NCBI RefSeq assembly: GCF_002161805.1
Contig: NZ_NFIP01000001.1
Coordinates: forward strand, 310,001 to 374,000
DNA: 64,000 nt
Direction of reading: 5' to 3'
Origin: Collinsella sp. An307
GTDB lineage: Bacteria; Actinomycetota; Coriobacteriia; Coriobacteriales; Coriobacteriaceae
Program-made: the position numbers and the translations under genes
In this document: positions 1 to 64,000 of the stretch, piece after piece
How positions within the stretch are numbered: the first letter of the stretch is position 1
Layout: each line of letters opens with the position of its first letter
Notes under the pieces: generated by a model
Told to the model about the DNA's origin: nothing
The model's input: only the letters and a program-made list of their open reading frames with translations
The model's database searches: none

Positions 1-2103
1 GGTTACCTGCTGCATCTGTACTACGGTACACGCTCCGAGGGGACCATGGACTATCTTGTCACCTATGCGGACCGCAGCGGTTTGTGCGTCTGTCCGCACG
101 ACGTGCACGACCGTACCTATTCTCTCGACGTGCTGCCGCAGGAGTTTCCCTTTGACGGCGCGGGCGATATGCGCGCGCCCCTGTTGCGCGTGCGCGACGC
201 CGCCGGCGTGTACGGCTGTGACCTGCGCTATGCGCGCCATGAGGTGCGCTCGGGCAAGTACGCGCTGCCGGGCCTTCCCGCGGTGTACGACGAGGGGGAG
301 GGCGACGGGGCGGAGACGCTCTCGGTGACACTTGCCGACCCTCGCCTGGGCCTTGAGGTCGAGCTCCTCTACGGCGTCATGCCGTACCTCGACGTCATCT
401 GCCGCGCCGCCATCGTGCGCAACGCCGGCGAGGCTGCCCTTACCATCGACCGCCTGCAGACGGCGTGCCTCGACTTCACCCACGGCAGCTTTGACGTCAT
501 CACCTTCAGCGGTCGCCACGCCATGGAGCGCCGCGTCGACCGCCACTTTGTCGATCACGGCAGCTTCCATGTGGGGAGCCGCCGCGGCATGTCCTCTGGC
601 CAGTACAACCCGCTCATGATTCTCTGCGACCGCGCGACCACCGAGACCTCTGGCCGCGCCTGGTCGATGAGCTTCGTGTGGAGCGGCGGCTTTGAGGCGG
701 AGGTCGAGCGCTGCCAGTACGCCCAGACGCGTATGCAGATGGGCCTTGCCGACGACCGTTTCTCCTATCCGCTCGCGCCGGGCGAGGAGCTTGTGGCCCC
801 CGAGGTCATCATGAGCTACTCGGCGCACGGCTTGAGCGCCCTTTCGCAGAACCTTCACCGTTGCATCCGCACGCACGTGGTGCGAGGGACCTGGCGCGAT
901 CGTCCGCGCCCGGTGCTCCTCAACAGCTGGGAGGCCTGCTACTTTGACTTCACGGGCGACACGCTCGTGGACCTTGCCAAGAAGGCGGCAGAGCTCGGCA
1001 TAGAGATGCTCGTTATGGACGACGGCTGGTTTGGCAAGCGCAACGATGACTTCCGAGCGCTCGGTGACTGGTACGTCAACGAGGAGAAGCTCGGCGGCAC
1101 CCTCGCTGAGCTCGTCGACCGCGTGAACGCGCTCGGACTCAAGTTTGGCATCTGGGTCGAGCCGGAGATGGTCTCTGAGGACAGTGACCTTTACCGCGCG
1201 CATCCCGACTGGGCGCTCGCCATACCCGGCAAGGATCCCGTGCTCGGCCGCGACCAGCTCGTGCTCGACTTCTCGCGCAAAGAGGTGCGCGACAACATCT
1301 ACGAGCAGCTGTGCGCCGTCTTTGACCAGGCAAACATCGAGTACGTCAAGTGGGACTGCAACCGCAACATCGTGGACCTCTACTCCGCCACCGCCACCGA
1401 CCAGGGCAAGGTGCTCTACGACTACACGCGCGGCCTCTACGAGCTCCTCGAGCGCTTGGTGCAGCGCTATCCGCACATCCTGTTCGAGGGTTGCTCTGCG
1501 GGCGGGTGCCGCTTTGACGCCGGCATGCTCTACTACACGCCGCAGATCTGGACGAGCGACAACACCGACGCCGTCAACCGGCTCGCCATCCAGTACGGCA
1601 CCTCGTTTGGCTACCCGGCGTCCACCATGGGCGCGCACGTCTCGGCTTGCCCCAACGAGATCAACTGGCGCACGACCCCCATCTCCGCCCGCGGCACCGT
1701 TGCGCTCGCAGGGGGCGGCTTTGGCTACGAGCTTGACCTGAACGATCTTCCCGAGCGCGCCTGCGAGCACGTCAAGGCGCAGGTTGCGCTCCATCGCGAG
1801 ATTGAGGACGTGGTGCGCGAGGGTCGCTACTTCCGCCTCTCGGGTCCCGCGGACGAGGTCTGCGCCTGGGAGTTTGTGGCAGAAGACGGCAGCAAGGCTG
1901 TGCTCGGTACGGTGCTTCTGCTCATCGAGGGCTACGGTGTGGCACGCTACGTCACCCCGCGCGGGCTCACGCCGGGCGCCTTCTACCGTGAGCTCACCAC
2001 GGGCAATGTTTTTGCTGCGGACGCCCTTATGGACGAGGGGTTCCCGCTGCCCATCAACGCCGAGCCGTACATGGGTCGCACCTACCGATTCGAGCGCCTG
2101 TAG
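1..2103 (+). CDS. alpha-galactosidase, GH36 family (5' end outside window)
   Basis: Hydrolyses terminal alpha-1,6-galactosides such as melibiose and raffinose-family sugars, probably in the cytoplasm. The reading frame is open from base 1, and the codons before the first ATG at 46 (GYLLHLYYGTRSEGT) match the N-terminal strand of GH36 enzymes. The gene therefore begins upstream, and the ATG at 46 is internal. About 700 residues are visible against a usual 720-740. The catalytic nucleophile region is YVKWDCNRNI and the acid/base region is WTSDNTDA; both are intact, as is the MDDGWFG substrate-site motif. It ends with TAG. The downstream gene starts 105 bp later with its own ribosome site. Nothing shows its sugar regulator or transporter in this window. 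Family call is firm; exact substrate is inferred. Confidence 0.95.
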   Translation, partial: GYLLHLYYGTRSEGTMDYLVTYADRSGLCVCPHDVHDRTYSLDVLPQEFPFDGAGDMRAPLLRVRDAAGVYGCDLRYARHEVRSGKYALPGLPAVYDEGEGDGAETLSVTLADPRLGLEVELLYGVMPYLDVICRAAIVRNAGEAALTIDRLQTACLDFTHGSFDVITFSGRHAMERRVDRHFVDHGSFHVGSRRGMSSGQYNPLMILCDRATTETSGRAWSMSFVWSGGFEAEVERCQYAQTRMQMGLADDRFSYPLAPGEELVAPEVIMSYSAHGLSALSQNLHRCIRTHVVRGTWRDRPRPVLLNSWEACYFDFTGDTLVDLAKKAAELGIEMLVMDDGWFGKRNDDFRALGDWYVNEEKLGGTLAELVDRVNALGLKFGIWVEPEMVSEDSDLYRAHPDWALAIPGKDPVLGRDQLVLDFSRKEVRDNIYEQLCAVFDQANIEYVKWDCNRNIVDLYSATATDQGKVLYDYTRGLYELLERLVQRYPHILFEGCSAGGCRFDAGMLYYTPQIWTSDNTDAVNRLAIQYGTSFGYPASTMGAHVSACPNEINWRTTPISARGTVALAGGGFGYELDLNDLPERACEHVKAQVALHREIEDVVREGRYFRLSGPADEVCAWEFVAEDGSKAVLGTVLLLIEGYGVARYVTPRGLTPGAFYRELTTGNVFAADALMDEGFPLPINAEPYMGRTYRFERL

Positions 2104-2208
2104 GGAAGTGGTAGCGCCGGGGCCCGTCCCCGGCGCGTCGTTTGCCTGGGCCCTGTGGGGCCGGCCCTTCCCGTCGCAGGACATCTGCCCTATAGAAAGG
2201 GGAAGCGC

Positions 2209-4167
2209 ATGCTCGAGGATTACCGCCGCGCCCGCAAGCGCGCAACCAAGGAGTTCCAGGCCGATGTCGCCGCGGGCAGGTACCCCTATCCGCCCGCGCT
2301 CGACGACATCCTCAAGGGTGAGGGCTACCAAGGCGAGATTCCCCTCGGTCTTGCCGAGATTGACCTTTCGCTCATCGCAGGCACGCGCACGCGCGGGCGC
2401 CAGAACAGCTTCTCGTCGGGCTTCATGCCCCTGCAGGAGGCATCGACGGAGTTCGCGAGCAAGTGGAGCGACCTCATCGACTCGCAGCGCGCCGAGGGCA
2501 TCCACGAGCCCATCGTGGTCTACGAGTACCTCCAGCGCTTCTACGTGCAGGAGGGCAACAAGCGCGTCTCGGTCCTGCGCTATCTGGGGCAGCCGACGGT
2601 GCTCGCCAAGATCACGCGCGTCGTGCCTATGCCGAGTGACAGCAAGGCCTACCGCGTTTACCAGGAGTTCATGCGCTTCTACCGCGTCGCCCCCGTCTTT
2701 GGCATCGTGCTCGCGGAGGAGGGCGATTACGCGCGCCTCGCCGCGTTTGCCGGGCGTGACCTGGACGAGCCCTGGCCCGATGACGCCGTGCGCGACCTGC
2801 GCTCGGCCTTCGATGCGTTTGCCGCCGCCTTCCGGGCGCGTCACGGCGAGACCCTCGGCATGAGCGCCGGCAGCGCGTTTCTCATCTATCTTAAGGTGTT
2901 TGGGTATGACGAGGCGGTGCACGCGTTTCCCGCCGAGGTCGATGCACGCGTCGCGCGCATCTGGGACGAGTTTGTGGTCTCGCGCGACGGCGGCAAGGTG
3001 GCCTACCTCGAAGACCCAAGCGGCAAGCGCACCAATATCATTCCCGAGATCAAATCGCTCGCCAAAGAGACCATGGGGTCGCGGCCGTTTTTCGCGGCGT
3101 TTATCTACGAGTCTTCGCCCGAGGTCGACGGCTGGACGGCGCTTCATGAGAAGGGTCGGATGAAGCTCGTTGAGAAGGTCGGGCCGACCGTCATGTCCCA
3201 GGCATATTTCGATTGCAACAACGATGCCGCCTTCGACGCCGCTGTTGCCGACGCCACGCGTCGCCGCGCCGACCTCATCGTCACGGTCTCGCCCACGCAG
3301 ATGCGCTCCTGCCTGCGTGCGGCGGTGGCGCACCCGGAGCTTCCTATCATCAACTGTTCGGTCTCGCTTTCGCACAGCGCCGTGCGCACGTTTGCGGGAC
3401 GGCTGTATGAGGCAAAGTTTTTGCTCGGCGCCCTTGCGGCGAGCATGGCCAAGAACCATCGCGTGGGCTACGTGGCCGAGAACCCGGTCTATGGCACCGT
3501 GGCAGAGATCAACGCTTTTGCCATCGGCGCGCGCATGATCGACCCGTATGTGACGGTCTATCTCAAATGGTTCTCCGCCAAGGACTACGACTGGAAGCGC
3601 GAGCTCGCCGAGAGCGATGTGCGCGTGGTCTCCGCCCGCGACTACCTCGATCCGAGCGACCCCGACGAGCCCTGGGGCCTTTACGAGATTATGGACGACG
3701 GCACCTGCCGCCACCTGGCCGAGCCCATCTGGAAGTGGGGGCGCTACTATGCGCTCATCGTCCGCTCCATCAGAAACGACTCGTGGAAAAAGGAGGGGGC
3801 GACGCGCCGCGGCGAGGCTCTCAACTACTGGTGGGGGATGTCTGCGGGCGTGCTCGACGTCCGTCTTTCCGACGAGGTGCCCTACGGCCAGCGGGTGCTC
3901 GTGGAGGGTATCCGCCAGTCGATGCTCACGCGCCGCATCAACCCCTTTGCCGGGGAGCTCGTCAGCCAGGGCGGCACACTCGTCCATACCGGGCCCGACC
4001 GCCTCTCGAGCGAGGAGATCGTGCGCATGCGGTGGCTGAACGAGAACATCGTCGGGCGCTTGCCTGAGCAGCGCGAGCTGTCGCAGGAGGGTCTCGAGCA
4101 GGTGGAGGTCTCCGGCGTGATTCCGCTCGACCCCACGAAGCTTCCGCACAAGGGGACCCTTTCATGA
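2209..4167 (+). CDS. ParB-like domain fused to cytoplasmic BMP (PnrA-like) ligand-binding protein
   Basis: 652 aa. The start is ATG 2209 behind GAAAGGGGAA; the frame opens further upstream but without a ribosome site. There is no signal peptide or lipobox, so it is cytoplasmic. Roughly residues 80-150 resemble a ParB/Srx-type domain (PIVVYEY, then EGNKRVSVLRYLG). Residues about 300-570 resemble the Bmp/Med/PnrA substrate-binding fold, usually an extracellular nucleoside-binding lipoprotein (AAFIYESSPEVDGW, ADLIVTVSP, INCSVSLSHSAVRTFAGRLYEAKFLLG, VGYVAENPVYG). An intracellular BMP domain argues for ligand sensing rather than transport, as in the Med family. Its stop overlaps the start of the metallophosphoesterase by 4 bp, so the two are co-translated. 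The nucleoside-type ligand and the role of the ParB-like part are inferences. Confidence 0.75.
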   Translation: MLEDYRRARKRATKEFQADVAAGRYPYPPALDDILKGEGYQGEIPLGLAEIDLSLIAGTRTRGRQNSFSSGFMPLQEASTEFASKWSDLIDSQRAEGIHEPIVVYEYLQRFYVQEGNKRVSVLRYLGQPTVLAKITRVVPMPSDSKAYRVYQEFMRFYRVAPVFGIVLAEEGDYARLAAFAGRDLDEPWPDDAVRDLRSAFDAFAAAFRARHGETLGMSAGSAFLIYLKVFGYDEAVHAFPAEVDARVARIWDEFVVSRDGGKVAYLEDPSGKRTNIIPEIKSLAKETMGSRPFFAAFIYESSPEVDGWTALHEKGRMKLVEKVGPTVMSQAYFDCNNDAAFDAAVADATRRRADLIVTVSPTQMRSCLRAAVAHPELPIINCSVSLSHSAVRTFAGRLYEAKFLLGALAASMAKNHRVGYVAENPVYGTVAEINAFAIGARMIDPYVTVYLKWFSAKDYDWKRELAESDVRVVSARDYLDPSDPDEPWGLYEIMDDGTCRHLAEPIWKWGRYYALIVRSIRNDSWKKEGATRRGEALNYWWGMSAGVLDVRLSDEVPYGQRVLVEGIRQSMLTRRINPFAGELVSQGGTLVHTGPDRLSSEEIVRMRWLNENIVGRLPEQRELSQEGLEQVEVSGVIPLDPTKLPHKGTLS

Positions 4168-4811
4168 GGGTGCTCGCCATAGCCGACGTGGAGGAGCGCT
4201 GGCTTACCGCGGCGAGCGCGCGAGAGTGCCTGCAGGGGTACGACCTCATCGTGTCGTGCGGAGACCTCGACGCGCGCTACCTCGAGCATATCGTGACGAT
4301 GGCAAACGTTCCTCTGCTCTACGTGTGGGGCAACCACGACACAGCGTACCGTCTGCACACGCCCGAGGGCTGCCGCTCGATCGAGGGCCGCATCGCCGAG
4401 TACCGCGGCGTGCGCTTCATGGGGCTCGGCGGTTCTGTACGCTATAACGACCGTGTCTTTGGGTTCACCGAGCGTGATATGTACTGGCGGATGCTGCGCC
4501 TCTCGCTTGCCGCCAAGGCTCAGGGCGGTGTTGATGTGCTCGTGACCCATACGCCGCCGCGCGGGTACGGTGACCTCGACGATCTTCCTCATCAGGGATT
4601 TGACGCCTTCAACACGTGCCTTGAAATGCTCTCGCCGCGCTATCTGTTGCACGGGCACATCCACCCGGAATACGGGCGTATCGCGCGTGGGTGCGTTCAC
4701 CCTGCGGACACGGAGATTCTGAACTGCTGCGGCTATCGCGAGCTCGAATTAAGCGCTCCTGCGGCACCTCGATCCACCCGCCGTGGCTACCTTGGTGTGG
4801 ACCGCATTTGA
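4164..4811 (+). CDS. metallophosphoesterase (calcineurin-like fold)
   Basis: 215 aa; begins with an ATGA overlap with the preceding gene, so almost certainly in the same transcript. It carries the calcineurin-like phosphoesterase motifs in order: Asp8 in ADVEE (in place of the usual DxH), CGDLD near residue 32, GNHD at 56-59, VTHTPPRGYGD and HGHIHPEYG near the C-terminus. These bind a two-metal centre that hydrolyses phosphomono- or phosphodiesters. The C-terminal residues after NCCGYRELEL look like an unstructured tail. Substrate cannot be told from sequence. Coupling to the ParB/BMP sensor-like protein suggests a nucleotide or cyclic-nucleotide substrate, but that is only an inference. Confidence 0.85.
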   Translation: MRVLAIADVEERWLTAASARECLQGYDLIVSCGDLDARYLEHIVTMANVPLLYVWGNHDTAYRLHTPEGCRSIEGRIAEYRGVRFMGLGGSVRYNDRVFGFTERDMYWRMLRLSLAAKAQGGVDVLVTHTPPRGYGDLDDLPHQGFDAFNTCLEMLSPRYLLHGHIHPEYGRIARGCVHPADTEILNCCGYRELELSAPAAPRSTRRGYLGVDRI

Positions 4812-4878
4812 GGACCGCAGCCTTGGCGTATACAAGCAGGAGCTTTCTGCTATCATGCTTAGTCTGTGCGTCGCGTAT

Positions 4879-4962
<84 letters not shown>

Positions 4963-5062
4963 TGGCGCACGGCCGCGCCGGGGGATACCCTGCGCGCCGG
5001 CAACCGTCATACAGGGGTACCCAGCGCCCAAAGATCGGCTGGGCCACGCAAGAGGAGGAACG

Positions 5063-6361
5063 TTGAACATCACGCAATCCGAGGTGCAGGACGGTAAGCT
5101 TACCGCTACGGTGACCATCCCCGCCGCCGACGTTGACGCCGCCATCAAGAAGGCGTACAAGGACGCCGCGCATAAGTACCGCTTCCCGGGCTTCCGCCCC
5201 GGCCATGCGCCCCGCGCGGTCGTCGACAACATGCTCGGCAAGGGCTTTGGTCTCGTCGACGCCACCAACCGCATCATCAACGACGCCGAGCCCGCCATCA
5301 TCAACGAGCTCGACATCGTGCCGGTGAAGGAGCACGGCGACATCGACGAGGAGAGCCTCGAGATGGTCAAGGACCATGAGGACTACACCTACGCCATCAC
5401 CTTCGCTCTGCGTCCCACGCCCTCGCTCAGCTCCTATGACGCCGTCGAGATCGAGATGCCTCCCGCGGAGGTCACCGAGTCCGAGATCGACGCTCAGATC
5501 GAGATGCTCCTCGGCTATCACGCCACCTTTGAGGATGTTGAGGACCGCGGCATCGAGGACACCGACTTCGTCACCGCCAAGGTTGAGAACATCAAGAACG
5601 CCGAGGCGCTCGCTGGCGACTCCCGCATGATCGCCATGGGCTCCGGTAACCTGCCCAACGCCTTCGACGAGGGCCTCATGGGCATGAAGGTCGGCGAGAC
5701 CAAGGAGATCAGCTGGACGCCCGAGACCGAGGGCGCCGAGGAAGCCGCCGTTAACGTTACCGTGAACGGCATCAAGGCCCGCAAGCTCCCCGAGCTCACC
5801 GACGAGTTCGCCAAGACCGGCTTTGGTTTTGACGACATCGCCACCATGCGCGACGCCGTCAAGGAGGAGATCGCCGCTGACAAGGAGTCCCGTCTCCCTC
5901 AGCTCAAGGAGAACCGCTGCGTCGCCAAGCTCGCCGAGCGTCTTGAGCTCGACGAGATGGACAAGGACTACGAGCAGTCCGTCTTCCAGGAGCTCGGCCA
6001 GAACTTCCTCCAGAGCCTCGCTGCCCGCGGCATGTCGCTCGACGCCTGGCTCCAGGCCAACGGCATGACCGGCGACCAGTTCATCGCCGACCTCCATCAC
6101 CAGGCCGACGACGTCGCCCGCGAGTCCCTCGCGCTCGACGCGCTTGCCCGCGAGCTCAAGGTCGAGGTTACCGACGGGGACGTTGACAACGAGTTCAAGA
6201 GCGCCGGCGTCGATGATCCCGAGGCCACGAAGGAGCGCTTCGTCGCCGAGGGCCGCATGCCCGCCGTCCGTGACTCCATTCGCCGTTCCAAGGCCGTGAA
6301 CTGGCTCGTCGAGAACGCCAAGGTCACCGAGGTGGACGAGACCGCCAAGGACGCCGAGTAG
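5063..6361 (+). CDS. tig: trigger factor (ribosome-bound chaperone / prolyl isomerase)
   Basis: 432 aa, the normal family length. The start is TTG at 5063, directly behind AAGAGGAGGAACG; no ATG in this frame fits. It binds the ribosome exit tunnel, shields nascent chains and has FKBP-type peptidyl-prolyl isomerase activity. The ribosome-docking signature appears as GFRPGHAP at residues 43-50, with the usual Lys replaced by His. The middle FKBP domain spans about residues 160-245, and the helical C-terminal arms are rich in charged residues. It is followed by clpP and clpX, the conserved tig-clpP-clpX order of many bacteria. A 10-bp hairpin separates it from clpP, so clpPX may be partly uncoupled. 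Confidence 0.97.
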   Translation: MNITQSEVQDGKLTATVTIPAADVDAAIKKAYKDAAHKYRFPGFRPGHAPRAVVDNMLGKGFGLVDATNRIINDAEPAIINELDIVPVKEHGDIDEESLEMVKDHEDYTYAITFALRPTPSLSSYDAVEIEMPPAEVTESEIDAQIEMLLGYHATFEDVEDRGIEDTDFVTAKVENIKNAEALAGDSRMIAMGSGNLPNAFDEGLMGMKVGETKEISWTPETEGAEEAAVNVTVNGIKARKLPELTDEFAKTGFGFDDIATMRDAVKEEIAADKESRLPQLKENRCVAKLAERLELDEMDKDYEQSVFQELGQNFLQSLAARGMSLDAWLQANGMTGDQFIADLHHQADDVARESLALDALARELKVEVTDGDVDNEFKSAGVDDPEATKERFVAEGRMPAVRDSIRRSKAVNWLVENAKVTEVDETAKDAE

Positions 6362-6423
6362 CGTATACTCTGCGCCGTGAAACCCACCCGCACGGTGGGG
6401 TATCATAGCTCGTGACCGTTTTG

Positions 6424-6462
6424 ACACGGTGCCGGGTCCGCTGGCGGGCTCTGGCACCGTGT
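6424..6462 (+). terminator. strong hairpin between tig and clpP
   Basis: ACACGGTGCC (6424-6433) and GGCACCGTGT (6453-6462) form a perfect 10-bp stem with a 19-base G-rich loop. No run of T follows, so it may be an attenuator, an RNA-stability element or a weak terminator rather than a full intrinsic terminator. It lies in the only sizeable gap of the tig-clpP-clpX cluster. Confidence 0.55.
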
Positions 6463-6496
6463 TCGCATTGACGCGAAGCGAAAGAAGGAAATACGC

Positions 6497-7120
6497 ATGA
6501 TCTCGCATATCAACAACGCGCTCGTGCCCTATGTGATCGAGCAGACCCCGCGGGGTGAGCGAAGCTACGATATCTACTCGCGCCTGCTGAACGATCGCAT
6601 CGTCTTTTTGGGCGAGGAGATCAACTCGGTCACGGCGAACCTCGTGATCGCGCAGCTTCTGCACCTGGAGAGCCAGGATGCCGAGAAGGACATCTCGCTC
6701 TACATCAACTCCCCGGGCGGTGAGGTCTACTCCGGTCTCGCGATTCTCGACACCATGAACTTCATCAAGCCCGACGTGTCGACCATCTGCGTGGGCATGG
6801 CCGCCTCCATGGCTGCGGTGCTTCTTGCCAACGGCGCACGCGGCAAGCGCTTCTGCCTGCCCAACTCGATGGTGATGATCCACCAGCCGAGCGGCGGCGC
6901 CCAGGGCCAGCAGACCGAGATCGAGATCGTGGCCCAGGAGATCAAGGAAACGAGGCGCAACCTTAACCAGATTCTCGCCGACGCCACGGGCCAGCCTATT
7001 GAGAAGGTTTCTCAGGACACCGAGCGCGATCATTACATGCGCGCTCAGGCTGCTCTTGAGTACGGTCTGGTGGACCGCATCATCTCCTCCCGTACCGACG
7101 CAGCGAAAGGCGACGCATAA
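6497..7120 (+). CDS. clpP: ATP-dependent Clp protease proteolytic subunit
   Basis: 207 aa serine protease that forms the tetradecameric chamber fed by ClpX. The catalytic serine is Ser104 in GMAASMAAV and the histidine is His129 in MIHQPSGG; both contexts are canonical, and length is typical. The ATG at 6497 is preceded by GAAAGAAGGAAA. The last base of its stop codon is the first base of the clpX start (TAATG), which indicates translational coupling. A short propeptide of about ten residues probably precedes the mature subunit. No second clpP copy is present in this window. Confidence 0.97.
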
Positions 7121-8550
7121 TGCCGCGCGACACGCATGACAACATCGGCTACGACGGTACGCCCGCCGAGCCCATCCGCTGCTCTTTCTGCGGCAAGACC
7201 CAAGATCAGGTCCGCAAGCTCGTGCGCGGTCCGCATAACATCTTTATCTGCGACGAGTGCGTCTCTGAGTGCTCCGCCATTCTGGAGGAGTCCATCGCGC
7301 GCGACATCATGTCGCAGGGCGGCTACAACGGCCTCGGCGACCTCGGCTTCATGACGCCCGAGGTCGAGGCCGAGGAGGCAGAGCCCGAGCCGGAGGCCTC
7401 TAAGCAGGTCATCCGCCGCGTTCCCACGCCGCACGAGATCTACGACGAGCTTTCTCAGTACGTGATGGGGCAGGAGGACGCCAAGCGCGCCATGTCCGTC
7501 GCCGTCTACAACCATTACCGCCGTGTCATCGAGGGTGGCGCTGCCGAGGCGGCACTCGACGAGAGTGCCGGGCGTCCCAGCGCGCCCATCGGTAAGCACG
7601 CCGCTGGTGTTGACGACCTTGCGGATGTGGAGCTCGCCAAGTCAAACATCCTGCTTCTTGGTCCCACGGGCACGGGTAAGACGCTTTTGGCGCAGACGCT
7701 CGCGCGCATCCTCGAGGTGCCGTTTGCCATCGCCGATGCCACCGCGCTCACCGAGGCGGGCTACGTGGGCGAGGACGTGGAGAACATCCTCCTCAAGCTC
7801 ATTACCGCTGCCGACGGCGACATCGAGCGTGCCCAGGTGGGCATCATCTACATCGACGAGATCGACAAGGTGGCGCGCAAGGCGGAGAACCTTTCCATCA
7901 CGCGCGACGTCTCCGGCGAGGGCGTGCAGCAGGCGCTCCTCAAGATTCTCGAGGGCACTGTTGCGAGCGTTCCGCCCCAGGGCGGCCGCAAGCATCCCCA
8001 GCAGGAGCTTCTGCAGATCGACACGACCAATATCCTCTTCATCTGCGGCGGCGCCTTCGTGGGGCTCGACAAGATCATCGCCGATCGCGTAGGCAACAAG
8101 GGTATCGGTTTCAACTCCGAGATCGCCGGCCCCACCTCCACTGACGAGAACGATCTGCTCCGTCAGGTGCTCCCGCAGGACCTCAACGCCTTTGGCATGA
8201 TTCCCGAGTTCATCGGCCGTACGCCGGTGATCACGCAGACCTGCGCTCTTGACGAGGATGACCTCGTGTCCATCCTCACCGAGCCGCGCAACGCCATCGT
8301 CAAGCAGTACCGTCGTATGTTCCAGCTCGAGGGTGTTGACCTTGCGTTTGACGACGAGGCGCTCCATGAGATCGCTAAGCTCGCGCTTGCCCGCAAGACC
8401 GGCGCCCGCGGCCTGCGCTCCATCTGCGAGCAGCTTCTCCAGAAGACCATGTTCGACCTTCCCAGCGAGGAGGGCGTCGAGAGGGTCGTGGTGACCGCCG
8501 CCGCTGTCCGCGGCGAGGAGGAGCCCCGGCGCGTGTACCGCGCCGCCTAA
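7120..8550 (+). CDS. clpX: ATP-dependent Clp protease ATP-binding subunit ClpX
   Basis: 476 aa AAA+ unfoldase that delivers substrates to ClpP. The N-terminal C4 zinc domain uses Cys21, Cys24, Cys44 and Cys47. Walker A is GPTGTGKT at residues 181-188 and Walker B is IIYIDEID. The sensor region EFIGRTPV and the C-terminal [10 protein letters not shown] are present. It is about 50 residues longer than most ClpX proteins. The extra length is an acidic linker after the zinc domain (about 80-95) and an insert between the N-terminal AAA+ helix and Walker A (about 139-172, rich in Ala, Gly and Asp). Start overlaps the clpP stop. Function is certain; the inserts are a lineage feature of unknown role. 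Confidence 0.97.
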
Positions 8551-8661
8551 GGTAAAGTAAAACTCCCTCTGTCCTGTTTTTACGTGGGGCGAAGATTTTA
8601 GAACCTCCCGTTATCCGCGCAATACTGGGGTTACCGTATGGCTCGGGTAGCAGGAGGTTTC

Positions 8662-9572
8662 GTGTACGCGCTGTTCTTCATCATCAGCTTCGGGGCGTCG
8701 ATCATCGGTGCCATCTCGCAACGCATCTGGCCGGCAGCTCTGCGGGCCGCGAGGGAACGGCGGTGCAGATCGGCGGTGCCATCGCGGATGCTGCATCGCG
8801 CCTATCCAAGCTGGAGCCCCATGACCACCAGGATTTGCTGATGCCGGGCATCTCCGCCGCGTTCAGCGGCGTGTTCGGCACGTCGCTTACTGGCGCGTTC
8901 TTCGGCATGGAGAGATGTGCTATGTCGGCAAGTTGCACTACGGAGCCAGCATCTATTGCCTGGTCGCGTCGTTTGTGGGCGATGCCGTGGCGACACTTCT
9001 GGGCGCGGGTCGCGAGACGCATCCGTTTGGACTTGTGCCTGATTTCACGCTGCAGGGCATCGCAGTCGCGGTGGTAGCGGACCTCGTCTTCGGCAACGCG
9101 GCGCGGCTGTTCTCCGCCGCGATTCGCATGGTCAAGCGCTTCCATGCGGGGCACATCACGGGCCACCTGGTTTCCGCGCTCGTGAGCTCGCTCGTGCTTC
9201 TGGCGGTGTACGTGGTGTTTGACCTGTACCGCTACGGCGGCCTTTCGTCGTGGCTGGTTGGGACCGCTTCTGCAGGTGCAGCCCTCGTTCATGGCGGGGC
9301 TCGGCATGATCGGCATCTTCGGCGCGGCGCTCAACGTGCCCATCACCACCATCATGCTGGGTATCAATGTGTTCGGCGGCTACGCGGCCCTGTACTACGT
9401 GATCGTGTCCTTCGTGGGCTACCTTGTCGCCGGGCACCGAGGCGTGTACCCGGCGCAGCGCATCGTGACGCCGAAGTGGCGCTCACTCGGCGATGACCAG
9501 GGCTTCACGATGGCGGACACCATCGAACACCACGACGCGGGCGTGCGCGATGGGGGTGGCGAGCACGTTTAA
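8662..9572 (+). pseudogene. collapsed TauE-CLC gene-pair remnant
   Basis: A GTG at 8662 behind GCAGGAGGT starts 19 residues (VYALFFIISFGASIIGAIS) almost identical to the start of the intact TauE protein at 35511. At about 8715 the sequence jumps, out of frame, into DNA matching the CLC protein at 36322 from about its residue 140 (THLAGSSAGREGTAVQIGG). Further frameshifts follow near 8910 and 9270. About 80 CLC residues are missing before PSFMAGLGMIGIFGAALN, and the C-terminus (AGHRGVYPAQRIVTPKWRSLG) is kept. This is best explained as an old second copy of the TauE-CLC pair, fused by an internal deletion and then decayed. No functional product is expected. Identity is clear from reading both copies side by side. 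Confidence 0.9.
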
Positions 9573-9737
9573 TGGTCTCTGTGGCCGTGTGAAGCGGCGC
9601 TCGCCTGCGCTGAATGGGGGCGCTGCGCCGCATGTTGCGCTCTGGAGAAAGTTCGAGCGGGCTCCGTCGCGATGATCGGGGCTCCTGTGCCCCTGCGACT
9701 CCACGCTGTCATTCTCGCGCAGACACCCCCATGCGGG

Positions 9738-10394
9738 TCAAACGATGCTCTCGGGGCTTGCGGAGCTGCAACGGACGGTGAAGCGACGGGAGCTGTCCCA
9801 GGTGCAGGTGAAAAGGGTGAGCGGATAGCCGCTTTCCGTCATACCGCTTACATCGGTAGGGCCGAGCACCTCGGTCATGGCAACTTCGTATCGAAAGCTG
9901 TTGCCCAGGATATCGGTGAACACAACCAGGTCGCCTGGTTGCAGCGATGTAAGCCGCCCGAAGTGCGAGCGATAGCTGTGGCCAGCGATGACCAAGTTGC
10001 CGTCGTAGGCCGAACCGGTATAGCGTCCCGGCGAGTGGGCCAGCGCGGCGTCATCTGCGGTGGCGCCAACCGGCAGGCGGAGTCCGAGCGTGGGAAGCTC
10101 GATGATGCCCACGTATGATGTCCCATCGATTTCAAGTTCCGGTAACGGACCGGCGAGGGGAGAGGTGCTGCTGCCTCCGGCAATGGCGGCGCCAAGTGAA
10201 TCGAGCGCACGAGAGCTATCGCTGCCGGCACGTGTCTCATCCCATGCGCAATAGATGGCAAGGGCGAGCGCGGCTGCAAGTAGGATGCACCCTAGGGCTC
10301 CCGATATAAATCCGCGTCGGGCCCGGCAACGCTCATCGCGACGCTTGTCACCGCGATGAGCCCGGCTATGTTCGGTGGCTTCGTTATCGCACAC
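9738..10394 (-). CDS. sortase family transpeptidase (second sortase of pilus locus)
   Basis: 218 aa. One N-terminal membrane segment (about residues 29-50) follows a basic, cytoplasmic start rich in Arg; the catalytic domain lies outside. The catalytic His139 sits in AGHSYRSHFGRL, Cys197 in LFTCTWD, and the arginine is Arg203/204 in SSRRFTV. The HSYRSHF and TCTWD contexts differ from the class C enzyme encoded upstream, and it lacks that enzyme's C-terminal anchor. It may be the housekeeping or cell-wall-anchoring sortase of the locus, attaching finished pili or the large adhesin to peptidoglycan; this role is inferred. The gene overlaps the minor-pilin stop by 11 bp. It is the last gene of the operon; a short GC stem (GGGGC/GCCCC near 9678-9693) lies downstream. 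Confidence 0.85.
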   Translation of the reverse strand: MCDNEATEHSRAHRGDKRRDERCRARRGFISGALGCILLAAALALAIYCAWDETRAGSDSSRALDSLGAAIAGGSSTSPLAGPLPELEIDGTSYVGIIELPTLGLRLPVGATADDAALAHSPGRYTGSAYDGNLVIAGHSYRSHFGRLTSLQPGDLVVFTDILGNSFRYEVAMTEVLGPTDVSGMTESGYPLTLFTCTWDSSRRFTVRCSSASPESIV

Positions 10395-11304
10395 GGCGCC
10401 TCCGATACGCGCTTACGATAAGAAGCGCCATGCCGGCGAATGCGAGCGGAGGCACAAGGTGCCAGAGCGTGCCCGTTTGAGGAAGCCGCTTCTCGGGAGG
10501 CGTGATGTCTCCCGTGTTGATGATTGCTACCGTGCCCCCGCTCCGTTCGATGGTGACGGTGTAGCCGTCGGGCACGTTTGCCTCAACGACCTGCCAGCTG
10601 TGGCCCAGGCTCAATCCGGTCCAGGTATGCTGCCATCCTGCTGCGGCGTCAAGCTGGATCGTGTCGGCGACCTCGCCATCGCAGAGCAGCTGCACGCTGA
10701 TTTGCCTGGGGCGGTTTGCGGCACCCCCGTCATCCCAGCGCTTGACTACCGTGAGATTCGTGAGCTCGACACGCTCGAATTTCAGGTCGCAGCGCATCTC
10801 GGAGAGCTCCGTCCCGGAATCATCTACGCTGGGGAGCGCTGTAAGTATCGGCGAGAAGCGATACCGCGCGTCGTGGTAATCGAGCTCGCCGGCGCATACC
10901 AGGTATAGCCCGTGCTCGAGGTCTTCAAAGCGCAGCAGGCCGCGTGCATCGGTTGCGCCTGCTGCAAGGGCCGGCACCGCGTCTGCTGAGACATAAGCTG
11001 CGAGCGTTTGCGCTGCGGCGCCCCATCCGCTGGCATCCAGCCCATTAAGGTCAACTGGGTAATCGGCGAAGCTCCCCGTGAGCTTCCAGCTTCCAGAAGG
11101 GGAGAGCTCACCCACGCGGTAGAGGGAGATGTCGACCCCAGAAAGCGCGGCGCTCCCATCTTGGGCGCTCGCCTCGATGGCGTAACCCGAGGTACGCTCC
11201 TCTGCGAAGGCGAAGCGGGGAGCCATGCAAAGCAGCAAAGAGAGTGTAGCTAGGACGCACACCAGTCGGCGAAGATGCGTGCGCTGCGAAAGGGCTTCTA
11301 GCAT
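10384..11304 (-). CDS. minor pilin / LPQTG-anchored Cna-B protein
   Basis: 306 aa. It has an N-terminal signal peptide (cleavage likely after CMAPRFAFA), two beta-rich domains, and a C-terminal LPQTG motif followed by a hydrophobic stretch and RRRR tail, the classic sortase sorting signal. Residues about 185-265 form a Cna-B type domain (TNLTVVKRWDD, WQVVEANVPDGYTV), which usually makes an internal Lys-Asn/Asp isopeptide bond. The first domain (SGVDISLYRVGELSPSGSW, FEDLEHGLYLVCAG) resembles SpaA-type pilin subunits. It overlaps the upstream sortase by 7 bp and the downstream one by 11 bp. Likely a base or tip pilin; which of the two is not decided by sequence. Confidence 0.85.
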   Translation of the reverse strand: MLEALSQRTHLRRLVCVLATLSLLLCMAPRFAFAEERTSGYAIEASAQDGSAALSGVDISLYRVGELSPSGSWKLTGSFADYPVDLNGLDASGWGAAAQTLAAYVSADAVPALAAGATDARGLLRFEDLEHGLYLVCAGELDYHDARYRFSPILTALPSVDDSGTELSEMRCDLKFERVELTNLTVVKRWDDGGAANRPRQISVQLLCDGEVADTIQLDAAAGWQHTWTGLSLGHSWQVVEANVPDGYTVTIERSGGTVAIINTGDITPPEKRLPQTGTLWHLVPPLAFAGMALLIVSAYRRRRVR

Positions 11305-12323
11305 AGGTCATCACCTTCAAATGGGGCAGAGGATTCGGAGTCTGCGGAGGGGCTGGGATCGGCAGAAGGCACAGTATCGGAGGGGGATGGAGCCTCGGGC
11401 TCGCCGAGGCGCGCGGCTCCATCCGGAACTGCGTCGTTCTGTTGGGCGCCCCTATTTGCATGTGGCGAGGGCTCGGGTGCGGGATTGTCGCCCCCGTCTT
11501 CGTTGCGGCGCGTTCGCGTTCTCACCAACACGATAACCAGCAGGATAAGTAGGATCGGTGCGGCAATGACGGGCGCTACCTGCGCAGGATCGATTCGCGT
11601 CGCCTCGCCGGCGCCTGCGGGCACGGCATCGTTGGCGATTCGGTGCCCGCGCACCAACAGGCGGTGCGTGTTCACGCCATAGGGCGTGCAGGTGACGAGC
11701 GTCGCCAAGTCGCGCCTCTCTTCGATCTCCAGGTCGTCGAGCTCGTTGGGTTCCACGATGCGGATCTGGTCCACCTCGTAGGTGAGGGTCTCGCCCAGTA
11801 CGTGAATCAAGAAGACGTCGCCCTCGACAAGCTGGTCGATATCGCTGAACAGGCGCGCGCTCGGCAGTCCGCGGTGCCCCGAGAGGACCGTGTGGGTGGA
11901 TGCCCCGCCCACCGGCAGCGAGCTCCCCTCGATATGCCCCGCGGCCACCTGCAGAACATCGTCATCGATGCCGTGGTACACGGGAAGCATGATGTTTACC
12001 GACGGCACCTCCACGTAGCAGAGCATGCCGGTGCCCGAGACATCGAGCGTGCTCGCATAGCGGCGATGGAAGGCGTCGGTGGGGTGGTAGCGATCGTGCT
12101 GCTCCAAGAGCGCCTCGTTATAGGCGCGTGCTTCCGCGAGCATCTGGTCTCGCTCGGCGGAGCTCGCCGCGGCGACCTCATCGTCGTAGCTAGCGATGAG
12201 CTGGCTTTGATGAAAGGAGTTCCACCAGTCACTCACGCTGGGATACAGAAGCAGCAGGATCCCCACCGCGAACGCGGCGACCAACAATCCGGTCGAGACC
12301 GATATGTGCTTGCGGTTAGACAT
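11298..12323 (-). CDS. class C (pilus-polymerising) sortase
   Basis: 341 aa with an N-terminal membrane helix (about 12-28) and a C-terminal one (about 245-265), the two-anchor layout of class C sortases. The catalytic triad is visible: His150 in LSGHRGLP, Cys212 in TLVTCTPYG and Arg221 in NTHRLLVRGHR. The TLVTCTPYGVNTHRLLVRG block is diagnostic of pilus polymerases. These cleave the LPXTG of the major pilin and link it to the next subunit's lysine. After the second helix comes a long disordered cytoplasmic tail rich in Pro, Ser, Glu and Asp (about 75 residues), which is unusual. The gene follows the major pilin by 67 bp. Confidence 0.92.
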   Translation of the reverse strand: MSNRKHISVSTGLLVAAFAVGILLLLYPSVSDWWNSFHQSQLIASYDDEVAAASSAERDQMLAEARAYNEALLEQHDRYHPTDAFHRRYASTLDVSGTGMLCYVEVPSVNIMLPVYHGIDDDVLQVAAGHIEGSSLPVGGASTHTVLSGHRGLPSARLFSDIDQLVEGDVFLIHVLGETLTYEVDQIRIVEPNELDDLEIEERRDLATLVTCTPYGVNTHRLLVRGHRIANDAVPAGAGEATRIDPAQVAPVIAAPILLILLVIVLVRTRTRRNEDGGDNPAPEPSPHANRGAQQNDAVPDGAARLGEPEAPSPSDTVPSADPSPSADSESSAPFEGDDLC

Positions 12324-12390
12324 GGGGTTCCTGCTGCTCCAAGGTTGGTGGCATCAGCGCGCTGGGTGCCCTCCGATGCCGATCCTTCGG

Positions 12391-13950
12391 CTACTGCTTC
12401 TGTGCCATGCGGCGCTTCACCACGAGTGCCACGCCGGCAACTACAACGAGCGTGCCGCCCACGATATAGAGCACCGTTGTGCCCATGCCGCCCGTGGAGG
12501 GCAGGGTGGCGCCGGCTTGGTTCACCACGGTGGCGCTCAGGCTGCCATCGTCAGGGTTGGATGTGAACTCGATGGTACCTCCTTTGGTCGAAGCGCCGGT
12601 GAGGTTGGTGATCTGCGAGCCTCCATCATGTGTCGCCGTGATATCGAACTCAATGGGCGTGATGGTGTTGTAGCCTCCAGGCGTCGTGCTCTCGGACAGG
12701 CGGTAGTGTCCGTCATCGAGACCGGTGAACTCGAAGGTGGTGGAGCCGTCAGCGGTAAACGTCTTCACAGTGCGCCATTCATTGGATTCACCCTTATACA
12801 GCTTCTCAAGGGTGAAGGCAGCGCCCGCGAGCGGCTGATTGTTGCCATCGACCTTATTGATGATGGTCTTGTAGGTGAAGACCACCGCGTTGTCGGGCGT
12901 GGTCGTGCCGGTGCCGCTGCCATTGGGGTTGTTGGAGTACTCCAGGTGCGCGGTGTTGGGGTTGCCAGGTTCCCCAATCACGGCGTGCTCGTTCAACGTT
13001 GCGGAGTAGGTCGCAACGATCTTGCAGCCATCCTCGACGTTCTTTATCGTCCTGAGGTCATTGAACTTGATATGGAAGGTGCAATTGTCTTCCGGATTGG
13101 AGACAACTGTGTATTGATTGGCGCCGAGCAGAGCGCCGTCAACCGTTACGGCGACGCTGCCTGCGCCGTCGAAGTCGAGGCCGTCGCCCAGATGGTCGTG
13201 CATGATGAACTGATACGTGTCATACGAGGTAAGGTCAGTTGCGACGGTGGCGGTTAGGCGGAAGTTCACGTGGTCGCTGATGTCTTGGTCGGCGCTGGGA
13301 CCCCAGGCGGCCTCGCCGGTGGAATCGTTGACGTCCTCGACTTCCTTCTCGAGCGTGGGGACGTCGGACTTGGCCTCAACACTCACATCGCCGAGCAGCT
13401 GCAGCATGAATTTGGAGTATGCGTCGTCGTTGCCGATGACGACGTCGGTGTTATCCCTCACGAAATAATAGCCATCATCGAGGCCGCTGATGGTGTAGGT
13501 GAATGGAGCCTGAGTTCCTGTGCCAGAGGTGGAACTAGAGTGAGTGTTGGTGAGATGATTGCCGATGACGGTTGCCACTGCATCAAGATCGGCGGAGTTG
13601 TTGGCGAAGGGGTTGCTGGTAAGCACTTCGGCCACATCTGCCGCAGTTTTGCAGTCCGTGAAGAGCGCGTGCAGCGACCACCTTGTATCTTTCAACGCGA
13701 CGAGCAAATTCTCGCCTTTCACGCCAGATCCCCATTCCACATTGGAGAGCGTGGGGTCGCTCGAGTCGTCCTTCTTGTAGTAATCGCCGCTGAAGACCTG
13801 ATACGCCTCATAGGTATGTCCGGACGTATCGGCCGTGATGGTGAGCGTGTGGCTGCCAGCGGCAAAGGCCGGCGCGACCGTTGTAAGGGCCAGCACCAGG
13901 GCGCAGAACCCGGCGGCAAGCGCGCGCAGTATCCGGTTCGTGTGCTTCAT
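12391..13950 (-). CDS. major pilin, fimbrial isopeptide-forming shaft protein (LPSTG)
   Basis: 519 aa. The signal peptide ends near APAFAA at residue 31. A pilin-like linkage region occurs at VPTLEKEVEDVND, followed by a D2-type isopeptide-forming domain (YDTYQFIMHDHLGDGLDFD). A C-terminal Cna-B/SpaA domain carries the catalytic-Glu context LSESTTPGGYN. The sorting signal is LPSTGG, a hydrophobic helix and KRRMAQKQ. Length and order match shaft pilins of Gram-positive sortase-assembled pili. It lies between the giant adhesin and the class C sortase, 123 bp after the adhesin; RBS is GAAAGGAAAACG. Lys in the TLEKEV segment is the probable inter-subunit bond residue (inferred). Confidence 0.9.
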   Translation of the reverse strand: MKHTNRILRALAAGFCALVLALTTVAPAFAAGSHTLTITADTSGHTYEAYQVFSGDYYKKDDSSDPTLSNVEWGSGVKGENLLVALKDTRWSLHALFTDCKTAADVAEVLTSNPFANNSADLDAVATVIGNHLTNTHSSSTSGTGTQAPFTYTISGLDDGYYFVRDNTDVVIGNDDAYSKFMLQLLGDVSVEAKSDVPTLEKEVEDVNDSTGEAAWGPSADQDISDHVNFRLTATVATDLTSYDTYQFIMHDHLGDGLDFDGAGSVAVTVDGALLGANQYTVVSNPEDNCTFHIKFNDLRTIKNVEDGCKIVATYSATLNEHAVIGEPGNPNTAHLEYSNNPNGSGTGTTTPDNAVVFTYKTIINKVDGNNQPLAGAAFTLEKLYKGESNEWRTVKTFTADGSTTFEFTGLDDGHYRLSESTTPGGYNTITPIEFDITATHDGGSQITNLTGASTKGGTIEFTSNPDDGSLSATVVNQAGATLPSTGGMGTTVLYIVGGTLVVVAGVALVVKRRMAQKQ

Positions 13951-14073
13951 CGTTTTCCTTCCTTTTCAAATTGTTCTATGCGTTTCGGATCGTTCCGTTG
14001 TTGGGCTGTTGGCGGGTGCGTCGTGGACGCGCAGAGTCATGGAGGTCCTTCGCGCGTTTGCGCGCGCCAAGCG

Positions 14074-17000
14074 CTAGGGCGTTTTTCGCGCGTTGCTACC
14101 ACCGCCCTTCGGTCTTAAGCCGCGGCGGCTCACCAGGGCGATGGCGCCCACGGCAAGCACGAGGCCCGCCAGGCGAATCTGCCTCGTTCCCGAGCCGCCG
14201 GTCGATGGCAGCGTGTAATCGCGGTAATTGGGTACCTGCAGGTTCAGCTCACCGTCTTGGGCGCTGTCGCGGTACAGGATGCGTCCCGGCTCATCCGGCA
14301 GGCTATAACCATTTGGGGCCTTGACTTCCAACAGGTAGTAACGGTCGCGCGGGAGGTTCTCCCAAGTATGGGAGCCGCTGGCGCCGAGCGTCACGATGTC
14401 GGTGAGGTAGGCCGTTCGCGAGGCGCCCTCGCCGATGTCTAGGACTTCGTCGATGCCTATGTTCTGGTACTCAGGATGATTGGTGGCATTCGCTATGTCG
14501 CTCACGTAGCGTTGATCTCCCGCTTCGGGGCTATAGAGGGCGAAGACCGCACCCGCAAGCGGGCTTACGGTGCCCGCCTTCAGGTCATCGCCGTCAACCT
14601 TGGTGAGCGTCACGTCCCAGAGCCTATAGGTGTTGCGGCAAGTGATAGCAAGCTCTGTGCCCGGGCGGTAGGTAAAGCCGTAGTGCGGCGCGGGGTCGGT
14701 ATTGAAGTCGCGGTAGCTGAAACTATCGCTAGGGGTGATCTCAGTGATGGTGTATCGTGCGCCATCGGTCCAGGTCCAGCCATCGCCAAAGTCCAAGCGG
14801 CAGGGGGTGGTGCCGTTTGGGTTACTCGAGCTCTCGCCGGCGTTGACCGTAAGGGTTACTTCACGAACCTGATCGTTCGGGCGATCGGCCTCGCCGAGCG
14901 CCTTGCGCACCGCATCGACCGAGTCGAACCTCCCTTCCAGCGCGCTGCCTTCGTAGACGGCAAAGGTGAACGTGGCTTCCTCGGCGATGGCAACTGGATT
15001 GCCCTCGCCATCAACCGTTACCTTTTCAAGCGTGGGCACCGCGGGTACGCGCACGCCCACGGGGAGTGAGACCGCGGAAAGCGCTAGCGTGCTTCCGCCG
15101 GTGTTCACCTCGTAACGGTAGCCAAAGTTGTTCCAGGCAATCGTGCCGGGGTCCGCCGCGCCGTCAATGTTCGCCGTGAAGCTTACGAGCACCGTGGCGC
15201 CAGCCGGTACCACGTCGGCGGTTCCATTGCCGAGCACCACGCGGAGGGAGCGTGCACTGGCTGGAGCAGCGTTCCAGCCAGCGCCTCCCGTTTCGCCCGC
15301 CCAATCGGCGTCGGTAAAGCTTGTTGCCGCGGTGTACTCAACGCGGTAGCTGTTCGGATCAACTGTTTGCACCGTGCCATCGGGATCGCGCAGGCGTACC
15401 GATACCTGCGGATCGTCCGCGAATCGCACCTTGAAGGCACTGTTGCGGGAGGCATCCGGGTCAAAGGGACTGCCGTCGTCCGGCTCGGGCAGGTTGTCGA
15501 TCACCACGAGCTTGTTGAGGGGGCTTTCGGACTGGTTGCTTACCTCGAGCTCGTAGGTAAAGGCGCTGCCTGAGCTTCCCAGCAGGATGCTCGTGGGTGT
15601 TCCGGTGGCACTCGCCGTGTTGTCGCGGTTGTTTACCTCGGTGACGTGCTTGTTAGAGCTCGTGACGTATCCGAAGGCCACGTTGACCGCCGCCGAGTTG
15701 CGCACGCCGGAGGGGTCGCCGTTTTCATCGCGCACCATGGTGCCCTCCGACACGCTGCTAAAGGTGCAGTCGGGCTCGAAGAGCACGTCGTTGATATACG
15801 GACGCGACGAGATGGTCTCCGAGGTGTTGCGGGTGGAGTAGCTCAGTACTGCGGTGCCGCCGTTTTCGGGGATCATCATCCAGGCATAGTTATAGACGGT
15901 GGTTTGGCTGCCCTGGAGACGGATGGAAAGTGATTCCGAGCCATCCGCCGCTCGATCAAGCTTAACGGAAATTGTACCGCCACGGTCGGGAAGTACGGTC
16001 CATTCCGAGTTCCCAACCGGCACAGGCTGTCCTCCGATGTTAACGGTGGCGTCATCTGCGCTGTGGTCTGCAATGGTGAAAAGGGTGGTGCTGTTGCCCA
16101 CGGAGCTGCCGTCCGCAAGGAAGCGCTGGAGCGTCACGTCGCCTACGAAGGTGTAGGGCGCCTCCATGGTGTCCTGCACCATATAGTCAACGATCTGGGT
16201 TGGACCGTCGTTGCGAAGCGTGGTTTGCCAGTTAATGGTTGCTGCCGGTGCGGCGCTGCCCGTGTAGTCGATAGTTTCACCATTTATCGGCGTATACGAA
16301 ACTGCTCGTTTGGAAACTCCGGGGACACTGTAGGTCCGCCGAAGCGTGACGTCCGACACGAGCCAGCGCGCATGTTTTCCGCTGGGATCGGTGATCCCGT
16401 AGCGTTCTTGTACTTCTTCAGCTGAGAGCCCTAATCGGGTTCCGTCATTGTAGGTGGATCCTTCTCCGATGGGCGCGCCTGTGGCGGAGACGTTAACATC
16501 GGATGCGATTTCGCCCGTTACAATCACGCCGGTGTCCAGATAGTCCTCGTAGGGCATCGCGAGCGTGTTCTGCGAGACGTCTTCTGTTTGAGAATAGAAG
16601 CCAATCTGGCAGAAATAGCCGAAGACGATCGCCTCGTTGCGGTCAAGGTAATACTGACCGCGCACTGCGTCGTAGTGAACGGCGTAATCGCCTTCGCCGC
16701 TACCAAATGTAAAGCGCAGCGTACCGTCACCTTGCACCTCTGCCTGTACCTGCGCGCTCATGAAGTGGATGTCGCTCGTGGCCCCGCCTTCCGTATAAGC
16801 GAGGTTTACAAATGGTTCGTTACCGAACGCTGCCTGCTCGTTTGCGCCGCCGTTGGTCACGATGGTGCGAGGCCCATTCGCTCCGATCGGAGTTGAGCGC
16901 ATGTAGCCGTACGTAAAGCCTTCGGGCAGCTGATCGATAAGGTCATTCAGGTAGAGTCGCGGATTGCCGGTGTTCATGATTACTGTGTAATATTGCACCC

Positions 17001-20000
17001 AGCTCTCACGGGTGTCGCGGTTGTTGTAGACGACGCGCTCAGAGGTGGACGGGGCGTCGTCAATTCTATTTTGATTATTTTCTCTATAGAGCCCATAGAC
17101 ACCCTTCTGTAGGAAGGCGCTGCCGCTCTGCTCCAGATCATGCGTTACCGTGGAGGGCAAGCCGTACAGCCAGAGCGTGTTTTGCAACTGCTGTGTGCCA
17201 GCGGCTGCCGTATAGCGGTCCCAAACAGCATCGTCGGCAACGTTGCTAGGGAAGGTAAGGGTTACGTAGAGATAGAGCGTGCTATCGGACTCAAATGTGA
17301 TGCGCGCTTCGTCGGGCCAGACAATATAGTACTGGCCGTCTTCATGTGCCACGCCCAGCGAGGGGAAGTCTGGGGAGACAGACCAATTGTTAAGATCATC
17401 GACGCCTACTACGTTGCCCGTGCCTCCAGCGACGGCCTTTATTTTGATGTCGTCAGCTACCCATTTGAATGCGCCGAAAGTCTGGGGGAGTGCGTCGCCC
17501 AGTTGATCGCCCGTGAGCGTGAAGGGGCCGCCTGCCGCGTTTTGAAGGTCAAGTCTATAGGTGACCGCTTCGCCCGAGCCTACCGTGGAGTGGTCGACGA
17601 GGATGTCGTGGTCCGGATTACCGTCGCGTTCTCCCTCGACAATGTGCTTTTCGAATTGCAGGATGGTGCCGCCACCCCAGAGCCCCGCGAAGATGCGGTT
17701 GCCGGGCTTATCGTTCATCCAAACCATGTTTCCTACGGAATAGGAGCCGGTATCCTGGGCAAGCTGCGCGTCGACCACGGCGTGGTAGTTCAACTCAATG
17801 CGATATTCCTCGCCGGGCAGTTCGTCGAAGTACCACTCGATATGCGTATGTAGACCTTTGTAATGTTCGGTATCACCGCCGCCCTCGCCGTTGGGGAGTT
17901 CTACGTCGCCTTCGTCCTCAGCTACGGTGATGCTCGCCGCGGTTAAGAGCTTGCCGGAATCGTCGATTCCCACGCGCACGTTCTTGTAGGTGCCCGCCTT
18001 GAGCAGGTAGTAGGCCTTCCCCTCTACGGTCATCTGCTCAAGATCTTGACCCTCGAGCTGCGGGTTTTCATCTGCGGGAACCAGCAGGTATTGCGCGCCA
18101 TAGAGGTCGTCGACCATTGGAAGGTTTTCGTAGGCGCCTGTGCCGTAGTGTGTGAAGTTGAGGCGGTAGTCCAAGACATCATCGTCGTTGAGCTGCGGTG
18201 CTTCGTCCAGCAGCACTCCGTCGCGAGAAACCGATTTATCGATGACGGCTTCTCGCCGTACGGTGCGTGTAGTACCAGGTGCTCTTTTTACCTCACCGCC
18301 ATTTGGGTTGTAAACATACGCGGTGTTGGAGATTGTGCGCGGGTTCTCATTGGGATATTGGCTCGGTCGATCGTGCTCTAGCAGCTCGAACGTCGTCTTG
18401 ATGGTGGCGTGCACGGTCATCTCGAGGGAGGCTCCACCTCCGAGTGAGAAGTTGCTATCCTCGCTATTGAGCGCCCAGTCACAGGTATAGACAGCTTTCG
18501 AGGTGGGAGCGTATCCTGCGCGATAAAGCGCCTCGGCTACGCTTGATGCGATATAGCTTGCCCCTTTGGCAGTCTGCACGGTATAGCTCGCTGCTCCGTC
18601 ATTGAAGGCGGCTGTTATGGTGAGCGTGGTATCTGTGGTATCCATGCTGCTATTACGAGGGGTACGCCAAGCGGCATTTTCGGTGCCATCAATATTGGTA
18701 ACGGCTTCCCACGTACCCAGTTGTGCATGCTTAATGGTTATGGTGAGCTTGGTGCCTGCTGGAGCTTCAGCAAACATCCGCTCCATATTCTGAGGCGTGA
18801 TGTAGAGGTCGGTGCTTAGAGGATCGCTCACCCGATACACGCCTTCCATAGGCGAAGTTGGGTACGAGCTTGTTCCTGTGTTGGTGAGCGTAAGTGGGTA
18901 GTCGATGTCTTCGCCAAAGTAGGTAGGTTCGCTTGAACCCTTGGTAAAGGTGAGGTTGGCAGTTGCTTCTGAGAGCGTTATCTGCGCTATTGCGGGCTTG
19001 GGCTCATCGTCAACGCTGTGCGTGTAATGGACGGTTGCGCGAATTTCATTGATGACTTGATGCTTATCCTGTGCCGCATGAAACGCGTTAAGGTCAATTT
19101 CGAAGGCCTCGGGTTTTAAGTAAATTGATACATTGGGAGGAGCTGCCTCTTGGTTTCGGTTCCCGTTCACGTAGCGCCAGCTAAGTTCAAGCCCTTGCTC
19201 TTCTTCATTCCATGTGACGTTGCGTCCGGAAATGCCGGTTGCTGAAAGTTGCGCAATAAGGATATCGCCAGCATAGATGTTACTTCCCTGGACACGGATA
19301 GTCCCTTGCTTTACCGCTTCCACCACATCGGGTGCCCAGATAACGCCTTGAGGTAGATGGAGGGTGTCGACGAAGTCGATGGACCTGGCAAAGTCCTTGC
19401 CGTAGGACGAGCTGTTCGTGTCGTCGCGCGGCAGGCTTACATCCCATCTCATGTCTTGGGAGAGAGCGGCACCTCCTTCGCCGTCGCCCCATATACGGGG
19501 GCCATTAGTTCCTGTTTTCCTAAGGCTGAAGCTATCGGGCTGGGTTGTCCAGTAAGCCTGGATCATATCGTCGCTGGTGGGCTCGATGAGCTCACCTTGT
19601 TCGCTTCCTTCCGATGTGGGCTTCACGCCCGCAACGCCCCAGATGGTGATGCCGCCTCCGCTCGAAGTGGGCGAGGGATAGAGCGCCGTCATGGGAATTG
19701 AGATCGTAGAACCTGTGTGTGGCGCGAACTCAAGGTAAACGGTGTAAGGGTCGTCGGTGGCAAAGACGCTGGCGGAAGCTACGGTCGAGCCGTTGCTGTC
19801 CGTTATGTCGAAGTGACTGCCCGGAGTGATGCTCAGGGTGGCATCCTCGCCTGCTAGGCGTAGATATACGCGGTAGCGGGCGTCATTTGTGCCCGTGGTA
19901 TTCTGAAGGCTAGCGGTAATGTTGAGGGTATCGCCCGTGAGAAGGCGGTAACCACCGCCGCTGCCGCCTTCGGACGATTGCCACTGTATGGTGTCGCCCT

Positions 20001-22218
20001 CCGAGCTCAGCCTGATATCCATGCTGTCCACGTCATCGCCGGTGACGGTGAGGTTTTCCTTGCCATGCATGTTTGAAGCAAAGCCGCCGCTTCCGCTGGC
20101 GCCTTCAAGCCCCGTATTGTAGAACGGGTTGGTGCCTACGGATGTTGCTTCGGTGAAGGACGCGAGTGCCTCCTCAACGGTGGTTGCACCGTTCACCTTA
20201 TTCAGTGACGGACAATTGGCAAAGGCGTAGTGCGAGATGCTTTCGATTTTTTCTGGCTCTTCGAACGTGACGCTTTTTAGTCGCTCGGCATGCTTGGCCA
20301 CGCCTTGGGCGACGCCGGTAACGGTGCAGGTAACGCCGTCTTCGGGCGAGAAGGCGGCCGGGATGGCCGCATCTACCACGTTGTTGGGGATATTGACGAG
20401 GGTTGCTGTGCCCGTTTTGGCGTCGTAGCTATACAGGATGCCTTGGTCGTCAACGTAGATGGTGCCCTCAAGCGAGGCAAGGGGCTCTTCCGCGCTTGCG
20501 AAGGCACCTGCCTCGACGGTAATTTGATTGTTCGGTTCGAAATAGATGGAATGCTGGAACTTCACGATGGCATCGAAGTTAGCCGGGAGCACGTCCACAT
20601 CCTCACCAATAACGAGATCGAACGTGGGCTGTGTGTCCCTGAATACAAAGCCGGACCCAATCGTGGAGTTACTCGCGTTGTACCTAAGGGTCACCAGGGA
20701 GGGGAAGAGGCCTGTATCCGCAAAGAAGGGATCGTTCATACTGACGGTGCCGCGAGGGATGTCCAAGCTGGTCAGTGATGTGTTGCCGGAAAACGGGCCC
20801 TTATCGAAGCGCAGGGGTACGTCTTCGGGAAATCTGATGGTCCGCAGCGAGCTGGCTCCGTAAAACACCATATTGAGGTCCCCGCCATCGATGCTCACTC
20901 CGTCAGCGATATAAACTTCTTCAACGCTGCTGTCTCGAAACACATCATAGGTCATAGTTTTAACTGTCGAAGGGATGGTTACACGCTTGAGATATCGCGT
21001 ATTTTTTAATGCTGACTGGGCGACCTTGCGCACGCTCTCGGGAGGCGTGTAGCTGTCTCCAGCATGGAAGTTCGGATAGTCGATGAGCGTAGAGCCATCT
21101 TTGGAATAGAGGACTCCGTCGATATCGCACAGTACGGGGTTGTCGGGATCAACTTCGAAGGAGTACACGGTGTAAAATGGCTGGGCTCCAAAGTTTACAA
21201 GGGAGGCGGGTATGTTGACCACGCCTTCCTCCGCGGTTTTTGAATCGATGCCTGCATCATTGAACACTTGCTGCCCAAGTGTCTCGACACCCTCCATGAA
21301 GGTGATTTTCCCTAAATGCGACAGCTCAAAAGCATTTCTCTTTAAGGTTTTGACATTACCGGGGATTATCAACTCGCGCTCGGTGAGGGTGATTCTGCTG
21401 AACGCATAGGTACCGATTTCGGACACGGTCGTTCCAAAATCTATGGAAGTGAAGCAGCCGTTATGGAACGCGTTGTTACCAATGCGCGTAATGCCATCCT
21501 CAATTACGAGCTTAATGGGGGAACTGCTGTTAGTGATATATGAGTAATACGGGGGCTGAACACTTAGATTCGCAAGGTTGGGAATCTCTCCCTCGCCTGC
21601 AATAATGAGCGTGCGGTCGCCGGCGTCGTTCTCGGTTACTTCCCAAGTGAGGTTGGAATCGGGGATATCGCCGCCGTCGATATGTGTGTCATCCACTCCG
21701 GCGCGTGCGGCGGTGCTTTCCTCGGTCGCGGCATCGCTTGTCTCGGTTTCGGCGGTGGGCTGCTTCGCTGCGGCATCAGAAGGCTCACTTTGGGTTGAGG
21801 GGTTGGTCGCCGCGTTATTCTCGGTGCCGTCCGATGCATCTTCCGGAGTCTGATCGCCTTGCGTTGCGCCGCCAGAGGGGTTTCCGTTGGATTCCGGATT
21901 GGTCTGCTCCTTGTTTCCAGTTCCATCAACAGGGGTGTCACCGGCGTCGGTTTCCGGCGTCTCGTCTTCTGTATCACCCGTTGATGTCGCCTCGCCGTCT
22001 GTGCCCTCCGTTGCGGAAGCCTCGCTATCCGCAACCTGCTCGAAGCCGGTCACGTTTACAAGGTCATCCTGCTCGGCTGCGGTGGCGGGCAGCTCGAGTG
22101 CCGCAGAGGTGGCAAGGGCAACCGCCATGCACATGACGGAAAGCGCGACTACCCGGCCCGAGCGGATTAGGCGGTGGCGCAAGGATGTGAGGTGTTCGCG
22201 AATGCGCGGGTGCTGCAT
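14074..22218 (-). CDS. giant LRR/Cna-type LPSTG-anchored surface adhesin
   Basis: 2714 aa. The start is ATG 22218, with GAAAGGAAC just upstream; the frame opens 31 codons earlier but would overlap lepB. The order is: signal peptide ending near LPATAA; a Thr/Glu/Ser/Asp-rich stalk (about 50-165); a BspA/LRR_5-type leucine-rich region (about 195-700, repeats such as ITRIGNNAFHNG and VETLGQQVFND); then many beta-sandwich, DUF11- or isopeptide-like domains. Two Cna-B/SpaA-like domains follow near the end (LTKVDGDDLKAG, YLLEVKAPNGYSLP). The C-terminus is LPSTGG, a helix and an Arg-rich tail. It probably acts as the tip adhesin of the pilus or a cell-wall fibre. Codon and base use look less GC-rich than flanking housekeeping genes, suggesting acquisition. 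Ligand unknown. Confidence 0.9.
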   Translation of the reverse strand: MQHPRIREHLTSLRHRLIRSGRVVALSVMCMAVALATSAALELPATAAEQDDLVNVTGFEQVADSEASATEGTDGEATSTGDTEDETPETDAGDTPVDGTGNKEQTNPESNGNPSGGATQGDQTPEDASDGTENNAATNPSTQSEPSDAAAKQPTAETETSDAATEESTAARAGVDDTHIDGGDIPDSNLTWEVTENDAGDRTLIIAGEGEIPNLANLSVQPPYYSYITNSSSPIKLVIEDGITRIGNNAFHNGCFTSIDFGTTVSEIGTYAFSRITLTERELIIPGNVKTLKRNAFELSHLGKITFMEGVETLGQQVFNDAGIDSKTAEEGVVNIPASLVNFGAQPFYTVYSFEVDPDNPVLCDIDGVLYSKDGSTLIDYPNFHAGDSYTPPESVRKVAQSALKNTRYLKRVTIPSTVKTMTYDVFRDSSVEEVYIADGVSIDGGDLNMVFYGASSLRTIRFPEDVPLRFDKGPFSGNTSLTSLDIPRGTVSMNDPFFADTGLFPSLVTLRYNASNSTIGSGFVFRDTQPTFDLVIGEDVDVLPANFDAIVKFQHSIYFEPNNQITVEAGAFASAEEPLASLEGTIYVDDQGILYSYDAKTGTATLVNIPNNVVDAAIPAAFSPEDGVTCTVTGVAQGVAKHAERLKSVTFEEPEKIESISHYAFANCPSLNKVNGATTVEEALASFTEATSVGTNPFYNTGLEGASGSGGFASNMHGKENLTVTGDDVDSMDIRLSSEGDTIQWQSSEGGSGGGYRLLTGDTLNITASLQNTTGTNDARYRVYLRLAGEDATLSITPGSHFDITDSNGSTVASASVFATDDPYTVYLEFAPHTGSTISIPMTALYPSPTSSGGGITIWGVAGVKPTSEGSEQGELIEPTSDDMIQAYWTTQPDSFSLRKTGTNGPRIWGDGEGGAALSQDMRWDVSLPRDDTNSSSYGKDFARSIDFVDTLHLPQGVIWAPDVVEAVKQGTIRVQGSNIYAGDILIAQLSATGISGRNVTWNEEEQGLELSWRYVNGNRNQEAAPPNVSIYLKPEAFEIDLNAFHAAQDKHQVINEIRATVHYTHSVDDEPKPAIAQITLSEATANLTFTKGSSEPTYFGEDIDYPLTLTNTGTSSYPTSPMEGVYRVSDPLSTDLYITPQNMERMFAEAPAGTKLTITIKHAQLGTWEAVTNIDGTENAAWRTPRNSSMDTTDTTLTITAAFNDGAASYTVQTAKGASYIASSVAEALYRAGYAPTSKAVYTCDWALNSEDSNFSLGGGASLEMTVHATIKTTFELLEHDRPSQYPNENPRTISNTAYVYNPNGGEVKRAPGTTRTVRREAVIDKSVSRDGVLLDEAPQLNDDDVLDYRLNFTHYGTGAYENLPMVDDLYGAQYLLVPADENPQLEGQDLEQMTVEGKAYYLLKAGTYKNVRVGIDDSGKLLTAASITVAEDEGDVELPNGEGGGDTEHYKGLHTHIEWYFDELPGEEYRIELNYHAVVDAQLAQDTGSYSVGNMVWMNDKPGNRIFAGLWGGGTILQFEKHIVEGERDGNPDHDILVDHSTVGSGEAVTYRLDLQNAAGGPFTLTGDQLGDALPQTFGAFKWVADDIKIKAVAGGTGNVVGVDDLNNWSVSPDFPSLGVAHEDGQYYIVWPDEARITFESDSTLYLYVTLTFPSNVADDAVWDRYTAAAGTQQLQNTLWLYGLPSTVTHDLEQSGSAFLQKGVYGLYRENNQNRIDDAPSTSERVVYNNRDTRESWVQYYTVIMNTGNPRLYLNDLIDQLPEGFTYGYMRSTPIGANGPRTIVTNGGANEQAAFGNEPFVNLAYTEGGATSDIHFMSAQVQAEVQGDGTLRFTFGSGEGDYAVHYDAVRGQYYLDRNEAIVFGYFCQIGFYSQTEDVSQNTLAMPYEDYLDTGVIVTGEIASDVNVSATGAPIGEGSTYNDGTRLGLSAEEVQERYGITDPSGKHARWLVSDVTLRRTYSVPGVSKRAVSYTPINGETIDYTGSAAPAATINWQTTLRNDGPTQIVDYMVQDTMEAPYTFVGDVTLQRFLADGSSVGNSTTLFTIADHSADDATVNIGGQPVPVGNSEWTVLPDRGGTISVKLDRAADGSESLSIRLQGSQTTVYNYAWMMIPENGGTAVLSYSTRNTSETISSRPYINDVLFEPDCTFSSVSEGTMVRDENGDPSGVRNSAAVNVAFGYVTSSNKHVTEVNNRDNTASATGTPTSILLGSSGSAFTYELEVSNQSESPLNKLVVIDNLPEPDDGSPFDPDASRNSAFKVRFADDPQVSVRLRDPDGTVQTVDPNSYRVEYTAATSFTDADWAGETGGAGWNAAPASARSLRVVLGNGTADVVPAGATVLVSFTANIDGAADPGTIAWNNFGYRYEVNTGGSTLALSAVSLPVGVRVPAVPTLEKVTVDGEGNPVAIAEEATFTFAVYEGSALEGRFDSVDAVRKALGEADRPNDQVREVTLTVNAGESSSNPNGTTPCRLDFGDGWTWTDGARYTITEITPSDSFSYRDFNTDPAPHYGFTYRPGTELAITCRNTYRLWDVTLTKVDGDDLKAGTVSPLAGAVFALYSPEAGDQRYVSDIANATNHPEYQNIGIDEVLDIGEGASRTAYLTDIVTLGASGSHTWENLPRDRYYLLEVKAPNGYSLPDEPGRILYRDSAQDGELNLQVPNYRDYTLPSTGGSGTRQIRLAGLVLAVGAIALVSRRGLRPKGGGSNARKTP

Positions 22219-22235
22219 GCTGTTCCTTTCGCTCG

Positions 22236-23060
22236 CTAAACGATGCTGACGGTGTTCAGCGGCCACACACGGAAGCTGACCACGCCGATAACCTGGTCGA
22301 GGTCGATGCATCCGATGGCGCGCGTCCGGCTGTCAAGGGACGTGGCCCGGTCGTCTCCCATCACGAAGATGCGGCCTTCGGGCACTTGATAGGGAAGCGG
22401 GATGTCGCAGGTGCCTCGACTCGATTGCGCAAGGTAGGGCTCGTCAAGGAGCTGCCCGTTGACGGAGACGTTGCCCCGCTGGTCGATATCCACCCAGTCG
22501 CCCGCGCGTGCGATGACGCGTTTGACCAAGATGCTGTTGTTCAGATAGAACGCCACCACATCGCCGGTATCTGGCTGGGCGGGGCGCAGCGTCACGACTA
22601 ACTGGCCGTCGGAAAGCGTGGGCTCCATGGAGGAGCCATCGATGCGCATTACCGGCGCGATATACATGGCGATGAGCGAGGCCGCTGCCGCGACACACAG
22701 AAGAACGCCTACCGTGCTGGCAACCGTCTGCCGCAGGCGCCGCCGATGCTCTCTTCGCTGTTGGAGCTGCGCTTCGGAAGCAGGGTCATGGGGTTGTTGA
22801 TCAGGCTGATGGACGCTACCAGAGTTGTCTTCTTCGACGACCGATGTATCTACGCGAGGCGCTTCAGAGTTTTCCTGCGCGTTTGCAGACTCAGCCCGGG
22901 ATGTTGAGCAGAATTCTGATTCAGATAACTGATGGGGGGGGGTCATAGAATTAGCGGTTGAGGGCGCATCTTCCATCGGAGCAGGACGGGAGATCTTTTC
23001 GGACGAGTTCGTGGGTGCTTTTGCTGCTGAACCTGATTCGATTACCACGTACTCAGCCAT
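22236..23060 (-). CDS. lepB: signal peptidase I with long disordered N-terminal extension
   Basis: 274 aa. The start chosen is ATG 23060, preceded by GGAGGAGGGAGTG. Residues 1-105 are hydrophilic and low-complexity, followed by one membrane helix (about 112-134). The catalytic Ser144 is in GSSMEPTL, the catalytic Lys180 is in ILVKRVIARAGD, and the GDDRATSLDSR box is present. The core is complete. It is the first gene of the pilus operon, 17 bp before the giant adhesin, so it probably processes the locus' own secreted subunits, as dedicated signal peptidases do in other pilus islands. The extension contains a nine-base poly-C tract at codons 40-43 that could cause slippage. Enzyme identity is sure; the dedicated role is inferred. 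Confidence 0.92.
   Translation of the reverse strand: MAEYVVIESGSAAKAPTNSSEKISRPAPMEDAPSTANSMTPPHQLSESEFCSTSRAESANAQENSEAPRVDTSVVEEDNSGSVHQPDQQPHDPASEAQLQQRREHRRRLRQTVASTVGVLLCVAAAASLIAMYIAPVMRIDGSSMEPTLSDGQLVVTLRPAQPDTGDVVAFYLNNSILVKRVIARAGDWVDIDQRGNVSVNGQLLDEPYLAQSSRGTCDIPLPYQVPEGRIFVMGDDRATSLDSRTRAIGCIDLDQVIGVVSFRVWPLNTVSIV
22934..22942 (-). repeat. poly-C tract (C9) inside lepB coding sequence
   Basis: Nine consecutive G on the plus strand, hence C9 in the lepB message, encode part of Thr40-Pro41-Pro42-His43. Loss of one C would shift the frame to a TAG after about 27 codons. Gain of one C reaches TGA within five codons of the tract. Both truncate the protein before its membrane helix and catalytic domain. 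Tracts of this kind in early coding sequence are classic sites of slipped-strand phase variation. It stands out from the rest of the window, where such long G/C runs were not seen. Confidence 0.85.
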
Positions 23061-23364
23061 ATCACTCCCTCCTCCCAACCGACTATTCTAGAACAAAATG
23101 CGGTTCTCTCCCCAACATTTTATAATAGTGATTCGGGGAGGGGGTGGGCGTCTTGCTTTTGGAAAGATGCAGCGCGTCTTGGTAGCAGTGATGGCGGTTC
23201 CGCCCGATTGCGCGGGGTGGGCAAACACGACGCGCCCTGCCTTTGCCGGGGTGAACTATGGGGAATTCTGACAACGTCGCTTGCTCGCCTCCTTAGGCAC
23301 GGCTTGCTTCGCTGCCTGTGCTATCCTCTTGCAATACGTGAACAACGAGCATAGAGGTGCTGAA
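23061..23364. other. divergent intergenic region between pilus locus and valS
   Basis: This 304-bp gap separates the divergently read lepB and valS. It contains an AT-rich island (23113-23130) with TATAAT on the plus strand and TATTAT/TATAAA on the minus strand. A G-rich block (GGGGAGGGGGTGGG, 23135-23148) and several GC-rich imperfect stems follow. The promoters for both transcripts must lie here, but I could not assign a convincing -35/-10 pair. I looked for a T-box leader before valS and found no TGGNACCGCG-like antiterminator bulge, so I do not claim one. Confidence 0.5.
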
Positions 23365-26073
<2,709 letters not shown>

Positions 26074-26117
26074 GGGCGGCGTTCCGTCAGCGTAATCGGC
26101 GCATGTGCGAATCCGCA

Positions 26118-26157
26118 CGGGCGCTCGCCAGAACACGGCGGGCGCCCGTTTTGCGTT
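26118..26157 (+). terminator. Rho-independent terminator after valS
   Basis: CGGGCGCTCGCC and GGCGGGCGCCCG pair in a 12-bp GC stem (one G-U wobble) around a short AGAACAC-type loop. TTTTGCGTTT follows. Placed 45 bp after the valS stop, it fits an intrinsic terminator and separates valS from the next gene. Confidence 0.8.
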
Positions 26158-26252
26158 TATTTGTCTTGCATGCGTCTGTCGGGGTTACTATGGAGGGGCG
26201 GTCGAGCAAGACATTCGTACAAAAGAGACCGCCTGCGCGATGGGGGATTACC

Positions 26253-27503
26253 ATGGCGAATCTCGAAGAGATGCGTGAGTTCACGCGGCACTGGCGCGCG
26301 TTTTGCACCGAGGACGAGCACCTGTCGAATCTTTGCGGCCGCGTCCCGGTGGATACAGCCAAACTTACGGAGAGCGATCGGGGATATGACCTGTTCTCTG
26401 CTCCAGAATCCGTTGCATACTGCGATGAGACGTTTGCCAGCGTGCTTACCGGTGTTTTGACGGGAGCCAATGTCTCCGTAACTCCTGCGAACTCGCTCTG
26501 GGGCTGGTGGCTGGAAGAAGAGGATTGGCACATCTACGCCTCGACCAAGGAGATGCTTGCCGAGCGCGCGCGGAAGCTGGACGCGGTTGCCGCCATCGAT
26601 GCGGAGCGCCGTGAAGCGATTGATGCCGACGATGCCTATCGTGAGGCGGCGGGCGCGGTTGAGACCTACCGGGCGTCGAATGCTGAGGATGCCGCCATGC
26701 GCGTTGACCTCGCGCGCCGCCTTGAGAATCTTGCCGATGCAGCAGAGCCGCCTGCTAAGCGGCGGAAGGGTTCCACTTCGAGCCTCGTGCGGCGCCTTGC
26801 TGTGGCTGCCGCTGTGATGCTTGCGTGCGGTGCGGCTCTTTGGTCGCTTGCGCCCGATGCGCTGGATGCCCCCACGCGCATCGTGTTGACGGTCCTCGTT
26901 GCCCTTGCGTGCGTGATGGTGGCGCTCCGTGTTCCGCAAGGCTTCGTGGCAGCGGTGCGCAGGCGCAGCAAGCTGGCTGACGAACAGGACCGTCTGAAGC
27001 GGACGCTTGCCGATATCGATGCGCGCGTTGCGTTGCGCACAGAGGAGCTCGAGGCACGGGCGCAAGAGGCCGATGACAGAAAGACCGAGCTCGAGAATCC
27101 GTTTCTCGCCCCGCGCGCCAACCTCATCGAGGAGTGCGTCCATATCGAGCGGGATATCATCGATGCCCTGGACGCCGATCTTGCAAAACGTGATACCGCG
27201 TATACTGCGGGCATGCTAGCGGAGCTTCCCTTCGACGAGGCGTACCGAGCCGCTCAGGAGTGCGAATGGGCTCTTCTTAGCAGTTGGATGGGGGAGTACC
27301 TCGTCCGCCTGTCGCATGAGATCGAGCACGCCTTGAACGCGCGCGCGAGCGAGGAGGTCTGGCTCGAGTCACACGACCCCTTTGGCAAGCGGTGGTGGGA
27401 CCGCGCCGAGGACATTCTCGCTCTCATGGAGCGGGGAGACGCCGCTGACACCGCGCGTGCGCTCGAGCTTCTCGCCAAGGCGGATGCCGACGGCGAGGCG
27501 TAA
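26253..27503 (+). CDS. coiled-coil membrane protein of unknown function
   Basis: 416 aa, not recognised as a known family. The start chosen is ATG 26253 behind GGGGGATT, as the upstream in-frame codons lack a ribosome site. The N-terminal 95 residues are globular and Trp-rich (SLWGWWLEEEDWHIY). Residues about 97-165 are charged and helical, probably coiled coil. Two membrane helices follow (about 181-199 and 209-226), with a short extracytoplasmic loop. Then comes a second long charged helix (about 235-290) and a helical C-terminus. Both large parts would face the cytoplasm. It stands alone after the valS terminator. The layout recalls scaffold or sensor proteins, but no function is claimed. 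Confidence 0.7.
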   Translation: MANLEEMREFTRHWRAFCTEDEHLSNLCGRVPVDTAKLTESDRGYDLFSAPESVAYCDETFASVLTGVLTGANVSVTPANSLWGWWLEEEDWHIYASTKEMLAERARKLDAVAAIDAERREAIDADDAYREAAGAVETYRASNAEDAAMRVDLARRLENLADAAEPPAKRRKGSTSSLVRRLAVAAAVMLACGAALWSLAPDALDAPTRIVLTVLVALACVMVALRVPQGFVAAVRRRSKLADEQDRLKRTLADIDARVALRTEELEARAQEADDRKTELENPFLAPRANLIEECVHIERDIIDALDADLAKRDTAYTAGMLAELPFDEAYRAAQECEWALLSSWMGEYLVRLSHEIEHALNARASEEVWLESHDPFGKRWWDRAEDILALMERGDAADTARALELLAKADADGEA

Positions 27504-27565
27504 ACTGCACGGGCTTTCCGTTCCCCGTTTACCGAGTCCTGATGCAATTACGTGCCCTCGCATGA

Positions 27566-29047
<1,482 letters not shown>

Positions 29048-29083
29048 CGGATCCGGGCGCCCGTACCGTTGTCGCATTTGGGG

Positions 29084-29131
29084 ACGGGGTCGTTTTGTGC
29101 ATTCTGGGGGAATGGCGCAGAACGACCCCGT
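29084..29131. repeat. inverted repeat 1 (about 21-bp arms)
   Basis: ACGGGGTCGTTTTGTGCATTC and GAATGGCGCAGAACGACCCCGT are near-perfect inverted arms around a 5-base G-rich loop. The stem is strong enough to act as a terminator for the GH1 gene or as a REP-like element, and TTTTCG follows it on the plus strand. Confidence 0.75.
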
Positions 29132-29158
29132 TTTCGTATGTGGCGCCCGTCGTTGACG

Positions 29159-29242
29159 AATCCGTACACTTCTGACGTTTGGGAGCCCCTCAGTGTCAGG
29201 AACGTACGGATTTGTTGTGCGCATCGTCAGAAACGTGCGGAT
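29159..29242. repeat. inverted repeat 2 with an extra third arm copy
   Basis: AATCCGTACACTTCTGAC (29159-29176) is inverted as GTCAGGAACGTACGGATT (29195-29212). A further direct copy of the second arm, GTCAGAAACGTGCGGAT, lies at 29226-29242. Three related arms in 84 bp suggest a palindromic repeat family or a dimeric protein-binding site. They differ in sequence from inverted repeat 1. Confidence 0.7.
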
Positions 29243-29359
29243 ACCGACGTGGTCGTGCGCGTACTGGGGACGAGCAGTGACGGCGTTTCTCTCCTCAAGC
29301 TCCGGCGGAACGTCTATAGTGGAAGGACATTGTCCGAGCGCATGAGAGGGGTTGCGTTT

Positions 29360-31033
29360 ATGGCGGAGTACAAGAGCGATATCGAGATCGCGCAGGCAGC
29401 GGAGGTGCTACCTATCTCGGAGGTCGCCGCAAAGGTTGGCCTTTCCGAGGACCAGCTCGACCATTACGGGAAGTACAAGGCAAAGGTTGACATCCACGCG
29501 CTCAAGGACCTGCCTCGCAAGGCAAAGCTCGTGCTGGTGACCGCCATCAACCCCACGCCGGCGGGTGAGGGCAAGACCACCACCTCGGTCGGTCTTGCAG
29601 ACGCGCTTAATCGTCTTGGCAAGAAGGCGGTGCTTGCGCTTCGCGAGCCGTCCCTCGGCCCGGTCTTTGGTATCAAGGGCGGAGCCGCGGGCGGCGGCTA
29701 TGCGCAGGTCGTTCCTATGGAGGACATCAACCTCCATTTCACCGGTGACTTCCACGCCATCGGTGCGGCTAACAATCTGCTTGCCGCTATGCTCGATAAC
29801 CATATCCAGCAGGGCAACGCGCTTGGCATCGACCCGAAGCAGATTGTGTGGAAGCGCGCTGTCGACATGAACGACCGACAGCTTCGCCATATCGTGGATG
29901 GCCTCGGCGGCCGCATGCAGGGCGTGCCGCGTGAGGATGGGTTTGACATCACCGTTGCGTCCGAGGTCATGGCGGCCTTCTGCCTCGCATCCGACCTCAT
30001 GGACCTCAAACGCCGTCTCGGTCGCATGGTTGTTGCCTACACCTATGCCGGCGAGCCCGTTACCGCTGCCGACCTCCATGCCGAGGGCGCTATGACGGCC
30101 CTTCTGAAGGATGCCATCAAGCCCAATCTCGTCCAGACGCTCGAGCATACGCCCGCGTTTGTCCACGGCGGTCCCTTCGCAAACATCGCCCACGGCTGCA
30201 ACTCGGTCCAGGCAACCGAGACCGCCCTCAAGCTCGGCGACTACGTGGTGACCGAGGCGGGCTTTGGTGCGGACCTCGGTGCGGAGAAGTTCCTCGACAT
30301 CAAGTGCCGCATGGCCGAGCTCGATCCGGATGCCGTGGTCGTGGTGGCGACGGTGCGCGCCCTCAAGTACAACGGCGGCGTGCCCAAGGCCGAACTTACG
30401 ACCGAGAATCTCGAGGCTCTTGAGGCGGGCCTTCCCAACCTCCTGCGCCATGTGTCGAACATCCAGAACGTCTACGGCCTTCCCGTGGTGGTGGCCATCA
30501 ACGCTTTCCCCACGGACACCAAGGCGGAGCTGGCGCTCGTGGAGGAGAAGTGCCGCGAGCTCGGCGTGAACGTTGCCCTCTCCGAGGTTTGGGCCAAGGG
30601 CGGCGAGGGTGGCGAGGCGCTCGCCCAAGAGGTTATGCGCCTTACCGAGCAGCCGCACGAGTTCCATTTCTCCTATGAGACCGGTGCCACGATCGAGGAG
30701 GCGCTCGAAGCGGTGGCGACCAAGATCTACCACGCCGACGGCGTCGACTACACCCCCGGTGCGAAAAAGCAGCTGAAGCAGCTTCATGACACCGGTTTTG
30801 GCAACCTTCCCGTGTGCGTCGCGAAGACCCAGTACTCCTTCACCGACGATCAGCATCTGCTGGGCGCGCCCGAGAACTTCCGCATCACGGTGCGCAACCT
30901 CAAGGTTTCCGCTGGCGCCGGCTTTGTCGTTGCACTCACGGGCGACATCATGACGATGCCGGGTCTGCCCAAGGTGCCTGCTGCCGAGAAGATCGACGTC
31001 CTCGAGGACGGCACGATCGTGGGGCTCTTCTAA
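29360..31033 (+). CDS. fhs: formate--tetrahydrofolate ligase
   Basis: 557 aa, the normal length. It makes 10-formyl-THF from formate, ATP and THF, feeding purine synthesis and one-carbon flow in anaerobes. The start is ATG 29360 with GAGAGGGG upstream; the frame is open for 97 codons before it, but those residues do not resemble the family. The nucleotide-binding loop is [10 protein letters not shown] at residues 66-75. The [24 protein letters not shown] block is highly conserved in Fhs. It heads the one-carbon cluster (cyclodeaminase, folD, folE, cyclo-ligase, folC), although a 105-bp palindrome lies between it and the next gene and may split the transcript. Confidence 0.96.
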
Positions 31034-31043
31034 GGCTATGGTT

Positions 31044-31148
31044 GACGAGGCACACGGAGGACCCTTCGGGCGTGGTCCTCGGCCTACTGCACCAATGGTG
31101 CAGTAGGCCTGCGGGAAACGCCCTGCGGGTCCTCCGAGCGCCCTCGTG
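31044..31148. repeat. large nested palindrome between fhs and the cyclodeaminase gene
   Basis: The core is a perfect 14-bp inverted repeat, GGCCTACTGCACCA / TGGTGCAGTAGGCC, around one base (31081-31109). Outside it, GGAGGACCCTTCGGGCGT pairs with ACGCCCTGCGGGTCCTCC. Outermost GACGAGG / CCTCGTG-type arms extend the fold to about 105 bp in total. The whole gap is thus one cruciform-capable element. It may be a terminator or attenuator, a REP/BIME-type or miniature mobile repeat. No coding is seen within it. Confidence 0.85.
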
Positions 31149-31211
31149 ACGCAAACTTACAATTCTCCATGTTGCCAGAACCCGTTCTCATTCATCTGAA
31201 AGGAGCCGTCT

Positions 31212-31844
31212 GTGGCCGAGAACTTGTGTGACTTGAGCTGTGCCGAGTTTGCCGGGCTGCTTGCCGCCAAGGTGCCCGCGCCCGGCGGTGGCGGAGCGGC
31301 GGCGATGGCGGGCGCCCTCGCGGTGGCACTCTGCTCCATGGCGGGAAACTTCACGGCCGGTAAGGCACGCTATGCTGCGGTCGAGGACGATATGCAGCGC
31401 ATTCTCAACGAGGCGGAGTCGCTTCGCGCAGACTTGCTCGCCCTCGTTGAGGCCGATGCCCATGCCTTTGAGCCCTTGGCCCAGGCCTATAAGATTCCCG
31501 CGGACGACCCGGGTAAGACGCGTGCGCTCGAGACGGCGCTGCACGGTGCCTGCGCGGTCCCGCTCGATATCATGCGCGCCTGCGCGCACGCTCTCGATCT
31601 GCTTGAGGAGATGGGGGAGAAGGGGAGCCGCATGATGCGCTCGGATGTGGGCTGCGGTGCGGCGCTCGCCGCCGGTGCCCTTCGCGCTGCGCATCTGACG
31701 GTGCTCGTCAACACAACATCGCTCGCGGGCGACCCCGTTGCGCGCGCCTTTGAGGACGAGGCGGACGAGCTGCTCTCATCCTATATCCCGCGCGCCGATA
31801 CACTCGCCGCGGGTATTGCTGCGGCGATTCGCGAGGAGGCGTAA
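31212..31844 (+). CDS. cyclodeaminase/cyclohydrolase family protein (FTCD-C / FchA-like)
   Basis: 210 aa. The start is GTG 31212 behind GAAAGGAG. The N-terminal APGGGGAAAMAGALAVALCSMAGNFT segment is the glycine-rich signature of the formimidoyl-THF cyclodeaminase domain family. These enzymes convert formimino-THF or methenyl-THF; the stand-alone form is also known as methenyl-THF cyclohydrolase FchA. The rest is all-helical, as expected. It ends 2 bp before folD, whose product catalyses neighbouring steps, so the pair channels one-carbon units between 10-formyl-, methenyl- and methylene-THF. No histidine-degradation genes are nearby, which favours the cyclohydrolase reading over formimidoyl deamination (inference). 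Confidence 0.85.
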   Translation: MAENLCDLSCAEFAGLLAAKVPAPGGGGAAAMAGALAVALCSMAGNFTAGKARYAAVEDDMQRILNEAESLRADLLALVEADAHAFEPLAQAYKIPADDPGKTRALETALHGACAVPLDIMRACAHALDLLEEMGEKGSRMMRSDVGCGAALAAGALRAAHLTVLVNTTSLAGDPVARAFEDEADELLSSYIPRADTLAAGIAAAIREEA

Positions 31845-31846
31845 GA

Positions 31847-32704
31847 ATGGCGGAGCTTTTGCGCGGTGCCCCGGTGGCCAAGAGTATGACCGAGGAGGTT
31901 GCCGAGCGCGCCGCGCTCCTCGCTGCCGCCGGTGTCACGCCCAAGTTCGCCATTGTGCGCGTGGGAGATAACCCGAGTGACGGCGCCTATGTGCGCGGTG
32001 CGCTCAAACGCGCCGAGCGTGCCGGCGTCGCGACCGAGCTCGTCTCTCTGCCCGACACGATCTCGCAAGATGAGCTTTTGGGCGAGATTTCCCGCATTAA
32101 TGCCGACTGCTCTATTCACGGCTGTCTTTTTTTGCGCCCCTTGCCAGTGCACATGGACGAGCCTGCCGTATGTGCGGCCCTTGCACCCGAGAAAGATGTT
32201 GACGGCATCACGCCCGGTTCCCTCTTTGGCGTCTTTGCCGGGGAGGAAACCGGGTTTGCCCCGTGCACGGCGGAGGCGGTCGTTGAGTTGCTCGAGCGTT
32301 CGGGCGTCGAGATCGCCGGCTCGCGTGTGACCGTCGTCGGACGTTCGCTTGTTATCGGCAGACCCGTCGCCATGCTGCTCATGGGTAAGAACGCCACCGT
32401 CACCATCTGCCATACCAAGACGCGCGACCTCGCCTCCGAGTGCGCGCGTGCGGACATCCTGGTCGTCGCTGCGGGCCACGCCGCCACAGTGGGGGCATCT
32501 GCCGTGTGCGACGGACAGGTCGTCGTCGATGTGGGCATCAACGTAGATGAAACCGGCGCCCTTGTGGGCGATGTTGCATTCGACGAGGTCGAGCCCCTTG
32601 TGCGCGCTATCACGCCCGTGCCGGGAGGGGTTGGGGCGGTCACCACGGCCGTCCTCATGAAGCATGTTGTCGAGGCCGCCGAGCGCGCGGTCCAGAAGGG
32701 ATAG
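31847..32704 (+). CDS. folD: bifunctional methylene-THF dehydrogenase / methenyl-THF cyclohydrolase
   Basis: 285 aa. It oxidises methylene-THF with NADP and hydrolyses methenyl-THF to 10-formyl-THF. Family landmarks are the C-terminal [15 protein letters not shown] nucleotide-binding segment, [11 protein letters not shown], and [23 protein letters not shown]. The usual YxxxK motif of the active site is changed or hard to place here ([16 protein letters not shown] aligns with YVRxKxKA, with Lys in a similar spot as Lys in ALKRAE). The region PLPVHMDE is close to the usual PLPxH. A T7 run occurs in the coding sequence near 32127. It sits 2 bp after the cyclodeaminase gene and 2 bp before folE. 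Confidence 0.93.
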
Positions 32705-32706
32705 CC

Positions 32707-33279
32707 ATGGCAGTAGATCTAGAGCGCGCGCAGGCCGCCGTACGGGAGTTTTTGCTGGCGGTAGGTGAGGACCCCGATCGCCCGGGTCTTGTTGAGACGC
32801 CCGACCGGGTCGCGCGGGCTGCCGCCGAGCTCTTCGGCGGCTACGATGAGGATCCTGCTGTGCACCTGCGCAAGCAGTTCCACGAGAGTGATAACGAGGA
32901 GATGGTCATCGTGCGTGATATTCCCTTCTCCTCGATGTGCGAGCACCATATCCTGCCGTTCACGGGCAAGGCGCATGTCGTCTATATCCCGCGCGCCGGC
33001 CGCATCACCGGTCTTTCCAAGATTGCTCGCTGCGTCTCGGGGTTTGCGCACCGCATGCAGCTGCAGGAGCGCCTGACCGCCCAGATTGCCGACGCCCTTA
33101 TGGCGGAGCTCGAGCCGCTCGGCGTGCTCGTGGTGCTTGAGGCGGAACACACCTGCATGACCATGCGCGGGGTACGCGCTGCAGGCGCTCTCACCGTCAC
33201 CTCGGCGGTCCGCGGCGGCTTCAAGAACGATATCAAGACGCGCGAGGAGGCCCTGCGTCTGATCGGGCTCAATGGCTAG
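32707..33279 (+). CDS. folE: GTP cyclohydrolase I
   Basis: 190 aa, family length. It makes dihydroneopterin triphosphate from GTP, the first step of folate synthesis. The zinc site is visible as Cys78 and His81 in [10 protein letters not shown], with the third ligand Cys in [11 protein letters not shown]. The [27 protein letters not shown] block is nearly invariant in the family. RBS AGAAGGG precedes ATG 32707. It is packed between folD and the cyclo-ligase gene, which overlaps its stop by 8 bp. No folP, folK or folB are seen in the window. Confidence 0.97.
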
Positions 33280-33862
33280 CGAAAAGGACATGCTCCGGCG
33301 GCAGCTCCGCACCGCGCGCGATGCTATGTCGGCAGCAAAGCGATGTGAGCTAGACGAGCGTATAGCCGGGCACGTCCGCTCCCTCCCATGCTGGCACGAC
33401 GCACAGGTGCTGTTCTGCTACCTTTCGATGGGGTCGGAGCCAGAGACGCGCCCGTTGATTGAGCGTGCGTGGCACGAGGGCAAGCGCGTGCTCCTTCCGC
33501 GTGTTGTGCCCGATTCCCCGGTGCTCACATGGCATTACGTGAACGATTTCTCCCGTCTTGTGCGCAGTGCCTTTGGCATTTTCGAACCAGTACTGGGGGT
33601 GCACCCAACCTGTCCTCCCTCCACCATGATGGAGCTCGAGGGAGCGGTCGCCATCGTTCCGGGCATCGCGTTCGACCGTCGCGGTTTTCGGTTGGGGTAC
33701 GGCGGGGGCTATTACGACCGCTTTCTCGCAGCTTTTCGCGGCACCTCAATAGGGATTTGTTTCTCAGACGGCGTGCACGACGATCTGGGCCGCGACGGAT
33801 GTCTCGACCTGTGGGACCGCGCCGTGGATATCCTAGTGACCGACGAGGGCGTCGTGCGTTAG
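33272..33862 (+). CDS. 5-formyltetrahydrofolate cyclo-ligase
   Basis: 196 aa. It converts 5-formyl-THF to methenyl-THF with ATP, returning a storage or inhibitory folate to the active pool. The conserved C-terminal block [16 protein letters not shown] is complete. The [13 protein letters not shown] context and the N-terminal [16 protein letters not shown] helix are typical. It overlaps folE by 8 bp, and a 150-bp gap follows before folC. Also named ygfA, yqgN or fau in different species. Confidence 0.93.
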
Positions 33863-34012
33863 GGCGGGTTGCGTCCACCGAGATGCCTCGTTAAGCTGTA
33901 CGGTGCCGTAATGCTTGGCGGTACGGGGGACCGCCGTGTCCAAATCGCGATTCTTCGCATATCTTGCGGCTAAAGGTCGCGATAGCGAATTGATACCAAG
34001 GGGGCTCACACG

Positions 34013-35392
34013 ATGGGCGAGCAAGCTAGGGACGAGCAGGTCTACCAGGTGCCGTTTGGCATCGAGGAGCTTACATTTGAAGAGGCAGTTGCGCTCGCGG
34101 CAGACACCGGGACCATCTCGGGCGATGCCGGCCCGCTTTTGGAAACCGTTATCGATATGCTCGACGAGCTCGGTCGCCCTGATCGCTATTTCGATTGTCT
34201 GCAGGTTGCGGGCACCAACGGCAAAACATCTACCGCGCGTTTCTGCGCCGCTATCCTCGCCGGAGAGGGCCTCCGCTCTGCCCTCTATACGTCGCCCCAG
34301 CTCGTGCGCTATCCCGAGCGCATGGAGATTGCGGGCCGTGTGGTTTCTGACGAGGCGTTTGCCCACGGTGTATCTGCCGCTCGCGCGGCGGGCGAGCGCG
34401 TGAGCGCGCGCCGCACCGAGGCGGGGGAGAGCGCCTATACCATCACGCCGTTCGACCTGCTTACGGTTGCCGCACTCGTCATCTTTGCGGAGGCGCGCGT
34501 AGACGTGGCGGTGCTCGAGGTGGGTATGGGCGGCCGGTGGGATGCCACGAGCGCCACAGATCCCGTTGCCGTCGCCATCACGGGCATCGGGCTCGACCAT
34601 ATGAGAATCCTTGGGAACACGCTTGCGGCCATTGCCGGCGAGAAGGCGGCTGTCATCAAGCCGGGACGCTCCGTCACACTCGGCGAGGGCACGCATGAGC
34701 CGAGTGTGCAGTGCGTGATGGATGAGCAGTGTCGCGCCTGCGACGTGGTGCCGGCAGTCGTGAATCATGTGCTGCTCACGACGCCGACGCATCTGGGGGA
34801 CGCGTTTGAGTTCTCCACCACAACCCGGCGCGCTATCTACACGCCTCGTCTGCGCAAGCCCGTATACCAGGCTCAGAACGCCGCGTGCGCCATTCAGCTT
34901 GCCGAGGACTACCTCAACCGGCCGTTGGATGAAGCGGTGCTTGAGGCCAGTCTTATTGATTGCCCGACGCCCGGTCGCTTTGACACGGTCCGCCGCGACC
35001 CGCTGGTGCTTATCGACGCCTGCCACAACCCGCAGTCCTGCGAGGCGTTCGTCTCGGCGCTCGACGAGATTGCGCCCGCCGTCGCCGACCGCCCGACGCT
35101 TCTCATTGCCGCTCTGACGGACAAGGACGTTGCCGGTATCGTCGATGTGCTCGTTCCGGCGTTCCCGTGCGTCGCGGTCACGCAAACCGCCTCGGAGCGC
35201 GCGATGGCGGCCGCAGACCTCGCCGCCATCGTTGGGGGAAAGCTGCAGGCTGCAGGGCGCCCTGAAACAGATCTGGTTGGGGTGCACCCCACGGTTGAAG
35301 CTGCGCTTGATGTCCTCACGAGCCAAGGACGCTCAGTGGTCGCCGCTGGCACCATCACGCTTGCCGGTGAGGTGGCTGGCCTGTTCCGGTAA
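34013..35392 (+). CDS. folC: folylpolyglutamate synthase / dihydrofolate synthase
   Basis: 459 aa, Mur-ligase family. It adds glutamate to dihydropteroate or extends polyglutamate tails of folate. The ATP loop is AGTNGKTSTARFCAAIL (a GTNGKTS loop near residue 66). The MGGRWDATSATDP block and the DGCHNP-like segment IDACHNPQSCEAF are typical. RBS AAGGGGGC precedes ATG 34013. It closes the folate cluster. Whether it has both synthase activities cannot be told from sequence. Confidence 0.95.
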   Translation: MGEQARDEQVYQVPFGIEELTFEEAVALAADTGTISGDAGPLLETVIDMLDELGRPDRYFDCLQVAGTNGKTSTARFCAAILAGEGLRSALYTSPQLVRYPERMEIAGRVVSDEAFAHGVSAARAAGERVSARRTEAGESAYTITPFDLLTVAALVIFAEARVDVAVLEVGMGGRWDATSATDPVAVAITGIGLDHMRILGNTLAAIAGEKAAVIKPGRSVTLGEGTHEPSVQCVMDEQCRACDVVPAVVNHVLLTTPTHLGDAFEFSTTTRRAIYTPRLRKPVYQAQNAACAIQLAEDYLNRPLDEAVLEASLIDCPTPGRFDTVRRDPLVLIDACHNPQSCEAFVSALDEIAPAVADRPTLLIAALTDKDVAGIVDVLVPAFPCVAVTQTASERAMAAADLAAIVGGKLQAAGRPETDLVGVHPTVEAALDVLTSQGRSVVAAGTITLAGEVAGLFR

Positions 35393-35510
35393 GGCGCATA
35401 TCTGAAAAGAGCCTTGCGATAGCGTTGCGGCTTGCGCCTCGGGCGTATACTTAACAGCGCTGTTGGACGGATGCCGGTCCCGTCTGGTTTCGATAGAGAG
35501 GTTCACGCTC

Positions 35511-36299
35511 GTGTACGTATTGTTTTTCCTCATCAGCTTCGGCGCTTCCATCATCGGTGCCATCTGCGGCATCGGCGGTGGCGTGATCATCAAGCCGGTG
35601 CTCGATGCGAGCGGGACGCTCCTTCCCGGTACCATCAACTTCCTTTCGGGCTGCACGGTGCTCGCCATGACGTGCTACTCGGTCCTCCGCAACCGCCTTT
35701 CGGGGGCGACCTCTATCGACGGTAAGACGGCGCTTCCCCTCGCGGTTGGCGCGGCGGTGGGCGGCCTCGCCGGCAAGCAGCTCTTCGATGTTGTCGAGGG
35801 ACTGTTCCCCGACCCGGCGCTTGCCGGTGCAGTGCAGGCCATAGCGCTCGGCATCATCACGCTCGGCACCCTTGCCTACAACCTCAACAAGGACCGCATC
35901 AAGACGCTTCAGATCGCCGGCGCCGCGGCATGCGTCGTCATCGGTTTCGCGCTCGGCGTCATGTCCTCCTTCTTGGGCATCGGCGGCGGCCCCATCAACC
36001 TCGTGGTACTCTACTTCTTCTTCAGCATGGGCACCAAGCAGGCGGCACAGAACTCGCTGTTCATCATCCTCTGCTCGCAGGCAACGAGCACCATCACGAG
36101 CCTGCCGACGGTGGACTTCAGCGTTATCGACATGACGCTTATCATCGGCATGATCTTCTGCGGCATCATGGGCGGTGTCTGCGGGCGCATCATCAATAAG
36201 CGCATTGACGAGAAGCATGTCGACAAGCTCTTTAGCGGCCTCATGGTCGTTATCGTCCTTGTGTGCATCTACAACGCTGCAAAGCACCTCATCGGCTAG
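35511..36299 (+). CDS. TauE/SafE family membrane transporter
   Basis: 262 aa with about eight hydrophobic helices and the two-halved DUF81 pattern (FGASIIGAICGIGGGVIIKP near the N-terminus, MSSFLGIGGGPINLVVLYFFF in the middle). The family exports or imports small organic or inorganic anions, often sulfur compounds. The start is GTG 35511 behind GAGAGG; the frame is open 16 codons upstream but has no ribosome site. It lies 22 bp before the CLC gene. A decayed copy of the same pair occurs at 8662-9572, so the two genes travel together. The anion is not known. Confidence 0.88.
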   Translation: MYVLFFLISFGASIIGAICGIGGGVIIKPVLDASGTLLPGTINFLSGCTVLAMTCYSVLRNRLSGATSIDGKTALPLAVGAAVGGLAGKQLFDVVEGLFPDPALAGAVQAIALGIITLGTLAYNLNKDRIKTLQIAGAAACVVIGFALGVMSSFLGIGGGPINLVVLYFFFSMGTKQAAQNSLFIILCSQATSTITSLPTVDFSVIDMTLIIGMIFCGIMGGVCGRIINKRIDEKHVDKLFSGLMVVIVLVCIYNAAKHLIG

Positions 36300-36321
36300 G
36301 CGCATTCGGAGGCGTTTGCAG

Positions 36322-37707
36322 ATGGAGGAGAACGAATCGGGCAAGGTCACGCGAGCCGGTGCGAGCCGACTCGGCGATGCGCTGAACATCGAGGGCATGC
36401 GCTTGCAGGAGCGCATCTTTAGGATGGATGCCGAGCGTGGCCTTAGAAACCTCAGGGACTCCACGCGGCTGATGCTGCTCGTACTGTTGGTCTCCGTACC
36501 CATGGGTGTGGCGGCCTGGGCGTTTCTCGCTGCGCTCGACGCGGTCACCGCGCTTCGTGAGACGTACGGATGGCCCGTGTTCCTGCTCCTTCCTGTGGTT
36601 GGTGTCTTTACGGCCTGGCTTTACCGCGTCCACGGCAAGGACGCTGCGCGCGGCAACAACCTGGTGATTGATTGCGCCGTTACCGGTCGTGACATTCCGC
36701 GGCGTATGGCGCCCTTCACGTTTGTGTGCTCGGTGGCAACGCATCTTGCAGGCGGCTCGGCAGGGCGCGAAGGTACGGCGGTGCAGATTGGCGGGACTAT
36801 CGCCGATGCGGTCTCTCGCGCGTTCAAACTCAAGGAGTATGATCACCGCGATCTTATGATGGCGGGCATCTCCGCTGCCTTCGGCGGGGTGTTCGGCACG
36901 CCGCTTGCGGGGGCGTTCTTTGGTATGGAGATGTGCTATGTAGGCAAGCTCCACTATGCTGCGGGCATCTACTGCCTTGTTGCCTCCTTTGTGGGAGATA
37001 CGGTCGCCACCTTGCTTGGCACGCCGCGCGAGGCCTACCTCATCGGCCGCATTCCCGAGATAGCTCCTGCGACCATCGCTCTTGCCGTGGGCGCCGGCAT
37101 TGCCTTTGGGGTTGCCGCGCGCCTGTTTTCTGGTGCCATACGTTTTGTGCGCCATTTCTACGCAGCGCATATCACGAGGTACCTTCAGGCGGCGCTCGCG
37201 GGCGCAGTCGTGTTGCTGGCGACGTACGCGGTGTTTGGGCTCTGGCGCTATGCCGGTCTGTCTTCTTGGCTTGTGGAGGCTGGCTTTGCGGGGGAGACCA
37301 CACCTGTCGACGCCGCATGCAAGCTTGTAATGACCGCGCTCACTCTCGGGGCAGGCTTTCAGGGTGGCGAGGTAACGCCCCTCTTTGGCATCGGCGCGGC
37401 GCTCGGCGGATGGCTGGGCGGCGTTTGCGGGGTCGCCCCGTCTTTTATGGCGGCGCTCGGCATGGTGGGCCTCTTTGGCAGTGCGCTCAACGTTCCCATT
37501 ACCACCATCATGCTCGGCATCGACCTCTTCGGCGGACACGCCGCGCCTTATTTTGTCATCGTGTCGTTCGTGGGCTACCTCATTGCCGGGCACCGGGGCG
37601 TCTACCCCGCACAGCGCATCGTCACGCCTAAATGGCGCTCTTTGGGCGAAGATGCGGGCGATACGGTCGAGCAGGTCATCGAGCGGCATCGCGACGGCGT
37701 GGTGTAG
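36322..37707 (+). CDS. CLC-family anion channel/antiporter (CLC-F-like)
   Basis: 461 aa, about 10-12 membrane segments. The start is ATG 36322 behind CGGAGGCG. The CLC signature GREGTAVQIGG (residues 148-158) is present, preceded by GNNLVIDCAV (111-120) where chloride-type CLCs have a GSGIP loop. The GNNL and GGSAGREGTAVQ contexts resemble the fluoride/proton antiporter branch (CLC-F), which protects against fluoride. I recognise this by resemblance only. No fluoride riboswitch was seen upstream. The C-terminal motif GHRGVYPAQRIVTPKWRSLG is also kept in the pseudogene copy. It forms a pair with the preceding TauE gene. Confidence 0.82.
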   Translation: MEENESGKVTRAGASRLGDALNIEGMRLQERIFRMDAERGLRNLRDSTRLMLLVLLVSVPMGVAAWAFLAALDAVTALRETYGWPVFLLLPVVGVFTAWLYRVHGKDAARGNNLVIDCAVTGRDIPRRMAPFTFVCSVATHLAGGSAGREGTAVQIGGTIADAVSRAFKLKEYDHRDLMMAGISAAFGGVFGTPLAGAFFGMEMCYVGKLHYAAGIYCLVASFVGDTVATLLGTPREAYLIGRIPEIAPATIALAVGAGIAFGVAARLFSGAIRFVRHFYAAHITRYLQAALAGAVVLLATYAVFGLWRYAGLSSWLVEAGFAGETTPVDAACKLVMTALTLGAGFQGGEVTPLFGIGAALGGWLGGVCGVAPSFMAALGMVGLFGSALNVPITTIMLGIDLFGGHAAPYFVIVSFVGYLIAGHRGVYPAQRIVTPKWRSLGEDAGDTVEQVIERHRDGVV

Positions 37708-37749
37708 CTTTCTGCGCTTTGTCGACAGTGTTGTTCGGGAGGCGCCCCT

Positions 37750-38847
37750 CTACCGCCTGCGCGCGAGGGCTCGGGCGATGCGCTCCATGGCGGGGGCGGC
37801 GTCTTCGAGGAAGTCGCGATAGCCGCACCAGTCGCTGCGATAGTAGGCGATGTTCAGCCGCTTGCAGTTCCGGTGACAGATGCCTTCGAAGGGACAATCG
37901 GAGCAGGCAGAACAGGGCCTGCGTGGCTCAGTGAGAAACGTTTTGAGCGCCGGGGACGCAGCCAGCTCCTCCAGGGAGTTTGTCTTCACGTTGCCCAACA
38001 GGTACTGATCGAGGACGTAGAAATCGCACGGGTAGACGTCTCCTGTGCTCTCCACCACAAACTGCGGCGAGCATGATCCGAGCATTCCGCACTGCTGAGG
38101 ATGCACGCCGGCGAACATGGGGATGAGGTTGTCGAAAAGCGTTACCGAACGATAGGTACCGTGCTGGAACTCCTCTGCCCACAGGCGGAAAAACGTCTTG
38201 TAGAACGAGGAAAGGAGCTCTGGCGTGAGCGAGAACTCGTCCTCTGCGTCATCAAGGCCAGGGAGGCAGGGGATGAGCTGCACGTAGTCGAGGTGCTCGC
38301 GCTGGTAGAACTTGTAGAGCTTCTGAGGATGCTTGGCGAGTTGTGCCGTCAGCACGGTGAGGATGTTGAAAGCCGCCCCGTGATCGCGGAGCTTCCTGAT
38401 GGCATTCATGACACGGCGATAGGTTCCCTTACCCTCTGCATCGGGGCGAAGCCAGTCATGGAGGTCGCGGTAGCCGTCGAGCGACACCCCAACCAGAAAG
38501 TCGTGCTCTGCGAAAAACGCCGCCCATGCATCATCGACAAGATATCCGTTCGTCTGCAGGGCGAAGTGCACCGTCTGGCGCGCTCGACGGTCCTGCACGT
38601 AGGCGACAAACCGCTCGAAGTAATCGAGGCCGGCACAGGTTGGCTCTCCGCCTTGGAACGCAAAGGTTATCTCGGCGTCCTCTCCAAGGCCGAGTGCGCG
38701 GTCGATGAGGGCGCGCATTGTCTCATCATTCATGATGCCGTGTGTCTTTACCTCGCGGTGCTCGGACACGTCGGCATAGAAGCAGTAGCGGCAGCGCATG
38801 TTGCAGAGCGCTGAGGCGGGCTTGATGAGGAAGCTGATGCGTTTCAC
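37750..38847 (-). CDS. anaerobic sulfatase-maturating enzyme (radical SAM, SPASM)
   Basis: 365 aa. It converts the active-site Cys (or Ser) of sulfatases to formylglycine under anaerobic conditions. The radical-SAM cluster uses Cys15, Cys19 and Cys22 (CNMRCRYC), preceded by FLIKPAS, the anSME hallmark. The SPASM region has CGMLGSCSPQFVVESTGDVYPCDFYV and the final CSACSDCPFEGICHRNCKR cluster-binding cysteines. FQGGEPTCAGLDYF matches the SAM-binding GGEP motif. The gene follows the sulfatase by 128 bp with a hairpin between them and its own RBS GAAAGGAAC. Its substrate is very likely the Cys49-type sulfatase encoded next door. Confidence 0.95.
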   Translation of the reverse strand: MKRISFLIKPASALCNMRCRYCFYADVSEHREVKTHGIMNDETMRALIDRALGLGEDAEITFAFQGGEPTCAGLDYFERFVAYVQDRRARQTVHFALQTNGYLVDDAWAAFFAEHDFLVGVSLDGYRDLHDWLRPDAEGKGTYRRVMNAIRKLRDHGAAFNILTVLTAQLAKHPQKLYKFYQREHLDYVQLIPCLPGLDDAEDEFSLTPELLSSFYKTFFRLWAEEFQHGTYRSVTLFDNLIPMFAGVHPQQCGMLGSCSPQFVVESTGDVYPCDFYVLDQYLLGNVKTNSLEELAASPALKTFLTEPRRPCSACSDCPFEGICHRNCKRLNIAYYRSDWCGYRDFLEDAAPAMERIARALARRR

Positions 38848-38866
38848 GGCGTTCCTTTCAAGGCAA

Positions 38867-38900
38867 GGGCGGGCTGCACCTACTATAGCGCAGCCCGCCC
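38867..38900 (-). terminator. hairpin between sulfatase and maturase genes
   Basis: GGGCGGGCTGC (38867-38877) pairs perfectly with GCAGCCCGCCC (38890-38900) around a 12-base loop; on the minus strand TTGCCTTG follows. It may act as a partial terminator that lowers maturase expression relative to the sulfatase, or as an RNA-stability stem. It is an 11-bp perfect GC stem within an otherwise tight operon. Confidence 0.6.
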
Positions 38901-38975
38901 GCCTTTCTTGCGCGCAGAGGCGCGCTCCTATAGGGGAGGCGAGGAGGGGAGACGCTCCGCGCAGTCGATGGGCAG

Positions 38976-40772
38976 TTACAGATAATCGCGACCGATAAGG
39001 CGCGTGAAGTAGTCCATCATCTGCCAGGTGTCGGCATCGAGCGTGCTCTTAAGGTAGGCGCGCACATCATCGGCAGTGACGCGCTCAGACCCGCGCTCAC
39101 GCATCCATGTGGCGAACGCCTCGCGCGTCTCGTCTCGCTTCTCGGCAGGCACCGATCCCATCATGGTCCAGAGGATGTTCTTAGCCTCACGGTCCCAGGG
39201 CAGGTCCTCGAGGATGCCCGGCTCGACATCGGCCTCGAGCTGGGCGCGTCCTGCAGCAAGGGTCTCAAGTGTGACCTCATCCGGGTTCTTCGAAAGGCCC
39301 ATGCGGGCGTACTGCTCGGCAGGGGCATCGTTCTCGTTCATGAGACGCACCATGGCACGAGCGAGGCGAAGCTCAGTCTCAGGGTCGTCGATGACCAGCG
39401 TTTGGCCGGGGTCCGTCTTAACGTCGTAGAGCTTCGTGCCGTAATAGCCGCCGTTGCATTCGGTTCCGCCCACCGGAATCTGGAGAACCGGGCAGTCTTT
39501 GGTGAAGCGGAAGGGGTCGACGAGCTTGGCTTCGCGCATCTCTGCCGGGCTGAAGATGGCACGCATGTGCGTGGGCATGAGCGTGTACTCGTAGTTCTCC
39601 CCGTTGTCCATGGTGACAGGCCCGCGCATATAGGTGTAGTGACCGTCGGTGATGCAGGTGTAGCTCGCGTGCATGCCGTAAAGACCGTACTCGCGCACGG
39701 GCTCATCGCGTTCGATGACGGGCGTGAGCGGACGGCCCTCCATGTCGGCGGGCAGGGGCAGGCCAAAGTAGTCGAGGATGGTCGCCGGCAGGTCGATGGT
39801 CTGGACGAGTGAGCTGCGATGGACATTTGTCACCTTGCTACGCGGGTCCCAGATAAAGAGCGGCGTGTTCACGATCTCGTTGTAGAGCGGCATCATGGTT
39901 TTGCCCCACCAGCCGTGCTCGCCAAGAAGGAAGCCGTGGTCGGTGTTGACGATGAGCATGGTGTCGTCCCAAAGCTCGTACTCGTCCATCTTGTCGAGCA
40001 CTTTGCCAAGGTAGGTGTCGCACATGGTGATGAGGGCAGCATAGAGGCGGCGCACGTGAGCGACCGTATCATCGTCCTGAAGCACGGCGTCGTAGGGAGG
40101 CCAGTCGGCGGGTAGTCCCTCGTAGTCGTCGGGGTACAGGTCGCGGAACGCCTGCTGTGCAAAGAACGGCTCATGCGGGTCGAACGTTTCGATCTGGAGG
40201 AACCAGTCGTCCGTATCGTGGTTTTCGTCAATGAAGTCGAGGCCAGCTGTGAACGTCACATCCTGGGGCATCTTGCGCTGGTCGGTCCCGATGTAGGCGC
40301 GGTTCATCGCGTCGTGACGCTCAAGGCGCTGCTTGATGGGGTGCGGCGCAGCACTTGCTGAGAACAGCGTCTCGGTGGGCTCCATGCCGATCTTGGCCTT
40401 CCACGGGTCGCCCTCCTGGCCGCGTGTGCACTCCCAGCTCTCATAGCGCGTGTGGTAGGTTGCGCCACCGTCCTCCCAGTAGTGCTGGTGGTCGGAGACA
40501 AGATGCGTGTAGACGCCGTTATCTCGCAGGATCTGGGGCGTGGAGTCGTCGAAGGGCTCAAGCGGTCCCCAGCTGCGGTGCAGGAAGTTGTAGCGCCCCG
40601 TGTGAAGCTCGCGGCGGGCGGGCATACAGGGCATGGAGCCCGCATAGCTGCAGTCGAACGTGACAGCGTGCTCGGCCAGGCGCGTGAAGTTGGGCGTCTG
40701 CACCCAGTCGCAGCCGTAGGGCTCGAGGAAGTTCCTGGTTAAGGTGTCGTACATGACCATGATGGCCTTCAT
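38976..40772 (-). CDS. cytosolic Cys-type sulfatase
   Basis: 598 aa arylsulfatase-superfamily hydrolase. The formylglycine motif is Cys49-Met-Pro-Ala-Arg53 (CXPXR), followed by REL-HTGR. Metal ligands are suggested by Asp9 in MYDTL and by the NTDHGFLLGEHGWWGK block. There is no signal peptide, so the enzyme works in the cytoplasm on an imported sulfated sugar, unlike exported Bacteroides sulfatases. It lies 34 bp after the GPH symporter gene and before the maturase gene, a complete uptake-desulfation set. Members with the GS-x-PCMPARR-x-L-x-TGR pattern include choline- and glycan-sulfatases; the exact ester is unknown. Confidence 0.92.
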   Translation of the reverse strand: MKAIMVMYDTLTRNFLEPYGCDWVQTPNFTRLAEHAVTFDCSYAGSMPCMPARRELHTGRYNFLHRSWGPLEPFDDSTPQILRDNGVYTHLVSDHQHYWEDGGATYHTRYESWECTRGQEGDPWKAKIGMEPTETLFSASAAPHPIKQRLERHDAMNRAYIGTDQRKMPQDVTFTAGLDFIDENHDTDDWFLQIETFDPHEPFFAQQAFRDLYPDDYEGLPADWPPYDAVLQDDDTVAHVRRLYAALITMCDTYLGKVLDKMDEYELWDDTMLIVNTDHGFLLGEHGWWGKTMMPLYNEIVNTPLFIWDPRSKVTNVHRSSLVQTIDLPATILDYFGLPLPADMEGRPLTPVIERDEPVREYGLYGMHASYTCITDGHYTYMRGPVTMDNGENYEYTLMPTHMRAIFSPAEMREAKLVDPFRFTKDCPVLQIPVGGTECNGGYYGTKLYDVKTDPGQTLVIDDPETELRLARAMVRLMNENDAPAEQYARMGLSKNPDEVTLETLAAGRAQLEADVEPGILEDLPWDREAKNILWTMMGSVPAEKRDETREAFATWMRERGSERVTADDVRAYLKSTLDADTWQMMDYFTRLIGRDYL

Positions 40773-40806
40773 AGTGCTACCTCCTTGTGTTATTGGCTAT
40801 GCCCTA

Positions 40807-42243
40807 CTATTCTTTCGCATCGACTTCTGCCTCGGCCGCCTCATGACGACGACGCAGCTCTTCACTGATGGCAAGAGAGCGCTCGTCCGTCAGCCGATAC
40901 ATCTTTGCGCAGATGATCACGACGGCCATAAGGACGCAGGGAGCCGCCCAGCGAAGGATGACAATTGCGCTATTGACCACAGGGGTCTGCGCCTGGTTAG
41001 CGACGTAGCCAAGCGCTCCGATGACCGCGATAGGCAGGGACTGGCCGAGCGCCTGACCAAACTGGTTCATAAGCTGAACGGCGGCTTGTGCAAGGCCGTT
41101 TGCGCGCTTGCCGGTGTTGTACTCGCCCCAGTCGACCACATCGGGAATCATTGCCCACATGAGCGTGCCAACCACGCCGTTAAGCAGGTTGAACACCGAG
41201 ATGAAGAAGGTGAGAACGCCAACAGAGGGATTGGGGATAAACATAACGATGAGATTGGGAACCATGGCTGCAGCAGCGAAAATCATCAAGGAGCGGCGCT
41301 TGCCCCAAATATGTGTCACAACGGGCGTGAGCACAGGACCAAGGAGCGCCGTGGCAACACTAAAGGCCGTGGTGGCAACAATCCAATCCTGATGTCCCAA
41401 TACGTAGGTAAAGTAATACATGTTGATGGCACCGCTGATGCCTGCGGAGGCAAGAGCTGCGAAGAAAATGCCGGAGAGAAGCAAAAGCTCACGGTTCTTG
41501 AAAGCGTCGATGGTGGAGCGGACGACATCGCCAAGCGTTTCCTTCTGCGGCGTCGCAACTCCTTCTTCCTTTGCAGCTTCAATAGCCTCAATCTGAGCGA
41601 GCTGCGGGGTGTCATACGTGCGCGCCGTCCAAGCGACCGCCCAGTAGCAGAGGCAGACAAGAGCGCCCATGATGATGCCGTAGTTGGACCAACCTTGCTG
41701 GCCTCCACCGCAGAGTTCGACAAGCGGGAGGGCGAATGCGCTCATGAGCTGTGGGATGACCGCGCAGCCATTACGGATTGCCTGGACCGTTGAGCGCTGC
41801 TTGGGGACCTCAGTGATGATGCTTGCGAGAGAGTTCGCGGGAATGATGACAAGCGAGGAAATGACAACGTAGAGGATGTAGGCGGCGCAAGCGTATACGA
41901 CCTTCATCGTGGGGTCGAGCGCTGGGGTTGAGAATACCGCCCAGATGCATACACCCCAAAACGGTGCCATAACGATGAGGAACGGACGGTACCTTCCGAA
42001 TTTAGTGTTCACGTGGTCTGCAATCACGCCGATTACCGGGTCGACAATGGCATCGATGATCTTTGAGGCAAGCATGAGGGCGGATGCGATCGCCGGCGCA
42101 AGTCCAAAAATGTCGGTGTAGAAGAAGCTGAGGTACGAGCCCATGAATAAGAAGGGGATGTTTGACCCGATGCCCACGAAGCCGAAGCCGAGCATCTCTA
42201 CAAATGTTGCCTTTCGCAGGTTTGTTGATTGCTGTTGTGCCAT
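40807..42243 (-). CDS. GPH-family sugar:cation symporter (MFS superfamily)
   Basis: 478 aa with about 12 membrane helices. The start chosen is ATG 42243 behind AGAAAGGAAC. GPH-family features are the N-terminal helix then DAIVDPVIGVIADHVNTKFGRYRPFL (the D-P-x-x-G...R-x-G-x-x-R-P signature between helices 2 and 3) and the similar HIWGKRRSLMIF loop in the second half. Such carriers import glycosides, pentosides or hexuronides with Na+ or H+. It is the first gene of the LacI-controlled sulfatase operon, so its cargo is probably a sulfated mono- or disaccharide. A LacI-type operator lies 29 bp upstream of the start. Confidence 0.92.
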   Translation of the reverse strand: MAQQQSTNLRKATFVEMLGFGFVGIGSNIPFLFMGSYLSFFYTDIFGLAPAIASALMLASKIIDAIVDPVIGVIADHVNTKFGRYRPFLIVMAPFWGVCIWAVFSTPALDPTMKVVYACAAYILYVVISSLVIIPANSLASIITEVPKQRSTVQAIRNGCAVIPQLMSAFALPLVELCGGGQQGWSNYGIIMGALVCLCYWAVAWTARTYDTPQLAQIEAIEAAKEEGVATPQKETLGDVVRSTIDAFKNRELLLLSGIFFAALASAGISGAINMYYFTYVLGHQDWIVATTAFSVATALLGPVLTPVVTHIWGKRRSLMIFAAAAMVPNLIVMFIPNPSVGVLTFFISVFNLLNGVVGTLMWAMIPDVVDWGEYNTGKRANGLAQAAVQLMNQFGQALGQSLPIAVIGALGYVANQAQTPVVNSAIVILRWAAPCVLMAVVIICAKMYRLTDERSLAISEELRRRHEAAEAEVDAKE

Positions 42244-42271
42244 GAACCTGTTCCTTTCTGGTATCCTTAGC

Positions 42272-42293
42272 ACTAGTAAAACGATTAACTAGT
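42272..42293. promoter_or_regulatory. LacI-type operator before the symporter gene
   Basis: ACTAGTAAAACGATTAACTAGT is a 22-bp palindrome with a central CG and only two mismatched pairs, the standard layout of LacI-family operators. It sits between lacI-type gene 42355-43437 and the symporter start. It shares the TTAATCG half-site with the sites upstream of the regulator gene. The bound repressor would block transcription into symporter, sulfatase and maturase. Confidence 0.8.
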
Positions 42294-42354
42294 CGGCTAG
42301 TAACCCCCTTTCCTGATCCATTCTTTTGCTCGCTATTTGTTTGGGTGTTGTTTA

Positions 42355-43437
42355 TTAGCTTTCTACTGTTGGGCGCTCGTTGACAATCTGCTTGCGATGC
42401 ACGTCGAAACAGCGAATGGGAAGCAGATGGCTTTGGGGCGCGTTTCCTTCGATGAGGGAGACGAGCGTATCGACGCAAACTTTTCCTGCCTGAGCATTTG
42501 GCATTACGCAGAAAGCATCAGTACCGCTCATGCTAAGAGACTCGCTGGCAAGATCGGTAAACATTACGTTCGGCAAAGGGAACGCGCTACGGATAATTGC
42601 GGACCAACCTGGCCAGCTGCATACGATGGCATCCCCAGGCCGGATGCGCCCGCTAAGGAGTTTACGGAACGTCGTATCAAGGTAGAACGCGTAGCTATGT
42701 GTGGGATCTTCGGACATCTCGAGGCGGGTGTCGGCGAACTCATCATCAAGTTGAATCTGTACGTCGACATCGATGACGATAAGGTTCTCCGTTGCATTTG
42801 CCTCGGCGCACGCCTGCCTGACGCCTTCCTCGCGAAGTGTCTCCTGTGCATTGTTCACCGAAGGGCGGATATAGAGCAGCCTCTTGTGGCCGTACGACAG
42901 TGCGTTGCAGGTTGCATCTGCGGCGCCACCTCGGTAATCGAAGTCGACAGCGCTGTATTTCGTTGATGGGATCTGACAGTCAAGCGCGACGAAAGGGATG
43001 TTCCCATCAATGACTGTTTGGAGGCTCTCGCTGTCTGGTCCTTCGGTGTCGTGACTCATAAAAATGACGCCGTCGATGTTGCATTGATAATACGCTGCAA
43101 GATAGTCGCGCATGCCATTGGGCATTATGCGATTGCGGCAAAGAGAGAGGCGATAACCGCGATCGCTCGCCTCCTGAAGCATTCCTTCGACGGTTCGGCC
43201 GTAGCGGGAGTTAGAGAGACTTTTACCTACCACGACTCCAATGGCGTGTCCGTTTCGTTGGCGCAGGGAGCGCCCATTCTGGTCGGGGAGATAGCCGAGC
43301 TTGCGTACAGCAGCGAGCACGCGTTCACGCGTTGCTTCGCCAACGTTGCGTTTTCCATTTAAGACATTGGAAACTGTCGCAGTAGTAACGCCGGCAGCGC
43401 GGGCGACATCACGTCCGGTTACGCGCTTCTCCACCAT
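42355..43437 (-). CDS. LacI-family transcriptional regulator of the sulfatase operon
   Basis: 360 aa. The N-terminal HTH is typical (VTGRDVARAAGVTTATVSNVLNGKRNVGEATRERVLAAVRKLGYLP), with the hinge helix after it. The C-terminal periplasmic-binding-protein-like domain is complete (IGVVVGKSLSNSRYG, FVALDCQIPSTKYSAVDFDYRGG). It probably represses the downstream symporter-sulfatase-maturase genes until a sulfated sugar or its product binds. It is encoded in the same direction, 111 bp upstream of the symporter, with one operator in that gap and others in its own promoter, suggesting autoregulation. Confidence 0.93.
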   Translation of the reverse strand: MVEKRVTGRDVARAAGVTTATVSNVLNGKRNVGEATRERVLAAVRKLGYLPDQNGRSLRQRNGHAIGVVVGKSLSNSRYGRTVEGMLQEASDRGYRLSLCRNRIMPNGMRDYLAAYYQCNIDGVIFMSHDTEGPDSESLQTVIDGNIPFVALDCQIPSTKYSAVDFDYRGGAADATCNALSYGHKRLLYIRPSVNNAQETLREEGVRQACAEANATENLIVIDVDVQIQLDDEFADTRLEMSEDPTHSYAFYLDTTFRKLLSGRIRPGDAIVCSWPGWSAIIRSAFPLPNVMFTDLASESLSMSGTDAFCVMPNAQAGKVCVDTLVSLIEGNAPQSHLLPIRCFDVHRKQIVNERPTVES

Positions 43438-43458
43438 GCGACCAGCTCCTTTGCTTCG

Positions 43459-43493
43459 TTAATCGATTTTCATTAATCGATAAATGCATCATA
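43459..43493 (-). promoter_or_regulatory. regulator promoter with TTAATCG operator sites
   Basis: CATTAATCGATAAATG (43471-43486) is a 16-bp palindrome with one mismatched pair and a central CG. A second TTAATCGAT half-palindrome lies at 43460-43468. A minus-strand TATGAT (43488-43493) could be the -10 of the LacI-type gene, with the operator just downstream. A further TTAATCGGTTCGTTAA lies at about 43549-43564. The shared TTAATCG half-site also occurs in the operator before the symporter. Confidence 0.7.
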
Positions 43494-43665
43494 CAAACTT
43501 TGCTAAGAGTCTGTTGTTTTGCTCGGCAAGCGGTCCATAAAGCGTCGTTAATCGGTTCGTTAATGCCGTTTGCGGCATTTTGAGGGCGCGAGTTGCCTTG
43601 AGTGTGAAGTGCTATGCTGACACGGCTGAAGACAATAATTCTGCGCCATCATGAGGGGTGGTTCC

Positions 43666-45033
43666 ATGAGCGTATTGAACGACATGGCTTTGAATCCGAG
43701 CGAGAAAGAGGTCGCCGAGGCGGAGGGGCTTCTCGCCTTTATCGAGGAGAGCTCCACAGCCTTCCACGCGGCGGCTGCTGTTTGCGCACGCCTCGATGCT
43801 TCGGGCTTTACCTATCTTCCCGAAGGCGACGCTTGGCACATGATTCCGGGCGGGAGCTATTACACCTGCCGCAATGGCTCGAGCGTCATCGCATGGTGTA
43901 TCGCCGAGAACGCTCTTGAGGATACGCGCGGCCTTCATTTTCAGATTGCCGCTGCGCACAGTGATTCGCCCACCTTCCGCCTTAAGTCGTCCGCGGTGGT
44001 GGAGGGCGCGGGAGGTGCTCTCTGCCTTGACGTGGAGCCGTACGGCGGCATGATCGACTACACCTGGTTCGACCGTCCGCTCGGTATCGCCGGGCGCTTG
44101 CTCGTGCGGTCGGGTTCTCGGGTGGAGAGCAAGCTAGTCAAGATGGAAGGGCCCGTCGCCCTTATTCCGAGTCTCGCTGTTCATCTCAACCGTGGGGTCA
44201 ACGACGGCTTTGCGCCTGACCGTGCTCGCGATGTGCGCCCCGTTGTCACGGCGGGCGCTCTTGACGCACATGGGTTGATGGGTGCGCTCGCCGCATCCGC
44301 CGGCGTTTCGGCGCAAGATATCGTCGCGTCTGACCTCTACCTCGTGAACGTCGATGCACCGCGCATCTGGGGTGCTGCCCGAGAGTTTGTCTCCGCACCT
44401 CGCCTCGACGACCTCATGTGTGCCTACACCGCGCTCGAAGGCTTCCTCGGCGCATCTGCGCCCTCGTCCATTAACGTCTACGCGCTTTTCGATAACGAGG
44501 AGGTCGGCTCCAACACCAAGCAGGGTGCGATGTCGACGTTGCTCAAGGACACGTTGCAGCGCATTGTGACCGCACTCGACGGCGATGACGAGGCCTATCG
44601 CCGCGCCCTTTCTCGTTCGATGCTTGTGAGCTGCGACAATGCCCATGCCGTTCATCCCAATCGACCCGACAAGTATGACGAGCTCAATCGTTGTCGCGTG
44701 AACGGCGGCATCGTCATTAAAGAGGCGGCGAATCAGCACTACTGCACCGATGCCTTCAGCCGTGCCATTTTCACCGAGGTGTGTGAGCGCGCCGGCGTCC
44801 CGTACCAGACCTTCGCCAACAGAAGCGATATGGCCGGCGGCTCCACCCTCGGCAACCTCTCCAATATCCAAGCGAGCATGCACGGGGTCGATGTGGGCTG
44901 CGCACAGTGGGCGATGCATGCTACCTATGAGACCGCGGGCGTGCGAGACGTGTCGCTTGCGCGCCGCGCGCTCGAGGCGTTCTTTGCCGCCGACGTGCGT
45001 ATCGACGGCGCGCTCGCCTTTGAGATCGCCTGA
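43666..45033 (+). CDS. M18 family aminopeptidase
   Basis: 455 aa zinc aminopeptidase, cytosolic, removing acidic or neutral N-terminal residues from peptides. The start is ATG 43666 behind GAGGGGTGG; ATG 43684 is a less likely alternative. Metal ligands are suggested by His in IAAAHSDSPTFRLK, the Asp-Glu pair in LFDNEEVGSNTKQGA, and the C-terminal block SDMAGGSTLGN with MHATYET. It is divergent from the LacI-type gene across a 228-bp gap holding that regulator's operators. No link to the sulfatase locus is evident. Confidence 0.92.
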   Translation: MSVLNDMALNPSEKEVAEAEGLLAFIEESSTAFHAAAAVCARLDASGFTYLPEGDAWHMIPGGSYYTCRNGSSVIAWCIAENALEDTRGLHFQIAAAHSDSPTFRLKSSAVVEGAGGALCLDVEPYGGMIDYTWFDRPLGIAGRLLVRSGSRVESKLVKMEGPVALIPSLAVHLNRGVNDGFAPDRARDVRPVVTAGALDAHGLMGALAASAGVSAQDIVASDLYLVNVDAPRIWGAAREFVSAPRLDDLMCAYTALEGFLGASAPSSINVYALFDNEEVGSNTKQGAMSTLLKDTLQRIVTALDGDDEAYRRALSRSMLVSCDNAHAVHPNRPDKYDELNRCRVNGGIVIKEAANQHYCTDAFSRAIFTEVCERAGVPYQTFANRSDMAGGSTLGNLSNIQASMHGVDVGCAQWAMHATYETAGVRDVSLARRALEAFFAADVRIDGALAFEIA

Positions 45034-45062
45034 ATCTGAGGCCCCAACGCTCATACTTGGAG

Positions 45063-45091
45063 TTGGGTCCAGCATTTGGTAGGAGTATGAT
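45063..45091 (+). promoter_or_regulatory. possible sigma-70-type promoter of the ROK gene
   Basis: TTGGGT (45063-45068) and TATGAT (45086-45091) are separated by 17 bp, about 60 bp before the ROK start at 45152. Only the hexamers and spacing support it. Confidence 0.45.
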
Positions 45092-45151
45092 GGGAACTCG
45101 TTGGGGATATGCGGGAGCCGGTGCTTCTGCAAATCAGTTGGGGGATTATCG

Positions 45152-46423
45152 ATGCCTCAGACGAGTATGCATGCCGCAGGCCGCCTAAACAGCCGGTCCG
45201 TGCGCGATCATAACCTGTCTCTTGTCCTGCACGAGCTACATCGTCGCTTCAGCGGCTCTCGCTCGCTCATCTGTTCGGCGACGGGCCTCACACCTGGGGC
45301 CGTCACGCTGCTCGTGAACGAGCTCATGAAAGCGGGCTTTATCGAGACGGGCGGTATGTTGGAGGCCGAGGGTGGCCGCCGTAAGAAGCAGCTCGTCTTG
45401 TCGGGGCGGACCTACCCAGTCGCCGTGCTTTTGCTCCGGCACGAGTCGGTGCGGCTCGTTTGCGAGTCCTTCTCTGGTGAGCGCCTCGTTGACGAGGTGT
45501 ATGAACGCGACTTCAGGGGGCGCCCGGTGGAGGACTTCGTATCCTTCGCTGCGGGCCTTATTCTCGAACTCGAGCAGCGCCTCTCGACCGACCATGGGCT
45601 CACGCTTGAGGTTGTCGGCGTCGTTTCTCCTATATCGGTTCTCGCTCATCAGACAGGGACGCTCCCTAACGCCGACTTTGGCTGGCCGATGCTGGATATC
45701 GGTGCATCTATCCGCTCCGAAATCGCACGCAAGGGAGGCCATGCCACAGCCGTCATGATGAACGATGCCAACTGCGCCGGTTGGGCGGAGTATCGCGCGC
45801 TGGTGCAGGAGGGTGCAGAAGACCCGCACGGTGTCATCTTCATTGACACCGATGATCCGATGGGCGGCTCGTTCATATTCGACGGTAAGGTGTACAACGG
45901 CGCCCTCGGCACGGCAATGGGTATCGGCCATATTCAGATCAATGCCGAGGGCGAGCGCTGCCTGTGCGGAAAGCGTGGGTGCCTCACGCTGTACGCAAGC
46001 CGGGAGGCCGTGATCGGCCGTAGCGGCCTTACGGAAGTTGCCAACGCATCCGGGTCAGATTTCGCCCTTGCCGAGCTTGAGCGCCGAGCCGAGATGGGGG
46101 AGGAGCCCGCGCGCGAGACGCTCGAACGCGCGGTCCGCTATGTGCGTATCGCTATCGAGAACGCGCTCACCCTGCTTGTTGCCGATTGCGTCATCATCGG
46201 CGGCTACATGGCCGCGCACCTGGACGACATCCTTGCGGTGGATAACGGCTTTACCTCTCTTGGCGTTCCGGGTGTGACGAGCTTGCATGCGGCGAGGCTT
46301 GGCGATGAGGCGGCTGTTATAGGCGGGCTCTCGCGCATGCGCGGTGCCGTTATCGACCATGTGGGCGAGATCATACGCGGAGAGACCCTCGACCCGTCTA
46401 CGCTGCTTCAGGACACCGTTTAG
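45152..46423 (+). CDS. ROK-family transcriptional regulator
   Basis: 423 aa. The start is ATG 45152 behind TTGGGGG. The N-terminal 80 residues form a winged helix (RSVRDHNLSLVLHELHRRF, TGLTPGAVTLLVNELMKAGFI, EGGRRKKQLVLSG), the pattern of NagC/XylR-type ROK repressors. The C-terminal sugar-kinase fold keeps the zinc motif CLCGKRGC and GALGTAMGIGHIQI. The usual ATP-phosphate DxGxT loop is absent (LLLRHESVRLVC in its place), so it is a sensor, not a kinase. No sugar genes adjoin it, so its ligand and targets are unknown. Confidence 0.9.
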   Translation: MPQTSMHAAGRLNSRSVRDHNLSLVLHELHRRFSGSRSLICSATGLTPGAVTLLVNELMKAGFIETGGMLEAEGGRRKKQLVLSGRTYPVAVLLLRHESVRLVCESFSGERLVDEVYERDFRGRPVEDFVSFAAGLILELEQRLSTDHGLTLEVVGVVSPISVLAHQTGTLPNADFGWPMLDIGASIRSEIARKGGHATAVMMNDANCAGWAEYRALVQEGAEDPHGVIFIDTDDPMGGSFIFDGKVYNGALGTAMGIGHIQINAEGERCLCGKRGCLTLYASREAVIGRSGLTEVANASGSDFALAELERRAEMGEEPARETLERAVRYVRIAIENALTLLVADCVIIGGYMAAHLDDILAVDNGFTSLGVPGVTSLHAARLGDEAAVIGGLSRMRGAVIDHVGEIIRGETLDPSTLLQDTV

Positions 46424-46491
46424 GTTCGATGGGGATTACAGGGTATAGTAAAAAGATACGGTGACGCGCCACACGTTGATTGGAGGATGCA

Positions 46492-47190
46492 GTGAGGTTT
46501 GTGCTTACGGGGGACTCCGATTGCCCTATCGCTCGTATCGCGCTTGCGCAAGGGGAGTCTGTGCGCACGGAAAGCGGCAGCATGGTGTACTCGCGCGGGG
46601 TCGAGATCGAGGGCGGTCTCAATTCGAGGAAGAAAGGCCTCGGCGGTGTGCTCGGCGCCATTGGTCGTTCCATCACGAGCGGAGAGTCCCTGTTCATCAC
46701 CACGGCGACCGGCGTCGCGCAAAACGCCGAGATCGCCATCGCGCCGGCGGTGCCAGGCAAGATTGTAGAGCTCGCTATCGACAGTGACCATCGCTATCGG
46801 CTGAACACCGGCGCGTTTCTCGCCTGCGACGAGAGCGTCGATTACACAATGGTGAGCCAGGGCATCTCCAAGGCGCTTTTTGGCAACACCGGCGGCCTCT
46901 TCGTCATGGAGGTGGCGGGAACGGGTTCGCTTCTCGTTTCTGCCTTTGGCGATATCCTCGCGCTCGATGTCGAGCCGGGCGAGCCGCTTACGGTTGATAA
47001 CGAGCATGTGGTTGCCTGGGACTCCGCGCTCGAGTATCACATTGAGGTCGCTAGCGGCCTATTTGGCTTCACGACAGGGGAGGGGCTTGTCAACACGTTC
47101 CATGGTGCGGGGCGCGTGTACGTTCAGACGCGCAACCTCGCCAACCTCGCCCAGACCCTGCATCCCTATCTGCCCGCGACCTCTAACTAA
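46492..47190 (+). CDS. AIM24 / TIGR00266 family protein
   Basis: 232 aa. The start is GTG 46492, with TGGAGGA five bases upstream; an earlier in-frame TTG lacks such a site. The family forms a beta-helical, trimeric fold of unknown biochemical role. Glycine-rich strands such as MVYSRGVEIEGG, SITSGESLFITTATG and LFVMEVAGTGSLLVSAFGDI are typical. No membrane segment. It follows the ROK gene by 68 bp and is ended by a hairpin terminator. Function cannot be assigned. Confidence 0.85.
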   Translation: MRFVLTGDSDCPIARIALAQGESVRTESGSMVYSRGVEIEGGLNSRKKGLGGVLGAIGRSITSGESLFITTATGVAQNAEIAIAPAVPGKIVELAIDSDHRYRLNTGAFLACDESVDYTMVSQGISKALFGNTGGLFVMEVAGTGSLLVSAFGDILALDVEPGEPLTVDNEHVVAWDSALEYHIEVASGLFGFTTGEGLVNTFHGAGRVYVQTRNLANLAQTLHPYLPATSN

Positions 47191-47259
47191 CGCAGAACAC
47201 GTTTGCGCGTAGCGCGGCACGGTGGATTCTGCATCCGGCGTCTAGATGTCGATATGATG

Positions 47260-47297
47260 CGGCGCCTCGCGTACGTTGCGTACATGAGGCGCCGTTT
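47260..47297. terminator. bidirectional hairpin terminator between AIM24 gene and ABC exporter genes
   Basis: CGGCGCCTC (47260-47268) pairs with GAGGCGCCG (47286-47294), extended by GTACG/CGTAC inside, and is followed by TTTCA. It lies between convergent genes and could serve both. Confidence 0.7.
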
Positions 47298-47335
47298 CAC
47301 GTCAACTTGAGGCTATTCGTGTATCTGAGCGGCTT

Positions 47336-49225
47336 CTACTCGCCGACCTTGTCTCCGGTGTAGAGCTGCCAGTAGCGGCCGCGCTGCTCCATGAGCTCGT
47401 CATGGTTGCCGCGCTCGATGATGCGTCCCTGCTCCATAACCATGATGCAGTCAGCATTTTTGACGGTGGAGAGACGGTGCGCGATGACAAGCGTCGTGCG
47501 TCCCGCCATGAGGGCGTCCATACCGCGCGCCACAATCTCCTCGGTGCGCGTATCGATGGAACTCGTCGCCTCGTCCAAGATGAGAGCCGGCGGGTCGGCC
47601 ACCGCGGCACGTGCGATCGCAAGTAGCTGACACTGACCTTGGGAAAGCTCCGCACCGTCGCCGGAGATGGGGGTCTGGTAGCCCTGCGGCAGGCGGCGGA
47701 TGAAGCCGTCTGCGTGCACAAGGCGCGCGGCCTCCATGCACTCTTCGTCCGTGGCGTCGAGGCGACCGTAGCGGATGTTGTCCATAACGGTGCCGGTGAA
47801 GAGATGCGTGTCCTGCAGCACGATGCCGAGCGAGCGGCGCAGGTCGCCCTTACGAATCTTGTTGATGTTGATGCCGTCGTAGCGGATCTTGCCGTCCTCA
47901 ATATCGTAGAAACGGTTGATGAGGTTAGTGATTGTTGTCTTGCCGGCACCGGTGGAGCCGACGAAGGCGATCTTCTGGCCTGGCTTGGCAAAAAGCGTGA
48001 TGTCGTGGAGCACCGTCTTCTCCGGCGTATAGCCAAAGTCAACGTGGTCCCTCACGAGCTCACCGGCCTGCTTGACGTACTCGACCTCGCCGCTTTTGCG
48101 GTGCGGCCACTTCCAGGCCCACGTGCCCGTGCGCTCCTCAACCGGCTCGATGGTGCCGTCCGGCATCTCGCGCGCGTTCACGAGCGTGACGTAACCCTCG
48201 TCGGCCTCAGGCTCCTCGTCCAGAAGCTCGAATACGCGCCTGGCGCCGGCAGCCGCCATCGTGACAAAGCTCATCTGCTGGGAGACCTGCGTGACGGGCT
48301 GGGAGAAGTTGCGGTTGAGCGTTATGAAGCTCGCGAGCGCGCCGAGTGTGAGGCCCCAGCCGCCAGAGAACGCCATCCAGCCGCCCACGACACTTATGAT
48401 GACGCACGAGATATTGCCGAGGTTGGCGTTGAGCGGCATGATGAGGTTCGAGATGAGGTTCGCGCGCTTTGAGCTCTCGCGCAGGCGGTCGTTCACGCGA
48501 CGGAAGTCGGCGCTGGCGTCCGCCTCGTGGTTGAAGACCTTTACGACCTTCTGTCCGTCCATCATCTCCTCGATGTAGCCGTCCACCGCACCGAGGTCGG
48601 TCTGCTGCTGCGCGAAGAAGGAGCCGGCAAAACCGGAGACGCGGCCCATCACCACGAGCATGATCACAACCATAACGACCGAGATGGCCGTGAGCGGCAC
48701 CGAGAGCGCCACCATGTTGGTGAAGGTCACGACGAGCGTGATGGTGGAGTTCACAAGCTGGGGAAGGGTCTGGCCGTAGAACTGACGGAGCGTGTCGATG
48801 TCGTTGGTGTAGACGGACATGATGTCGCCGTGCTGGTGCGTGTCGAAGAAGCGCAGCGGCAACTCCATGTGGTCGAAGACCTCCTCGCGGAGATTGCGCA
48901 TGGTGCCTTGGCTGATGGTCACCATGAGGCGGTTGAAGCCCCAGGAGGCGAGCACGCCAATGACGAGGATGACGCCGAGCTTCATGATTTCGGCTGCAAG
49001 GCCGGAGAAATCCGTGGAGCCGCTTACGAGCATAGGCTCGATGTAGTCGTCAATGAGGGTCTAGGTGAAGAGCATCGAGCGGTTGATGGCAAAGGTCGAG
49101 AAGGCGATGCACACCACCACGAAGCAGAAGAGCGCCCCATAGTTCTTGAGCATGTAGCGCAAAGCGCGCATGAGCGCATCAAAGGAAAACGTCATTTTGG
49201 GTGCGCGGGATTCGTTCTGAGTCAT
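47336..49225 (-). pseudogene. ABC exporter half-transporter (subunit A), interrupted by TAG at codon 55
   Basis: The intact frame runs from ATG 49225 (RBS GGAGG) to 47336, 629 codons, except for an in-frame TAG at 49063-49061. Upstream of it lies TM helix 1 (NYGALFCFVVVCIAFSTFA then MLFT), and downstream TLIDDYIEPM continues the same protein. The rest is a normal type IV ABC exporter half: six helices, Walker A VGSTGAGKTT, signature LSQGQ, Walker B ALILDEATSSID with catalytic Glu, and H-loop IAHRLST. The codon was probably CAG. Translation might restart at ATG 49033, but that form lacks the first helix. Either a recent null mutation or a sequencing error. Partner of the next gene. Confidence 0.85.
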
Positions 49226-49231
49226 GTTGTT

Positions 49232-51006
49232 TTAAGCCTCCTTTCCTGCGGCAACGTCTTCATCTTGGGCGGCGTGGACGTCAAAGTCGCCCGTGCCTTC
49301 CGCCTGAGACTCAAAGACGCTGCGGTAGATTTCGTTCGTCGCAACGAGCTCGTCATGCGTACCCACGGCGTTCACGCGGCCGCCGCTCATGACAACGATG
49401 CGGTCGGCGTCCTCAACGCTCGAGATGCGCTGGGCGATGATGATCTTGGTGGTGTCGGGGATGTAGGTCGTGAAGGCGGCGCGGATGCGCGCGTCGGTGG
49501 CGGTGTCCACGGCAGAGGTAGAGTCGTCGAGAATCAGCACCTTCGGGCGCTTGAGCAGGGCGCGCGCGATGCAGAGGCGCTGCTTCTGCCCACCCGAGAA
49601 ATTGACGCCGCCGCGTTCCACACGGGCGTTGAGGCCGTCCGACAGGCGCTCGACAAACTCGTCAGCTCCGGCGGCTCGGCAGGCGTCCATGAGCTCCTCG
49701 TCAGTGGCGTTCTCGTTGCCCCACCGGAGGTTCTCGGCAATCGTGCCGGAGAAGAGCACATTTTTCTGCAGAACGACCGAGACCGCATCGCGAAGCTCGG
49801 TGAGGTCGTAGGAGCGCATGTCGACGCCGCCGACCTTGACCTATCCCTCGGTCGCATCGTACAGGCGGCTGAGCAGCGAAACCAAGCTCGACTTGCCCGA
49901 ACCCGTGCCGCCGATGATGCCGATGGTCTCGCCGGAGGCGATGAGCAGGTCGATGTCCTCGAGCACGTTCTCGCCGTCGCCGGTGGCATAGGCAAAGCTC
50001 ACATGGTCGAAGTCGATCTGCCCGTTGGCGACGGGGAGACGGGCTCTGCCGGGTCGTGGATATCCGGCACCTCGTCGAGTGCCTGCGCGATGCGGTGCGC
50101 GCTCGCCATGCTCATGGTGATCATGACGGCGATCATGGAGAGCATCATGAGGCTCATGAGCATCTGCGACGCGTAAGAGAAGTCGCTCGTCAGCTGCCCT
50201 GTGGTCATGGTGCCGCCAACCACGAAATGCGCATCCAGCCACGATACGGCGATGATGCAGCTGTTGATGGCGATCATCATCACAGGGTTGTTGAGCGCGA
50301 CGATGCCCTCGGCGCGCACAAAGAGGCGATAGAGCTTGTTGGCCGCCTTGTGGAAGCGCTCCTTCTCGTACGCCTCGCGCACAAAGGCCTTCACGACGCG
50401 GATAGCACCGACGTTTTCCTGCACGCTCGCATTGAGGTCATCGTAGGTGTCGAAGACCTTGTTGAAGGTGCGCGTGGCGTTAGAGACGATGAGGGTGAAG
50501 GCGATGGCGAGGAAGATCGCCGCGACGATGATGACCGGGGAGAGTTCGGTCGAGATGGAGAGGAACATCACGAGGCTCGATACGAGCATGACCGGCGTGC
50601 GCACGGCGATGCGCAGAAGCATGAGCGCGGCGTTCTGGATGTTGGTGACGTCTGTGGTCATGCGCGTCACGAGGCCGGCGGTCGAGAACTTGTCGATGTT
50701 GCCAAACGAATAGGTCTGTACCTTGTCGAAGATGGCCTCGCGCAGGCTGCAGGCGTAGCCGGTCGCCGCCGTGGCAGAGAAGTACCCCGCAAGAAGACCG
50801 AAACCGAGGCTCAAAAACGCCATGACGAGCATGACCCCGCCATAGAAGAAGATAGCGTCCATATCGCCCGCCTCGATACCGCGGTCGATGAGATGCGCGG
50901 TGATGAAGGGGATGAATACCTCCATGACCACCTCGCCGACTGTGCCTATGACAGACAGCACGGCGTCGCGCTTGTAGAGCGCAAACGGCGCAAAGAGTTT
51001 TCGCAT
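49232..51006 (-). pseudogene. ABC exporter half-transporter (subunit B), frameshifted and TAG-interrupted
   Basis: The start is ATG 51006 (RBS GAAGGAAGC). The membrane domain is intact to DEVPDIHDPAEP. One base is missing near 50034 in a CCCC run, after which PVANGQIDFDHVSFAY continues in another frame. A TAG at 49843-49841 then interrupts YDATEG-VKVGGVDM. The nucleotide-binding domain has GGTGSGKSS, FSGGQKQR and LILDDSTSAVD; Asp replaces the catalytic Glu. This marks the degenerate site of heterodimeric exporters (TmrAB/LmrCD-like), so subunits A and B formed one pump. Two independent lesions indicate decay. Substrate unknown; the divergent LysR gene probably controlled it. Confidence 0.87.
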
Positions 51007-51105
51007 GCTTCCTTCGTTTACATTCGCTCGAAATTCATACGTTGGTAGTATGGCCCTGAACAACGATAATCAAAACGTCTATATTGCTATTATTGATAGA
51101 ACCTG

Positions 51106-51120
51106 TTTATCAGAGATAAA
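51106..51120. promoter_or_regulatory. palindrome in the divergent LysR/ABC promoter region
   Basis: TTTATC-AGA-GATAAA is a perfect 6-bp inverted repeat just before the LysR start (51131), in a 124-bp AT-rich gap between divergent genes. Placement and T-N11-A layout fit a LysR-type binding site. Confidence 0.55.
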
Positions 51121-51130
51121 AAGTGCTGCT

Positions 51131-52058
51131 GTGAACACGTTTCAGCTCTCGTGCTTTGTCGAGGTTGCCGCTACGCTCAACTTCTCTCAGGCGGCAAAGA
51201 ACCTTGGCGTTTCGCAACCGGCGGTGAGCCATCAGATTAAGGCGCTGGAGGACGAGCTTGGAGCGACTCTTGTCTCCCGGTCGACGCGAACCGTGTCGCT
51301 AACCGATGAGGGATTGCAATTACTGAGTTACGCAAATGACATTCTTTACCTTGCGGTACGCGGGTCGCGTCTGGTCTCCCGCAGCCACGCGTCGGCTACG
51401 CGCACATTGAGCATCGGTGTTCACGGCGGTATCGAGGCGATCGCCCTAGCGCCCGTGCTGCGTGGCCTTATCGAGGCGGAGCCCGATGTGACGCCCGATG
51501 TGCGCGTGGCCCCACACTCGGCATTGCTTAACATGCTCGAGAGCGGCACGCTCGATGTGGTGCTCGAGTACCGCGACCCGGCGGGAGCACCGGCCTCTGC
51601 CACCGTCTTCAAGCGAATCGCGGAGTCGCCGGCAGCTCTTATCTGCACGCATGATCATCCGTTTGCCCAGCGTGATAAGATTGACGCTGACGAGATCAAG
51701 CGCGCGGGACGTATTGCAATCTGCAGCCCTCATGCGTCACTTGCCGCAATCGATACGCTCCAGCGCAAGGTACTCGGGCACGTGAAGTCCGGAGGACGTC
51801 ATCATGTGCTCCGGCGTGGAGCCTACCGTTGCCCTTACAGCAGCAGGCGTTGCCGTTGCCGTACTCCCCAACATACCGGACATGACCGGCCAGGGTATCT
51901 ACGCGATTCCGGTGGAGGGCATTCCCGGTGTGGTCTTTGGCGTGCGCGTGCGGCGCGGACGATTATCGCCCGTGCTCAATGCCTTTATACGTGTGCTTTC
52001 TGCTGAGGCGGCGCGAAGTGCCAGAGCGGCGCGCGGCGTCAGCGCTCCATCTTTGTGA
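51131..52058 (+). pseudogene. LysR-family regulator, frameshifted
   Basis: The start is GTG 51131. The N-terminal winged helix is complete (FVEVAATLNFSQAAKNLGVSQPAVSHQIKALEDELG), and so is the first part of the effector domain. Near 51783-51800 a net +1 shift occurs: the product continues as SPEDVIMCSGVEPTVALTAAGVAVAVLPNIP in the next frame, to a stop at 52058. Read together they give a normal LysR protein of about 309 aa. As it stands, the effector domain loses its last 90 residues and gains a basic nonsense tail. It is divergent from the ABC exporter pair, which is also broken. The final 20 bp overlap the convergent MBL gene. A sequencing error cannot be excluded. Confidence 0.85.
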
Positions 52059-52698
52059 CGACTTTGATGGAGGGGTCCACCTTTGAGGCAAACACCTCAG
52101 CATCCTCAAAGCTGCCGACGATGTTGCCATAGTGCGTGGGTATGGCGGCCTGCGGACGAATGGCGTTCACAAAGGAGGCAGCCTGATGCGGGTCCATGGT
52201 ATACGTACCGCCGATGGGGATGATGGCGACGTCGCAGCTCACCTGATCAATGTCGTCGTTCTCGTCCGTGTCGCCCGCAACGTAGTAGCGAACGCCGCCG
52301 ATGGTGACAACGTAGCCGAGCCAGTTGCGCTCCTGCGGGTGCTTCTCCAAGCGCGCAGGATCGGTATTGTAGGAGGGGACGGCGAGGACGGTGGCACCGT
52401 CAAGCTCGAGCTCATCGCCCGGGGCAAGGAGGTGCGTCTTTGCCGCGCCGAGGGCGGCGACCTCCCCAGCGATTGTGGCAGGGGCGATGACCTCGGTCTT
52501 CTCGTTCATGACGCGCTCGGCGTCTTTGGGGGAGAGGTGATCGTAGTGGGGGTGCGTAATGAAGAGGTAGCGTGCGTCGTGCGCGGCGTCGGCATCTGTA
52601 AGGTCGAAGGGATCGAAATAGAGGGCGCCTCCGTTGGGGAGTGCGATGCGGACGGCGCTGTGCGTGATGACACGGATGTTATCGAGATTCATGCTCAT
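52039..52698 (-). CDS. MBL-fold metal-dependent hydrolase (UlaG/YtkL-like)
   Basis: 219 aa beta-lactamase-fold hydrolase. The metal-binding HxHxDH motif appears as THPHYDHLSP near residue 49. Further ligands are suggested by YVAGDTDENDDID and by the C-terminal PTHYGNIVG. This pattern matches the small UlaG-like, UPF0173-type proteins, often called L-ascorbate-6-phosphate lactonase homologues, whose true substrates are mostly unknown. The RBS AAGGAAG precedes ATG 52698, and a second ATG follows two codons later. Convergent with the LysR remnant. Confidence 0.88.
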   Translation of the reverse strand: MSMNLDNIRVITHSAVRIALPNGGALYFDPFDLTDADAAHDARYLFITHPHYDHLSPKDAERVMNEKTEVIAPATIAGEVAALGAAKTHLLAPGDELELDGATVLAVPSYNTDPARLEKHPQERNWLGYVVTIGGVRYYVAGDTDENDDIDQVSCDVAIIPIGGTYTMDPHQAASFVNAIRPQAAIPTHYGNIVGSFEDAEVFASKVDPSIKVVTKMER

Positions 52699-52746
52699 GC
52701 AACTTCTTCCTTTTGAGTCCTTGGCAGATGCTTTGTGTATACCCGG

Positions 52747-53661
52747 TCACCAGTCACTCGTGAGGTCAACGGACAGGTGCGCGCCGGTCGCGTCGCTCCA
52801 GTCCTCCTCGTCAGAGGTCCAGAAGGCACCGCTAATATAGGCACCGTCTGAGCTGCCGAGCTCATCGGGGTTCATGATGATCTCCTCATACACAGAACCC
52901 GAGAGGAATGCTTGGCGAAGGGGCGCGGGAATCTCTGCATAGGTAGCGAGGCCGGGGACCTCGAGGGGGATGACGAGGCTCTGCACCACCTCATGCATGC
53001 GGTCGAGGTCGCTCTGTGCTTGCTCGAGATTCTCCTCCAAGGTAAGGTCGCGCTGTATATCGAGGTGGTAGTCGACCTCAAACACAACGCCCTCGTTGTC
53101 GACGCTCATGCAGGCTTCTGAGTTGTTGTCCCAATCGTCGGCGTACAGTTGGCAGTATACGGTGTAACCCTGAGCATCGTGGACATCGGCAGCGTCAGCT
53201 CCTATTACATAAAAACCTGCCTGCTCAAACGCATTGCTGATAATCCCGATCGTCTCCTGCGCTTTTTCCTGCTCGCCATGCATGCTTGCAGACCTGCTTG
53301 CATACCGCACGCCGTAGGTCGCAATAAGGACGATGCTCAGGCAAAGTACGAACAGAATGCGGTCTCGTTTGGCGCGCTTTCTTGATGCGGCGTCCCGAAG
53401 ATGAGAGAGCGCATCGCTGCCGTGTCGGAATATCCAGATGAAGCGACAAACGAGCACCGTGACAACGAGAATGAGAAGAATCCAGACGATCCAGCCCGGG
53501 GTAAACGGAGCGCCCGAATGGAACACGAGGTCGTCGAGCATGTTCAGGAAAAGGAACTCGGCGCTGAGTATCAGGATGACCGCAAATCCAAAGAGGAATT
53601 CTCCCAACGCGTTCAGCATGTCCTGCCGGCGCATCTGGTCGCGCGCGTTATCTGTAGCCAT
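52747..53661 (-). CDS. membrane-anchored protein of unknown function
   Basis: 304 aa. The start chosen is ATG 53661 (RBS GGGGAGAGGTG). Three hydrophobic segments lie at about residues 15-40, 57-80 and 104-122. They are followed by an extracytoplasmic acidic domain of about 180 residues without cysteine-rich or catalytic motifs that I recognise. Charged segment ASRKRAKRDR lies on the cytoplasmic side between helices 2 and 3. It is encoded on the same strand as the MBL gene, 49 bp before it, and is divergent from the next membrane protein. No family is assigned. Confidence 0.7.
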   Translation of the reverse strand: MATDNARDQMRRQDMLNALGEFLFGFAVILILSAEFLFLNMLDDLVFHSGAPFTPGWIVWILLILVVTVLVCRFIWIFRHGSDALSHLRDAASRKRAKRDRILFVLCLSIVLIATYGVRYASRSASMHGEQEKAQETIGIISNAFEQAGFYVIGADAADVHDAQGYTVYCQLYADDWDNNSEACMSVDNEGVVFEVDYHLDIQRDLTLEENLEQAQSDLDRMHEVVQSLVIPLEVPGLATYAEIPAPLRQAFLSGSVYEEIIMNPDELGSSDGAYISGAFWTSDEEDWSDATGAHLSVDLTSDW

Positions 53662-53837
53662 TGACGCACCTCTCCCCGTGGCGAGTGTCACGACCATTGT
53701 ACGGTACTGTCGCGTTTTTAAACGATGCTAGTGGTTGCGTCCGTTCCACTTGCGTTTCAAACCGCCTGTGGAGCTGTTCTGGTGTATTAGGAGCCTATAT
53801 AATCGTTGCGTTCTGTCACGTAGGAAGGGAAACCGCT

Positions 53838-54455
53838 GTGGAACTCGTTTTGCTCTATATCGCGGCGAACGTCGCAATCGGTGCGGCTGCGTGCTTCTTT
53901 GGTAAGCGACTGTTCTACGTCGTGCTCGGCATCCTTGTGTTTGTGGGTGTCTTCAACGTTGCCCTTACCGCAGGTGACGGCTCCCCGGTCGCGTTCGGTA
54001 TCGCGGCGGCCCTGGGCGTCGGCGCGGCGCTTCTCTCGCGTTTTGCCTACAAGGCCGGCGTGTTTCTGATTGGCGCCTTCGCGGGTGCGGCGCTTGGCTT
54101 TCTCATCTCCATGCTGCTGCCGGGGGAGGCGTCGTCCTATCTCATCGTCATCATGCTTGTCGCAGCTGTGCTCGTGGGGTGTGCGGCGCTGCGCTGGTGC
54201 GACCTTTTCATTCGGCTCGGTACCGCCTACGCGGGAGCAACCCTTTTGGCCACCAATGGGCTTGCCCTGCTGACCAAGTGGGTCGCGCTCGCTGATATTG
54301 CGATGCCCGGATACCCTGCAGAGACGTTTGAGGAGCTGTCCGCCTACATTTCCGGCCCCTTCTCTGAGGCAAACGCTCAGACGCTCCTTATTGCCATAAT
54401 CGTTCTTACCATTGCCGGCTTCATCGTCCAGAAGAAAACGGCAAAGGACGCTTAG
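53838..54455 (+). CDS. DUF4203/TMEM198-like polytopic membrane protein
   Basis: 205 aa with about seven closely packed, Gly/Ala-rich helices (FGKRLFYVVLGILVFVGVFNVAL, YKAGVFLIGAFAGAALGFLISML). This is the pattern of the DUF4203/TMEM198 group, whose function in bacteria is unknown. The start chosen is GTG 53838 behind AGGAAGG; the frame is open about 59 codons upstream, but that part is not membrane-like and would overlap the divergent gene's start. It ends 106 bp before the XRE-SOR gene. Confidence 0.7.
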   Translation: MELVLLYIAANVAIGAAACFFGKRLFYVVLGILVFVGVFNVALTAGDGSPVAFGIAAALGVGAALLSRFAYKAGVFLIGAFAGAALGFLISMLLPGEASSYLIVIMLVAAVLVGCAALRWCDLFIRLGTAYAGATLLATNGLALLTKWVALADIAMPGYPAETFEELSAYISGPFSEANAQTLLIAIIVLTIAGFIVQKKTAKDA

Positions 54456-54561
54456 GGCGGACGCGTACCTACGGTCCGTAGGTAGCGTGCGGCGGGGGAG
54501 TCCCGCATACTCTGACGGCAGGGCGGCAACGATGCGTCGCAGATCAACCGGTAGAGGGCCT

Positions 54562-55173
54562 ATGGGAACCTATATCACGGCAGATACCATCAAAGTTCTG
54601 CGAGAGAAGCGCGCGCTTACGCAGCGGGCTCTTGCCGAGGCAGTCGGCGTGACGGATAAGGCGGTATCGAAGTGGGAGTCGGGGCGCGGCCTTCCCGATA
54701 TCTCACTTGTAGAGCCACTTGCTGCTGCGCTTGGTGTCTCGGTGGCTGAGCTTCTCACCGGCGAGGTGCGCCGGAACGCCAATCGGGCGGGCAATCCCTT
54801 GCGCGCTAAGTTCTACGTCTGTCCCATCTGCGGCAACGTGGTGTACGCCTTTGGAGAGGGAGCGTTCTCGTGCTGTGGTGTTAATCTGGTTCCGCTTGAG
54901 GCGGAAGAGCCCGATGGGGAGCACTGCATCAAAGTCGAGCGTGTAGAGGACGAGTGGTACGTTACGCTCGACCATCCTATGACGAAGGACCACTTCCTCA
55001 CGTTCTTCGCCTATGTCGCCCCAGACGGCGTCACGATCAAGAAGCTCTATCCCGAGCAGGAGGCAGGCGCGCGCTTTCGTATAGGGATGTCGGGCGTCAT
55101 CTATGCTTGCTGCAACCGTCACGGCCTCTTTCGCGTGCCCACGCCAAAGCACGTTCTGCACGCTCGTCCCTAG
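54562..55173 (+). CDS. XRE-type regulator fused to desulfoferrodoxin (superoxide reductase) domain
   Basis: 203 aa. Residues 5-65 are a classic XRE HTH (LREKRALTQRALAEAVGVTDKAVSKWESGRGLPDISLVEPLAAALGVSVAELL). Residues 84-196 read as a two-iron desulfoferrodoxin. Cys87, Cys90, Cys104 and Cys105 match the Fe(SCys)4 centre. His121, His138 (HPM), His144, Cys184 and His187 (CCNRHGLF) match the catalytic iron site. The lysine that normally precedes the first His in superoxide reductases is Glu120 here. It could be an iron- or superoxide-sensing repressor rather than an enzyme. RBS is weak (GTAGAGGG). Neighbours give no target hint. Domain reading is strong; the sensing role is inferred. Confidence 0.85.
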   Translation: MGTYITADTIKVLREKRALTQRALAEAVGVTDKAVSKWESGRGLPDISLVEPLAAALGVSVAELLTGEVRRNANRAGNPLRAKFYVCPICGNVVYAFGEGAFSCCGVNLVPLEAEEPDGEHCIKVERVEDEWYVTLDHPMTKDHFLTFFAYVAPDGVTIKKLYPEQEAGARFRIGMSGVIYACCNRHGLFRVPTPKHVLHARP

Positions 55174-55378
55174 TCGCTGTCATACGATAACAAGCCATCT
55201 GCCTGCGCCTCGCAACTGTGGGGCGCTTTTTGGTTGCCTGAATCTTGCTCATTTGCGTACCGGCGGTTGGTAGAATGGCAGTGCGCGCCACCCTAGACTT
55301 TTTGGTGCCGGCAAGATTGATACGAACATCCGGAGGCGCTGCGGCGCTGCGCCCCGGGCTCGACAGAGAGGCACCATT

Positions 55379-56440
55379 ATGAGTTTCCGCAACAACCTTC
55401 AACATCTGCGCGCCGAGCGCAATATGACTCAAGAGCAACTGGCCATGCTTCTTGGCGTATCTCGCCAAAGCGTCACGAAGTGGGAGGCTGAGCGGACGAC
55501 GCCGGAGCTCGACAAGCTTCTTAAGATGTGTCAGATTTTCGGCTGTACGCTCGATGACCTTGTGTCGGGAGATCTCACTGCCCGCGCCGCTGCCTCGGAC
55601 ACCACCGATGAACAGGCGTTTCCCCATGCAGTGCCGCAAGTGCCCGCAGGTCCTCCGCAGGATATCTGCGGGTATGAGGAACACCAGCTCAAACTGGCGT
55701 GGAAGGTCCCCACAGGTGTCGCGATAATCCTTTTGGGCATCGCTTTGGGACTGCTCTTCGAGGGCTCGGTCGAGCTCGCCTCATGGAGCGGTCGCGATGG
55801 ACTTTTCGTGATTATCGTGCTTCTGGGCGTCCTCGCCGGGCTTGCCTTCCTTGTTCCGGCAGGGATGGATCATGCGGCGTTCCAGAAAGCCCATCCCTTT
55901 GTGGAGGACTTCTACACCGACGAGGATCGCGCAGCCGCCCGCAAGGCGTTTTCGACTTCGCTTATCGCGGGGGTCGCCTTCATTATCGCGGGCATCGGTG
56001 CGCTGCTTATGCTCGAGAAGTCAGCTGAGAACTGGGCGCTCTTCTTCCTCATGTTCTTTATCGCTTTGGGCGTGTGGTGGATTATCCGCGGTGGCATGCT
56101 GCTCGGTCGCACAAACGTTGCTGAGTACAATAAAAGCGTGGGCGAGGACCTTGAGGTAGAGGAAATCATGAGCCTCAAGGTCGATGAGGAGCGGCGCGCA
56201 GCCCTGCTTACGCAGAAGCGCCGCGGTAGCAAGCTCGGGGCGGTCTGCGGTGCCATCATGATTCTGTCTACCATCGTGGGATTGGGACTCTTGTTCGCCC
56301 CTGTGCTCACGTCGGCAAATCCGGATGAGTTTGAGCCGTTGGGCACGTCCGCCGCTTGGTTTTGGGTTGCTTGGCCCATTGGCGGCATGCTTTGTGGCAT
56401 CGTGACGCTTCTCTGGGAGGCTTTCGGACAGAACGAGTAA
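55379..56440 (+). CDS. membrane-bound XRE-type regulator
   Basis: 353 aa. The N-terminal HTH (LRAERNMTQEQLAMLLGVSRQSVTKWEAERTTPELDKLLKMCQIFGCTLDDLVSGD) is joined by a short linker to six predicted membrane helices (about 103-123, 130-155, 190-215, 220-245, 290-315, 325-347). Such HTH-membrane fusions are common in gut Firmicutes and Actinobacteria and probably respond to envelope state, with DNA binding at the membrane. RBS GAGAGGC precedes ATG 55379. It follows the XRE-SOR gene by 205 bp and is probably monocistronic. Targets unknown. Confidence 0.8.
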   Translation: MSFRNNLQHLRAERNMTQEQLAMLLGVSRQSVTKWEAERTTPELDKLLKMCQIFGCTLDDLVSGDLTARAAASDTTDEQAFPHAVPQVPAGPPQDICGYEEHQLKLAWKVPTGVAIILLGIALGLLFEGSVELASWSGRDGLFVIIVLLGVLAGLAFLVPAGMDHAAFQKAHPFVEDFYTDEDRAAARKAFSTSLIAGVAFIIAGIGALLMLEKSAENWALFFLMFFIALGVWWIIRGGMLLGRTNVAEYNKSVGEDLEVEEIMSLKVDEERRAALLTQKRRGSKLGAVCGAIMILSTIVGLGLLFAPVLTSANPDEFEPLGTSAAWFWVAWPIGGMLCGIVTLLWEAFGQNE

Positions 56441-56526
56441 GTCTCCTTCTTCGATAACGCGGTGCAAGCTTCCTCTGACGTTACAAAGTGTGCAACGTAC
56501 TATGGCATGTAACAAGAGGAGGATGT

Positions 56527-57096
56527 ATGGCAACACGCGAGATTGATATCACGACCCGTAAACATCTGGATATCTACGTGAACCCTCAGCGGCAGCGCCT
56601 TCTGCACGAGATGCAGCTGATCGTGCGTCCTGCGACGTGCGAAGAGCTCGCAGACGCCATGGGCATCTCCGCCTCATCCGTCACGCACCATATGAAAAAG
56701 TTGGAAGAGCTAGGGTTGGTTGAGCTCGACCATACCGAGGTTGTGCGCGGCATCAATGCGCGGTATTGGCGGGCTGTTCCCGCTCAGGTGAACCTGCGTA
56801 TGGACGACGGTGACGATCTTAGGGAAGTGAAAGAGCTCGTTGTCGACTATCTGAACCAGCGCGTGTTCGAGGGGCTTCGAGCTTACGTCTCGTCCGGCGC
56901 TGCGGCCCGCGATAAGGAGCTCGGGCGGGCGCGCGGTGAGCTGCGGGCGGGCGTCATCTACCTTACCGAAGACGATGCCCGGGCATTCCGGCAGATGGTT
57001 GACGAGTTCATCGATGCGCACGATGCCCCCACGGAAGGTGCCGTCCCCTGGGAGGTTAGCATCGGTTGCTATCCGCACCGGAGTGAATCGGCTTAG
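56527..57096 (+). CDS. ArsR-type winged-helix regulator
   Basis: 189 aa. The start is ATG 56527 behind AAGAGGAGG. The helix-turn-helix (TCEELADAMGISASSVTHHMKKLEELGLVELDHTEVVRGINARYWR) is of ArsR/helix-turn-helix_20 type. The C-terminal part (about 95-189) is helical with no metal-binding cysteine motif, so it senses something other than metals. It lies 64 bp before a broken MFS efflux-like gene, the usual regulator-transporter pair, which it probably controlled. Confidence 0.85.
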   Translation: MATREIDITTRKHLDIYVNPQRQRLLHEMQLIVRPATCEELADAMGISASSVTHHMKKLEELGLVELDHTEVVRGINARYWRAVPAQVNLRMDDGDDLREVKELVVDYLNQRVFEGLRAYVSSGAAARDKELGRARGELRAGVIYLTEDDARAFRQMVDEFIDAHDAPTEGAVPWEVSIGCYPHRSESA

Positions 57097-57159
57097 GTAT
57101 CGCTAGAGAACAGCTGAATAGATCTGTTGCAAGCCTGCTGTGGGGAGGGTGGTATCGCT

Positions 57160-58171
57160 ATGTCAAATGGTCATCTGAAGGAGCGTGCTGATAATGTGCC
57201 CTTATCGATTCTTCCGATGAGTCACGTGCTCGTGTTTTTGACGATGTATGTTGCAGGCGGCCTCTCGGTTCCGGTGCTGTCGCTTATGCTGATCGCGCGC
57301 GGGGCGACGGTCGAATTGCTACCCATCTCGATCGGTATTACGCTTGCCGTCACCTGTGCGTTTGAGGTCCCAAGTGGCGTTATATCGGATGTCTTGGGCG
57401 GGCGCGAGACTTGCCGCCCTAGATGGCCTGAATGGGCGCCTTGCGTTGCTGGAGACGGCGGGTACCGCTACAGGCGGATTGCTCGGCGGCATGATTGCGG
57501 CGCTCGACGGCACTTACGTGCTGCTTATTGTGTCTGTTGTTTTCCTCTCCCTAACATCTCTTGCGGGGGCCGTGATTGTCTTTCCAAGAGATGTGCGATG
57601 GGTTGGGGCGGGAATGCGAGAGGGTTTGCGCGCGGAGCTTGCCGCTATCGCTGCAATGGCGAAGCGCCCCGGCGATGTCAGGCTCGTGGTCGCGCTCTCG
57701 GTGTCGGCCGGTGTCGCCATGGTGACGCTCGAGACATATTGGCAGCTCGATCTCTTGGCGCTGATGGGTGACTCATGGGAATGGGTGCTGGGGATCGTGA
57801 GCTGCCTTGGTATGGTGATGGCTTCGGTGGGCAGCGCCTGCGCTATGCGCTGCGGTGGTCTTGCCGAGGAATTCTTTAGGGGGCAGGGGAGGCGTGGCCT
57901 GTACATCGTCCTGCACGCATCGATTCTCGTCGTGCTTGGTGCGCTCGCACTTGCGACATCTGCGGCGATGTTTGTGGGACTTTATACGCTCATGTACCTT
58001 TTGCTCGGTGCCCGCAGCGTTATCGAGCAGACGCTGCTACACAACGCGGTTTCATCGCAGGAACGATCGGGTATGGCGTCGGTGCAGTCGGTCGCCATTC
58101 GAGGCGGCGGCGTGCTCTCGTCCGCTGTAGGAAGCCCCCTTGTGCTGTTAGTCGGGTTAAGCGGAGTTTAG
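57160..58171 (+). pseudogene. MFS transporter, internally deleted and frameshifted
   Basis: The start is ATG 57160 behind GGGGAGGGTG. The first two helices (LPMSHVLVFLTMYVAGGLSVPVLSLML, then CAFEVPSGVISDVLGG) are in one frame. At about 57400 the sequence passes to another frame at ARLAALDGLNGRLALLETAGTATGGLLGG, which matches the fifth-helix region of MFS carriers, so roughly 60 residues (helices 3-4) are missing. The rest continues to GGGVLSSAVGSPLVLLVGLSGV and stops early, without a final helix. Not functional. It forms a remnant pair with the preceding ArsR-type gene. Confidence 0.85.
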
Positions 58172-58205
58172 ATGGCACTCGCCGTCATTTCCGTGGCTCC
58201 TATAA

Positions 58206-58240
58206 TTACAATGATGCTGAATCTGCGATATAATTCAGCA
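58206..58240 (+). promoter_or_regulatory. abiE promoter overlapped by an inverted-repeat operator
   Basis: TTACAA (58206-58211) and a perfect TATAAT (58229-58234) are spaced by exactly 17 bp. TGCTGAAT (58215-58222) and ATTCAGCA (58233-58240) form a perfect 8-bp inverted repeat that straddles the -10. AbiEi-type antitoxins repress their own promoter by binding inverted repeats, so this is a likely operator. Confidence 0.8.
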
Positions 58241-58270
58241 TAGGTGTTCACCGCTGGGAGGGGTGTTGCC

Positions 58271-58852
58271 ATGGGTCTCGTTGATATCGCTGTAAAAAAC
58301 AATGGTTATATCTCCGTAGCTCAGGCAACGGCCGCCCATATTCCCCGTAGGTCTCTAACAGAGGCGGTCGAATCAGGGGAGCTCGTCAGGGTTGATCGCG
58401 GACTGTATGCTTTGCCCGATACCTGGGAGGACCCTCTTTTTATCGCGCAGCACCGATTTAGCAGAGGAACCTTCTCCGATGAAACGGCACTGTACCTACT
58501 TGGAATGACAGATCGTGTGCCGCTCTCGCTCACCATGACGTTTCCCCGTTCCTATAACACCAGGCCTGTCAAAGAAGCGGGAATCATCTGCCGAACATGC
58601 GCTGACGATGTGCTCGGTCTTGGAATATGTGAGTTGTTGACCCCGTATGGCAACACGGTCAGAGCTTATGACCTAGAAAGAACGCTCTGCGATATCGTTC
58701 GAGGCCAGAAGGTGGTCGACGTCCAAGTTGTTGTGCCCGCAATGAAGCAATATGCGGCTCTAAGAAACCGTGATCCCATGAAGTTGTTGGAATATGCACG
58801 CAAACTCGGCGTCGAATCGAAGATCAGGAGCTATTTGGAGGTGCTTCTGTGA
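58271..58852 (+). CDS. abiEi: AbiEi-type antitoxin, type IV toxin-antitoxin system
   Basis: 193 aa. The start is ATG 58271 behind GGGAGGGG. An N-terminal winged helix (GYISVAQATAAHIPRRSLTEAVESGELVRVDRGLYALPDTWEDP) is followed by the AbiEi C-terminal domain (FSDETALYLLGMTDRVPLSLTMTFPRSYN, AYDLERTLCDIVRGQKVVD). Its stop overlaps the toxin GTG by 4 bp. The family represses its own promoter and counteracts the nucleotidyltransferase toxin without protein-protein binding. Base composition (more A/T) differs from flanking genes, which suggests transfer. Confidence 0.93.
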   Translation: MGLVDIAVKNNGYISVAQATAAHIPRRSLTEAVESGELVRVDRGLYALPDTWEDPLFIAQHRFSRGTFSDETALYLLGMTDRVPLSLTMTFPRSYNTRPVKEAGIICRTCADDVLGLGICELLTPYGNTVRAYDLERTLCDIVRGQKVVDVQVVVPAMKQYAALRNRDPMKLLEYARKLGVESKIRSYLEVLL

Positions 58853-59703
58853 AAACGAAGAACGCGATGCAGCTGAAAGCGCTGATTAACAACAGGGCGC
58901 GGGCAGCGGGAATCAACCCCCAGGCCCTTATGCAGAACTACCTTATAGAGCGCTTTCTCGAGCGTCTTGCGCAATCAAGGTGGCGCGACGACGTGGTGGT
59001 CAAAGGAGGGGTGCTCATCGCATCGCTCGTTGGCGTTGAATCGCGCACCACCATGGATCTTGACACGACAATCAGGGGCTTCACCCTTAGTCATGAAACT
59101 GCCCAACAAGTGTTTCAAGAGGTGGCGTCCATTCCATGTGATGACGATTGGACGTTTCTGTTCGATCGTACTGTGGATATTCGGGAAACGGATGATTATC
59201 CCGGTATCCGCGTTCATCTCAAAGCCGTTTTTCCGCCGATGTCGGTGCCGTTTACCATTGATGTGACCACGGGTGACAAGATTACTCCGGCGCCCATCGA
59301 GTACGACTATCCCAAGTTGTTTGATGATGGCAGCATCAGGCTGCTCGCCTATCCTTTAGAAACGGTGTTGGCTGAGAAGCTGGAAACGGTGATTTCCCGT
59401 GGCGTCACCAATACACGGCCTCGTGACTTCTACGATATCCATGTGCTATGGAGACTTCACGGTGGGGAATGCAACATGCACACTCTGCGCGCGGCACTGG
59501 ATGCGACATGCGAGAAAAGGGGTAGTGTGGGGCGCGTGCTTCGCTGGGAGCGCGTGTTTGATGAAGTTGAGAACGATAGCCCGATGCAGTCTCTATGGCA
59601 AAAGTATATTCAAAGAAATGCCTACGCCGCACAGACCAGTCTTCAACAATGTTGCGCCACCGCTCGTGAGGTCATGCTGGCGATGCAGGTGTCGCCAGCA
59701 TGA
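58849..59703 (+). CDS. abiEii: AbiEii-type nucleotidyltransferase toxin
   Basis: 284 aa. The start is GTG 58849, overlapping the antitoxin stop by 4 bp. Active-site features of the DUF1814 nucleotidyltransferase family are the KGG motif (residues 52-54) and the Asp pair Asp70/Asp72 in TMDLDT. A third conserved area is DVTTGDKITP, and LAEKLETVISRGVTNTRPRDFYDIHVL is the usual motif III/IV segment. The toxin is thought to transfer nucleotides to tRNA acceptor ends and to abort phage infection. Length is normal. Confidence 0.93.
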   Translation: MKTKNAMQLKALINNRARAAGINPQALMQNYLIERFLERLAQSRWRDDVVVKGGVLIASLVGVESRTTMDLDTTIRGFTLSHETAQQVFQEVASIPCDDDWTFLFDRTVDIRETDDYPGIRVHLKAVFPPMSVPFTIDVTTGDKITPAPIEYDYPKLFDDGSIRLLAYPLETVLAEKLETVISRGVTNTRPRDFYDIHVLWRLHGGECNMHTLRAALDATCEKRGSVGRVLRWERVFDEVENDSPMQSLWQKYIQRNAYAAQTSLQQCCATAREVMLAMQVSPA

Positions 59704-59765
59704 CCATTTGACGCACAGCTCGTCATCATTCTCCGGTCATCCACGCGGCGTCGTTGAGCGAATGC

Positions 59766-60491
59766 CTACAGCTCGCGCTTCACGTAGAGCTTGAGCGAGA
59801 TGGCGGCGGAGATGCAAAGCGCCACTGCCGAGAGCGCGACCAAGATCGCGCAGCCAGCAGCCATGCCCGCAGGCGTATCCAGCGCCTCAAGTGCACTCGA
59901 GAGCAGCTCCATGCCAGGGATACCGCCGTCGAGCATGCCGCTGTTACCGAGGATGACCACGGGAATCACGAACATGAGCACGATGATGGTGGGCAGGATC
60001 TGCGTGGCGCGCGTCTGCCCGAGGCGGAAGTAGATCGGCGTCACCACGCTTGCCACCACAGAACCAATAAGCAGGGTGAAGCAGGACACCACGGCCATAA
60101 CGGCGAGCATGTCGGGCTCGAAGGCAAAGGCATCACCAATCTCGCCGTCAATCCCCATCGCGCCGATGGCTGCTATCGAGACAAGCGCGCCTACAAACCC
60201 TACGATCATGCCGATAAGGCCGAGGGTCACGATAGCGGCATAGCGGCCAAGCACGATATCTCGGCGGGAGAGCGGCAGCGTGAGCCGGAAGAGCTCCCAG
60301 TGGTTGAGCTGGTCGTACGCGGCAAGCCCCATCGCGCTCATCATAAAGAACATGCAGGTGAGGGTCGCGGGCATGGCAAGGGGAGTTTGCATACCCACGC
60401 CAATGCAAAGGCTCACGAGCGCACCCAACGCTACCAGCTGTTTGGCGTAATCGCGAAAGATGGTCATCTCAATCAAGTAGGCGCTCTTCAT
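59766..60491 (-). CDS. ABC-2 type transporter permease
   Basis: 241 aa with six helices. It begins directly after the ATPase stop, with RBS GAAAGGTGGTG inside that gene's end. The segment AYDQLNHWELFRLTLPLSRRDIVLGRYAAI is typical of the ABC-2 permease family (peptide, antibiotic or lipid export). It completes a GntR-ATPase-permease operon of the YtrA type, often linked to cell-wall antibiotic stress. Substrate unknown. Confidence 0.88.
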   Translation of the reverse strand: MKSAYLIEMTIFRDYAKQLVALGALVSLCIGVGMQTPLAMPATLTCMFFMMSAMGLAAYDQLNHWELFRLTLPLSRRDIVLGRYAAIVTLGLIGMIVGFVGALVSIAAIGAMGIDGEIGDAFAFEPDMLAVMAVVSCFTLLIGSVVASVVTPIYFRLGQTRATQILPTIIVLMFVIPVVILGNSGMLDGGIPGMELLSSALEALDTPAGMAAGCAILVALSAVALCISAAISLKLYVKREL

Positions 60492-61412
60492 CTATCGCAC
60501 ACCACCTTTCAGGGTGAGGGTCATGTAGTCGTCGATCGTCATGCGGTCGACCGCGATGTCGGGGAAGTTCTCGGCAAACGCGAAGCGGTCGGGAACGAGC
60601 ACGTCGAAACCGTAGTCATGGCGCAGGTAGCGCAGCTCGGCCTCGGGGATGATGCCCGCATCGGCAATTCGCTCCAGATCTGCCACGCGGCAGCGGGCGA
60701 TCCCCATCTCGTCGGTGATGACATCCTTCGGCAGGTCGAAGACGATGCGTCCGTTGTCGATGCAGATGATGCGGTCGGCGATGCGCTCGAGGTCCGAGGT
60801 GATGTGGCTCGACATGAGGATGGCGTGTCCCGGCTCGGCCACGAAGTCGCGCAGCTGGTCTAAGATCTCGTCGCGCGCCATGGGGTCGAGGCCGGCCGTG
60901 GCCTCGTCCAGGATGAGGAGACGTGCGTTATGGCTGAGCGCGCAGGCGAGGGAGAGCTTCATACCCATGCCACGCGAGAGGCTCTTTACGGTCTTCTTGG
61001 CGTCGAGGCCAAGGTCCGCCGTCATGCGTGCGAAGCGGTGTGCATCCCAATTTGAATAAGCGCGGGCGTAGATGCGTCCAATGTCGGCGACCTTCAGATG
61101 CTCGGGGAACGAGATGGCGTCAAAGACAACGCCGATTTCCTCCTTAACTCGTGCACCTTCGCTACGTGAGAGCCTGCTACTTTCACAGCCCAGTACATGC
61201 GAGTTGCCGCCGTCGGTGGGAAAGAGCCCCAGAAGCGCTCGTATGGTTGTGGACTTGCCGGCGCCGTTCTGGCCGATGAAGCCCACGACCTCGCCCTCGG
61301 CGACGGTGAGGTCAACGCCTTGAAGCGAGAAGCCGTCGTAGTGCTTGGTGAGCCCGTGTGCCTCTATGAGAAGGCTGCTGGTGGTTTTGATATCCGATGC
61401 CATGGCGTGCAT
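60492..61412 (-). CDS. ABC transporter ATP-binding protein
   Basis: 306 aa. RBS GAAAGGAC precedes ATG 61412. Motifs in order: Walker A GQNGAGKSTT, signature LSRGMGMKLSLA (variant of LSGGQ), Walker B LLILDEATAGLD and H-loop MSSHITSD. The C-terminal 80 residues (after DLPKDVITDEMG) are the usual add-on of the CcmA/NatA-like subfamily. It lies between the GntR gene (61 bp) and the permease gene (adjacent). The pair forms an ABC-2 exporter. Confidence 0.92.
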   Translation of the reverse strand: MHAMASDIKTTSSLLIEAHGLTKHYDGFSLQGVDLTVAEGEVVGFIGQNGAGKSTTIRALLGLFPTDGGNSHVLGCESSRLSRSEGARVKEEIGVVFDAISFPEHLKVADIGRIYARAYSNWDAHRFARMTADLGLDAKKTVKSLSRGMGMKLSLACALSHNARLLILDEATAGLDPMARDEILDQLRDFVAEPGHAILMSSHITSDLERIADRIICIDNGRIVFDLPKDVITDEMGIARCRVADLERIADAGIIPEAELRYLRHDYGFDVLVPDRFAFAENFPDIAVDRMTIDDYMTLTLKGGVR

Positions 61413-61472
61413 GGTCGACGTCCTTTCGTCTGCGGGGCGCCTTTGGCGTTGCCCCTCAGCTTGCCTTGCTTG

Positions 61473-61841
61473 TTACTCCAGCTCGAGCGTGAACATCTCG
61501 GAGAGCTCGTCGTTCGTGAGACCCATGGCGCGACCGCTCTCGATGGCGCGGAGCATGTGCGCCTCCACCTGGCGGAGTTGCTCTTCACGAATGAGCTCGG
61601 CATTGCCGCCGGCGACGAAGCTGCCCTTGCCCTGCACCGTTTCGATAAGGCCGGCTGCCTCCAGGTCCGCGTAGGCGCGCTTGGTGGTGATGGCGCTCAC
61701 GCGCAAGCTGTTGGCGAGCGCGCGAATCGAGGGGAGCTGCTCGCCTTCGGCGAGCGTGCCGGTCACGATGGCGGTTTTGATCTGCTCGACGATCTGCTCG
61801 TAGATGGGTTTGCCGCTCGAGGTCGAGATGATGATGTCCAA
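61473..61841 (-). CDS. GntR-family regulator, YtrA type
   Basis: 122 aa. The N-terminal winged helix (KPIYEQIVEQIKTAIVTGTLAEGEQLPSIRALANSLRVSAITTKRAYADLEAAGLIETVQGKGSFV) is typical GntR. Only a short C-terminal helical tail follows, as in the YtrA subfamily. These commonly autoregulate an ABC exporter operon, just as here. RBS AAGGATATCG is modest. Paired GTATATAC elements lie over its promoter. Confidence 0.92.
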   Translation of the reverse strand: MDIIISTSSGKPIYEQIVEQIKTAIVTGTLAEGEQLPSIRALANSLRVSAITTKRAYADLEAAGLIETVQGKGSFVAGGNAELIREEQLRQVEAHMLRAIESGRAMGLTNDELSEMFTLELE

Positions 61842-61960
61842 GTCGATATCCTTCCTGTTCGCCCCGTTGGGCGTCCCCGCAGGGGAGTGCCGCCGCGGAG
61901 CGTCCCCGTTGGCGGCGCGGGAAGCGCCGGACGTCTGCGACCCTTCCCGCCGGGCATAGT

Positions 61961-62007
61961 GTATATACCCGATAGCTACAGTATATACTCACCTATACAC
62001 AGTGCAA
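61961..62007 (-). promoter_or_regulatory. GntR-ABC operon promoter with paired GTATATAC operators
   Basis: GTATATAC occurs at 61961-61968 and 61981-61988; each is itself a palindrome, and the two are 20 bp apart, two helical turns. On the minus strand a promoter TTGCAC (62007-62002), 16-bp spacer and TATACT (61985-61980) is overlapped by the second copy. This fits autorepression by the YtrA-type GntR protein. Confidence 0.8.
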
Positions 62008-62104
62008 TAAGGTTTTTCAACTCATGCGTCCGAATCGGATGTAACAGAAAGGATAGTTTTTGTTAAATTAGGAAACCATAAAAAGCTTTACCGTTAGGAG
62101 CGTT

Positions 62105-62401
62105 ATGGCGGGAAGAACGCCTATACCAGTAGCCCGAGCGATGCGAATCATCGCGTCAAATCTCGACCTTGCACGTCGTCAGCAGCGCATTCCGCTTGAT
62201 CTTCTTGCCGAGCGCGCCAACCTCTCGGTCCCTACCGTCCGCCGTCTCATGAACGAGGGCGCAGGCTCGCTTGAGAACTTTCTACGCGTCGCCCGGATTC
62301 TCGGCATGCTGCAAAACGTCGAGGAGGCAACGGATCCATTGCGCACACCTATCGGTCGCGCCCGGGCGGAGGAAGACACGCCGTTGCGGGTGAGGAGTTG
62401 A
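62105..62401 (+). CDS. HipB-like HTH antitoxin
   Basis: 98 aa. RBS TTAGGAG precedes ATG 62105. A single HTH (RIIASNLDLARRQQRIPLDLLAERANLSVPTVRRLMNEGAGSLENFLRVARILGM) has the layout of XRE/HipB repressors. The C-terminal tail is short and charged. It lies 1 bp before the HipA-like kinase gene, so it is the repressor/antitoxin of a HipBA pair. The upstream sequence is AT-rich, and no clear operator palindrome was recognised. Confidence 0.85.
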   Translation: MAGRTPIPVARAMRIIASNLDLARRQQRIPLDLLAERANLSVPTVRRLMNEGAGSLENFLRVARILGMLQNVEEATDPLRTPIGRARAEEDTPLRVRS

Positions 62402-62402
62402 C

Positions 62403-63635
62403 ATGGAGGTCAATGTCACGGTAACCCTTGGCGACAAGGATGTGCTGGCGGGCCGGTTGTATCAGAATGTCCGCCATGGAGACGAGACGGCGACGTTCTC
62501 ATATGCGCCGCCGTACCTTGATGACCCACGGGCGTTTTCCTTTGCGCCCGATATGCCGCTAGGGCCGGGCTCGTTCCATTCGTCTGGCTTGCGGAACTTT
62601 CGCGCCTTTGAAGATTGCATGCCCGATCGCTGGGGAAGAAATCTGATGCTTCGTGCAGAGCGACAGCGCGCGCGGGAGGATAAGCGTACGCCGAGGACGC
62701 TTTTCGAGATTGATATGCTTGTCGGGGTCGATGATGCCGCGCGGCAGGGGGCGCTCAGGTTCTGGGATGCCGATGGGCGCGCGCTGTCTCCGGTAGTGTC
62801 GGGCGTGCCAAGGGAGACGAGCATTCCCTCACTGCTCGCTTCGGCCGATCTTGCGGCTTCTGACATGGATGCAGACGTGCGGGATTTGCTCGCTGCGGGT
62901 TCCAGTCTCGGGGGTGCGCGGCCGAAGGCCTCGGTGCGCGACGAGGCGGGCTATCTCTGCATCGCGAAGTTCCCCAAAGCGGATGAGGATGCGATCGATG
63001 ATGTCTGCGCATGGGAGCACGTTGCGCTGAGACTCATGGGGGAGTGCGGCATCGCGGTTCCCGCGTCAAGACTCGTGCGCGTGGGCGGCCGTGCGGTTCT
63101 GATCATGCGGCGTTTTGACCGCTGCGGATCAAGGAGGCTTCCCTACATCAGTGGACTTACCGCGGTCCAGGGTGAGGACGGCGGGCGCTATTCGTATCTG
63201 GAACTGGTCGAGTTCATAGAGACCGAAGGGGCTGACCCATCCGCCGATCTCCGAGAGCTCTGGAGTCGCGCACTCTTCTCCTGTGCGATTGGCAACACGG
63301 ACAATCATCTGCGGAATTATGGCTTTCTGCGGGATGGGCGCGGCTGGAGACTCTCTCCTGCCTTCGACGTCAATCCCACGCCGGGCGCTGAATCAAAGTT
63401 CCTTGCCACGGGGCTTTCGTTTGACAATCGTGAAGCGGAACCAGAACAGGCATTTTCCGTTGCTGAGTTCTTCCGATTGAGCGAAGGAGATGCGCAGAAA
63501 ATCGCTTTGAATATGACGCGGGTGCTTACACGTTGGCGGGGACTTGCACGGGCGGATGGCATTTCGGAGGCATCGCAGGAGCATATGACCGATTGCTTCG
63601 AGGCTGGCATTCGCAAATTACGTGCGCTGTGCTGA
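62403..63635 (+). CDS. HipA-like serine/threonine kinase toxin
   Basis: 410 aa. HipA landmarks: the N-subdomain (FSYAPPYLDDPRAFSFAPDMPLGPG), the FEDCMPDRWGRNLM motif, and the regulatory loop AAGSSLGGARPKA. The catalytic segment GNTDNHLRNYGFL has Asp300, His302 and Asn305, and the metal-binding Asp is in AFDVNPTP. In Escherichia coli HipA phosphorylates GltX and induces growth arrest; the target here may differ. It is coupled to the HipB-like gene. Confidence 0.92.
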   Translation: MEVNVTVTLGDKDVLAGRLYQNVRHGDETATFSYAPPYLDDPRAFSFAPDMPLGPGSFHSSGLRNFRAFEDCMPDRWGRNLMLRAERQRAREDKRTPRTLFEIDMLVGVDDAARQGALRFWDADGRALSPVVSGVPRETSIPSLLASADLAASDMDADVRDLLAAGSSLGGARPKASVRDEAGYLCIAKFPKADEDAIDDVCAWEHVALRLMGECGIAVPASRLVRVGGRAVLIMRRFDRCGSRRLPYISGLTAVQGEDGGRYSYLELVEFIETEGADPSADLRELWSRALFSCAIGNTDNHLRNYGFLRDGRGWRLSPAFDVNPTPGAESKFLATGLSFDNREAEPEQAFSVAEFFRLSEGDAQKIALNMTRVLTRWRGLARADGISEASQEHMTDCFEAGIRKLRALC

Positions 63636-63644
63636 TGTCGCGTG

Positions 63645-64000
63645 ATGGGATTGATGAAAATGCTCTATATAGATGCCGATGCATGCCCGGTCACGCGTGA
63701 GGCGCTCGCCTGTGCACGCCGTGCCCGGGTGCCGGTGGTCATCGTCGGCAACACCACGCAGAATCTCGCGCGGCACATCCGCCCGGATGATCCGCGCGAC
63801 GTCGCGCACGCCCGCGGACGCGATGCCGCGCATGGCGGCTTCTGGGTGGAGGTGCTCGACGTGTCCGTGGGCGCCGACAGCGCGGACTTCGCCATCGTGG
63901 AACGCCTGCAGCCCGGCGACGTGGTGGTCACGCAGGACATCGGTCTCGCGAGTATGGTCTTGGGCCGCGATGCGGCGGCGATCGGTGTGCGCGGGCGCGT
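63645..64000 (+). CDS. YaiI/YqxD (UPF0178, DUF188) family protein, 3' end outside window
   Basis: About 118 codons are visible; the frame is open to the window edge, and the family is usually 150 aa. MLYIDADACPVTREA (from ATG 63660), VVIVGNTTQN, and the later GDVVVTQDIGLASMVLGRDA block are the UPF0178 signatures, with conserved Asp residues of a PIN-like fold. ATG 63645 and 63654 are alternative starts, and none has a clear ribosome site. Function unknown; a nuclease-like role is only inferred from the fold. Confidence 0.88.
   Translation, partial: MGLMKMLYIDADACPVTREALACARRARVPVVIVGNTTQNLARHIRPDDPRDVAHARGRDAAHGGFWVEVLDVSVGADSADFAIVERLQPGDVVVTQDIGLASMVLGRDAAAIGVRGR

Follow-up and report, generated by a model that had tools for sequence, protein, structure and literature searches.

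Under oxidative stress, SoxR and PerR couple a metal center to DNA binding, and they are work-alikes of the protein described here, in which a helix-turn-helix (HTH) precedes a desulforedoxin-like segment (Dx) and a superoxide reductase (SOR) module. SoxR is a [2Fe-2S] protein of the MerR family and PerR an Fe/Mn protein of the Fur family, and their folds and centers are unrelated to those of HTH-Dx-SOR. The HTH-Dx-SOR class itself was defined in 2011 by SORGOdb, on architecture alone and with 19 proteins (PMC3116461); as far as the accessible part of that paper goes, it gives no operator, target, or signal for the class. In the open-access literature we found no functional study of the fusion, and SORGOdb was the sole paper found to name it. 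Thus, the architecture was known, but the function was not. TrtA of Treponema denticola was considered as a characterized homolog and rejected: this XRE protein is 104 aa long, and its C-terminal region had no match among proteins of known function.

The 203-aa protein studied here, from a gut bacterium of the Coriobacteriaceae, is a further member of this known, uncharacterized class. It has the same order of parts, with an N-terminal HTH, a desulforedoxin-like segment, and an SOR module, and its CxxC-to-CC spacing is 13 residues, compared with CXXCX15CC in the general wording of SORGOdb (PMC3116461). In its DNA-binding part, the protein resembles regulators of the P22 c2, lambda CI, and SinR type, with which it shares the HTH fold (Z about 11–12) and, by prediction, a palindromic operator adjoining its own promoter. 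Unlike these, it carries an iron-site C-terminal domain in place of the CI or SinR dimerization domain, and its operator sequence differs. What is new here is this cis element, an operator dyad of which we found no earlier report. The gene and its associated elements lie as follows in the window (the whole 64,000-nucleotide stretch of DNA that was analyzed):

54467..54483, no strand assigned: predicted operator dyad ACCTACGG-T-CCGTAGGT; family consensus TCTACG-N3-CGTAGGT
54483..54488, + strand: hexamer TAGCGT at the −35 position, which resembles TTGACA poorly and takes its first T from the end of the dyad
54506..54511, + strand: −10-like box CATACT, 22 nt after the dyad
54553..54558, + strand: ribosome-binding-site-like AGAGGG, read from the sequence
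54562..55173, + strand: HTH-Dx-SOR gene encoding 203 aa; start codon ATG, stop codon TAG (included)
54589..54753, + strand: XRE/Cro-CI helix-turn-helix (HTH_3), aa 10–64; the closest solved fold is the P22 c2 repressor DNA-binding domain
54808..54888, + strand: desulforedoxin-like center I segment, aa 83–109, C87-x2-C90-x13-C104-C105
54895..55140, + strand: SOR-like center II domain, aa 112–193, with His121/138/144/187 and Cys184
55205..55235, + strand: terminator-like hairpin and T run 3′ of the gene; about one such match is expected by chance in the window

The initial annotation had described an XRE HTH fused to a complete two-iron desulfoferrodoxin domain, and profile, structure, and model comparisons all agree with it. 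The N-terminal region matches HTH_3 at E = 1.6e-14 over aa 10–64. The C-terminal domain scores under the Pfam cutoffs (PF01880, 19.2 vs. 22.2 bits; PF06397, 15.9 vs. 23 bits) and matches TIGR00320 over aa 82–191 (E = 4.5e-12), where its 46.3 bits do not reach the equivalog cutoff of 146.9. Solved desulfoferrodoxins are matched at E = 4e-8 by the protein itself and at E = 5e-14 by a profile of 44 of its relatives. An AF2 model (mean pLDDT 89.6) superposes over aa 78–194 on two-iron superoxide reductases, best exemplified by 1y07 (Z 15.2; 114 residues, 1.8 Å) and also 1dfx (Z 14.0), and over aa 2–68 on the P22 c2 DNA-binding domain (2r1j; Z 11.9). As modeled, aa 81–194 are a full two-iron desulfoferrodoxin fold with nine ligands, alike in both respects to 1dfx, 2ji1, and 1y07, although identity to these is just 20–27% and the protein adds an HTH and has Glu for Lys48. 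The family alignment places the center I ligands at Cys87, Cys90, Cys104, and Cys105 (aligned to 1dfx and 1y07) and the center II ligands at His121, His138, His144, Cys184, and His187 (aligned to 2ji2); all nine stand where the annotation had named them. The CxxC-to-CC spacing of 13 is constant in the family, compared with 15 in classical desulfoferrodoxins. Orthologs are 67–90% identical within the family and about 40–60% in Clostridia, and fold and orthologs together rule out a chance origin of the domain call. Iron binding by the Dx-SOR domain is likely.

The ligand sphere of center II raises the question of catalysis. Glu120 had been placed at the Lys48 position, and alignment bears this out: the protein has no Glu-Lys pair before its first His ligand, with Gly119-Glu120 there instead. 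Across 96 aligned relatives, this position is variable (Glu in 20, Ala in 20, Asp in 14, Lys in 6, and others), and the lysine has therefore been lost family-wide. The suggestion that Glu120 weakens catalysis survives in part, since the family-wide variability fits relaxed catalysis, but the loss of Lys is not peculiar to this protein. Substitutions of Lys48 in known SORs slow superoxide reduction without abolishing it. These comparisons bear on whether the protein is mainly a superoxide reductase, or an iron or redox scavenger, whose attached HTH only tunes its own abundance. We consider this the strongest alternative, yet unlikely. All center II ligands and the four cysteines are retained in 64 of the 96 members, as an enzyme would lead one to expect, but the Lys48 position is not conserved, many members replace a center II ligand, and the same genome holds a separate, ordinary SOR-like gene (Pfam PF01880) that keeps the Glu-Lys-His motif.

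A different division of labor would have an XRE autoregulator use its Dx-SOR metal, iron or zinc, for structure or partner contacts, with something else as the true signal. Two features of the alignment favor this: the Cys site is nearly invariant, its one change being His as the fourth ligand of center I in 13 of the 96 members, and center II erodes with distance. Distant Bacillus relatives have lost three of the five center II ligands and kept the Cys site; center II is therefore not essential to every member. Yet structure alone hardly explains a full His4Cys site in most members, and ligand changes at the two centers go together: Cys105-to-His is accompanied by His187-to-Asp/Glu in 13 of 13 cases, versus 6 of the 83 others (p = 7e-12, counting sequences rather than independent events). 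We judge a purely structural metal to be quite improbable. The members with a His in center I form a CxxC-x13-CH subgroup (L055, L057, L069, L071, L073, L076, L079–L082, L084, L088, and L105) that possibly has a changed metal site. Taken as sequence comparisons, the Lys48 variability, the ligand changes, and the separate SOR gene fit a domain under constraints unlike those of the enzyme.

The upstream DNA bears on regulation. We compared the regions 200 nt upstream of relatives, of which 70 were left once near-duplicates had been removed. The dyad TCTACG-N3-CGTAGGT occurs within two mismatches in 66 of these 70 nonredundant regions, 58 of them with none or one, against about 1% of random 200-nt segments drawn from these loci, a background that in part overlaps the sites themselves. 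Its carriers range from Coriobacteriia to Clostridia and a spirochaete. The geometry is fixed as well. In 60 of the 66, the best −10-like box starts at an offset of exactly 22 nt from the dyad, whose center thus falls near −43. This box averages 4.5 of 6 matches, compared with 2.7 in shuffled tails. The −35 hexamer averages 2.6 of 6, compared with 2.3 in shuffled tails (T fixed), and is nearly random save for its first base (T) and its third (G). An extended −10 motif (TGn) is present in 22 of the 66, 21 of them more distant, mostly clostridial, members. Thus, the promoter of the nearest relatives lacks both a clear −35 and TGn. In the window, a consensus scan of the region found no standard sigma-70 promoter.

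An operator near −43 resembles lambda OR2, from which CI acts at PRM. A dyad at this position beside a nearly absent −35 slightly favors activation, that is, positive autoregulation, and a repressor covering the −35 position would also be compatible with it. The protein had been called an XRE repressor. The regulator half of that name is strongly supported by the conserved operator-promoter at its own gene across phyla, but the sign is not, as a site near −43 fits activation equally well or better. Autoregulation through the predicted operator in its own promoter is strongly supported by these comparisons.

How closely the dyad follows the gene was examined across genomes. Of 98 genomes from the same genus, family, and order, 35 encode the protein. 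The exact core, CTACNNNNCGTAGGTNG, occurs in 34 of the 98, almost always once and ahead of HTH-Dx-SOR, and most of these 34 Coriobacteriia genomes carry the gene. Among sites that lack an intact gene, three (G058, G002, and G090) have decayed remnants just 3′ of the site, and one (G014) is without a clear HTH-Dx-SOR remnant. The exact match in G001 looks like chance; its own gene has a one-mismatch site (L007). In Coriobacteriia, the operator is thus found essentially only at the HTH-Dx-SOR gene itself, a restriction that an enzyme tuning its own abundance would share.

Two cases are informative about what the operator follows. In G016 (L150), the site, the 22-nt spacing, and the −10 box precede the same HTH (57% identity) joined to a membrane-protein-like C-terminal part; because promoter and HTH are kept despite the swapped C-terminal domain, the operator follows the HTH. 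In G128 (L185), the operator-promoter precedes an XRE protein with a TehB-like methyltransferase C-terminal part. Since both XRE proteins carry the same promoter, the operator is not exclusive to the Dx-SOR sensor, and the two cases suggest that HTHs of this type share one operator code and have interchangeable sensors. The occurrence of the HTH type at the same promoter with other C-terminal parts would also suit a structural metal. It is harder to square with an HTH that is a relic or an oligomerization module of an enzyme and exerts no transcriptional control. The precedent would be the epoxidase HppE, an iron enzyme of solved structure that has an XRE-like HTH and is itself among the fold matches. 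From phylum to phylum, however, the dyad in the promoter accompanies the HTH, and it is still present where another C-terminal domain has been substituted; because of this conserved operator we regard a nonregulatory HTH as very improbable.

Beyond the Coriobacteriia, a second set comprised 150 genomes from the family of the Butyrivibrio genome G098. Of its 32 pattern matches, more than half are followed by an HTH-SOR gene or a truncated copy of one, and both copies in G098 are among these; the remainder lie ahead of FMN-reductase-like, CAT-like, AAT/CBAH-family, XRE-methyltransferase, or GNAT-like genes, or of nothing evident. A blind search of 398 Bacillota genomes for the dyad, 22 nt, and TAnnnT returned 11 sites in 10 genomes, versus 1 for a reversed-pattern control. 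All 11 lead to HTH-SOR, ten directly and one via an FMN-reductase-like gene whose end is separated from HTH-SOR by a few bases. In G573, such a gene follows HTH-SOR after a short gap, and in G178 one lies about 14.5 kb away from HTH-SOR, behind a separate copy of the promoter. This flavodoxin-fold gene therefore shares a promoter or operon with HTH-SOR in three genomes. As a possible electron donor, it could equally serve an enzyme.

Within the genome studied here, no second convincing operator site was found within two mismatches. That threshold gives 21 matches in all, among them this dyad read a second time from the opposite strand, whereas the reversed pattern gives 33. As further targets, the other matches were rejected as chance-like, none having both arms intact and a good −10. 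No neighbor of the HTH-Dx-SOR gene is conserved beyond the genus, which rules out a shared neighbor as a clue to targets. The terminator-like hairpin weakly suggests a one-gene transcript. On the simplest reading of the sequence, HTH-Dx-SOR would mainly control itself, its own gene being the main or only target in this genome.

Other genes of the window include a type IV toxin-antitoxin pair (58244–59703, + strand), in which an AbiEi-like antitoxin gene and an AbiEii-like nucleotidyltransferase toxin gene have a few bases in common. An MFS-like transporter (57127–58171, + strand) is apparently split over two overlapping frames, perhaps by a frameshift or an assembly error, and a LysR-like regulator (51005–52058, + strand) has an apparent frame change near 51800.

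The architecture is widespread. The search across genomes that the initial annotation had called for found relatives encoded in at least 575 stretches of GTDB representative genomes; the 80 kept from these come from Coriobacteriaceae (Collinsella and Enorma), many Clostridia, Erysipelotrichaceae-like genomes, Bacilli, and Spirochaetes. The same genome also contains a second, broken copy (locus L002, G000:C1:207881-208351, − strand) with 72% identity over aa 43–197. It is frameshifted, lacks the first ~29 codons, follows immediately on a tyrosine-recombinase-like gene, and has no operator nearby. Six distant HTH-Dx-SOR genes (L090, L091, L092, L095, L096, and L100, from Lutispora, Caproicibacter, Anaerotignum, and Hathewaya) are nearly identical and share neighbors, including recombinase-like and MFS-transporter-like genes. 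A mobile element probably carries the regulator in these genomes, where the regions upstream of it are without the operator.

Our preferred explanation, to which we assign a probability of about 0.6, is a one-component autoregulated transcription factor with an iron-center, desulfoferrodoxin-like sensor domain. The XRE domain would bind, presumably as a dimer, to the dyad TCTACG-N3-CGTAGGT in its own promoter, and the two-iron C-terminal domain would be the sensory part. A change in its iron occupancy or redox state, brought about by superoxide, oxygen, or the supply of iron, would then alter DNA binding or promoter activity, and in some Clostridia the flavodoxin-fold FMN-reductase-like gene would come under the same control through a common promoter or operon. 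This explanation joins elements computed here (the fold, the ligands, the operator with its fixed geometry, and the gene co-occurrence) to others that we infer (iron binding, dimerization, a signal of superoxide, iron, or redox state, and the sign of control). A more specific proposal, which we hold tentatively and put somewhat below even odds, is that this widespread family of regulators in anaerobes uses the SOR fold as a direct sensor of superoxide or ferrous iron. Its Fe(His)4Cys site would then control an XRE activator that turns on its own gene and, in some lineages, that of a flavin reductase.

The 17-bp operator makes the HTH-Dx-SOR class testable, offers a marker for its targets, and points to an FMN-reductase-like partner. 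Should the iron center be the sensor, this would account for how certain anaerobes of gut and rumen could sense superoxide or iron, using a domain for which no sensor role is otherwise known. If the more specific proposal is true, redox-sensing transcription factors with an SOR-fold sensor would form a type of their own beside SoxR, OxyR, and PerR.
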